Made by a program: the position numbers and the translations under genes. Source: Bacteroidales bacterium (GTDB lineage Bacteria > Bacteroidota > Bacteroidia > Bacteroidales > Marinilabiliaceae). From it: a DNA stretch of 36,395 nt. Positions 1-36,395 of the stretch are shown piece by piece (position 1 is the first letter of the stretch; each line of letters starts with the position of its first letter). The stretch spans positions 1 to 36,395 of the forward strand of contig JAFPZF010000014.1 in NCBI GenBank assembly GCA_017417385.1, written 5' to 3'. A model generated the notes under the pieces. The model saw nothing but the letters and a program-made list of their open reading frames with translations, was not told where the DNA came from and did not search any database.

Positions 1-13
1 CTATTTTTGTCAT

Positions 14-87
14 GGCATTTGGGTCTTGTTGTTTGCTTTTGAATTCACACACCTATTTAGGTGATTTAAACGACATATCCAAATGCC
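14..87. repeat. Long imperfect hairpin downstream of the R-M genes
   Basis: The 9-bp arm GGCATTTGG at 14-22 is the exact reverse complement of CCAAATGCC at 79-87. A second small inverted repeat (CACCTA, two bases, TAGGTG) sits between them near 50-63. The structure lies just past the 3' end of the minus-strand endonuclease gene. It could be a transcription terminator for the R-M genes or the end of an inserted element. No T-run follows on either strand, so terminator function is uncertain. Confidence 0.4.
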
Positions 88-101
88 TTTGTATTAATTA
101 G

Positions 102-1226
102 TTATAAATATTTCTGCTCGTTTGTTGCGGATTTAAGGTTAACGATGAATATGACATCTGCCAGACTGCAATACTCATTTCCTTTGAATGTGAAATTTAT
201 TCTACTCAAAGTTTCAGCTGTAAAGCTGTCTAAATATGATTTTACTGCTGGCTCTATTTGTTCAAAAGCTCGTTTCATCTTCCAAGATTGAGACATGTCT
301 GAAGAATCAACCAACACAACAAACAGTCGATTTTCGGCACCAAAACGCATTTCGCCTTGATTCGTATATAACCACGTCATCAAATCACTCTTGTTGTTTT
401 GTGCATCTGATATAACCTCTTTGCGTTTGCTTCTTAATTCAGCCAAAATATCATCATGTCCAGATGCACTTATTTTCTCCGTAATTACAGACAGTGATTT
501 CGAACGGTTCAATACAACACCATTCGCATTTGCTTTCTGCTTGAGCCAAGACAATTCGCTTTTCCCACCGAGTTTAGCTTTTAGCTTATCGCCCATATAC
601 TGATTTGGGAAAAATGTTACTTTCAAATCGACAGGAATGTCGTTTATGAAGAAATCAACACTTTTTATTTCACCGACAGCAGAAATGACTTTTTGATGAT
701 GCTTGAATATTGATTATATCAAATATGAAGTCCAATTGTTGTACCAACTTGTTCGGACATAATTCCATGCGTTTGCTTGTATTTCAACTTGTTTACTTTG
801 TAGTTCTTGGTACTTACTGATAACCTTCACAAATCTACTAACAAGGTGCTTATCAAGAGAATTGTTTTGGTCGCCGCCCCATTCGTATGTGTCAATTTGA
901 TAAAGATCATTTTTTAGAGCTTCTTCGTCTACCCCCATTTCTCGATACCATTCATTGTTAATATTACATAGATATTGATCTAGTATATTCAATGATTCCT
1001 CAATGTTGGTCTCTAATCTTTCAAATAGTTCTTTGCTTTGTTCTGTAATTTTAGTTGAACAAAGCTGAATATTATTCTGCTTGAGGAATTTATCCATAGG
1101 ACGTCTCTTTGATATAGCCCTCACTTTCAGCCACAGCAAAGCATTTCGGTCATTGTCATTGTTAAATGCAAACAAGTTTTGACCTCGGAATTCTTTGTTC
1201 CATTTATCGTAATTGTTACTACTCAT
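102..1226 (-). pseudogene. Type II restriction endonuclease, interrupted by an in-frame TAA
   Basis: The frame opens at ATG 1226 and runs 170 codons to a TAA at 716-714. The same frame continues without another stop for about 203 codons to 102, so this is one ~374-residue reading frame with one nonsense codon rather than two genes. The residues before and after the stop (SYLI, stop, SIFKHH) read as continuous protein. About 20 residues after the stop comes VDFFINDIPVDLKVT, a good match to a PD-(D/E)xK nuclease core (Asp191, then Asp200-Leu-Lys202). It starts 12 bp after the adenine methyltransferase gene, the usual arrangement for a cognate restriction enzyme. The only start after the stop that the downstream part could use is a TTG at 626, which would lose the first catalytic Asp. 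The 170-residue product lacks the core. Endonuclease identity is inferred from motif and context; the exact family and target site are unknown. Confidence 0.7.
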
Positions 1227-1238
1227 TGTCTTCAGATT

Positions 1239-2369
1239 TTACTTAGTGCATATTAGGAGAATTTCACTACTACCAGCAACGCTACCTTTGCCACCTCTTG
1301 AATTACTATAGGTTTTATATTCAACTCTAACATTTCTAAATGGCTTTATCATGTCTACCATAGTATCAATGGTCGGGTAACTACGATTGTTATAACTTAT
1401 AATCCAATTAGGAATAAAATCAGATAGCTCGAATAATTTATGGAATGATTGAATAATATCACTCTTTTTGTCAAAACCACTATATCTCTGTGGCTCATAT
1501 CTTTTTATTCCATTCACAAATTGCTTGTCACGCCAATATTCAGTGTATGTTTCTAACAAATGATAGAATCCCTGGTAATCCGCATGGCTATTGCAATATG
1601 GTGGGTCAAAATACACTAAATCTATATTGCTCAATTTGGGCAATAAATCAAGTATATTCTCGTTGAAACTTCTATTTTCTTGCTCGTTGTCAAATACTGC
1701 ATCATTATATTGTGGCAATAATTCCAAGAATATATCCTTGATAGGACGAATCAAACTTCTGTTTCGTTTTACACGTTCTGGATTATTTGCATATACTAAT
1801 GCTTGAGTGTGCCCAAAATGTCCCATAGTGATTTTCCTTGTCAAGCTACGATTCATTGTAGCAAGAGCTATGGCTTGTTTATATCTGTTTTTTAGGCGTG
1901 GAATATTAGCTCGAAAATTGTCAATAAACTCTGCATCTTCTTTTTGAAAGAAAATACCAGTAAAGACATTGCCCATTAATGTATATTCGGACTTATTAGG
2001 CGACTTCTCAAAAAGAAGTTCGATGTCATTTCTATCTAATTGCTCGTGCGTATTCTCAACGAGTGCTATTCCTATTTGATTGTTAAAATTCAGAAAATCG
2101 TTAGCAATAACTCTATAGCCAAGTTGTTTGAAGAAATAACTCACTGACTGTGAACCTGCAAACGCATCAAGAGCTGTGTTTACATTGTCTGGTAGATATT
2201 GCGCAATCCATGGAAGAAAATGTATTTTGGCTCCTAGATATTGTGGATCAGGGAACTTATAATTGAAATACCTGTATTCTTCAAAAAGTGCATTATTCAG
2301 CATTGGCTTTTTTTGCGAAGTTACGTAAAATATCGTTATCCCCTCACCGCTTAGTATAATTTTACGCAT
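1239..2369 (-). CDS. DNA adenine methyltransferase, D12 (Dam-like) class
   Basis: This protein transfers a methyl group from S-adenosylmethionine to adenine in DNA and presumably protects the cell from the adjacent endonuclease. The sequence shows the D12-class order: PQYLGAK near the N-terminus, a SAM-binding motif I (TALDAFAGSQSV) followed by an acidic residue in VIANDF, and the catalytic motif IV DLVYFDPPY in the second half. Full length is 376 residues from ATG 2369. The ATG at 2303 (MLNNALFEEY) is an equally good start, because it has an A-rich upstream stretch and lies where the conserved domain begins. The gene is clearly more AT-rich than the rest of the window, which suggests horizontal acquisition. 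No controller protein or specificity subunit is visible within the window; the left edge cuts the context. Confidence 0.9.
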   Translation of the reverse strand: MRKIILSGEGITIFYVTSQKKPMLNNALFEEYRYFNYKFPDPQYLGAKIHFLPWIAQYLPDNVNTALDAFAGSQSVSYFFKQLGYRVIANDFLNFNNQIGIALVENTHEQLDRNDIELLFEKSPNKSEYTLMGNVFTGIFFQKEDAEFIDNFRANIPRLKNRYKQAIALATMNRSLTRKITMGHFGHTQALVYANNPERVKRNRSLIRPIKDIFLELLPQYNDAVFDNEQENRSFNENILDLLPKLSNIDLVYFDPPYCNSHADYQGFYHLLETYTEYWRDKQFVNGIKRYEPQRYSGFDKKSDIIQSFHKLFELSDFIPNWIISYNNRSYPTIDTMVDMIKPFRNVRVEYKTYSNSRGGKGSVAGSSEILLICTK

Positions 2370-2424
2370 TGGAGAATGCTAGATGCTTTCCCCCGTTCGC
2401 TCGCCCTCCTTCCTCCTTCCTCAT

Positions 2425-2475
2425 TTGCCTTAGCCCTGTATTAGCCTTTTCCCCTCTTATGTTAACCTCCCTTCC
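2425..2475 (+). repeat. Intergenic repeat family 2, left copy
   Basis: About 50 bp that match, in reverse orientation, 27046-27095. Identical cores include TATTAGCCTTTTCC and TCTTATGTTAAC, with roughly 45 of 50 positions matching by eye. Both copies lie in non-coding DNA next to promoter regions. Confidence 0.6.
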
Positions 2476-2726
2476 CAATTCCTCCTTCCTTCTTCCTCAT
2501 CCCTAATATCCCTTCTGCTCCCCTCCGACGATTTCCTCCCTCTCCTCCCCCGTCTCTGTGCCCTCTCCTGCGAGCGCAGCTCGCCCTCTGTGAACATAAA
2601 AAACTCCGTGTCTCTGTGCCCTCTGTGTGAGGCTTTATTCTCTCCTCCGTCTTCGCCTCATTCCTCATTCCTAATTGCAACCCGCTTGCAAATGCCCTCC
2701 CTTATGCTGTAAAATACCTCCGCCCC

Positions 2727-2759
2727 TTGCCCTCCTTTCATCCAAAACCCCTAACTTTG
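2727..2759 (+). promoter_or_regulatory. Bacteroidetes-type promoter for the Cys-rich membrane protein
   Basis: TTG at 2727-2729 and TAACTTTG at 2752-2759 match the Bacteroidetes -33/-7 consensus with a 22-bp gap. The -7 box ends only 8 bp before ATG 2768, so the transcript would have almost no leader. Confidence 0.5.
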
Positions 2760-2767
2760 CTCACGTT

Positions 2768-3211
2768 ATGAACAGATGGTATAGACATATCGACTTGCTT
2801 CTTCGCAGTGCCCTTTGCTCTGTGCTTTTGGTGGCCTTCATGGTTGCCACGAGCGGGCTGCATGTCGTCTTCCATACCTGTGGCGTCAGCGGCCTTGTCA
2901 GGTCCTCCGTCTCGATGTCCGCTTCCGAGCCTCATTGCGACGGCTGTTGCGACGACGATCATGAGGACTCCGAGCCCGCCGGACTCAGCTCCGCCTGCTG
3001 CCATACAACCAATTTCGCCGGCCAGACTGACGACTTCTCCTCGCGCCTCGACGTGCCATCCCTCCTCAGCTCTTCCGCTCTTCTCGTCCGGACCGCCCCC
3101 CTCCCTCGCCCACAGTCTATACTTCACTATTTCAAGAGGGCTGCACTTTTCGCCCCCTTGCAATCCCATTCCAATAGCCGACTGGCTCTCCTCTGTATTT
3201 TTCTCTGTTAG
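2768..3211 (+). CDS. Small Cys/His-rich membrane or secreted protein (HYC_CC_PP-like)
   Basis: This 147-residue protein starts at ATG 2768, just after a good promoter; the longer upstream frame from 2675 would overlap that promoter. Residues ~10-35 form a signal peptide or membrane helix (LLLRSALCSVLLVAFMVATS). It is followed by HVVFHTCGVSG, then HCDGCCDDDHED and SACCHTT. The spacing of His/Cys, CC pairs and acidic residues resembles a small Bacteroidetes family (HYC_CC_PP) that is typically encoded beside metal-related TonB receptors. The downstream receptor and secreted HMA protein support a role in binding a transition metal such as copper at the cell envelope. The function is inferred from context. 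The C-terminal third shows no motif I recognise. Confidence 0.6.
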   Translation: MNRWYRHIDLLLRSALCSVLLVAFMVATSGLHVVFHTCGVSGLVRSSVSMSASEPHCDGCCDDDHEDSEPAGLSSACCHTTNFAGQTDDFSSRLDVPSLLSSSALLVRTAPLPRPQSILHYFKRAALFAPLQSHSNSRLALLCIFLC

Positions 3212-3301
3212 AGGTCTTTAGACGTTCCTCCCTCTCCCTGGCTCGCTGATTTCTTCGTCGAGCCCTTGTCTAAGTGTACCTAATTTGAGAAATTTATAGT
3301 A

Positions 3302-5539
3302 ATGTATCGTATACTATTCCTATTATCCCTCTCCCTCCTGCTGCCGCTCTGCTCTTTTGCTGATGGCATCACCGGGCGTGTCGTCTCTGCCGAGAACGAC
3401 GAGCCTATCACTGGCGCCTACCTTATATGGGTGGGCACTATGCGAGGCGCTGTCACCGATCTCGATGGTGCTTTCGAGACCGACCAGCCTGCCGACGCCT
3501 TCCTCCTCGCCGCCTCCTGCGTCGGCTATCAGTCAGACACTCTCGACGTCCGCACGGCTTCACCCCTCGTCTTCCGCCTCCGCCCTCTCGTCATGGACGA
3601 GGTGACTGTCAGCGGCCGTCTCGTCGGTAGCAAGATCAACCGCCTCAGCGCCTTGGCTACTATCGACATGAATAGCGCCGAACTCTGCAAGGCTGCCTGC
3701 TGCAACCTCGGCGAGAGCTTCGAGACTAACGCCTCTGTCGATGTCAACTATGCCGACGCTGCAACGGGTGCTCGCACTATCCAGATGCTCGGTCTCTCCG
3801 GTCGCTATGTCCAGATGCTCGTCGAGAATGTCCCCAACCTCCGCGGTCTCGCCGCACCCTACGGACTCAGCTATGTCCCTGGCCCCTGGATGGACGGCAT
3901 ACAGGTCTCCAAGGGTGTCGGGACTGTCGTCAACGGCTACGAGGCCTTCACGGGGCAGATAAATATTGAGTACAAGAAGCCGACGACCGACGAGCTCGTC
4001 TCCGCCAATGTCTTCGCCGCATCCAATGGCCGTGTCGAGGCTAACGCCAATCTCGCCCTCCGCCTCACCCCTCGCCTCTCGACTTCTTTCATGGTCAACG
4101 CCTCCGACGACCTTATGGCTATGGACGAGAACGACGACGGCTTCCGCGACGAGCCTCAGGTGCGCCAGCTCAACCTCCTCAACCGCTGGCACTACCGGAC
4201 TGCCGATGGTGGCTACAACTTCTTCCTGACGGTCAAGTCTCTCTCCGAGGAGCGCCGTGGTGGTCATGTCGACTTCTCCGGCTCCTCCCCGCGGTCCGAC
4301 CTCTTTGGCGTCAACGTCCGCTCCCAGAGGGTCGAGTCATGGATGAAGAACGCCTTTATCTTCTCCGAGAGTACTAATATTGGTATCGCTACTGGCTATA
4401 TCTACCACGACCAGAAGTCTTTCTTCGGCCTCCGGATCTGCGACGCCTCTCAGCATAGCTACAACGTCAACGCTATCTTCAATACTCACCTCGACGCCGA
4501 CGGCTGGCTCCACGAGTTCCATGCCGGCCTTAGCTCTCAGGGAGACTTCCTCGACGAGCAGGCGACGCTCGACGCCGCACTCTCCCAGTTCTTCGCCCCC
4601 TCCCTCGACGACGTCTCTGTCGGCGCCTTCGCTCAATATACGCTCAAGAAGTCCGACGTCCTGACGCTTATCGCCGGCCTCCGTGCCGACCATAATAGCA
4701 ACTACGACTTCTTCCTGACGCCTCGCCTCCATCTCCGCTTCGCCCCCTCCGAGCGCTCTGTCATCCGTGCCGCCGTCGGCAAGGGCTACCGGACTGCCGC
4801 CCTCCTCGCGGAGAACAACTTCCTCCTTTCCAGCGCCCGCCGTTGGGAAATATCTGACTTCTATGGTCAGGAGTCCGCATGGAATATGGGCGTCAATCTC
4901 ACTCGCTATATCGACATCGCTGGCAACGAGCTGACTCTCAATGCGGAGTACTACCATACTGCCTTCGTCCGCCAGATGACGACGGATATGGATGTCTCCC
5001 CCCGTCTCCTCGTCGCTGGCTTCTCCTCCGACCGCTCCTTTGCAGATAATGTCCAGGTCGAGGCGAAATATAGCCCCCTCCGTGGTCTCGAGCTGTCTGC
5101 CGCATGGCGTTGGAATAGCGCTAAGCAGACTCTCGGAGGCGAGCTCCGTCAGCGTCCTCTCGTGAGCCGCTACAAGGGTCTCTTCACCGCCTCCTATGCG
5201 ACGCCCCTCAAGACGTGGCAGTTCGACGCCAATGTGCAGTTCGCCGGCGGTGGTCGTGTCCCGACGACCGAGGGCAACCCTCTCGCCTATCAGCGTAGCA
5301 CTTCCTTCTCCCCCTATCAGCTCTACAACGCTCAGGTTACTAAGTGGTTCCGCAACTGGAGTCTCTATGTCGGTTGCGAAAATATTGCTAACTTTATGCA
5401 GTCCAATCCGATCATCGCCGCCGATGATCCCTTCGGCCGCTACTTCGACGCCTCCCTCATCTGGGGTCCTCTGATGAGCCGTAAGTTCTACTTCGGCGTC
5501 CGCTTCGCCCTAACTCGCGATGACGACGACGATGACTAA
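3302..5539 (+). CDS. TonB-dependent outer-membrane receptor, probably metal-related
   Basis: A 745-residue outer-membrane receptor. It has a signal peptide (residues 1-20, ending CSFA), a carboxypeptidase-like regulatory domain (~22-95, GITGRVVSAENDEPITGAYL), a plug domain (~110-225) and a C-terminal beta-barrel. The plug contains ELCKAACCNLGESFETN followed by VDVNYADAATGARTIQMLGL, a Cys-containing signature of Bacteroidetes receptors encoded near heavy-metal-associated proteins. That fits the flanking Cys-rich protein and HMA protein, so the ligand is plausibly copper or a metal chelate. It is shorter than SusC proteins and has no SusD partner. The barrel ends with FYFGVRFAL, but the protein then adds TR and six aspartates, where most receptors end in an aromatic residue. 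The coding strand is very rich in C and T. Confidence 0.88.
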   Translation: MYRILFLLSLSLLLPLCSFADGITGRVVSAENDEPITGAYLIWVGTMRGAVTDLDGAFETDQPADAFLLAASCVGYQSDTLDVRTASPLVFRLRPLVMDEVTVSGRLVGSKINRLSALATIDMNSAELCKAACCNLGESFETNASVDVNYADAATGARTIQMLGLSGRYVQMLVENVPNLRGLAAPYGLSYVPGPWMDGIQVSKGVGTVVNGYEAFTGQINIEYKKPTTDELVSANVFAASNGRVEANANLALRLTPRLSTSFMVNASDDLMAMDENDDGFRDEPQVRQLNLLNRWHYRTADGGYNFFLTVKSLSEERRGGHVDFSGSSPRSDLFGVNVRSQRVESWMKNAFIFSESTNIGIATGYIYHDQKSFFGLRICDASQHSYNVNAIFNTHLDADGWLHEFHAGLSSQGDFLDEQATLDAALSQFFAPSLDDVSVGAFAQYTLKKSDVLTLIAGLRADHNSNYDFFLTPRLHLRFAPSERSVIRAAVGKGYRTAALLAENNFLLSSARRWEISDFYGQESAWNMGVNLTRYIDIAGNELTLNAEYYHTAFVRQMTTDMDVSPRLLVAGFSSDRSFADNVQVEAKYSPLRGLELSAAWRWNSAKQTLGGELRQRPLVSRYKGLFTASYATPLKTWQFDANVQFAGGGRVPTTEGNPLAYQRSTSFSPYQLYNAQVTKWFRNWSLYVGCENIANFMQSNPIIAADDPFGRYFDASLIWGPLMSRKFYFGVRFALTRDDDDDD

Positions 5540-5566
5540 TTGATAATGACAACTATATAATCACAA

Positions 5567-5757
5567 GGAAGGTTCTAGAAATTAGATTTTTCAAGGCGCA
5601 CGAGACTTTGAATACCGGAGTTTACTGGAGGAAACCTTTCGATTAAGCGAGTGCAATGGAGCTTGCTCCAATTGCCGAGCGTGAGAAAGGTCAGCGCAGC
5701 TAAATGAGGATTTCAAAGTTGAGTGCAACGCAGAAAAAGCAATTTATAGAAGTTTCC
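5567..5757 (+). repeat. Mosaic interspersed repeat, copy 1 (block order A-B-C)
   Basis: A 191-bp element with imperfect terminal inverted repeats: left end 5567-5592 (contains TTCTAGAAATTAGATTTTTC) and right end 5731-5757 (contains AAAAAGCAATTTATAGAAG). Between them lie block A (5593-5626), block B (5627-5700, containing the inverted repeat GGAGCTTGCTCC at 5658-5669) and block C (5701-5730). Blocks A and C are identical, base for base, to 23504-23537 and 23470-23499 on the opposite strand. In this copy B lies between A and C. No transposase is encoded. It sits between the TonB receptor and the HMA gene. Confidence 0.85.
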
Positions 5758-5764
5758 GCAATAC

Positions 5765-6100
5765 ATGTTCAACATGAAAACTATACTAAACACCCTCTTC
5801 TCCCTCCTCCTCTGCACATTCTTCTCTCCCTCCTCCTTCGCTCAGAAGCAGGACAAGAACGACTCCAAGCTGACGACGGTCGTCCTCCACTCGGAGATTA
5901 GCTGCAACAACTGCAAACAGCGCATCGAGAAGAATATCCCCTTCGAGAAGGGCGTCAAGGACCTCAAGGTCTCCCTCCCAGACAAGACGGTGACTATCGT
6001 CTTCCGCAACGACAAGAACTCCTCCGAGAAACTCTGTGAGGCTGTCTCACGCCTCGGCTACAAGTCGATGATCATCAAGGAGACCCCCAAGAAGAACTAA
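5765..6100 (+). CDS. Secreted heavy-metal-associated (HMA) domain protein
   Basis: A 111-residue protein with an N-terminal signal peptide (ILNTLFSLLLCTFF...SFAQ) and a single HMA domain. The metal-binding loop reads SEISCNNCKQRIEKNI, a CxxC with the usual preceding hydrophobic strand, and the domain continues through VKDLKVSLPDKTVTIVF to a typical LCEAVSRLGYK C-terminal part. It should bind Cu(I) or another soft metal in the periplasm. Two start codons are possible: ATG 5765 and ATG 5774, the latter giving MKTILNTLFS, which looks more like a standard signal peptide. It lies downstream of the TonB receptor with the mosaic repeat between them, and a strong hairpin follows, so the three metal genes form one functional group even if not strictly one transcript. 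Confidence 0.85.
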   Translation: MFNMKTILNTLFSLLLCTFFSPSSFAQKQDKNDSKLTTVVLHSEISCNNCKQRIEKNIPFEKGVKDLKVSLPDKTVTIVFRNDKNSSEKLCEAVSRLGYKSMIIKETPKKN

Positions 6101-6128
6101 TTCCCCCTCCTTCAGTTAATGTCTACCA

Positions 6129-6163
6129 GCGAGAGACCGCCCACCATCTGGACGGTCTCTCGC
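6129..6163 (+). terminator. Hairpin terminator after the HMA gene
   Basis: A perfect 11-bp stem: GCGAGAGACCG at 6129-6139 pairs with CGGTCTCTCGC at 6153-6163 across a 13-base loop. It lies 28 bp after the HMA stop codon. It lacks a clear T-run but is pyrimidine-rich downstream. Confidence 0.65.
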
Positions 6164-6175
6164 CGGCTTCTCTCT

Positions 6176-6206
6176 GACTCCTCCGACGATTCTGACGACT
6201 CCGACC
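6176..6206 (+). repeat. Short GACTCC/GACGA repeat tract
   Basis: A 31-bp tract of CCGACGA/GACTCC units. Its reverse complement matches 27119-27149 at about 27 of 31 positions, beginning with the shared 16-mer GGTCGGAGTCGTCAGA. Both lie in non-coding DNA upstream of a gene. Confidence 0.45.
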
Positions 6207-6249
6207 TTGCTCCACTTCCCTCTCTCTCCGCCTTGCATCCCCCTCTTTC

Positions 6250-6280
6250 TTGCTCTCTGTCTTTCTTTTTTGTAATTTTG
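6250..6280 (+). promoter_or_regulatory. Promoter of the acyltransferase gene
   Basis: TTG at 6250-6252, a 20-bp spacer and TAATTTTG at 6273-6280 match the Bacteroidetes consensus. ATG 6307 follows 26 bp later. The promoter argues against the upstream ATG at 6250 as the start. Confidence 0.6.
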
Positions 6281-6306
6281 TCCCTGCGATTACTTTTTTA
6301 CATCGA

Positions 6307-7221
6307 ATGGAATACAAGAACGATATACCTCAGCTCGGCTTCTTCGGCCGTATCGGCATGGCCCTCGTCCGAGCCTTCTCCCGACTCCCGCTCGGCTTCC
6401 TTTACCTCCTCTCAGATTTCGTCTACCTTATCCTCTACAAGATAGCCTCCTATCGCGTCAAGGTCGTCCGAGAAAACTTGCTGATCGCCTTCCCCGACAA
6501 GTCCCGCCAGGAACTTAAGGCTATCGAGAAGGCTTTCTACCACCACCTCTGCGACTACTTCTTCGAGACGGTCAAGGCTCTTACGATCTCCGACGACGAA
6601 CTCCGCCGCCGCTACGTCATCAAGAACCCTGAGCTCGTCCAGCAGATCGCGGACTCCGGCCAGAGTGTATTCCTCTATGGCGCCCACATCGGCAACTGGG
6701 AGTGGCTGACTGCTCTTCCCCTCTACTTCCCCAACGTCCCCGTCCATACTTTCTATCAGAAGCAGAGCAGCGTCTTCGCCGACCACATGACTCTCTCCGT
6801 CCGTACCCGCCGCGGGATTATCGCTGTCGAGAGCCACAAGGGCTTCCGCCACGAGGTCTCCTGCAAGGCTGATAAGTATGTCCACATGACGCTCGTCCTC
6901 GGCGACCAGTGCCCCCACTACGCCGCAAAGAAGTTCTGGTTCGACTTCTTCGGCAAGGATACCCCCTTCCTCGTCGGCCCTTCTCATATCGCTAGCAAGC
7001 TCAACGTCGCCCTCGTCTATCCTTCCTATACGGCCTATCGCCGTGGCTACTACGAGGTTGAGATGAAACTTATCGAGCTCAACCCTAAGGACATCGAGCC
7101 TATCGTCGCCTGCCAGCGCTTCGCCGCCCTCCTGACCGACGACCTCTACCGAATCCCGCAGATCTGGCTCTGGAGCCACCGCCGCTGGAAACTCCACCAC
7201 GAGGATTTCCCCGGCGAATAA
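6307..7221 (+). CDS. Lysophospholipid / lipid A acyltransferase (LpxL/HtrB family)
   Basis: A 304-residue inner-membrane protein of the LpxL/HtrB family, which transfers acyl chains onto lipid A precursors or related lipids. The catalytic motif is GAHIGNWEW, where the family's H-x4-D/E motif is read as His plus the Glu of NWE. A second block, DQCPHYAAKKFWFDFFGKDTPFLVGPSHIA, is typical of the family's substrate-binding region. An N-terminal hydrophobic stretch (GFLYLLSDFVYLILYKIASYRVKVVRENL) anchors it to the membrane. The start at ATG 6307 is chosen because the promoter lies at 6250-6280. Bacteroidetes members of this family are often annotated only as lysophospholipid acyltransferases, and the exact acceptor cannot be told from sequence. 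It appears to be a single-gene unit. Confidence 0.88.
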   Translation: MEYKNDIPQLGFFGRIGMALVRAFSRLPLGFLYLLSDFVYLILYKIASYRVKVVRENLLIAFPDKSRQELKAIEKAFYHHLCDYFFETVKALTISDDELRRRYVIKNPELVQQIADSGQSVFLYGAHIGNWEWLTALPLYFPNVPVHTFYQKQSSVFADHMTLSVRTRRGIIAVESHKGFRHEVSCKADKYVHMTLVLGDQCPHYAAKKFWFDFFGKDTPFLVGPSHIASKLNVALVYPSYTAYRRGYYEVEMKLIELNPKDIEPIVACQRFAALLTDDLYRIPQIWLWSHRRWKLHHEDFPGE

Positions 7222-7575
7222 GTGTCCCGAATCCCTTGCTCTCCAAACAATCCCCGCTGCCATCCTAAGAGGTTGTCTTTCACGACTCCAGCCATCTTGT
7301 ATATGTGACTGACTATGGCGTTCGCGTGAATAATTTTTTCGCTGAGAGGTATCGGGGATAAAAATATTGCGTATATTTGTTTTGGGAAAGAGGCGTAAAC
7401 GCTACGGCAACGCGTGCCCAGACGTGGTCAATACGTCGGGCTGTGTGCGCCACGGCTTATACGACAAAGACAGACACATGCGAAAAAGAGAAGTGTCCGG
7501 CATGCTCGTATCGCCTTCTATAACAATAGATAAGAACACTGCTCCCCCTAATTATTAACACACATAGTGAATTTG
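7222..7575. other. Intergenic region with a probable ~190-nt leader
   Basis: No gene is supported. A promoter-like TATATTTG lies at 7372-7379, about 200 bp before the bactofilin start, implying a long leader. A 63-codon frame from TTG 7367 has no recognisable composition and overlaps the promoter, so it is not called. I recognise no known riboswitch or small RNA. Confidence 0.4.
7372..7379 (+). promoter_or_regulatory. Putative -7 box for the bactofilin/ATP synthase cluster
   Basis: TATATTTG matches the TAnnTTTG consensus. No clear TTG is found at the expected distance upstream, so support is partial. If real it gives a leader of about 190 nt. Confidence 0.4.
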
Positions 7576-7959
7576 ATGAGTAAGTCATACGAGCCTGAAG
7601 GCAACAAACTGCCGAACATAGTAGGTACCGGTACAAAGTTCGTAGGAGAAATAGATACTAACGGCGACCTGAGAGTGGATGGCATTATCGAGGGAAATAT
7701 CGTTTCTAAGGGTAAGATCGTTCTCGGTAGCGGCGGCAGTATCAACGGAACTATCAAGTGCGTCAGCGCTGAGATTTCCGGCTCCTTCGAGGGAAAACTT
7801 GAGGTCTCCGAACTGCTCGCTCTCAAGAACACGGCATACTTCAAGGGCGAAATGAAGGTCAACAAGCTCAGCATCGAGCCAGGCGCTAAGTTCATCGGCA
7901 CCTGTATGATGTCCGACGACCGTCAGCCTAGCAAGCCTGCCGAACAAGATAAGAAATAG
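7576..7959 (+). CDS. Bactofilin (polymer-forming cytoskeletal protein)
   Basis: A 127-residue protein with the bactofilin beta-helix core: IVGTGTKFVGEIDTNGDLRVDGIIEGNIVSKGKIVLGSGGSINGTIKC and on to SFEGKLEVSELLALKNTAYFKGEMKVNKLSIEPGAKFIGTCMM. The repeated G-x-[IV]-x-G pattern forms the stacked strands that polymerise into filaments. Short polar tails flank the core (SDDRQPSKPAEQDKK at the C-terminus). ATG 7576 is preferred; a GTG at 7567 would add three residues. It sits directly before the small membrane protein and ATP synthase genes. I recall the same neighbourhood from some other Bacteroidota, but the functional link, if any, is unknown. Confidence 0.9.
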   Translation: MSKSYEPEGNKLPNIVGTGTKFVGEIDTNGDLRVDGIIEGNIVSKGKIVLGSGGSINGTIKCVSAEISGSFEGKLEVSELLALKNTAYFKGEMKVNKLSIEPGAKFIGTCMMSDDRQPSKPAEQDKK

Positions 7960-8019
7960 TTCGTAGAACGTATATATAGCTCCCCGTATGGGGCTCAGTA
8001 AAACGGTTGTGGAATTGTG

Positions 8020-8442
8020 ATGATGATGCATGTCAGTACTAACAAGACTAAACTTAGAGCCGGTGCTTGGGTCGCGTCAACACTCCTGATCCTCGGGACA
8101 GGTCTGCTCGTCTGGAACCACGTGCTGCCTATTTCTTGCATTCTGATCCTGCTGACTCTCGTCATCATCGAGGCCGTCAAGATCGTCGTCATACTCCGAC
8201 ACTTCGCACGCCTCCACGGAACCGACAGGGTGCTGCTCGTGACACTGGCTGAACTCATAACGTTCGGTCTCGCCGTCGGAGCTCTCATCCTCCTCGCCAA
8301 CCCCACTGTCGGCGGTAACCATACTAAGGCTATAACGTTCTGCGCCGACTTTATGATTCTGCGACTCATAAGCTGCCTCATACTTTGGGAGCCGCTGTGG
8401 ACCGCCGACGACAAAAAACCGGAAACGGAACAAGAAGGTTAA
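8020..8442 (+). CDS. Small membrane protein preceding atpB (AtpI-like position)
   Basis: A 140-residue protein with four predicted membrane segments: roughly residues 15-33 (GAWVASTLLILGTGLLVW), 37-60 (LPISCILILLTLVIIEAVKIVVI), 75-98 and 103-122. It occupies the place where many ATP synthase operons encode AtpI or another small membrane protein. That suggests, without proving, a role in c-ring assembly or cation supply. I see no specific AtpI signature. The start is ambiguous: a GTG at 8017 is followed by ATG at 8020, 8023 and 8026. It ends 25 bp before atpB and is probably co-transcribed with it. Confidence 0.65.
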   Translation: MMMHVSTNKTKLRAGAWVASTLLILGTGLLVWNHVLPISCILILLTLVIIEAVKIVVILRHFARLHGTDRVLLVTLAELITFGLAVGALILLANPTVGGNHTKAITFCADFMILRLISCLILWEPLWTADDKKPETEQEG

Positions 8443-8467
8443 TGTAGAGTCTAGTAAAAGGAATAAA

Positions 8468-9505
8468 ATGAGAATATTTGCGCTCATAGGTGTCTTGATT
8501 GGCCTGCTGATGCCAGTCAACCTGATGGCTCAGGATAACAATGAGACGGGTGAGGAACGTTTGAATATCAAGGAATTGATGTTCCATCATATCGGCGACT
8601 CTCATCATTGGAATATCTTCGCCTGGAAGGGCGACGGCGGCGAGATTAAGTCTATCGACATCCCCCTCCCTGTCATGGCCTACAACAAGCAGAACGGTGA
8701 CTTCCTCTTCGCTATGTCTTCCTCCCTCTCCGAGGGTCAGACGATCGAGAAGAACGGCTGCCGCTATGGCATCAACGCCCACGAGAAACTCGAGGTCAAC
8801 GGGAGCACCGACGCTATCTTCGACTTCTCTCTGACGCGCAACGTCGCTTCTATGCTTATGAGCGTCGCTCTCCTCATGCTTATCTTCGTTGGCGCTACCC
8901 GTAGCATCAGAAAGACTAAGGTCCCACGCGGCGGCGCTGTCATCGTCGAGGAACTTGTCCTCTTTGCCAAGGAGATCGCCGACGACCAGATCGGCAAGAA
9001 GAAGTCCGCTAAGTTCACCCCGTTCCTCCTGACGCTCTTCTTCTTTATCTGGATCAACAACATTATCGGCCTCGTGCCGTTCTTCCCGGGTGGAACGAAC
9101 CTCTCCGGTAATATCGCCTTCACCTCTATCCTCGCTATCTTCACCTTCATCGTGACCCACGTCTTCGCTAGCAAGCACTACTGGGTCCACACGCTGACTG
9201 TCCCCGGCGTCCCCTTCATCATGAAGTTTATCATGGTCCCCCTCGAGATTGTGACGATGTTCACGAGGCCCTTCACCCTCCTCATCCGTCTCTTCGCGAA
9301 TATCACGGGCGGTCATATCATCGTCCTCAGTATGTTCTCGATTATCTTCTACCTCCAGACGTACATGATCTCTATCGCTTCTGTGCCGCTGGCCTTCGTG
9401 GTCTTCGTCCTCGAGCTGATCTTCGGCGCTCTGCAGGCGTATATCTTCACTGTCCTCTCCGCTCTCTACATCGGTCTCGCTGTAGCTGACGGTCACGACG
9501 AATAA
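8468..9505 (+). CDS. atpB: F-type ATP synthase subunit a
   Basis: Subunit a of the membrane F0 sector, forming the proton half-channels against the c-ring. The 345-residue protein has a signal peptide (ending NLMAQ) and a periplasmic extension of about 100 residues, both typical of Bacteroidetes. The membrane domain starts near residue 120. The essential arginine is in RPFTLLIRLFANITGGH (Arg274, equivalent to E. coli Arg210). Further helices include TPFLLTLFFFIWINNIIGLVPFFPGG and the C-terminal LELIFGALQAYIFTVLSALYIGLAV. It is followed 61 bp later by atpE in the order a-c-b-delta-alpha-gamma. Confidence 0.97.
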   Translation: MRIFALIGVLIGLLMPVNLMAQDNNETGEERLNIKELMFHHIGDSHHWNIFAWKGDGGEIKSIDIPLPVMAYNKQNGDFLFAMSSSLSEGQTIEKNGCRYGINAHEKLEVNGSTDAIFDFSLTRNVASMLMSVALLMLIFVGATRSIRKTKVPRGGAVIVEELVLFAKEIADDQIGKKKSAKFTPFLLTLFFFIWINNIIGLVPFFPGGTNLSGNIAFTSILAIFTFIVTHVFASKHYWVHTLTVPGVPFIMKFIMVPLEIVTMFTRPFTLLIRLFANITGGHIIVLSMFSIIFYLQTYMISIASVPLAFVVFVLELIFGALQAYIFTVLSALYIGLAVADGHDE

Positions 9506-9566
9506 GTGTCTTCATATCTAAGGAATACAACACAACAAAAACATAACAATCTAAAATCAGAAAATC

Positions 9567-9770
9567 ATGGGAAGTACGGTAGCTTTGGGACTTGGCCTGA
9601 TCGTAATAGGCATCGGCATCGGCATCGGCAAGGTCGGCGGCTCTGCAGTCGACGCAATGGCTCGCCAGCCGGAGATGGCAGGTAAGATTCAGACGGCTAT
9701 GCTTATCGCAGCCGGCATGGTCGAGGGTGCTGGTCTGTTCGGCATCGTCGCAGCTTGCTTCTTGATATAG
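9567..9770 (+). CDS. atpE: F-type ATP synthase subunit c
   Basis: The c-ring subunit, a 67-residue hairpin of two membrane helices. Helix 1 carries the glycine-rich GIGIGIGKVGGSAVDA motif, the polar loop is ARQPE (residues 32-36), and the ion-binding carboxylate is Glu53 in AAGMVEGAGLFG. The residue after the Glu is Gly rather than the Ser or Thr seen in sodium-binding rings, and helix 1 lacks a clear coordinating Gln, so proton coupling is the likely mode. It is somewhat shorter at the N-terminus than many Bacteroidetes c subunits. The start is well supported by an A-rich upstream stretch and no in-frame alternative. Confidence 0.95.
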   Translation: MGSTVALGLGLIVIGIGIGIGKVGGSAVDAMARQPEMAGKIQTAMLIAAGMVEGAGLFGIVAACFLI

Positions 9771-9813
9771 TAGCAACCTACACTGACGTTCTAAGTAAGA
9801 AAGGAGCTGAATC

Positions 9814-10308
9814 ATGGATCTACTATCACCAGAACCTGGCCTCGTCATCTGGTCGGGATTAACGTTCTTAGCAGTTCTCGCGCTCCTGACGAAGTTTGCT
9901 TGGAAACCCCAGCTGGGAATGATCAAGGAACGTGAGGACGAAATCGAAGGTTCTCTCGAGAAGGCTAAACAGGCACAGCAGGAGTACGCACGTCTTGAGG
10001 CTGAGAAAAAGCTCATGGCCGAGGAAAGCCGTAAGGAGCGTGATCAGCTGCTCAAGGAGACTAAGGAAAAAGTTCAAATGATGCTCGACGAAGCTCGTGC
10101 TCAGGCTCTGACTGAGGGCAACAAGCTCCTCGCTGAGGCGCGTAGCCAGATCGAAAAGGAAAAGGCCGCTGCCTTGACCGAACTTCGTGAACAAGTCGCA
10201 TCTTTGTCCGTCGAGATAGCTGGTAAGCTCATCGGCGATAGCCTTAGCGCTGCTGACAAGCAAAAGGAGCTGATAGACAAATATCTACAGGAGAGCAACT
10301 TCAACTAA
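9814..10308 (+). CDS. atpF: F-type ATP synthase subunit b
   Basis: The peripheral stalk subunit. The 164-residue protein has one N-terminal membrane helix (residues ~8-27, GLVIWSGLTFLAVLALLTKFAW) ending in KPQLGMIKEREDEI, the usual junction, followed by a long charged coiled coil (KAKQAQQEYARLEAEKKLMAEESRKERDQL and onward) and a C-terminal region (VEIAGKLIGDSL) that contacts delta. It lies between atpE and atpH in the standard order, 43 bp after atpE and 17 bp before atpH. Confidence 0.95.
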   Translation: MDLLSPEPGLVIWSGLTFLAVLALLTKFAWKPQLGMIKEREDEIEGSLEKAKQAQQEYARLEAEKKLMAEESRKERDQLLKETKEKVQMMLDEARAQALTEGNKLLAEARSQIEKEKAAALTELREQVASLSVEIAGKLIGDSLSAADKQKELIDKYLQESNFN

Positions 10309-10325
10309 GTGAAAGGAATCTAACG

Positions 10326-10916
10326 ATGGACATGGGGCTGATAGCACGGCGTTATGCAACAGTGCTGCTAGAATTTGCACGAGACAAGGGTGTCATCGAC
10401 CAGGTGTACGAGGACTCTCGACTCGTCCGGTGCGTCCTTAACGACGAACCGGACGCTATGAAGTTCTTCAACTCGCCTCTCCACAAGATGAGCGAGAAAC
10501 GTGCGCTCGTAGCAGGTACGTTCACAGGCAAGGTGACATCAGAAATGCTGCAGTTCTTGAACTTTCTCGTCGAAAAGGAACGCGTCGGGCTTGCTCCGCA
10601 AGTCCTCCTCGTATTCGAGTCCTTGGTCAAGAAAGAAAAAAAGGTCGTCACCGCTGTCGTGACTACCGCTACTGAACTGTCTCAGGACGCTCAAAAGGGT
10701 ATCATCGACCAGATTGACCTAAAACTCCGACAGTCCGGTGTCGAGGTCTCTGCCGTCGAGGCTTCCTTCAAGTCCGACCCGAAAATCATCGGTGGTATTA
10801 TCTTGCAGATAGACGGACGACAGGCCGACAACTCAATCGCCTCTAAACTGGCTGAGATTGAACGTGCCCTCAGATGTCGTGCGTCGGTCGGTCGCGAGCC
10901 TCACGCTTTTGCATGA
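10326..10916 (+). CDS. atpH: F-type ATP synthase subunit delta
   Basis: This subunit joins the peripheral stalk to the F1 head. The 196-residue protein begins with MGLIARRYATVLLEFARDKG, the characteristic start of the family, and has an N-terminal helical domain. The C-terminal domain includes KSDPKIIGGIILQIDGRQADNSIASKLAEIERAL, the conserved closing signature. It extends about 15 residues past that signature (CRASVGREPHAFA). The gene lies between atpF and atpA with short gaps. Confidence 0.95.
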   Translation: MDMGLIARRYATVLLEFARDKGVIDQVYEDSRLVRCVLNDEPDAMKFFNSPLHKMSEKRALVAGTFTGKVTSEMLQFLNFLVEKERVGLAPQVLLVFESLVKKEKKVVTAVVTTATELSQDAQKGIIDQIDLKLRQSGVEVSAVEASFKSDPKIIGGIILQIDGRQADNSIASKLAEIERALRCRASVGREPHAFA

Positions 10917-10952
10917 CGGCTCATATCTATTAACAACACGAGAAAACAGAGC

Positions 10953-12527
10953 ATGGAAAGAATAAAAGCCTCGGAGGTCTCGTCGCTGCTTAAAGAGCAG
11001 TTGGAGAAGTTCGACACCTCGACGAAACTCGAGGAGGTCGGAACTGTCCTGACTGTCGGCGACGGCATAGCTACGGCCTTCGGCCTTGCCAACGTAGAAA
11101 GCAACGAGCTTGTCGAGATCGGCTCAGCTACCGGCGTGGTGCTCAATCTTGACCAAGACAGCGTCGGCATCGTGCTCATGAGCAATGCCAACGACGTTAA
11201 GGAGGGTGACACTGTCAAGCGTACGGGGCGTATCGCTTCTATACGAGTCAACGACAATATTATCGGCCGAGTCGTCAACACGCTCGGTGAGCCTATCGAC
11301 GGCAAGGGTAGCATCGAAGGCAAAATGTACGAGATGCCTCTCGAAAGAAAAGCCCCTCAGGTGCTTTTCCGCCAGCCAGTCAAGCAGCCTCTGCAGACTG
11401 GTATCAAGGCTATCGACTCTATGACCCCTATCGGTAGAGGTCAGCGAGAACTTATCATCGGCGATAGGCAGACCGGTAAGACGGCTATCGCTATCGACAC
11501 TATCTTGAACCAGAAGAGCTTCTACGACGCCGGTGACCCTGTCTACTGTATCTATGTAGCGACAGGTCAGAAAGCTAGTACGGTCGCTCAGATCGTCAAC
11601 GTACTCGAGAAAAGAGGCGCCATGGCCTACACGGTCATCGTCTCCGCTACCGCAGCTGACTCCCCAGCGATGCAGTTCTACTCGCCTCTCGCTGGCGCCG
11701 CTATCGGCGAGTACTTCAGGGATTCGGGCCGTCACGCCCTCATCATCTATGACGACCTCTCCAAGCAGGCTGTCTCCTACCGTGAGGTGAGCCTCCTCCT
11801 GAGGAGACCACCTGGACGTGAGGCCTACCCGGGCGATATCTTCTATCTGCACTCTCGTCTCCTCGAGAGAGCAGCTAAGATTATCGAGAACGACGAACTC
11901 GCTGCTCAGATGAACGACCTCCCAGAGGATCTCAAGCCTATCGTCAAGGGTGGCGGCTCTCTTACGGCCCTCCCTATCATCGAGACGCAGGCTGGCGACG
12001 TCGCCGCCTATATCCCGACGAACGTGATCTCTATCACCGACGGGCAGATATTCCTCGAGAGCAACCTCTTCAACGCCGGCGTCCGCCCTGCTATCAACGT
12101 GGGTATCTCTGTGTCCCGTGTCGGTGGCTCCGCGCAGATCAAGAGTATGAAGAAGGTCGCTGGTACCCTCAAGCTCGACCAGGCTCAGTATCGAGAGCTC
12201 GAGGCTTTCTCGAAGTTCGGTTCAGACCTCGACGCATCGACTATGGCGGTGCTCGACAAGGGACGTAAGAACGTCGAACTCCTCAAGCAGCCTCAGTACA
12301 GCCCGTTCCTCGTCGAGAAGCAGGTCGCTATCATCTACTGTGGTACCAACGGTCTACTCAGGGACATCCCGATGGACAAGGTTCAGGACTTCCAGGAGCA
12401 GTTCCTCGAGGAAATGGACCTCAACCACAAGGAGACCATGCAGCAGATCGCTGCCGGCAAGATCGACGACAGCATCACCAGCGTCTTGAAAGAGGCCGCT
12501 GCTAAGATAACTAAGAGATTGGCTTAA
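10953..12527 (+). CDS. atpA: F-type ATP synthase subunit alpha
   Basis: The non-catalytic nucleotide-binding subunit of F1. The 524-residue length is normal for the family. The P-loop is GDRQTGKT (residues 170-177), preceded by [21 protein letters not shown]. Other landmarks are [63 protein letters not shown], and [15 protein letters not shown], which carries the arginine finger that acts on the beta active site. The catalytic beta partner is not encoded in this window. It is followed 16 bp later by atpG. Confidence 0.98.
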
Positions 12528-12543
12528 AGATTAAGAGACTCAC

Positions 12544-13428
12544 ATGGCGAACTTAAAGGACATAAGAACCCGAATCTCTTCCGTGCGCTCCACTATGCAG
12601 GTGACTAGCGCTATGAAGATGGTCTCGGCTGCTAAGTTGAAGAAGGCTCAGAACGACGTGACGAAAGTCCGCCCCTTTGAGCAGAAATTGACTGAGATTA
12701 TAGGCTTCCTGGGGTCGTCGGTCTCTGATGTCCAACTGAACTATCCAGCCTTCCGTCAGGGTGGCAAGGAGGGTGTCCTGATCGTTGCTATCGCTTCTGA
12801 CAAAGGTCTCGCTGGCGCTTTCAACGCCAACGTCGTCAAGGAGGTCGAACGTATGGTCAACGGCCCCCTCGCTGACTTGGTCCGCAAGGACGAGGTCGAA
12901 GTGCTCTGCGTCGGCAAGCAGGTCGGCAAAGGTCTCCGTTCAAGGAAGGTGAACGTCAAATGGACTGAAGTCTCTGGCTTCTACGACAACATGACCCTTG
13001 AGACGGTCTACAACCTCGCCGACGAGCTCTCTAAGAGGTTCGCTGCCAAGCAGTGCGGCAAGGTCGTCCTCGTCTACAACGAGTTCGTCAACGCAGCAGT
13101 ACAGAATGTCAAGCAGGTCCAGCTCCTCCCGCTCCAGATGCCTCAGAACGTCGACAACTCGTCGTTCAAGGACTTCATCGTCGAGCCTAGCAAGGAGGAG
13201 GTCCTCGAAGACCTTATACCGCAGGCGATAAGGACTAGGCTCCTCGCTATTGTCCGCGAGAGTCTCGCCTCTGAGCATGGCGCCCGTATGACGTCTATGC
13301 ACAAGGCAACAGACAACGCAAGCGAACTGCTCGGCGAACTTCAGCTGCAGTACAACAAGGCTAGGCAGAGCGCTATCACTAACGAGCTCATCGAGATCGT
13401 CAGTGGCGCCTCCGCTCTCAACGGATAG
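12544..13428 (+). CDS. atpG: F-type ATP synthase subunit gamma
   Basis: The rotor shaft that turns within F1. The 294-residue protein starts with MANLKDIRTRISSVRSTMQVTSAMKMVSAAKLKKAQ, the conserved N-terminal helix, and ends with SEHGARMTSMHKATDNASELLGELQLQYNKARQSAITNELIEIVSGASAL, the conserved C-terminal helix. Together these form the coiled-coil shaft. It is the last gene of the cluster and is followed 21 bp later by a strong terminator. The usual beta and epsilon genes do not follow. Confidence 0.97.
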   Translation: MANLKDIRTRISSVRSTMQVTSAMKMVSAAKLKKAQNDVTKVRPFEQKLTEIIGFLGSSVSDVQLNYPAFRQGGKEGVLIVAIASDKGLAGAFNANVVKEVERMVNGPLADLVRKDEVEVLCVGKQVGKGLRSRKVNVKWTEVSGFYDNMTLETVYNLADELSKRFAAKQCGKVVLVYNEFVNAAVQNVKQVQLLPLQMPQNVDNSSFKDFIVEPSKEEVLEDLIPQAIRTRLLAIVRESLASEHGARMTSMHKATDNASELLGELQLQYNKARQSAITNELIEIVSGASALNG

Positions 13429-13449
13429 GTGTTACAAGGTTAAATGATT

Positions 13450-13479
13450 AGCGCCTGGCGACGTTTGTCACCAGGCGCT
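13450..13479 (+). terminator. Terminator of the ATP synthase operon
   Basis: A near-perfect stem-loop: AGCGCCTGG then GAC pairs with GTC then CCAGGCGCT, with a short GTTT loop and one C/A mismatch. It starts 21 bp after the atpG stop and is followed by TCTCTTT. Confidence 0.85.
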
Positions 13480-13533
13480 TCTCTTTACGTCCCACTCTCC
13501 CATGACCTCCGCGTCTATATGTGTGCTAACAAA

Positions 13534-13565
13534 AAAGACTCCCATTCTCTCGAATGGAAGTCTTT
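13534..13565 (-). terminator. Intrinsic terminator of rpsU
   Basis: On the minus strand, a stem of AAAGACT and CCATTC units pairs across a GAGA loop and is followed by a run of six T. It faces the atpG terminator and closes the minus-strand rpsU transcript, although a second hairpin (13586-13607) lies between it and the gene. Confidence 0.85.
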
Positions 13566-13585
13566 GTCCTTTGCGTGAAAATCAT

Positions 13586-13607
13586 GCTGCTCGGAGAAGC
13601 GAGCAGC
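13586..13607 (-). other. Small hairpin in the rpsU 3' untranslated region
   Basis: GCTGCTC at 13586-13592 pairs perfectly with GAGCAGC at 13601-13607 over an 8-base loop. It sits between the rpsU stop codon and the T-rich terminator. Its role is unknown; it may stabilise the 3' end. Confidence 0.4.
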
Positions 13608-13619
13608 CGAGACCTGAGA

Positions 13620-13811
13620 TTATTCCTCGTCCCTGTGCATCTGCTGGACATAGATGGCCTTCGCCAGCTTCTCGCGACGAATCACACTGTCCTTAGTGTA
13701 TGCCTGACGGCTACGAAGCTCACGCATTATACCCGTCTTCTCGAACTTGCGCTTGAACTTCTTCAGCGCCCTCTCAATGTTCTCACCCTCTTTGATAGGA
13801 ACTACGATCAT
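13620..13811 (-). CDS. rpsU: 30S ribosomal protein bS21
   Basis: A 63-residue small-subunit protein. MIVVPIKEGENIERALKKFKRKFEKTGIMRELRSRQAYTKDSVIRREKLAKAIYVQQ matches Bacteroidetes bS21 almost throughout, with the basic N-terminal helix that contacts 16S rRNA near the anti-Shine-Dalgarno region. The start is fixed by the conserved MIVVP. The upstream sequence is A/T-rich without a Shine-Dalgarno. The gene lies 94 bp after a LytTR regulator on the same strand and has its own terminator. Confidence 0.96.
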   Translation of the reverse strand: MIVVPIKEGENIERALKKFKRKFEKTGIMRELRSRQAYTKDSVIRREKLAKAIYVQQMHRDEE

Positions 13812-13905
13812 ACTGTTTTCTTAGTTTTATATTTTAATTTTTCTCTACTCCTAGAAAATCTCGGCAAAGTAAAGGGTTTTTCTTCACATTACCAAATTAT
13901 TACCA

Positions 13906-14634
13906 CTATTTCAGCAACTGACGCTCGATATACTGCTGGAATGTGTCCTTATAACTCTCCGATACGGGCACTAGATGACCTGCAATGGAGATCCTTAGGT
14001 GACTGACTGACTCTATCCGCTTGAGGTTGACTATCCAGCTGCGATGAACCCTCATGAAGACGTCGTCTGGGAGTGTCGCCTCGGTCCTCTTCATGGATAG
14101 CAGCGTCGTCAGTGGCTTGCTCTCGCCTGCGACGTAGAGCTTGACGTACTCGCTAAGGCCCTCTACCAGCATGATGTCGCCTATGCGGATACGAGACATC
14201 TTGGAGTCGCTCTTGACGAAGATGTAGTCGTCCTCCGTCAGGCGGGCGGTCTCGTCTGCCTTCGGCATGGAGTCTAGTCGACGACGCGCCTTGTCGACCG
14301 CTGCGACAACCTCGTGATAGCCAAACGGCTTCAGGAGGTAGTCGACTGCGTCAACGCGGAAGCCTTCGACGGCATAATCTGGATATGCCGTGGTGAAAAT
14401 GACTAGACACGTCTGCGGCAGGAGCTTGACTAGCTCCATCCCTCCCATGTCTGGCATGCTGATGTCGGTGAAAAGCACATCGATGTCGGTCGAGCGGATA
14501 ATATCAAGAGCCTCGGCAGCACTGTTGCACTCGCCGACCAGTTGTACTCCACTCACCTTCTTGACATAGCCCGCAAGCTGCGCTAGAGCAAGAGGCTCGT
14601 CATCTACCACTAAGCACTTAATCTTCTTCTCCAT
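13906..14634 (-). CDS. LytTR-family response regulator
   Basis: A 242-residue two-component regulator from ATG 14634. The receiver domain (1-120) carries the acidic pair in CLVVDDEP, the phosphoacceptor Asp57 in DVLFTDISMPDMGG, the switch Thr in IFTTAYPDYAVEGF, and Lys102 in DYLLKPF. The C-terminal LytTR DNA-binding domain (~140-242) includes DYIFVKSDSKMSRIRIGDIMLVEGLSEYVKLY, VFMRVHRSWIVNLKRIES and LVPVSESYKDTF. The ATG at 14691 is rejected because a promoter lies between it and 14634. No histidine kinase is encoded nearby, so it is an orphan here. It is divergent from the sugar transporter operon, but I see no clear operator linking them. Confidence 0.93.
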   Translation of the reverse strand: MEKKIKCLVVDDEPLALAQLAGYVKKVSGVQLVGECNSAAEALDIIRSTDIDVLFTDISMPDMGGMELVKLLPQTCLVIFTTAYPDYAVEGFRVDAVDYLLKPFGYHEVVAAVDKARRRLDSMPKADETARLTEDDYIFVKSDSKMSRIRIGDIMLVEGLSEYVKLYVAGESKPLTTLLSMKRTEATLPDDVFMRVHRSWIVNLKRIESVSHLRISIAGHLVPVSESYKDTFQQYIERQLLK

Positions 14635-14971
14635 AAGATGCAAAGATAGAAAAAAAGAACAGAAATCCGAATTTATTGGGCTGAAAAGCACGGAAATACG
14701 AATGAGACATGCAATCTATATCAGAATGACGTGCGTCAAAGTGACAAATGAAATGAATTGAAGTTAAATTCGCCCCCCTACAAGTCAAAACATCATAAGA
14801 AGTTCTCTGTGAGGACTGTCGGTGGAGAAGATATGAGAATGTTGTCAATGTGGTCAGAGTGTGTGCTATGATATTGAAAATAAGAGCGGTGCGATACGAT
14901 TCTACTAATAATGAAGAATTTTATTTGAGGGGTGACGTCCGTTATTCTCTAAAAAAGTATTAAATTGCGGC
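14635..14971. other. AT-rich divergent intergenic region
   Basis: It separates the LytTR gene (minus) from the sugar transporter operon (plus). Besides the LytTR promoter at 14641-14648, I see no coding region, no clear DnaA box, and only a weak candidate promoter (around TATTAAATTG, ~14958) before ATG 14972. Confidence 0.5.
14641..14648 (-). promoter_or_regulatory. -7 box of the LytTR gene, near-leaderless
   Basis: Read on the minus strand this is TATCTTTG, a full match to TAnnTTTG. It ends 6 bp before ATG 14634. With the usual start site a few bases further, the transcript would be leaderless or nearly so. No good TTG is seen upstream. Confidence 0.5.
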
Positions 14972-16366
14972 ATGAAAAGTTACAATAGGTCAGTTGTCTA
15001 CTTCATCTGCATGGTCTCTGCGATGGGTGGACTCTTATTCGGATACGACTGGGTAGTCATCGGAGGTGCGAAGCCGTTCTACGAGGTGTTCTTCGACATT
15101 GCCGGGAACCCGTTCTTCCAGGGTGTCGCCATGTCGACGGCTCTCGTCGGCTGTCTCATCGGCGCAATGGTCGCCGGGGCTCTCTCTGACAAGTATGGTC
15201 GCAAACCGCTGCTGATGGTCTCGGCTGTGCTCTTCACGGTCTCGGCAATAGCGACGGGCTACTTTAGCGACTTCATGTGGTTCAACGTGGCACGTTTCAT
15301 CGGTGGCGTCGGCATCGGCGTCGCCTCGACTCTCTCGCCGATATACATTGCCGAGATCTCGCCGACAGAGGTCCGTGGACGTCTCGTCAGCCTCAATCAG
15401 ATGACAATTGTGATAGGCATCCTCGCGGCTCAGGTCGTCAACTGGCTGCTGGCAGAGCCGATAGCCGAAGGGGCTACGGCGACTGACTTGCTGAACTCGT
15501 GGAACGGACAGATGGGCTGGCGCTACATGTTCTGGGCGGAGGGGCTGCCGGCTCTGGCTTTCCTCATCCTCGTCTTCTTCATTCCCGAGAGTCCACGTTG
15601 GCAGGCTGTCAACGACCGTGAGGTCGAGGCCGTCAAGACGCTCACAAGGGTCGGTGGCGAGGACTATGCTCTGGCACAGATCGCCTCGATGAGGACTCTT
15701 GCCGATGAGGACAAAGCTGCCGACAAGGGTGGGCTGCGGACTCTGTTCACTCATCGCTATTCCTCCATTCTCGTCCTCGGCGTCGTCCTGGCTGTCTTCC
15801 AGCAGTGGTGCGGGACGAACGTCATCTTCAACTACGCTCAGGAGATATTCTCGCAGGCGGGCTACAGCGTCGGCGACGTCCTCTTCAATATTGTCATAAC
15901 GGGCATTGCGAACGTCATATTCACGATATTGGCACTGCAGACGGTTGACAAGGTCGGGCGACGGACTCTGATGCTCGCCGGAGCCTCGGGGCTCGCCCTG
16001 ATATATGCGGTCCTCGGGACGTGCTACTATCTCGGCGTGTCGGGTTTCTTCATGGTCGTGCTGGTCGTGGCGGCTATCTCGTGCTACGCCATGACGCTTG
16101 GACCCGTCACGTGGGTGGTCCTCTCGGAGATTTTTCCGAACAAAATTAGGGGAGTTGCAGTTTCTACGTGTACCTTTGCACTCTGGACGGGATGCACGAC
16201 TCTGACATTCTCGTTCCCCTCGCTGAACGCCGCGCTGGGCGGAGGCGGGACCTTCTGGATCTACGCAGCGATTTGTATCTGCGGGACGGCCTTCTTCTGG
16301 GCGAAGCTGCCCGAGACGAAGGGTAAGAGCCTGGAGGAGATAGAAAAAGATTTAGTAAGAAAGTAA
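14972..16366 (+). CDS. Sugar:proton symporter, MFS sugar porter family (XylE/AraE-like)
   Basis: A 464-residue inner-membrane transporter with twelve expected membrane helices. Sugar-porter signatures are present: GGLLFGYDWVVIGG in helix 1, GALSDKYGRKPLL after helix 2, RFIGGVGIGVASTLSPIYIAEISPTEVRGRLVSLNQ, PESPRW at the central loop, QQWCGTNVIFNYA in helix 7, DKVGRRTLM, and PETKGKSLEEIE at the C-terminus. The pentose transporters XylE and AraE share this layout, but the sugar cannot be assigned. It is the first gene of a three-gene operon with the DUF5107 protein (16-bp gap) and the GH35 enzyme. Confidence 0.93.
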   Translation: MKSYNRSVVYFICMVSAMGGLLFGYDWVVIGGAKPFYEVFFDIAGNPFFQGVAMSTALVGCLIGAMVAGALSDKYGRKPLLMVSAVLFTVSAIATGYFSDFMWFNVARFIGGVGIGVASTLSPIYIAEISPTEVRGRLVSLNQMTIVIGILAAQVVNWLLAEPIAEGATATDLLNSWNGQMGWRYMFWAEGLPALAFLILVFFIPESPRWQAVNDREVEAVKTLTRVGGEDYALAQIASMRTLADEDKAADKGGLRTLFTHRYSSILVLGVVLAVFQQWCGTNVIFNYAQEIFSQAGYSVGDVLFNIVITGIANVIFTILALQTVDKVGRRTLMLAGASGLALIYAVLGTCYYLGVSGFFMVVLVVAAISCYAMTLGPVTWVVLSEIFPNKIRGVAVSTCTFALWTGCTTLTFSFPSLNAALGGGGTFWIYAAICICGTAFFWAKLPETKGKSLEEIEKDLVRK

Positions 16367-16382
16367 TAAGAATCGAACTATA

Positions 16383-19300
16383 ATGTTGAAAGCTTGGCAT
16401 GAAGAAGTGACCCTGCCGACGTATCGAGTCGGTGAGGCAGAGAAGAATCCAATATTTCTCGAGAAGAGAGTCTATCAGGGCTCGTCTGGGGCTGTATATC
16501 CTTACCCCGTAATCGAGAGCGTCGAGAACAAGCCTGTCGATGAGAAGTACAACGCATGCTTCCTCGAGAACGACTATGTCAAGATAATGATATTGCCGGA
16601 GCTCGGTGGGCGAGTACAGATGGCATACGACAAGATACGCCAGAGGCATTTTGTCTACTACAACCACGTCATCAAGCCGGCGCTCGTCGGTCTCGCGGGA
16701 CCGTGGATCTCGGGCGGTATCGAGTTCAACTGGCCGCAGCACCACCGCCCGTCGACATATATGCCCGTCGACAGCAAGATTGTCGAGAACGCCGACGGGA
16801 GCGTCACCGTATGGGTCAACGAGCGCGAGCGCATGACGCACCAGAAGGGCATGGCTGGCTTCACGCTCTATCCGGACAAGGCATATCTCGAGATCAAGGG
16901 CGTCGTCTACAATCCGACCGAGCTCCCGCAGTCGTTCCTCTGGTGGGCCAACCCGGCTGTCTCGGTCGGCGAATACTATCAGAGCATCTTCCCACCCGAC
17001 ATCAACGCAGTCTTCGACCACGGCAAGCGTGCCGTCTCGACATTCCCGATAGCGACGGGGACGTACTACAAGATGGACTACTCCGCTGGTGTCGACATCT
17101 CCAACTACAAGAATATCAAGGTCCCGACGTCCTACATGGGCACCGGCTCGCGCTATGACTTCGAGGGCGGATATGAGAACGACACCCGTGCGGGCATGCT
17201 GCACGTCGCCGACCACCACTTCTCGCCTGGCAAGAAGCAGTGGACGTGGGGCAACGGCGAGTTCGGAAGGGCATGGGACAGGAACCTGACTGACGTCGAC
17301 GGCCCTTACATCGAGCTGATGGCCGGCATATACACCGAGAATCAGCCGGACTTCACGTGGCTCATGCCATACGAAGAGAAGCACTTCACGCAGTACTTCA
17401 TGCCGTTCGCAGAAGTCGGCATCGTCAAGCAGGCGAGCAAGGACCTCATCTTCAACATCAACGAAGTCGAGCGTCACAAGGTCGAGATCGTACTCTACGG
17501 GACGAGCAAGCAGACGGTCACAGTCGTCGTCAGGACGAAGCAGCGCGAGATAGCGAAGTTCAGCTGCGAGCCGTCGCCAGCTAACATCATCCGTCAGAAT
17601 GTAGATCTCGCGGAATATGACCTCAAGGACATCGAGGTCGCAATATATGGCGAGGCGGACGCCATGAACCCGTTCGGGCTGCCAGTGCTCACGTGGACAC
17701 CAGAGCCAGACGAGATACGCCAGACACCGCCATCGGCAGAGGCAGCACTCCCGCCGGCAGACGTCAGGACCGTCGAGCAGCTCTTCATGACGGGTATGCA
17801 CCTCGAGCAGTACAGGCATGCGACATGGTCGGCAAAGGACTATTACGAGGAGGGACTCAAGAGAGAGCCGGACAACATACAGTGCCTCAACGCCCTCGGC
17901 AAGTGGTATGTGCGCCGAGGAAGGCCAGAGAAGGCTGAGCCGCTGCTACGCAAGGCAGTGAAAGTCTCGATGAGGCGCAACCCGAACCCATACGACGGCG
18001 AGGCAATCTTCAACCTCGGACTGGCACTGAAGTTCCAGGGCAAGCGCAACGAGGCCTACGACCTCTTCTGGAAGTCGACATGGAACAAGGCATGGGCTGA
18101 CGCAGGCTTCTTCGAGGCAGCACAGATCTCCTTTGCTCAGCACAGACTCGCCAATGCACTCGACGAGGTCAACCGTGCGCTGGAGATCAACGGACACAAC
18201 CACAGGGCGCGTGCGCTCAAGTCGATGATACTCGTGGCGGTGAGCCAGAAGGAGGCGGCAGACGCCAACTCTCGTGAGAGCCTCGGCATCGACCCGTTCA
18301 ACTACGCATGTCTCGACAAGCTCGGCGACATCAAGCTGCGAGACGAGCTCATGAACAGGAACATAGAGAACTATCATTTCCTTGCATGCGACTACATCTC
18401 GTGCGGGCAGTGGAAAGACTCGGCGAGAGTCCTCCGCGAGGCCGTAGAGATGGGGATTGCGACGACGATGACGTACTACTACCTCGCCTTTGTCTCGCTC
18501 ATGGACGGAGACAAGGAGAAGGCTGCCGAGTATAGCAAGACAGCAAGCGAGTCCGACCTCTCGTGGTGCTTCCCGAACAGACTGATAGACATAGCAGTCC
18601 TCGGCATAGCAAAGGAGATCAACCCGAAGGACGGGGTGCCGAATCACCTCCTCGGGTGCCTCTACTACGACAAGAGGCAGTATGACCTGGCGATAAGCAA
18701 CTGGGAGATGGCAGTCACGCTGATGCCGACGTTCCCGACGGCGAAGCGTTGCCTCGCCCTCGCAAGGTTCAACAAGCAGGACCGCTACGACGACGCGCTG
18801 AAGCTCATGGAGGAGGCGTACGCCCTCGACAAGAACGACGCGCGCATACTGATGGAGCTCGACTCGCTCAGCCGACGCCTCCAGCAGCCAGCCGACCTAC
18901 GACTGACACGCCTGACAGAGAACTCCGCTGTCGTCGCAAGGCGAGACGACCTCATCATCGAGAGGCTGACCCTCATGGCGATGAACGGCCATGCGAACGA
19001 GGCCAAGGACCTGCTCGAGGCTCACATCTTCCATCCGTGGGAGGGCGGCGAAGGCAAGGCGCCGGGTGTCTATAAGCTCATACTGACAGAGCTCGCGAAG
19101 ACAGCCATCGCGACGAACAACTACAAGGAGGCCATCGACCTCCTGAAGCAGTCGCTCGTCTATCCGGAGTACCTCGGGGAGGGCAAGCTCAGCGAGACGC
19201 AGGACAGCGACGTCCACTACCTGCTCGGACTGCTCTACGGACTCCAGGGCAACACGGCAGAGGCGAACAAGGAGTATGAGCTCGCGACGTATGGCCCGCA

Positions 19301-19748
19301 GGAGCCTGTCGCAGCCATGTACTACAACGACGCAAGGCCAGACCAGATCTTCTATCAGGCGAAGGCGTACTTGAAGCTCGGGAACTTTGACGAGGCTAGG
19401 AAGCGCTTCTTCAGACTCATCAACTATGGTCAGCAGCACATCGCCGAGCATCAGACGATGGACTACTTCGCAGTCTCGCTGCCAGACCTCCTCATCTGGG
19501 AGGACTCGCTCGACGACAAGAACAAGATCCACTGCCTCTACATGCTTGCGCTGGGCTACATAGGCCTCTCGTGCTGCAGGAGGATAGAGGATGCGCAGGC
19601 GGTACCTGTCGTCTCTCACAACGTCAAGTTGCCAGAGTCGAGCGTGACGTATGCCAAGGCCATGGGCTACCTCAATGAGCTCGCCAAGATGGACATCTAT
19701 CACACGGGAGTGTTCTCGCTACGCTCCTTCTTGAAACTCAACCTATGA
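16383..19748 (+). CDS. DUF5107 domain protein with TPR repeats
   Basis: A 1121-residue protein without a signal peptide, so probably cytoplasmic. The N-terminal ~400 residues resemble DUF5107 (YNACFLENDYVKIMILPELGGRVQMAYDK, then GGIEFNWPQHHRPSTYMP), a fold related to galactose mutarotase and sugar-binding domains. Residues ~440-1100 consist of TPR-like helical pairs (YYEEGLKREPDNIQCLNALGKWYVRRGRPEKAEPLLRKAV; ANALDEVNRALEINGHNHRARALKSM; YKEAIDLLKQSLVYPEYL). Context with a sugar porter and a secreted glycosidase suggests it senses, binds or processes the carbohydrate that the system handles. No catalytic residues can be named with confidence. Its TGA overlaps the ATG of the next gene, indicating translational coupling. 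Confidence 0.82.
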   Translation: MLKAWHEEVTLPTYRVGEAEKNPIFLEKRVYQGSSGAVYPYPVIESVENKPVDEKYNACFLENDYVKIMILPELGGRVQMAYDKIRQRHFVYYNHVIKPALVGLAGPWISGGIEFNWPQHHRPSTYMPVDSKIVENADGSVTVWVNERERMTHQKGMAGFTLYPDKAYLEIKGVVYNPTELPQSFLWWANPAVSVGEYYQSIFPPDINAVFDHGKRAVSTFPIATGTYYKMDYSAGVDISNYKNIKVPTSYMGTGSRYDFEGGYENDTRAGMLHVADHHFSPGKKQWTWGNGEFGRAWDRNLTDVDGPYIELMAGIYTENQPDFTWLMPYEEKHFTQYFMPFAEVGIVKQASKDLIFNINEVERHKVEIVLYGTSKQTVTVVVRTKQREIAKFSCEPSPANIIRQNVDLAEYDLKDIEVAIYGEADAMNPFGLPVLTWTPEPDEIRQTPPSAEAALPPADVRTVEQLFMTGMHLEQYRHATWSAKDYYEEGLKREPDNIQCLNALGKWYVRRGRPEKAEPLLRKAVKVSMRRNPNPYDGEAIFNLGLALKFQGKRNEAYDLFWKSTWNKAWADAGFFEAAQISFAQHRLANALDEVNRALEINGHNHRARALKSMILVAVSQKEAADANSRESLGIDPFNYACLDKLGDIKLRDELMNRNIENYHFLACDYISCGQWKDSARVLREAVEMGIATTMTYYYLAFVSLMDGDKEKAAEYSKTASESDLSWCFPNRLIDIAVLGIAKEINPKDGVPNHLLGCLYYDKRQYDLAISNWEMAVTLMPTFPTAKRCLALARFNKQDRYDDALKLMEEAYALDKNDARILMELDSLSRRLQQPADLRLTRLTENSAVVARRDDLIIERLTLMAMNGHANEAKDLLEAHIFHPWEGGEGKAPGVYKLILTELAKTAIATNNYKEAIDLLKQSLVYPEYLGEGKLSETQDSDVHYLLGLLYGLQGNTAEANKEYELATYGPQEPVAAMYYNDARPDQIFYQAKAYLKLGNFDEARKRFFRLINYGQQHIAEHQTMDYFAVSLPDLLIWEDSLDDKNKIHCLYMLALGYIGLSCCRRIEDAQAVPVVSHNVKLPESSVTYAKAMGYLNELAKMDIYHTGVFSLRSFLKLNL

Positions 19749-22099
19749 AAAGTCTACTGACTTCACTATTGATGGTCTGTCCGCTCCTCGTGAGTGGGCA
19801 GACCTCTTTTTATCGGCTCTCGGCACCGGAGCGACAGATGGAGCCGAGGAAGGGCCACCTGCGACTCGGCGGGACGAATCCGGCGGGCGAGAGCATAAGC
19901 GTCAACAGCTACTACCTCAGTCGGGACGGGAAGCCGTTCATCCCCGTCATGGGCGAGATGCACTTCTCTCGCTATCCTGCGGAGCAGTGGGATACGGAGA
20001 TCAAAAAGATGAAGGCCGGGGGCGTCAACGTCATCCCGACGTACGTCTTCTGGTCGATACACGAGGAGAAGGAGGGCGTCTTCGACTGGACGGGAGACAG
20101 GGACCTGCGTCGGTTCCTCCAGCTCTGCAAGGAGAACGGCATGCAGGTCATACTCCGCATAGGGCCGTTCTGTCATGGCGAGATACGCAACGGAGCCCTG
20201 CCAGACTGGCTGCTTGCGAAGCCACTCGAAGTGCGCTGTGACGACGAGCTCTACCTCTCGTACGTCCGCAAGCTGTATGCAGAAATAGCGAAGCAGGCGA
20301 GGGGCATGATGTATGGCGAGGGCGGGCCCGTCATCGGGTGCCAGATAGAGAACGAGATGCAGCATGCGGCGGCGCCGTGGTACATCCACTATCCCGACGA
20401 GCCGTTCGACTACACGGCGGCGGCTGGCGACGCAGAGGAGGCTCGCATAGGCGTCGAGGTGCAGGAGTCGCAGGCGACGCGGGCGGCGGCGGGGGAGAAA
20501 CACCTCAGGACCCTCCTCGGCATGGCGAAGGAGCTCGGGCTGAACACGCCACTCTACACCGTCACGGGGTGGGGCAATGCGGCGACGCTCGGCTATGATG
20601 CCCTGCCAGTCACGGCGGGGTACACCTATCCATTCTGGGAGGCGACGCCGCGGCCATCGAGTTTCATGCTCTTCAAGGATCTTCACGCCTCGCCGGACTA
20701 TGCTCCAGTCCGCTACAATCCGGCGGACTATCCGTCGCTGAGTGCGGAGATGGGTGCTGGGATGCAGCTCATATACAGGAGCAGGCCTATCGTCACGGCG
20801 GAGGCAGCGGAAGCGCTGATGGTCAGGACCCTCGGGAGCGGGAGCAACGGCATCGGGTACTACGTCTATCACGGGGGCTCTACGCCACTGATGAGCGACG
20901 GGCAGTCGACATTCAGCGACGAGCCGATGGGGATGCCGAAGATCTCCTACGACTATCAGGCGCCGATAGGCGAGTACGGGTTGGAGGGGAGAATGTATCG
21001 CAACCTCAGGCTGCTACACTCGTTCCTGACGGACTTCGGGGACCGGCTGGCGCCCATGGAGACCGTATTGCCAGACAACTGGAAAGACATCAAGCCCGGC
21101 AACCGGGACGACCTCCGCTATGCGGCGAGGATGAGAGACGGGCGGGGATTCCTCTTCATGGTCAACTTCCAGGACCATGACACCATGAGGCACGACATGA
21201 CGGGGCTACGATTCAGCATCGAGCTCGGCGGGGGGAAGACAGTCAGCCTCCCGAGGACGGGGAGCCTGACGCTGCCAAAGGATGCGAGTGCGATCTTGCC
21301 TCTCAACTTCGACGTCGAGGGGGCGACGCTCAGCTATGCGACCGCTCAGCCCCTCATGAGAATCGACGACAAGGGGACTCCGCACTACATCTTCTTTGCG
21401 CATGAGGGCATGAGGCCGGAGTATGAATTTGACGCGGCAACAGTCAAGGGGAAGGCGAGCTTCAGCCCCAAGGCAGGACTGGAGTCGACGTTCAGCATAA
21501 AGACCAGGGCGGGCAAGACCGTCAAGATCACGACCCTGACGAGGGAGCAGGCTCTCAACGCCATGAAGGTCAAGGGGCGGCTACTCATCACGGAGGCGAT
21601 GGCAGTCGAGACAGAGGGAGGATTTGACCTGATGAGACTCGGGGAGGCGAAGGCGGAGTACGTCCTTTATCCGTCGAAGGCAGGATTCAGGCCACAGACC
21701 GCAGCCGTCAGTCCCGTAGCGGTAGCGCCGACAGTCAAGAAGATCTCTCATAGAAAGTATTTGGTAGGGGTGCGCAATCTCGACTTTTCGCCGCAGGTCG
21801 AGGAGTACTATCTGCGAGTCCCGTACACGGCGGACGTAGCTCTCACGTTCCTCGGCGACAGACTCGTCGGAGATGATTTCTTCCATGGGGAACCGTTGAT
21901 GGTCGGGCTTCGCAGGCACAGGGAGCAGATAGCCAAGGCGGACATGATACTCTACTTCCGACCGCTCAGGTCTGATGCGCCATTCCTACGAGACCTTCCG
22001 AAGGCGTCGATACCAGATTTCACAAAGAGCAAGTCGGTCATCAGCGTCGGGGATATAGAAGTCGTGCCGCAGTACAGGATCAGCGTCGTGATAAAATAG
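19745..22099 (+). CDS. Secreted glycoside hydrolase, GH35-like beta-galactosidase family
   Basis: A 784-residue periplasmic or surface enzyme with a signal peptide (residues 1-18, LLMVCPLLVSGQ). The catalytic TIM barrel shows MGEMHFSRYPAEQWDTEIKKMKAGGVNVIPTYVFWSIHEEKEGVFDW and RIGPFCHGEIRNGALPDWL, the GH35 layout. The acid/base is probably Glu204 in CQIENEMQ and the nucleophile probably Glu335 in LSAEMGAGMQ. The C-terminal half contains beta-sandwich domains. GH35 enzymes usually remove terminal beta-galactose, but related Bacteroidetes enzymes act on other sugars, so the substrate is open. The gene starts inside the stop codon of the DUF5107 gene (ATGA overlap) and ends the operon before a bidirectional terminator. 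Confidence 0.88.
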   Translation: MKSLLTSLLMVCPLLVSGQTSFYRLSAPERQMEPRKGHLRLGGTNPAGESISVNSYYLSRDGKPFIPVMGEMHFSRYPAEQWDTEIKKMKAGGVNVIPTYVFWSIHEEKEGVFDWTGDRDLRRFLQLCKENGMQVILRIGPFCHGEIRNGALPDWLLAKPLEVRCDDELYLSYVRKLYAEIAKQARGMMYGEGGPVIGCQIENEMQHAAAPWYIHYPDEPFDYTAAAGDAEEARIGVEVQESQATRAAAGEKHLRTLLGMAKELGLNTPLYTVTGWGNAATLGYDALPVTAGYTYPFWEATPRPSSFMLFKDLHASPDYAPVRYNPADYPSLSAEMGAGMQLIYRSRPIVTAEAAEALMVRTLGSGSNGIGYYVYHGGSTPLMSDGQSTFSDEPMGMPKISYDYQAPIGEYGLEGRMYRNLRLLHSFLTDFGDRLAPMETVLPDNWKDIKPGNRDDLRYAARMRDGRGFLFMVNFQDHDTMRHDMTGLRFSIELGGGKTVSLPRTGSLTLPKDASAILPLNFDVEGATLSYATAQPLMRIDDKGTPHYIFFAHEGMRPEYEFDAATVKGKASFSPKAGLESTFSIKTRAGKTVKITTLTREQALNAMKVKGRLLITEAMAVETEGGFDLMRLGEAKAEYVLYPSKAGFRPQTAAVSPVAVAPTVKKISHRKYLVGVRNLDFSPQVEEYYLRVPYTADVALTFLGDRLVGDDFFHGEPLMVGLRRHREQIAKADMILYFRPLRSDAPFLRDLPKASIPDFTKSKSVISVGDIEVVPQYRISVVIK

Positions 22100-22105
22100 A
22101 CATAA

Positions 22106-22140
22106 GGGAACTTCTATAAATAGCTTTTCTAGAAGCCCCC
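22106..22140 (+). repeat. Minimal derivative of the mosaic repeat
   Basis: A 35-bp stretch in which the right terminal sequence (GGGAACTTCTATAAAT) is joined almost directly to the left one (TTTTCTAGAAG), with blocks A-C missing. It is flanked by the direct hexamer CATAAG (22101-22106 and 22140-22145), which could be a target duplication or chance. Confidence 0.6.
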
Positions 22141-22161
22141 ATAAGTGGAAGAATAAAGAGA

Positions 22162-22203
22162 GCGAGGAGTCTCCGTGATGATATCATCGTGGAGGCTCCT
22201 CGC
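22162..22203. terminator. Bidirectional terminator between GH35 and DUF2059 genes
   Basis: GCGAGGAG then CTCC pairs with GGAG then CTCCTCGC, and the loop region holds the palindrome GATGATATCATC, giving a very long stem. The genes on either side converge on it. Confidence 0.8.
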
Positions 22204-22224
22204 CGTTTCTCTTGTGATAGCAGT

Positions 22225-22659
22225 TTACTTAGCGAAGTACTTCATCATGAGCTGCTGCATCTTGCCCTGGAACTCCGGACTCTGACCGAGCTTAGCGCCG
22301 ACCTCGGCAGCCTTAGGAGTCAGGTTGACGCTCTTCTGTCCGAGAGGTGAGGCGAGCCACTCGTTGAGCTTCTTAAGCTCGTCGAGGGTGAAGGTCTCCT
22401 TGTAGATCTGAGAGATGCCGGTCTTCAGTTCCGGGAGCATGAGGTCGACGAACTCCTTAGAGAAGTCCTTGAGCTTGTCCTGGGACATCATACCTTGAGC
22501 GACGAAGGACTGGAAGGAGCTCTCGAGCGACTCGATGGTCGTCTCGCGGTACTTCATCAGTTCGAAGGTCTTGGCGATCTCCTTGTCAAACTCTGAGGAC
22601 TGAGCCCAGCTGCCGAGGGCGAACACCGTCATTACTACTGCTAAAAACAACTTCTTCAT
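22225..22659 (-). CDS. DUF2059 domain protein, secreted
   Basis: A 144-residue protein from ATG 22659, chosen because it gives a clean signal peptide (MKKLFLAVVMTVFALGSWAQ); the longer frame to 22704 does not. The mature part matches the DUF2059 pattern: KELVDLM-like segment KEFVDLMLPEL, IYKETFTLDELKKLNEWLASPLGQKSVNLTPK, and a C-terminal helix. DUF2059 proteins are small periplasmic helical proteins of unknown function. It follows the fourth ABC membrane protein on the same strand after an 83-bp gap, so it may be its own unit. Confidence 0.85.
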   Translation of the reverse strand: MKKLFLAVVMTVFALGSWAQSSEFDKEIAKTFELMKYRETTIESLESSFQSFVAQGMMSQDKLKDFSKEFVDLMLPELKTGISQIYKETFTLDELKKLNEWLASPLGQKSVNLTPKAAEVGAKLGQSPEFQGKMQQLMMKYFAK

Positions 22660-22742
22660 TCTATTAGTATTTAATGATTGAACAATTATCGACTGAATTT
22701 CCATGATAGCGAATCAAGCTGGAAGACATGCATTTTTCGTGC

Positions 22743-23417
22743 CTATGCTGCGAGCAGCTCGAACGTCTTGAACCTTTTGTAAGCCTTACGAGTCAGATAT
22801 ATTGCAGATGCAAGGCAAACAATCCAGAAAGCGACGTATATACTCAGCGGTACGTCTATATCCTTGAGTAGTTTTCTTCCCAATGAAACGAGCGGATATG
22901 GAAGATATATACCGAACAATGCTAATCCAAGCGCGTACTTGTTTCTTCCCAATTGCGAGTAGAGGATTACGCTTGCCATTGCGAAGAAGTAAGCGCCAAT
23001 AGACACGAACATCAACATGCCATCGATGTCGTTAGGCTCGTATTTCAGCGACTCACCGCCGAAAGCAGCCCGAACGGCTATCATCAGCATAGCAACAAGA
23101 AAGGCAACAATCGCAGGAGACTGGGCGCCCAGGATGCAGCCGAAGAACTTGTCCGAGGGGCTTGCCGGGAGTTTCAGAATGTCCTCGTCAACTCGAGGTC
23201 CATTCTTGGCGTTTACTCCATATTGGGTCGAGAAGCTGTATAGAGCCATGGCAGCGGAGAACGTTGAAGTAAACACTAACGTAAATACGGCAGTCACAAG
23301 CAGAGGAAGATTGTTGTATAAGCTGGCGGCGATACCGCATAGTGCAAAAAGCACGAAGAACACCGTGAAGATTCTAATCAGTCGCTCATTGAACTTGTAT
23401 TTTATTACCTTCCACAT
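22743..23417 (-). CDS. ABC-2 type membrane protein, paralogue 4
   Basis: A 224-residue protein starting MWKVIKYKFNERL, with six predicted membrane segments (for example IFTVFFVLFALCGIAASLY, LLVTAVFTLVFTSTFSAAMAL, SPAIVAFLVAMLMIAVRAAF, MLMFVSIGAYFFAMASVIL). The cytoplasmic loop DILKLPASPSDKFFGCILGA is shared with the other permeases of the locus (LPAS/LPAK...DKF.G). The C-terminus KAYKRFKTFELLAA parallels the KFKNYEIT ending of paralogue 1. It is probably a permease component served by the ATPase at 26077-26904. A mosaic repeat fills the gap between it and the GntR gene. Confidence 0.78.
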   Translation of the reverse strand: MWKVIKYKFNERLIRIFTVFFVLFALCGIAASLYNNLPLLVTAVFTLVFTSTFSAAMALYSFSTQYGVNAKNGPRVDEDILKLPASPSDKFFGCILGAQSPAIVAFLVAMLMIAVRAAFGGESLKYEPNDIDGMLMFVSIGAYFFAMASVILYSQLGRNKYALGLALFGIYLPYPLVSLGRKLLKDIDVPLSIYVAFWIVCLASAIYLTRKAYKRFKTFELLAA

Positions 23418-23442
23418 ATTACACTCTTGTTGTTTGTTGTAG

Positions 23443-23632
23443 GGGAACTTCTATAAATTGCTTTTTCTTCGTTGCACTCAACTTTGAAATCCTCATTTAC
23501 TCTAGTAAACTCCGGTATTCAAAGTCTCGTGCGCCTTGGCTTCGCCTCATGTGCTTTCGCTCGGAAATTGGAGCAAGCTCCATTTCTCTCGCTTGATCGC
23601 ACAAGTGAAAAATCTAATTTCTAGAACTTCCC
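23443..23632 (-). repeat. Mosaic interspersed repeat, copy 2 (block order B-A-C)
   Basis: A 190-bp element, inverted relative to copy 1. Read on the minus strand: left end 23632-23607, block B (with GGAGCTTGCTCC, minus strand of 23570-23581), block A (23537-23504), AGAG, block C (23499-23470), right end 23469-23443. Here A and C are neighbours and form a hairpin (TTTACT, AG, AGTAAA at the tip; ACTTTGAA and TTCAAAGT at the base), while B lies outside it. It occupies nearly the whole gap between GntR and paralogue 4. Confidence 0.85.
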
Positions 23633-23640
23633 ATAGTTTT

Positions 23641-24015
23641 TCATTTGTATAGCTCACTATTGTATTTCTTCCATTCCGCCTCGATAGTCTCGAAGCCGAC
23701 GCCTTGTAGGGTCATCTGACGGAACAGTTCGGGGAGAGTCTTGTCGATGAACTCTTGACGGCGAGCGGCGAGGATTTTGTCCTTAGCGCCTGGGCTGACG
23801 AAGTAGCCCATACCCCTCTTGTTGTAGATAACCTCCTCTCGGGCCAAGAACTCGAAAGTCTTGAAGGCGGTGTTGGCGTTGACCTGCAGTTCGGTTGACA
23901 GTTCGCGGACGCTGGGGACCCTCTCGTCCTCCTTGTATCGTCCTGCGAGGATGTCGTCGCATAGCTGGTCGGCCATCTGCATATAGATAGCTTTCTTAGT
24001 CTCGAAAGTAGCCAT
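23641..24015 (-). CDS. GntR-family (YtrA subfamily) transcriptional regulator
   Basis: A 124-residue repressor-type protein. The winged helix (residues 1-72) shows KKAIYMQMADQLCDDILAGRYKEDERVPSVRELSTELQVNANTAFKTFEFLAREEVIYNKRGMGYFV, the standard GntR N-terminal signature. The short C-terminal tail (~50 residues) is helical and is the YtrA type that dimerises without a ligand-binding domain. YtrA regulators usually control adjacent ABC transporter genes, as here. A GGAGGG ribosome binding site precedes the ATG. Its gene comes after three permease genes instead of leading the operon. Its likely operator is the palindrome at 26931-26950. Confidence 0.9.
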   Translation of the reverse strand: MATFETKKAIYMQMADQLCDDILAGRYKEDERVPSVRELSTELQVNANTAFKTFEFLAREEVIYNKRGMGYFVSPGAKDKILAARRQEFIDKTLPELFRQMTLQGVGFETIEAEWKKYNSELYK

Positions 24016-24072
24016 TAGCGTCCCTCCATTTCATTTAGTTTTACAAACCTTGTCATTGTGCACGTCGTGCTT

Positions 24073-24705
24073 TTAGACCTCACAATGGTTCACCTTCCAG
24101 ACGAAAGCCGGAAGTAGTGCCAGACATAGGACGATGCTCACGGCGGCGAAGAGTAGATCATAGCCGAGAATAGACAGCATCACGTCGCCCACCATAATCA
24201 GAAGCATCACCGGGTAGCTTATCCATCTACGGTTTATGCCGGCAAAGGCGCTCGTCATATAGATAATAGCTCCCGTCGAGACCAGCGTCGTCAGCATCAT
24301 AGTGAGGTCGGCCCTCTTAGACACCTCGGGGAATATCTCGCTGCAGATCAGCGTCTCTGCCACGAAGATCAGCGACATCACAGTCGTCGGGATCAGCATA
24401 TTCACAATAATCTGACTCAGAGCCTTGTCCCACTTAGAGGCGGGCAGCATAGCGTAGCCGAACTTGCCGCAGATCTGATTCTCAGCGCCGTGGAACATAT
24501 CCTCGCCACGCAGCAGGAGGAGGAAGGCGGCGACGCCCAGCATGTAGAGCTGTCCGATGTGCCAAAGAGCTTTGTCTTCTCTGCCTATCACTATAGCGCC
24601 GAGGCCGATGATGACGGCAGCGATGTAGAAGAAGCAGTTAGACTTCCAAGTCCATTCGGCCTCCATACGGAGGAGCCTTTTAAACTTACTATCCATATCC
24701 GTCAT
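24073..24705 (-). CDS. ABC-2 type membrane protein, paralogue 3 (divergent)
   Basis: A 210-residue protein with about six membrane helices (CFFYIAAVIIGLGAIVIG, LYMLGVAAFLLLLRG, IIVNMLIPTTVMSLIFVAETLI, TTLVSTGAIIYMTSAFAG, YPVMLLIMVGDVMLSILG, LFAAVSIVLCLALLPAFVW). It keeps the loop AMLPASKWDKALSQIIV in place of the LPAS...DKF.G loop of its neighbours but lacks the MWKVIKY start, so it is the most diverged of the four. Its ATG overlaps the stop codon of paralogue 2 by four bases, indicating coupling. Confidence 0.75.
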   Translation of the reverse strand: MTDMDSKFKRLLRMEAEWTWKSNCFFYIAAVIIGLGAIVIGREDKALWHIGQLYMLGVAAFLLLLRGEDMFHGAENQICGKFGYAMLPASKWDKALSQIIVNMLIPTTVMSLIFVAETLICSEIFPEVSKRADLTMMLTTLVSTGAIIYMTSAFAGINRRWISYPVMLLIMVGDVMLSILGYDLLFAAVSIVLCLALLPAFVWKVNHCEV

Positions 24706-25382
24706 GCTGTTATGTCGTAGTTCTTGAACCTAAGGAAGGCAGAGCGCACCAATATCGGCGAGATGACAAGAGTCAGCGCGGCGAAGGTGGCAGCAACGGC
24801 GGGCGACATCGGGAGACCCAGATTGTCGAGGAAGCAGCCGAGAATCAGGAGCAGGCTGAGCAGCACAAGCGGGACACCGAATCTCAACAGAACGTTGGGC
24901 AGGAGAGCGCAGTAGAGAGACGTGCTGCAGCCGATCAGGTAGACGCAGAGCATGCTTACGATCCAGTCAGCGGTTGCGCCAGACCCTATTATTCGTTCGA
25001 CGGCGCCCGTTGTATCCTCGCCTATCGCCTGACCGATGGCAATTCTTGCCGTAATAGTCAGGACACCCACCAACAGAGCGGACAGCGGAATGATAACTGC
25101 AGAGTAAACGATCATTCCAGCGAACTTGTCGATAGGCTTGGCAGGGAGACACAGGAGCCTATCCGACACACGAGGGGCGTTGAGATCCTTCATCCCGTAG
25201 TCGCAGAAGCATTCAAGGGGAGCTAACACGCTGCCACCGACAAGCAGTCCGCCGATGAAGGAGCCGAAAATAGGCTGGCTCAGGTTGATGGAGAGCAGAG
25301 CCGATCCTACGCATACTGATAATACCAAGGTCAACAGTTGACCGCCTCGTTCGCTTAGAGCGTATTTGATTACCTTCCACAT
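24702..25382 (-). CDS. ABC-2 type membrane protein, paralogue 2
   Basis: A 226-residue protein starting MWKVIKYALSERGG, with six predicted helices and the loop RLLCLPAKPIDKFAGMIVYSA. The C-terminus is FKNYDITA, nearly the same as paralogue 1. The 36 bp spanning its ribosome binding region and first codons (25362-25397) match 26016-26051 of paralogue 1 with one difference, which points to tandem duplication. Likely a permease subunit of the transporter. Confidence 0.78.
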   Translation of the reverse strand: MWKVIKYALSERGGQLLTLVLSVCVGSALLSINLSQPIFGSFIGGLLVGGSVLAPLECFCDYGMKDLNAPRVSDRLLCLPAKPIDKFAGMIVYSAVIIPLSALLVGVLTITARIAIGQAIGEDTTGAVERIIGSGATADWIVSMLCVYLIGCSTSLYCALLPNVLLRFGVPLVLLSLLLILGCFLDNLGLPMSPAVAATFAALTLVISPILVRSAFLRFKNYDITA

Positions 25383-26051
25383 AGTTTAGTCCTCCGTAAT
25401 TTCGTAGTTTTTGAATTTATAGTAGGCGTTGGCAAAGAAGTAAATAGTAGCCAAGGCGCAGGCAGAGCAAATAGCAATGGCGGCAGGTTGCGGGAGGTCT
25501 TTCAAGTGCTTGAGTGACAGCATCAGGACGACGCACGCTAAAGGTAAGATGTTTTGCCTAATATGCTTGTTCTTGCAGAACGTGGCGGAGATGACACCTC
25601 CCGTTATAGCCAAGCATAAGAAGCCAAAGCAAAGGAACCCTTGAAGGTCTTGACTTGTCATAGACGTATCATCGGGCACCTCGTTGCCGATAGCAATCTT
25701 TACGACTGTCGTCAGAGCAGCCACAGCCAGGGCGACAATCACTGGCATTTCGCCACCTATTATGCAACCGAGGAACTTGTCTCTCGTGCTTGCGGGCAGC
25801 GAGAGGATGTCGTTGTCAAAGTGCAGATGTCTAACATCGTTCTTGCCGGCGAAGCATCTATACGACTTTAAAGGAGCGCAGACCAGAGCCATTCCAGTCA
25901 TCAGAGCCACCGTCTCGTATAGCGAGACACCACAGAAGACCATCACAAAGCCCACGATAGTCGCGACTAAGGCTAAAGATATCGTAGAAGGCATCAGAGT
26001 GCCCTCTTCGAGTTTGTATTTTATTACCTTCCACATAGTTTAGTCCTCCGT
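25362..26051 (-). repeat. Direct repeat spanning permease start regions
   Basis: Two copies of a 36-bp sequence, 25362-25397 and 26016-26051, differ at one base. Each contains the ribosome binding stretch GGAGGACTAAACT and the codons for MWKVIKY. A shorter match (22 bp, 23397-23418) covers the start of paralogue 4. Confidence 0.85.
25386..26036 (-). CDS. ABC-2 type membrane protein, paralogue 1
   Basis: A 216-residue protein starting MWKVIKYKLEEGTL, with about six helices (LALVATIVGFVMVFCGVSLY, VALMTGMALVCAP, MPVIVALAVAALTTVVKIAIG, FLCFGFLCLAITGGVISATF and others) and the loop DNDILSLPASTRDKFLGCIIGGEM shared with the other paralogues. It ends FKNYEITED; its stop codon lies inside the ribosome binding region of paralogue 2. 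It follows the ATPase by 40 bp and is the first permease of the operon. Confidence 0.78.
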   Translation of the reverse strand: MWKVIKYKLEEGTLMPSTISLALVATIVGFVMVFCGVSLYETVALMTGMALVCAPLKSYRCFAGKNDVRHLHFDNDILSLPASTRDKFLGCIIGGEMPVIVALAVAALTTVVKIAIGNEVPDDTSMTSQDLQGFLCFGFLCLAITGGVISATFCKNKHIRQNILPLACVVLMLSLKHLKDLPQPAAIAICSACALATIYFFANAYYKFKNYEITED

Positions 26052-26076
26052 TTATGCGTATTGTTCTGAGTTGACA

Positions 26077-26904
26077 CTACTTGCGGTCCATCTCCTTTTC
26101 GACGATAGCCTTGTAGAGCAGTTCGATGTCGACCTCCGTCTCGTCGTCGTCGGCAGCCTTAGACTTGACGTACCTAGTGCCGCCCACGCATTTCTCGGAG
26201 AAGATAGTGCCGGAAGGCGTGGAGCTACCCGTTGCCGTCCCGAAGCAGTATTTAGAGGCGACCTCTGTTGTCGTCATGTCGAGCAGGATATTCTTCTTGC
26301 CGACGATAATCAGACTGTCGACGAGCTGCTCAATGTCGTGGACGAGGTGAGTCGACATCACGATGGTGCGTCCGTCGGTAGCGTTTCTCGAGATAATCTT
26401 ACGGAAGGTGTCCTTGCTCGTGATGTCGAGGCCGTTGGTAGGCTCATCGAGGAGGATGTGCTTCGTCCCGACCGCCATAGCGAGGGAGATCTGGATCTTA
26501 CGCTGTTCGCCCTGAGACACCTTGTTCATCTTAGCGTCGAGGCTCATCCCGAACTCGTCCATGCAGTGCTTGAGCTCGTCCATGCTGAAGCGTGGGTAGA
26601 AGGGTGCGATCATCTTGGCGTAGTCCTTGACAGACTTCTTCGGCATATCAGGTTTCTCGCTCGTATAGTACACCTCTTCGAGCGTTGCCACGCCGCGGGC
26701 GGATACGTCGAGGCCGTCTTGCGTCACCTTGCCTTCCTTGGCGAGGAGGAGGCCGGCGCAGAGCTTGAGCATCGTAGTCTTGCCGACGCCGTTTTGGCCC
26801 ATGAGGCCGTATATTCTGCCGTCCTCGATAGTAGCTGATACGTTTTCGAGGATGTTCTCGCTCGACGGCGAGTATTTGTAGTTTATGTTCTTCAGTTCGA
26901 TCAT
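26077..26904 (-). CDS. ABC transporter ATP-binding protein
   Basis: A 275-residue ATPase subunit of an ABC-2 type exporter. Walker A is GQNGVGKT (36-43), the signature is SQGEQ (130-134), Walker B is ILLDEP (150-155), and the H-loop is in IVMSTHLVHDIEQL. The segment around residues 80-110 (YYTSEKPDMPKKSVKDYAKMIAPFYPRF) is typical of YtrB-like ATPases found with YtrA regulators. A C-terminal ~60-residue extension carries an acidic stretch (DDDETEVD). It is the only ATPase for four candidate permeases. It begins the operon, directly downstream of a canonical promoter and palindromic operator. Substrate unknown; the YtrA-linked group is often connected to cell-envelope stress. Confidence 0.92.
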   Translation of the reverse strand: MIELKNINYKYSPSSENILENVSATIEDGRIYGLMGQNGVGKTTMLKLCAGLLLAKEGKVTQDGLDVSARGVATLEEVYYTSEKPDMPKKSVKDYAKMIAPFYPRFSMDELKHCMDEFGMSLDAKMNKVSQGEQRKIQISLAMAVGTKHILLDEPTNGLDITSKDTFRKIISRNATDGRTIVMSTHLVHDIEQLVDSLIIVGKKNILLDMTTTEVASKYCFGTATGSSTPSGTIFSEKCVGGTRYVKSKAADDDETEVDIELLYKAIVEKEMDRK

Positions 26905-26930
26905 GACGTTGTAGTGTTTATGTTCTTGAC

Positions 26931-26950
26931 TGTTCTACTTATGTAGAACA
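26931..26950 (-). promoter_or_regulatory. Palindromic operator, probably for the YtrA-type GntR regulator
   Basis: A perfect 8-4-8 inverted repeat, TGTTCTAC, four bases, GTAGAACA. It begins 3 bp downstream of the -7 box, covering the expected transcription start of the ABC operon. A bound dimer would block initiation. Assigning it to the GntR protein at 23641-24015 is inference from position and symmetry. Confidence 0.7.
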
Positions 26951-26953
26951 CTG

Positions 26954-26983
26954 CAAATCTACGGATATTTTTTGAATGTGCAA
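26954..26983 (-). promoter_or_regulatory. Promoter of the ABC transporter operon
   Basis: On the minus strand, TTG (26983-26981), a 19-bp spacer and TAGATTTG (26961-26954) match the Bacteroidetes consensus exactly. The ATPase ATG lies 49 bp downstream of the -7 box. Confidence 0.75.
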
Positions 26984-27268
26984 TAGGTGAGGCAAAAATT
27001 TTTGAAAAAATTTCATGGGGAGGTTTTTTGAGGGGTAGGGTAGGGGAGAGAAGTTAACATAAGATAGGAAAAGGCTAATACAAGGCTAACCCAAATCAAT
27101 TAGGAATTATGAATTAGGGGTCGGAGTCGTCAGAGACGTCGGAGTCGTCGGGGGGACGGAGTCGGAGAAAGGGTCGACGGAAGATGAAGAGCGGTATAGT
27201 TTTTGCGGCTTTTATAACGCTCTGAGATATGATCATTCTGGAAACTAACAAATAGACACATTATATAT
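26984..27268. other. Repeat-containing intergenic region before the DUF3592 gene
   Basis: Non-coding. It holds an A/T-rich part, the right copy of repeat family 2 (27046-27095), and a tract of GTCGGAGTCGTC units (27119-27170) that matches 6176-6206 inverted. Only a poor match to the -7 consensus (TATAGTTTTTG, ~27197-27207) precedes the next gene. Confidence 0.5.
27046..27095 (-). repeat. Intergenic repeat family 2, right copy
   Basis: Reverse-complement match to 2425-2475 with identical stretches TATTAGCCTTTTCC and TCTTATGTTAAC. The two copies are about 24.6 kb apart in opposite orientation. Confidence 0.6.
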
Positions 27269-27775
27269 ATGCCAAGTTACACATATAGCTATTCTACGGG
27301 GCGGTCGATAGGGCGGACGTCGGGCAAGAAGTCAGTAGTAGTGCCGATAGTACTTTCCGCGATAGGGGCGTTGCTTGTTGCGATAGGCGTTGCAGTCCTG
27401 CAGTATGACCTCAGGACGACGGCGGACTACGTCAGGACCGAGGCGACGATAGACAGGGTCGAGGAGTACACGCATGTAGTCAGGCATAAGTCGGGGAGCA
27501 GGACCGTCACCACATATTATGCGGACGTCACATATAGCTATGAGGGCAAAGAGTATAAGGCGAGTCGGATAACAGTCAGTTCGACGTCGGTGACAGGTGA
27601 CAGAATCGGAATCTATTGTGACACGTCGGATCCGTCGCAGTATAGGGAGGAGGACGACAACCTTTTCGTCGCGTGGCTATGCCTTTTCATCATAGGCGGG
27701 GCTGCGATAGTTGTTGCGGTAATGTTTTATCTGTTTGCGGGGTCGTCGGAGGCGGTGGATTTGAGGACGCGATAA
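27269..27775 (+). CDS. DUF3592 membrane protein
   Basis: A 168-residue protein with two membrane helices (residues ~24-46, VVPIVLSAIGALLVAIGVAVLQY, and ~136-158, FVAWLCLFIIGGAAIVVAVMFYLFAG). Between them is an extracytoplasmic domain with RTEATIDRVEEYTHVVRH, YYADVTYSYEGKEYKASRI and IGIYCDTSDPSQY, the DUF3592 pattern of a compact beta domain. DUF3592 proteins have no known function. It is transcribed toward the SusD gene, and a shared terminator lies between them. Confidence 0.82.
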   Translation: MPSYTYSYSTGRSIGRTSGKKSVVVPIVLSAIGALLVAIGVAVLQYDLRTTADYVRTEATIDRVEEYTHVVRHKSGSRTVTTYYADVTYSYEGKEYKASRITVSSTSVTGDRIGIYCDTSDPSQYREEDDNLFVAWLCLFIIGGAAIVVAVMFYLFAGSSEAVDLRTR

Positions 27776-27802
27776 GATTTCTTTAGACCTATTGATATAG
27801 AA

Positions 27803-27838
27803 GAGGGGCGCACGGCAGTGGAATGTCGTGCGCCCCTC
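27803..27838. terminator. Bidirectional terminator between DUF3592 and susD-like genes
   Basis: A perfect 12-bp stem, GAGGGGCGCACG pairing with CGTGCGCCCCTC over a 12-base loop, followed by GGTTTT on the plus strand. It serves both converging genes. Confidence 0.88.
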
Positions 27839-27862
27839 GGTTTTAGAGATTTATTGGTAACG

Positions 27863-29974
27863 TTATTTCTGTGCGAAGCCGTAGCCGTTGGTGAAGCCGC
27901 CGGCGGACATGATGTTAGGCGTGAAAGGCCAGAGGTAGATAGGAGCCTTGACGTAGTCGTAGTCGAAGAAGAAGTACTTGTAGTACTCGTCGTCGTTGGC
28001 GACGATGTCTGCGCCCCAGTTCTTAGCCTCGTAGCCGTCGGCGATCAGTTCGTCGGGGTTGGAGACACGGTCGAAGAGGCCCTTGATAGCCAGGTTGGAC
28101 TTAGCAGGGGCGCTAGCCAGGCCGAGGGAGCCCCAGTCGTCGTGCTGACCGCGCCAGCTCGGGAAGAGGACAGGGTCGCTCTCGTCTGGAGCCTGTGTCG
28201 TAAGCCTGTAGCCCTTCTCAGAGGCAGCGTCGACAAGTTTCGTATAGACCACGTCTGAGATGACGTTACCATTCTCGAACTCATAGTATCCGTTAGCCTT
28301 GAGGCCGTCGATCATAGCCCTTGTCAGGTCCTTGACAGCCTTGATCTTCTGAGCGAAGAAGCCGGAGCGGATAAGAGTGAAGCGGCGGTCGCCCTCGCCA
28401 GCGAACTCGAAGCCACGCTCGTCGATGACAGCTTCGAGGAGACTGCCACGGCTTGCGATGAACTCGTCGGTCTTAGCCTCGCCAGCAGGGAAGGAGCGCT
28501 CGCGGACCATAGCGAGATACGTGCGAGCCTCGCCGTTGTCGCCAGTAGCTGCGCAAGCCTCGGCGTAACCAAGGAGCACCTCAGCCATCCTCATGTAAGG
28601 GCCGTTGATACCACTCTTTCTCTGTGCGGCGACCCATGGAGACTTCTGCCTGCACTCGTCCCACTTGTTGAGCGAGATGCCGCCGCCGCTTGCCTTACTG
28701 TTAGGCACGAACGGGATCAGCGTCTCGGCGCCCTTGCCGTCGGAGCCAGTGACCGTAGCAGCCACGTCGCGACGCTTGTCCTTAGGGTCGAACATACCAT
28801 AGTAGAAGGCAGGTACGATACGGCCCTGACCATAGCCCTTGCAAGGGTAGGCAGCCTTGCTACCGCCATTACTTGGGCGACCGAAGGAGTAAGGGCGGGC
28901 GTCGTTGCCGCCACCCTGCTGCATCGGGTATTCGTAGATACTCTCGTCGGCGTAGGTAGCGTCGTCGTCCATCATCTGCTGGAAGAAATACTGGTGAGGG
29001 TTGTCGAATATCTGGCCCTTCTTGCCCGTCGAGCGAGGATCCGTCAGGTGGAACTGAGCCGTGCCAGGGTTGTCGATAACCTTCTTGAAGTAAGTCTTAG
29101 CGAGGGAGTAGTACTTCTGCCAGTCGCTTCGGCGGCCGTATGTTGCACCGTTGTTCTCAGCGCCAATCGTCTCGTAGGTAATCGAGTTGCCGTTGATGTC
29201 GACCCTCTTCAGGTCGCCGCGCCGCGTCTGATAGCCGCCAGCCTCGAGGGCGATACGGCCAATCATAGCCTGCGTCATCGTCTGGCTCATATAGTTCTTA
29301 GCGTTGGCTGCGACGCCGGGGATGCTGCCGAGGGGGTACATCAGAGGTTCGACCTTCTGGAGCTGACCGAGGATAGCCTCGTAGACCGAGTCTCGCCCGA
29401 CGAGACCGCCAGCCTTGACGCCCATTTTCTCCTGATAGGGGACATCGCCGAAGTTCTTGAGCAGTTCCCTGTAGGCGATAGCTCGGAGCGTGACAGCCTC
29501 GCCGTAAATCTGCCCGATCTCGCTAGGCTTAGCGCTGGAGACAATCGAGTTGAAGTCTGGAGTCTCCTCGATAGCGTTGATGATAGCGTTAGCCTTACCG
29601 ATGACGCTGTAGAGGCTCGCGTAGGCGTCGTCCTCCTTCTGGTAGCTCGTCAGGCCGTAGGTCCCGGCGTAGGTGCCGTTCTGGTAGAGACACTCAGGGT
29701 AGTGCCTACCGGGCTGATTGGAGAACTTCTCAGGGTGCCTCTCGATGTCGCTGCCGACCACGTCTGCCGCGTACCAGAGGCCGTCGCCGAACACCTTGTT
29801 CTGAGCGCAGTCCCTCCACTGCTCGTAGGCACCGTCGAGAGCTGCGCGAGACAGTTCGACGTTGGAGAAGACGAAGTCAGCATCGACGATGCTAGGCGAC
29901 GTAGTCTCGAGATAATCTTCGCACGAGGAGAGACCCAGGGCGAGAACGGCAAGCGCCGCGTATTTCGTTTTCAT
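27863..29974 (-). CDS. SusD/RagB-like surface lipoprotein
   Basis: The surface glycan- or peptide-binding lid of a SusCD pair. The protein has about 703 residues from ATG 29974 (an extra ATG lies at 29980). The lipoprotein signal ends LALGLSSC, with Cys18 as the lipidated residue. SusD features follow: CEDYLETTSPSIVDADFVF, TPR-like helices with AVTLRAIAYRELLKNFGDVPYQEK, and the C-terminal MRMAEVLLGYAEACAATGDNGEARTYLAMVRERSF and AVIDERGFEFAGEGDRRFTLIR. It is long compared with the usual ~500-600 residues. It follows the SusC gene by 16 bp. Ligand unknown. Confidence 0.92.
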   Translation of the reverse strand: MKTKYAALAVLALGLSSCEDYLETTSPSIVDADFVFSNVELSRAALDGAYEQWRDCAQNKVFGDGLWYAADVVGSDIERHPEKFSNQPGRHYPECLYQNGTYAGTYGLTSYQKEDDAYASLYSVIGKANAIINAIEETPDFNSIVSSAKPSEIGQIYGEAVTLRAIAYRELLKNFGDVPYQEKMGVKAGGLVGRDSVYEAILGQLQKVEPLMYPLGSIPGVAANAKNYMSQTMTQAMIGRIALEAGGYQTRRGDLKRVDINGNSITYETIGAENNGATYGRRSDWQKYYSLAKTYFKKVIDNPGTAQFHLTDPRSTGKKGQIFDNPHQYFFQQMMDDDATYADESIYEYPMQQGGGNDARPYSFGRPSNGGSKAAYPCKGYGQGRIVPAFYYGMFDPKDKRRDVAATVTGSDGKGAETLIPFVPNSKASGGGISLNKWDECRQKSPWVAAQRKSGINGPYMRMAEVLLGYAEACAATGDNGEARTYLAMVRERSFPAGEAKTDEFIASRGSLLEAVIDERGFEFAGEGDRRFTLIRSGFFAQKIKAVKDLTRAMIDGLKANGYYEFENGNVISDVVYTKLVDAASEKGYRLTTQAPDESDPVLFPSWRGQHDDWGSLGLASAPAKSNLAIKGLFDRVSNPDELIADGYEAKNWGADIVANDDEYYKYFFFDYDYVKAPIYLWPFTPNIMSAGGFTNGYGFAQK

Positions 29975-29990
29975 ATACATCTTGTTCGCT

Positions 29991-32900
29991 TTAGAAAGAA
30001 AGGTTCATGCCAAAAGTAAACGTCCTCGCCTTAGGGTAAGAGTTGTAGTCGTAGGCAGGAGTCGGGAAGCCGTCGGAGCCTCCCGGGGCAGTGTTGACTT
30101 CAGGGTCGAGGCCGCTATAGTCGTTGATGCAGAAGAGGTTGCCGCCGGTGAAGTAGAAGCGCAGCTTGCTGATCTTAGCATTCTGCGTCAGGTCCTTCGG
30201 GAGCGTGTATCCGACAGTCAGCGTCTGGAGCCTCAGGTAGGTAGCCTTCTCGATGAACTCGCTAGAGGTGATGCCATATTCCGAGAACGGCATAGCGTGC
30301 TTAGCGCCAGCGTTCATAGCCTTGAGTTCAGACGGGTCCGTTACGACCTCGAGGTCGCCACTGGCACCGACCTTGTACATCTGCCAGCAGTCCTTGATAT
30401 GCGAGAGACGGTTGTTGCCGGCGCCCGTATCCTTGTCGCCCATCATAGAGTGCATAGCGTTGGCGTTGTAGACGTCTCCGCCGAGCTGGTAAGTAAAGTT
30501 GAGGGCGAAGTCGAGGCCCTTCCAGCGGCCGTTGAAGTTGAAGCCGCCGGTGTGCTTAGGCATCGTGTTGCCGATGACCGTCATATCGTCGGAGTTCACC
30601 TTGCCGTCGCCGTTGATGTCGGCGAACTTAGCCATGCCCGGCATAGCCGTCTGGCCGTCAGGCTTGTTGTAGGACTTGTCGCCTGCGTAGTTGACAATCT
30701 GGCTGATGTCTGGGACGCCCTGCTTGAGAGTCCATACGCCGCCGACCACGTCGAAGTCGTCGACAGTGTAGAAGCCCTCGCTCTTGTAGCCCTGGATAGT
30801 GCCGACAGGCTCGCCCTCGCGGATAATATAGTCGTAGTAAGGCTTGAGCATACTAGAAGCCCAGCCAGTGTGAGTATCGGCCAGAGCGTCCTTGTTGAGC
30901 TTCTCGACATTGTTCTTGTTGTAGTTGTAGGTCAGGCCGAAGGAGAGGTTGAAGTCCTGCGTACGGACGATGTCGTAGCCGAGAGAGACCTCGAAGCCCT
31001 TGTTGCTCGTCTTGCCCACATTCTGGAACTGGTAGCTATAGCCGGCGGAGGCGTCGATAGGCACCTTCATCAAGATGTCGTCAGTATAGTTAGAGTAGAT
31101 CTCGATAGCGCCGTGGAGCTTGTTGTCAATAAAGCCGTAGTCGATACCGATGTTGCGGCTCGTCGTCGTCTCCCACTTCAGATCCGGGTTGCCCATCATG
31201 TCGCCGGGGACGTAGACCGTCACAGGCTGACCGTCGACCGTAATGCTGTTAGTCTTCCAGGTCTCCTTCCAGAGACTAGCGTCGATATTGTCGGAGCCCG
31301 ACTTACCGTAGGAGAGCCTCAGCTTAAGGTTCGAGATAGCCGAGTTACCTTCGAGGAAGCTCTCGTCGGAGATCCTCCATGCAGCTGCTGCGGCAGGGAA
31401 GAAGCCCCAGTGGTTGTTAGGAGCGAACTTAGAGGAGCCGTCGGCGCGGAAAGTCAGAGTCAGCAGATATTTGCTCATGAAGTCGTAGTTGACCCTGCCG
31501 AACCAGGATACCGTCCTAGAAGGCGTGCCGATAGTGTTGTTAACCTTGTCCTTGCCGAGGCTAGCGTCGCTCATGCTAAGCTGGCCGAAGGCGTTCTCCT
31601 TGGTGAAGCCCTTAGGGTAGCCATAGCCGTCGATGTAGCTGCTGTTGCTCTTACTCTCGAGCATCTCGTTGCCGGCGAGGATAGAGGCGTGGTGGTTGTC
31701 GCCCTCGATAGGCAGCTGGTAGTTGATAGTCGTCGTCCACTTCATGCCGAAGCCGTCGCCCTTAGTCAGCTTAGCGTTGCTGAAGCCGTTCTCGAGTCCA
31801 GCGTCCCAGTACCTCGTCTCGCTCCAGTTCTTACGGAGAGCGAGGTCAGTCTTAGCCGTGAAGCCCTTGAAGGCCTGCCAGGTGAGTCCGCTGACGCCAC
31901 GGATGAACTGCCGTTTCGTCTCGTTGTCGTAGTTGGCGATGATGTCGACAGGGTTGTAGGCCAGTTCGACATTGCTGCTACCCATGCCGAGGAGAGTCGG
32001 GTCGTCCTCGCCGAGCGGCTTGTCGATAGGGCGGAAGCGGTAGGCGCTCGTAGCGACGTCGAACTTAGCGCCGTTGATTCTACGCTCGCCGTAACGAAGG
32101 TCGATGTCGAAGGTCAGGTTGTCAGTGATCTTGTGGTTGACCTTGACGTTGGCGCCGTACCTCTTGAAGTTAGTGCCGATCCTGATACCCTCGTCGTTCA
32201 TATAGTGGATTGAGGCGTAGTACTTCGTCTGGTCGCAGCCGCCGGAGAGACTGAGGTCGTGATTCCAGGAGTAGGCCGTCCTCATGATGTCGTCGACCCA
32301 GTTGTGAGTCGATACGCTCTTGTATTCGTTGAGGTGGTTGCCATATTTAGAGCCGAGGCCGAAGTACTTAGCGACGCCGTCTCCGTAGGAGGCGCCGTAG
32401 GCCGTCAGGTAGCTCCACTGGTTGAGGACATAGTCGTAGGCGTCGAGAGTCTCGAGCGTCTCCGGGTCCTTCTTAATCTGGAAGTACATATTGTAGTTGA
32501 TCCTCGTCTTACACTCGCCCTTGCTACCCTTAGTCGTCACGAGGATGACGCCGTTGGCGCCACGGGCACCGTAGATAGCCGTAGAGGCAGCGTCCTTGAG
32601 GACGTCGATGCTCTCGATATTGTCAGCAGGGATGTCCGAGATGTCGCTGACGGCGACACCGTCGACGATGAAGAGCGGGTCGTTGCTCTGAGTGATAGAG
32701 CCGCCGCCACGGACGCGGATGCTCATCGTAGCGCCTGGTCGGCCGTCCTGACTAGTCACGCTCACGCCTGGGAGCTGGCCTTGGAGAGCCTGCGCCACGT
32801 CGGCGACAGGGTTGGCAGCCAGCTTCTCGCCAGTGACCGAGGCGACGGAGCCCGTCAGGTCGCGCCTTTTCTGGACGCCGTAGCCGACGACCACAAGCTC

Positions 32901-33227
32901 GTCGAGCTCAGTAGCCTCGTCTTGGAGCGTAAAGTTCAGCGTAGATTGTCCGGCGACGGGGCTTTGAGCCTTGTCGTAGCCAATGAAAGAGACCTCGATC
33001 TTGCTGTTGGAAGGAGCGTCGATAGTGTAGTTGCCGTCAATGTCAGTTACAGTGCCAATAGTCGTACCGGAGACGACGACAGCGGCGCCCACGATAGGCT
33101 GCCCAGTGCTGTCCACCACGCGACCGCTAACCTTCTGCGTCTGCTGAGCCGAAACGCCCATAGACGCTGCAAGGAGCAGAGCAAGAAACATTCTTTGTCC
33201 GCCCTTGTTGAAATTACCTAATTTCAT
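29991..33227 (-). CDS. SusC/RagA-like TonB-dependent receptor
   Basis: The outer-membrane transporter of the SusCD pair, 1078 residues from ATG 33227; a TTG at 33263 would add 12. The signal peptide ends ASMGVSA before QQTQ. A carboxypeptidase-like domain follows ([23 protein letters not shown]), then the plug with [24 protein letters not shown] and the classic [50 protein letters not shown]. The large barrel ends in [12 protein letters not shown] with the terminal Phe expected of a receptor. No sensor, ECF sigma/anti-sigma pair or degradative enzyme is adjacent, so the substrate cannot be inferred. Confidence 0.96.
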   Translation of the reverse strand: [1078 protein letters not shown]

Positions 33228-33314
33228 CAGCGATAGTTTTTTATTTTTGTTTTTTCTCTTCAACTGTGATTGTGTTTCCTTTCGATTGCCGTTGTGAACG
33301 AAACATTATCACCT

Positions 33315-33344
33315 CAAAATTAGTAATTGTATTTTACTTTGCAA
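33315..33344 (-). promoter_or_regulatory. Promoter of the susCD-like operon
   Basis: On the minus strand, TTG (33344-33342), a 19-bp spacer and TAATTTTG (33322-33315). The SusC ATG 33227 follows after an 87-bp leader. Confidence 0.7.
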
Positions 33345-33431
33345 GACTTTTTAACGTTGTAGCGAAAATATTGAGCAAAGAAGAGGGAGGAGGCGAGCAG
33401 AAAAGCCGTAACCGCATCTACCTTTTCTTAT

Positions 33432-33439
33432 TATCTTTG
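33432..33439 (+). promoter_or_regulatory. -7 box of the helicase gene
   Basis: TATCTTTG matches TAnnTTTG and lies 67 bp before ATG 33507. No convincing TTG is present at the usual spacing. Confidence 0.5.
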
Positions 33440-33506
33440 CGGGGGAAAGAGCAAGAGGGGGAAGACAGGAACGAGAACGGATCAGCACACATTGCACCAA
33501 AAAGCT

Positions 33507-35696
33507 ATGCAATTCTACGACAAGAACGAAAACGAGCAGGCCTTCATGGCTTGGGAATATATCACAAGGACGGGGGGCAATCTCTTCTTGACGGGGAATG
33601 CCGGGTCGGGCAAGACCACCTTCCTCAGGCGGCTCAGGGAGCACAGCAACAAGCGGATGGTCGTCGTCGCGCCCACGGGCGTTGCCGCCATCAATGCAGG
33701 GGGAGTCACCATCCATTCCTTCTTCCAGATAGCGCCGGGGATGTACCTGCCGGGTCAGAAGATGGGGCAGGAACAGTTCAGGATTCGCAGCGAGAAGATC
33801 TCTCTCATACGTTCGCTCGACCTCCTTGTCATCGACGAGATCTCGATGGTGAGGGCAGACCTTCTCGACCGCATAGACGACCGGCTGCGCCACTTCAGAC
33901 ATTCCAATGCGCCGTTCGGGGGCGTCCAGCTGCTCATGATAGGCGACCTCAGGCAGCTCTCGCCCGTCGTGAGGGACGACGAGTGGCAGCTCATGAAGAG
34001 CTATTACCAGACACCATATTTCTTCTCGAGCAATGCGCTGCAGAAGACAGTGTTCTACACCGTCGAGCTGAAGAAGATATACCGACAGACAAATGCGACC
34101 TTCGTCACCCTCCTCAACAAAGTCAGGGAGAACCAGATGACGGCGGCCGACTTCCAGCTCCTCAACACCCGATACATACCCAACTTCAAGCCACCGAAGG
34201 GACAGTTCTTCATCCGGCTGACGACGCACAACGTCGAGGCGGATAACGTCAACAATGCCAACCTCGCGCTAATCCGCTCGAAGGAAGTCGTCTTCAAGGC
34301 GACAGTCAAGGGCAAGTTTCCCGAGCAGTCGTTCCCGAATGACGAGCGGCTGACGCTGAAAGTCGGGGCTCGGGTCATGTTCATCAAGAACGACAAGAAC
34401 CACACATATTATAACGGCAAGACTGGACTCGTCACGGCGATATCGGAAGACACCGTCACCGTCGAGGCCGACGACGACCACAGGAGCCTCACAGTGGCGC
34501 CCGAGGAGTGGCAGAACGTCCGCTACGAGCTCAACAAGGCAGACGGGACAGTCAACGAGATCATTGACGGCACATTCTCGCAGATACCGCTACGGCTCGC
34601 GTGGGCCATCACCATACACAAGAGCCAGGGCCTCACGTTCGACAATGCCATCATCGATGCCAACAAAGCCTTCTCGCCGGGGCAGGTATATGTCGCTCTC
34701 AGCCGTTGCCGGTCGCTAGAGGGGATGGTCCTCTCGGCGCCCATACTGCCGGCGTCGCTCATGACCGATGCGACAATAGGGACCTTCCTCTCGAACCAGG
34801 AGTCGCAAGCCGTTGACGGCACGCGAATCGATGCACTAGCCGTCGACTATGACTATGACATGGTGCTCTCGCTCATAGACTTCAGGCCCATCAATGTCGA
34901 GGCGGCTCGACTCGAGCGCATCATCGACGAGAACTATGCGCAGACCTACGATGACCTTCTCGTAGAGATCAATGCCCTCTTGACGGCGGCGAGAGTCGAG
35001 GTTCTGGACGTCGCACAGAAGTTCATGCTACTCCTCTCGGCTGGTCGGGCATCGTCGACGCCCATATCGACCGAGCTCTCGGAGAGGATAGCCTCGGCGT
35101 GCAAATACTTCTCGTCTCATCTAAAGTCGACATACGCAGAGATCGGGCGGAAGCTCGACTTCCCGCTAGGCAACAAGGCCGTCGAGCAGCAGAAGAACGA
35201 CCACTTGGCACAGCTTGCCGACCTGCTTGCGCTACGACTGACAGAGATGAAGGCAGTCGCGGCTCTCGGGCATTTCGACGTCCAGACCGTCCTCAATGCG
35301 CGGGTCAAGTATTTCGTCGGCAAGAATGCGCCGGGGGGAGAAGAGGAGAAGTCCAAGACGACTACAAAAAAGACCAAGAGCGCCAAGAAAGCCGAGCCCA
35401 AAGTAGATACCAAGGCCCTTTCCGTCGAGCTGTTCAACAAGCTCGGGAACGTCGACGACGTCGCCACGGAGCGGGGACTCAAGCGCAACACCATCCTCGA
35501 GCACCTCGTCTCGACAATCCCCGACAACGGGCTCACGATAGAGCAGATCATGACAAAGACGAGGTACAAGTCACTCTACAATCTGCTCCTCAAGCATCGG
35601 CCGTCCGACCAGGGCTTCTGGGACATCATGAAGACCAACGGCTTTGCATCGCCGGAGGTGCGGTTCGTGCTCTCGCAGCTCAACGAGGAGCAGTAG
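33507..35696 (+). CDS. PIF1/RecD2-like SF1B DNA helicase with C-terminal HTH
   Basis: A 729-residue helicase from ATG 33507; a TTG at 33492 would add five residues. Walker A is GNAGSGKT (30-37), followed by APTGVAAINAGGVTIHSFF, Walker B LLVIDEISM (Asp110, Glu111), GDLRQLSPV, and the late motifs AWAITIHKSQGLTFDNAIID and GQVYVALSRCRSLEGMVL. These place it in the PIF1/Dda branch of superfamily 1B, ATP-driven 5'-3' helicases. After residue ~430 comes a long helical region, a Lys/Thr-rich linker (~610-635), and a C-terminal helix-turn-helix (LSVELFNKLGNVDDVATERGLKRNTILEHLVS) like the HTH_40 domain in RecQ-type helicases. The role in DNA maintenance is inferred from domains. Confidence 0.92.
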   Translation: MQFYDKNENEQAFMAWEYITRTGGNLFLTGNAGSGKTTFLRRLREHSNKRMVVVAPTGVAAINAGGVTIHSFFQIAPGMYLPGQKMGQEQFRIRSEKISLIRSLDLLVIDEISMVRADLLDRIDDRLRHFRHSNAPFGGVQLLMIGDLRQLSPVVRDDEWQLMKSYYQTPYFFSSNALQKTVFYTVELKKIYRQTNATFVTLLNKVRENQMTAADFQLLNTRYIPNFKPPKGQFFIRLTTHNVEADNVNNANLALIRSKEVVFKATVKGKFPEQSFPNDERLTLKVGARVMFIKNDKNHTYYNGKTGLVTAISEDTVTVEADDDHRSLTVAPEEWQNVRYELNKADGTVNEIIDGTFSQIPLRLAWAITIHKSQGLTFDNAIIDANKAFSPGQVYVALSRCRSLEGMVLSAPILPASLMTDATIGTFLSNQESQAVDGTRIDALAVDYDYDMVLSLIDFRPINVEAARLERIIDENYAQTYDDLLVEINALLTAARVEVLDVAQKFMLLLSAGRASSTPISTELSERIASACKYFSSHLKSTYAEIGRKLDFPLGNKAVEQQKNDHLAQLADLLALRLTEMKAVAALGHFDVQTVLNARVKYFVGKNAPGGEEEKSKTTTKKTKSAKKAEPKVDTKALSVELFNKLGNVDDVATERGLKRNTILEHLVSTIPDNGLTIEQIMTKTRYKSLYNLLLKHRPSDQGFWDIMKTNGFASPEVRFVLSQLNEEQ

Positions 35697-35750
35697 GCAG
35701 GCACATCGCTTTTCACTGAGGGTTCTAGTCTCTTTTAAAATGTAGATACA

Positions 35751-35771
35751 AAAGCCGCGAAGCCGGCGTTT
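35751..35771 (+). terminator. Weak terminator-like hairpin after the helicase gene
   Basis: AAAGCCG at 35751-35757 pairs with CGGC, one bulged G, TTT at 35764-35771. The stem is short and the U-run is only three bases. Confidence 0.35.
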
Positions 35772-35882
35772 GCCAAGAACTATGATTTCTGATGGGGAGC
35801 ACTGTCGCAACGGGCATCATCGGTCATACGGGTTCTCAATAAGGGCAGTGCAAGACAGAGACATAGCGAAGGAAGAATATAG

Positions 35883-35917
35883 AAGCGTCTTCCACCTTGG
35901 GGGGGTGGGGGACGCTT
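35883..35917. repeat. G-rich hairpin
   Basis: AAGCGTC, two bases, CCACC (35883-35896) pairs with GGTGG, two bases, GACGCTT (35904-35917). The 3' arm is part of a G-run. It could be a terminator or a structural site; no function is evident. Confidence 0.5.
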
Positions 35918-36175
35918 AACTTTGAGGGAGCGTGAGAGGGGTAGGGGGGCGTAGAAAAGGATGTCAAAGGAGGCGTTTCTGTGGCCTTTTTAGACAAAAA
36001 GCTGTCACTTTTGAGAGCAGTAGAGATGAGAAACTATCAAAAACAGTGCCATTCTGGCGATTTGAGGCCAATGTTACAAATATGAACACTCTTTAACTAT
36101 GTAGGTAAACCACTTAAAGACAGAGCGATAAGGGGTGTCGGGAGTGAAGTGTTAAAACTTTTTGGTGACAGGGTG

Positions 36176-36205
36176 TTGCAGGTAACGAAAAAGCCCCTAC
36201 CTTTG
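36176..36205 (+). promoter_or_regulatory. Strong promoter P1 of a downstream (possibly rRNA) operon
   Basis: TTG (36176-36178), a 19-bp spacer and TACCTTTG (36198-36205), followed by CAATCGCTTTCGG. The match to consensus is complete. Confidence 0.7.
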
Positions 36206-36324
36206 CAATCGCTTTCGGAAAGGACGGGGCACGGGACAGGAGCCGAGAGGCGACGGTCACTTGGATTTGACAAGCAAGTCGGCAAGTCAGGGACGACGGG
36301 GACGAAAAAAACTTCAGAAAGTTT

Positions 36325-36355
36325 TTGGCGGTCTCGGGAAAACCTTCTAACTTTG
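36325..36355 (+). promoter_or_regulatory. Strong promoter P2, tandem to P1
   Basis: TTG (36325-36327), a 20-bp spacer and TAACTTTG (36348-36355), followed by CAACCCGTTTCGAG. An A/T-rich stretch lies just upstream and could act as an UP-like element. It resembles P1 both before and after the -7 box. Confidence 0.72.
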
Positions 36356-36395
36356 CAACCCGTTTCGAGACAGAGACGACGCAAGGCTGAGGACC

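Follow-up and report, generated by a model that had tools for sequence, protein, structure and literature searches.

How can two repeats that share their ends and are nearly equal in length carry the same internal blocks in a different order? This question is raised by two copies, of 191 and 190 nt, in the window analysed here (the whole 36,395-nt stretch of a Bacteroidales contig), where both were found as the initial annotation had placed them. Their block order, A-B-C in copy 1 and B-A-C in copy 2, was confirmed by the exact runs that they share when read in the same direction: copy 2 lies on the minus strand, opposite to copy 1, and comparison of copy 1 with the reverse complement of copy 2 gave runs of at least 12 nt in the left arm (22 nt), A (35 nt), the palindrome of B (19 nt), C (30 nt) and the right arm (23 nt). 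With the module taken out (70 nt from copy 1 and 69 nt from copy 2), two 121-nt cores are left, identical at 115 of 121 positions. The copies differ in the position of one module, not in the order of ancestral blocks. The annotation had called B similar between the copies; this holds for the middle of the module, where the 19-nt palindrome is identical, and fails for the closing stem and the 3' mini-hairpin, which differ because two site-specific module types are involved.

Both copies belong to a large family of small mobile repeats, in which a folded core, termed K, carries extra hairpin modules, termed B, at varying places. The core comprises a terminal stem P1, formed by the two terminal inverted repeats, then P2, P3 and a hairpin P4, with conserved non-Watson–Crick internal loops between them (Table 1). 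We consider it likely that the window copies are composite non-autonomous transposable elements, built from a K backbone and B inserts, and that the shuffled order reflects one module type at two sites.

Table 1. Parts of the two K elements and a collapsed copy in the window.
Feature	Position	Strand	Remarks
Copy 1: K element with one B module at site a (central hairpin loop)	5567..5757	+	191 nt
Copy 1 left arm, 5' strand of terminal stem P1	5567..5592	+	base-pairs with right arm when folded; 115 genome-wide matches to left-end pattern
Copy 1 5' half of K core (P2, P3, 5' side of P4), holds block A	5593..5631	+	35-nt run from 5592 identical to copy 2
Copy 1 B module, site-a type	5632..5701	+	lower stem ACCTTTC/GAAAGGT, CTTG-loop hairpin, 3' mini-hairpin; borders ± a few nt
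Copy 1 3' half of K core, block C	5702..5731	+	30-nt run from 5701 identical to copy 2
Copy 1 right arm, 3' strand of P1	5732..5757	+	110 genome-wide matches to right-end pattern
Copy 2: K element with one B module at site b (junction beside left arm)	23443..23632	-	190 nt
Copy 2 B module, site-b type	23538..23606	-	lower stem CTTGTGC/GCACATG, CTTG loop, mini-hairpin GGCGAAGCC; borders ± a few nt
Collapsed 35-nt mini-copy, core lost	22106..22140	+	right arm and inverted TAGAAG end

The family is not a product of chance, since copy 1 gave 153 blastn matches in its own genome and the end patterns counted in Table 1 (up to three mismatches) compare with 0 for reversed-pattern controls. Ends in the fetched stretches were paired into 95 elements, with 45 unpaired end matches left aside, and the removal of two overlapping ones gave 93. 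These range from 121 to 675 nt, with lengths clustering at 121, ~191, ~261, ~332, ~399 and ~471 nt, and 92 of them align cleanly to the 121-nt core. Inserts occur mainly at three sites: b beside the left arm, a in the P4 loop and c before the right arm, near which they were frequently split by the aligner. At core positions 24–25 there are 34 inserts (25 of 68–72 nt, seven of 137–139 nt, one of 207 nt and one of 553 nt), and at position 64 there are 25 (19 of 70–73 nt, five of 141–143 nt and one of 210 nt). All eight combinations of sites are present (none, 22; a, 7; b, 6; c, 4; ab, 1; ac, 5; bc, 10; abc, 8) in the 63 of 93 elements with every insert at least 60 nt long and at a, b or c, the other 30 having split or further inserts. 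A pattern classifier, which may confuse the site letters a and d, recognized 160 modules in the 93 elements, again in all eight combinations and with modules nested in modules. The genome-wide check of block order proposed by the annotation revealed no single shared order; the classifier distinguished 34 architecture strings.

This variety bears on the idea, put forward earlier because block order differs between two copies of near-equal length, that B moved from inside the A/C hairpin of one copy to its outside through an unusual rearrangement. Such a move is extremely improbable: module ends are site-specific, the module sits at site a in copy 1 and at site b in copy 2, and other copies have no module, two (a+b, a+c or b+c) or all three, with B at a and b together in locus L013. 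Nor is an unusual recombination mode needed, as insertion of repeat into repeat and recombination between copies suffice; L127 and L121, for example, join the outer half of one module to that of another and lack the intervening core. Of 20 apical hairpin sequences that recur, nine are present at more than one site, a sign of exchange between modules. For the composite elements that we favour, a self-contained hairpin B of ~70 nt would have landed at several K sites and inside other B copies. Composite copies would then have multiplied, and modules would have been lost or swapped, presumably as homologous modules recombined; both hybrid copies and copies with the core deleted are observed. Collapsed copies of ~35 nt, like that in Table 1, form a separate class that is also found elsewhere in the genome.

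The elements transpose, as is evident from the 4-bp duplications that flank them. In this genome, exact 4-bp direct repeats flank 19 of 93 elements compared with 2.6 expected, and 5-bp repeats flank none. For other Bacteroidales the numbers are 32 of 52 against 4.3 expected, with one repeat of 5 bp, after 22 of 74 rows (two duplicates and 20 with arms beyond the model) had been dropped. In two Pseudomonas genomes, 12 of 19 elements with CAGGCCGTTGAAAA-type ends have such repeats against 5.5 expected, mostly CTAG, TTAG or CTAA. The flanks of the two window copies match at three of four bases (ACAA/GCAA and CTAT/CTAC). K has the traits of a miniature inverted-repeat transposable element (MITE): it is short, with inverted terminal repeats, a fixed 4-bp duplication and no transposase of its own, and its interior consists of the core and hairpin modules. 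MITEs of the IS5/IS1182 type make a 4-bp YTAR-type duplication. K resembles them in its (C/T)TA(A/G) or AT-rich duplications, those in Bacteroidales being AT-rich and not strictly YTAR, and in that its ends in Pseudomonas borbori match those of a broken DUF772 element; it differs in that its interior is a conserved fold and its arms vary widely between hosts.

K moves as a DNA transposon that makes 4-bp target duplications, most likely mobilized in trans by a DDE transposase. The latter step is supported by a broken IS1182/IS5-type element of 1,014 bp in P. borbori, which has the same ends as the K-type elements there and holds pieces of a DUF772 transposase; it scores over the cut-off for PF05598 and well below those of the NCBIfam IS1182 and IS5 models. 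The core model has no match in this broken element, and the core is thus more than the ends of that insertion sequence. In the genome of the window, no transposase with K ends was found (PF01609, 0; PF01797, 0; one PF05598 match without the ends). IS1182-type (PF05598) genes were searched in 13 Bacteroidales genomes, with 12 matches in eight of them, and none of ten loci checked had convincing K ends of the type found in its genome. Two further candidates were set aside. On a plasmid of Pseudomonas amygdali, an IS630 gene neighbours a K copy, but its ends differ by eye. In genome G149, contig C30 carries an IS110-family transposase gene and ends at a K-type terminal repeat (L233); the core model has no match there and the proximity was read as coincidental, although this could be an IS110 that targets such repeats. 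G149 also has two loci, L244 and L256, with K-like ends around unrelated interiors (426 and 203 nt) and no core match, a second MITE using such ends.

The 4-bp target duplications speak against another mode of spread, in which REP/BIME-like elements are moved by a Y1 (RAYT) transposase. The elements are indeed palindromic, mosaic and mostly intergenic; nevertheless, this genome contains no Y1_Tnp, and 30 Y1 loci of other genomes gave no B match and four K matches, two of them at one place. Membership of the REP/BIME/REPIN class, which is moved by a Y1 RAYT transposase and lies beside it, is therefore not supported, and we give this origin next to no probability.

What, then, keeps the interior of a transposon in shape? 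RNAalifold predicted 43 pairs on 22 module-free cores, and for 19 of these there are sequences changed on both sides; the covariation score was 0.255 against 0.120 in shuffled alignments (0/500). Among 22 modules chosen for diversity from 107, with a structure specified by hand, 13 of 18 pairs have double changes and the score was 0.502 against 0.170 (0/500), while further pair types (19) were no higher than in the shuffles (19.5). Conservation is only marginally higher in unpaired than in paired core columns (0.80 versus 0.77 and 0.78 versus 0.73). The left-to-right strands of copies 1 and 2 fold far better than shuffles (z of -5.8 and -7.2), and in both the module forms a hairpin at the side; for copy 2, the reverse strand likewise beats its shuffles by a wide margin (z of -5.2), and reverse strands retain a mean of 0.65 of the core pairs. 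The left-to-right strand has the better fold in all 93 elements of this genome, in 33 of 34 Bacteroidales elements taken one per genome, and in 23 of 24 mostly proteobacterial loci, which are 24 of the 38 given to the core model; orientation followed the model matches. At paired sites of this strand, G-U outnumbers A-C by 168 to 77 in all 93 elements, two fixed G-U pairs excluded. The excess is strong in P1 (95:18), where it is dominated by one difference between the arms, and weak in P2 and P3 together (63:52).

From covariation and strand asymmetry, the fold of K is probably kept by selection, and the repeats look like more than a decaying MITE, as the annotation held. The folded form is most likely RNA, transcribed with neighbouring genes, single-stranded DNA being the alternative. 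The element is most likely carried in transcripts and kept folded, with host tolerance or the binding of a factor as its putative role. The insertion sites are a separate matter: modules re-inserted at random kept 0.801 of the core pairs compared with 0.830 at the real sites (15 elements), and 404 of 900 random insertions were at least as good, so that neither a choice of sites for the fold nor the idea of fold-neutral sites finds support here.

The same pairing could be a matter of DNA, if arm-to-arm template-switching repair of imperfect palindromes in replication yields the matched changes with no selection on RNA and the modules spread by the same slippage. Several features fit this: module stems have mostly both-sided changes with few one-sided intermediates, and both the collapsed mini-copies and the core-deleted copies could arise from hairpin-mediated slippage. 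The apical module hairpins (35 trimmed forms, 24 with a CTTG loop) also fold about equally well on both strands, with no clear preference by energy (22 equal, eight left-to-right, five reverse). However, template switching predicts neither the one-strand advantage of whole elements in Bacteroidales genomes and other loci nor the mismatched internal loops GGAG/UGAG and AGGC/AACG, which recur in Bacteroidales and Proteobacteria, and we regard it as unlikely to account for the fold.

K is not confined to this genome. The core model matches 96 of 393 Bacteroidales genomes, in 65 of 206 genera, in a scan with stricter filters and at most nine candidates scored per genome, and the matches from many genera are near 121 nt long. 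Arms vary: GTCTGTCCATAAAGTC-type ends are found in G254, G086 and G283, and other ends in G410, G105 and L180. Across genomes with different arms AGGC, CGGAGTTTACTNNNGTAAATGAG and AACG recur, as does AGGC...CGGAGTTTACT of the 5' K core in other genomes, and the islands AGGC, CGGAGTTTACT, GTAAATGAG and AACG are retained while the letters of P2 and P3 vary. The exact P4 pattern occurs in at least 118 stretches of named genomes, including Pseudomonas, Halomonas, Thalassolituus, Mariprofundales, Thiotrichaceae, Chitinophaga and Chryseobacterium. Of 80 loci listed, 38, mostly Proteobacteria by title, were given to the core model; it matched all 38 at E ≤ 0.1 and 36 at E ≤ 1e-5, one of the latter (L306) away from the place of the pattern. 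The choice by pattern guarantees a conserved P4 in these 38, but not the AGGC/AACG islands or the stems. Among the G410 copies at L182 and L202–L206, the four with complete flanks have a terminator-like hairpin immediately to the left of K, and the two truncated by contig ends retain the last part of this hairpin, so the mobile unit there may be larger.

In P. borbori, one end pattern occurs 51+58 times, compared with 1+0 for the control. Twenty stretches from this and a second Pseudomonas genome comprise 19 short elements and, as the 20th, the broken insertion sequence described above. Five of the elements are plain, with 140 nt between the ends; others have 155–259 nt with hairpin inserts, and two are collapsed (78 and 83 nt). 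The core model reaches seven of the 19, including all five plain ones, and the B model none, so their hairpin inserts are not B. Pseudomonas K copies match plasmids (20 and four records, mainly Pseudomonas), copy 1 has no match in plasmids and phages by distant blastn, and a search of E. coli with a Pseudomonas copy found none. Rfam gave no match at gathering score across the window and none at E ≤ 1 in ten loci of this genome or in 12 Bacteroidales loci; five matches in seven further loci all lie outside K.

A core that recurs while its arms differ between genomes and groups, with constant islands and a length of ~121 nt across many genera, would suit a genuine functional RNA, regulatory or protein-binding, that uses different transposon ends as vehicles and for which mobility is secondary. 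We hold this to be a serious possibility, somewhat short of an even chance. Against it, copy numbers around 100 in some genomes and the many intact 4-bp duplications look parasite-like, and no fixed orientation to genes is seen outside this genome. Here, elements lie antisense to their neighbours in 69 cases against 22 by net flanking strand, with two undecided (93 elements, p = 8e-7), a count resting on a crude codon-bias gene finder, with which many right ends also fall within 30 nt of a stop codon. The loci of other Bacteroidales are balanced, with 19 (-,-) and 19 (+,+), 24 mixed and ten one-sided, so the antisense bias is not general and a strand rule was rejected. Two other features were noted near genes in the window. 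A near-perfect palindrome of 42 nt at 22162–22203 separates two gene ends and precedes a T-rich stretch; it looks like the intrinsic terminator of convergent genes. Similar stretches at 23397–23446, 25362–25411 and 26016–26065 lie at or beside the starts of minus-strand reading frames and are probably paralogous N-termini.

Among known systems, the BOX elements of Streptococcus pneumoniae, organized as boxA-boxB-boxC and described from streptococci only in the cited passages, are similar in architecture (PMC3049150). Both are composite MITE-like repeats with terminal modules that have inverted repeats and target duplications, with a variable number of internal modules, a predicted RNA fold and insertion into other repeats (PMC3049150). 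They differ in that boxB forms a tandem array between A and C, whereas K carries one module type at three separate sites and nested (PMC3049150); K thus shares the inverted repeats and target duplications of BOX and lacks its ends flanking a tandem array. The likeness is one of architecture; the cited passages place BOX in streptococci (PMC3049150), and K is in Bacteroidota and Proteobacteria. K works like a BOX-type composite MITE, but with several separate insertion sites. BrickBuilt/MITEPgRS of Porphyromonas gingivalis are likewise Bacteroidales MITEs with internal repeat units and IS5-type ends, but their tandem units of 23 or 41 nt and GAGACC-type ends differ from the units and ends of K (PMC4596501, as far as the cited parts go). 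ERIC, a 127-bp intergenic element, is similar by description, and the cited passages on ERIC and on Rickettsia palindromic elements make no mention of multi-site nested modules (PMC10969869, PMC3049150).

A search of the open-access PMC literature, with six core, module or end sequences included as text, found no description of K or B. We tentatively propose, at less than even odds, that K may be an undescribed family of structured mobile RNAs in Bacteroidota and Gamma- and Zetaproteobacteria, a conserved core on different transposon ends that grows by taking up self-contained hairpin elements. If so, its growth offers a natural counterpart, present in many copies, to the way in which ribosomal RNA has grown by expansion segments. 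Within one genome there are ~100 alleles of a single folded element, ranging from no hairpin domain to many, in readable combinations, which allows tests of domain gain in structured nucleic acids and of whether folding limits the inserts that a transposon accepts. A folded core in mobile repeats of distant bacteria, lacking an Rfam match, would furthermore be a new target for annotation and could explain unassigned intergenic repeats.

Module B is an independent repeat elsewhere in Bacteroidales. Its model matches 37 of 393 genomes, in 27 of 206 genera, and 30 of the 37 have no core match in the scan described above; around 31 B loci fetched from such genomes, no core match was found nearby, and by eye their surroundings differ between genomes. 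In genome G054, a B-type hairpin (L260:1501-1583) lies inside a 430-codon open frame, immediately ahead of an RHS core domain (TIGR03696; Pfam gave no match). Rickettsia palindromic elements lie within genes, in frame. The placement of B in G054 may be compared with that of this in-frame element (PMC10969869, PMC3049150, as far as the cited passages describe it).
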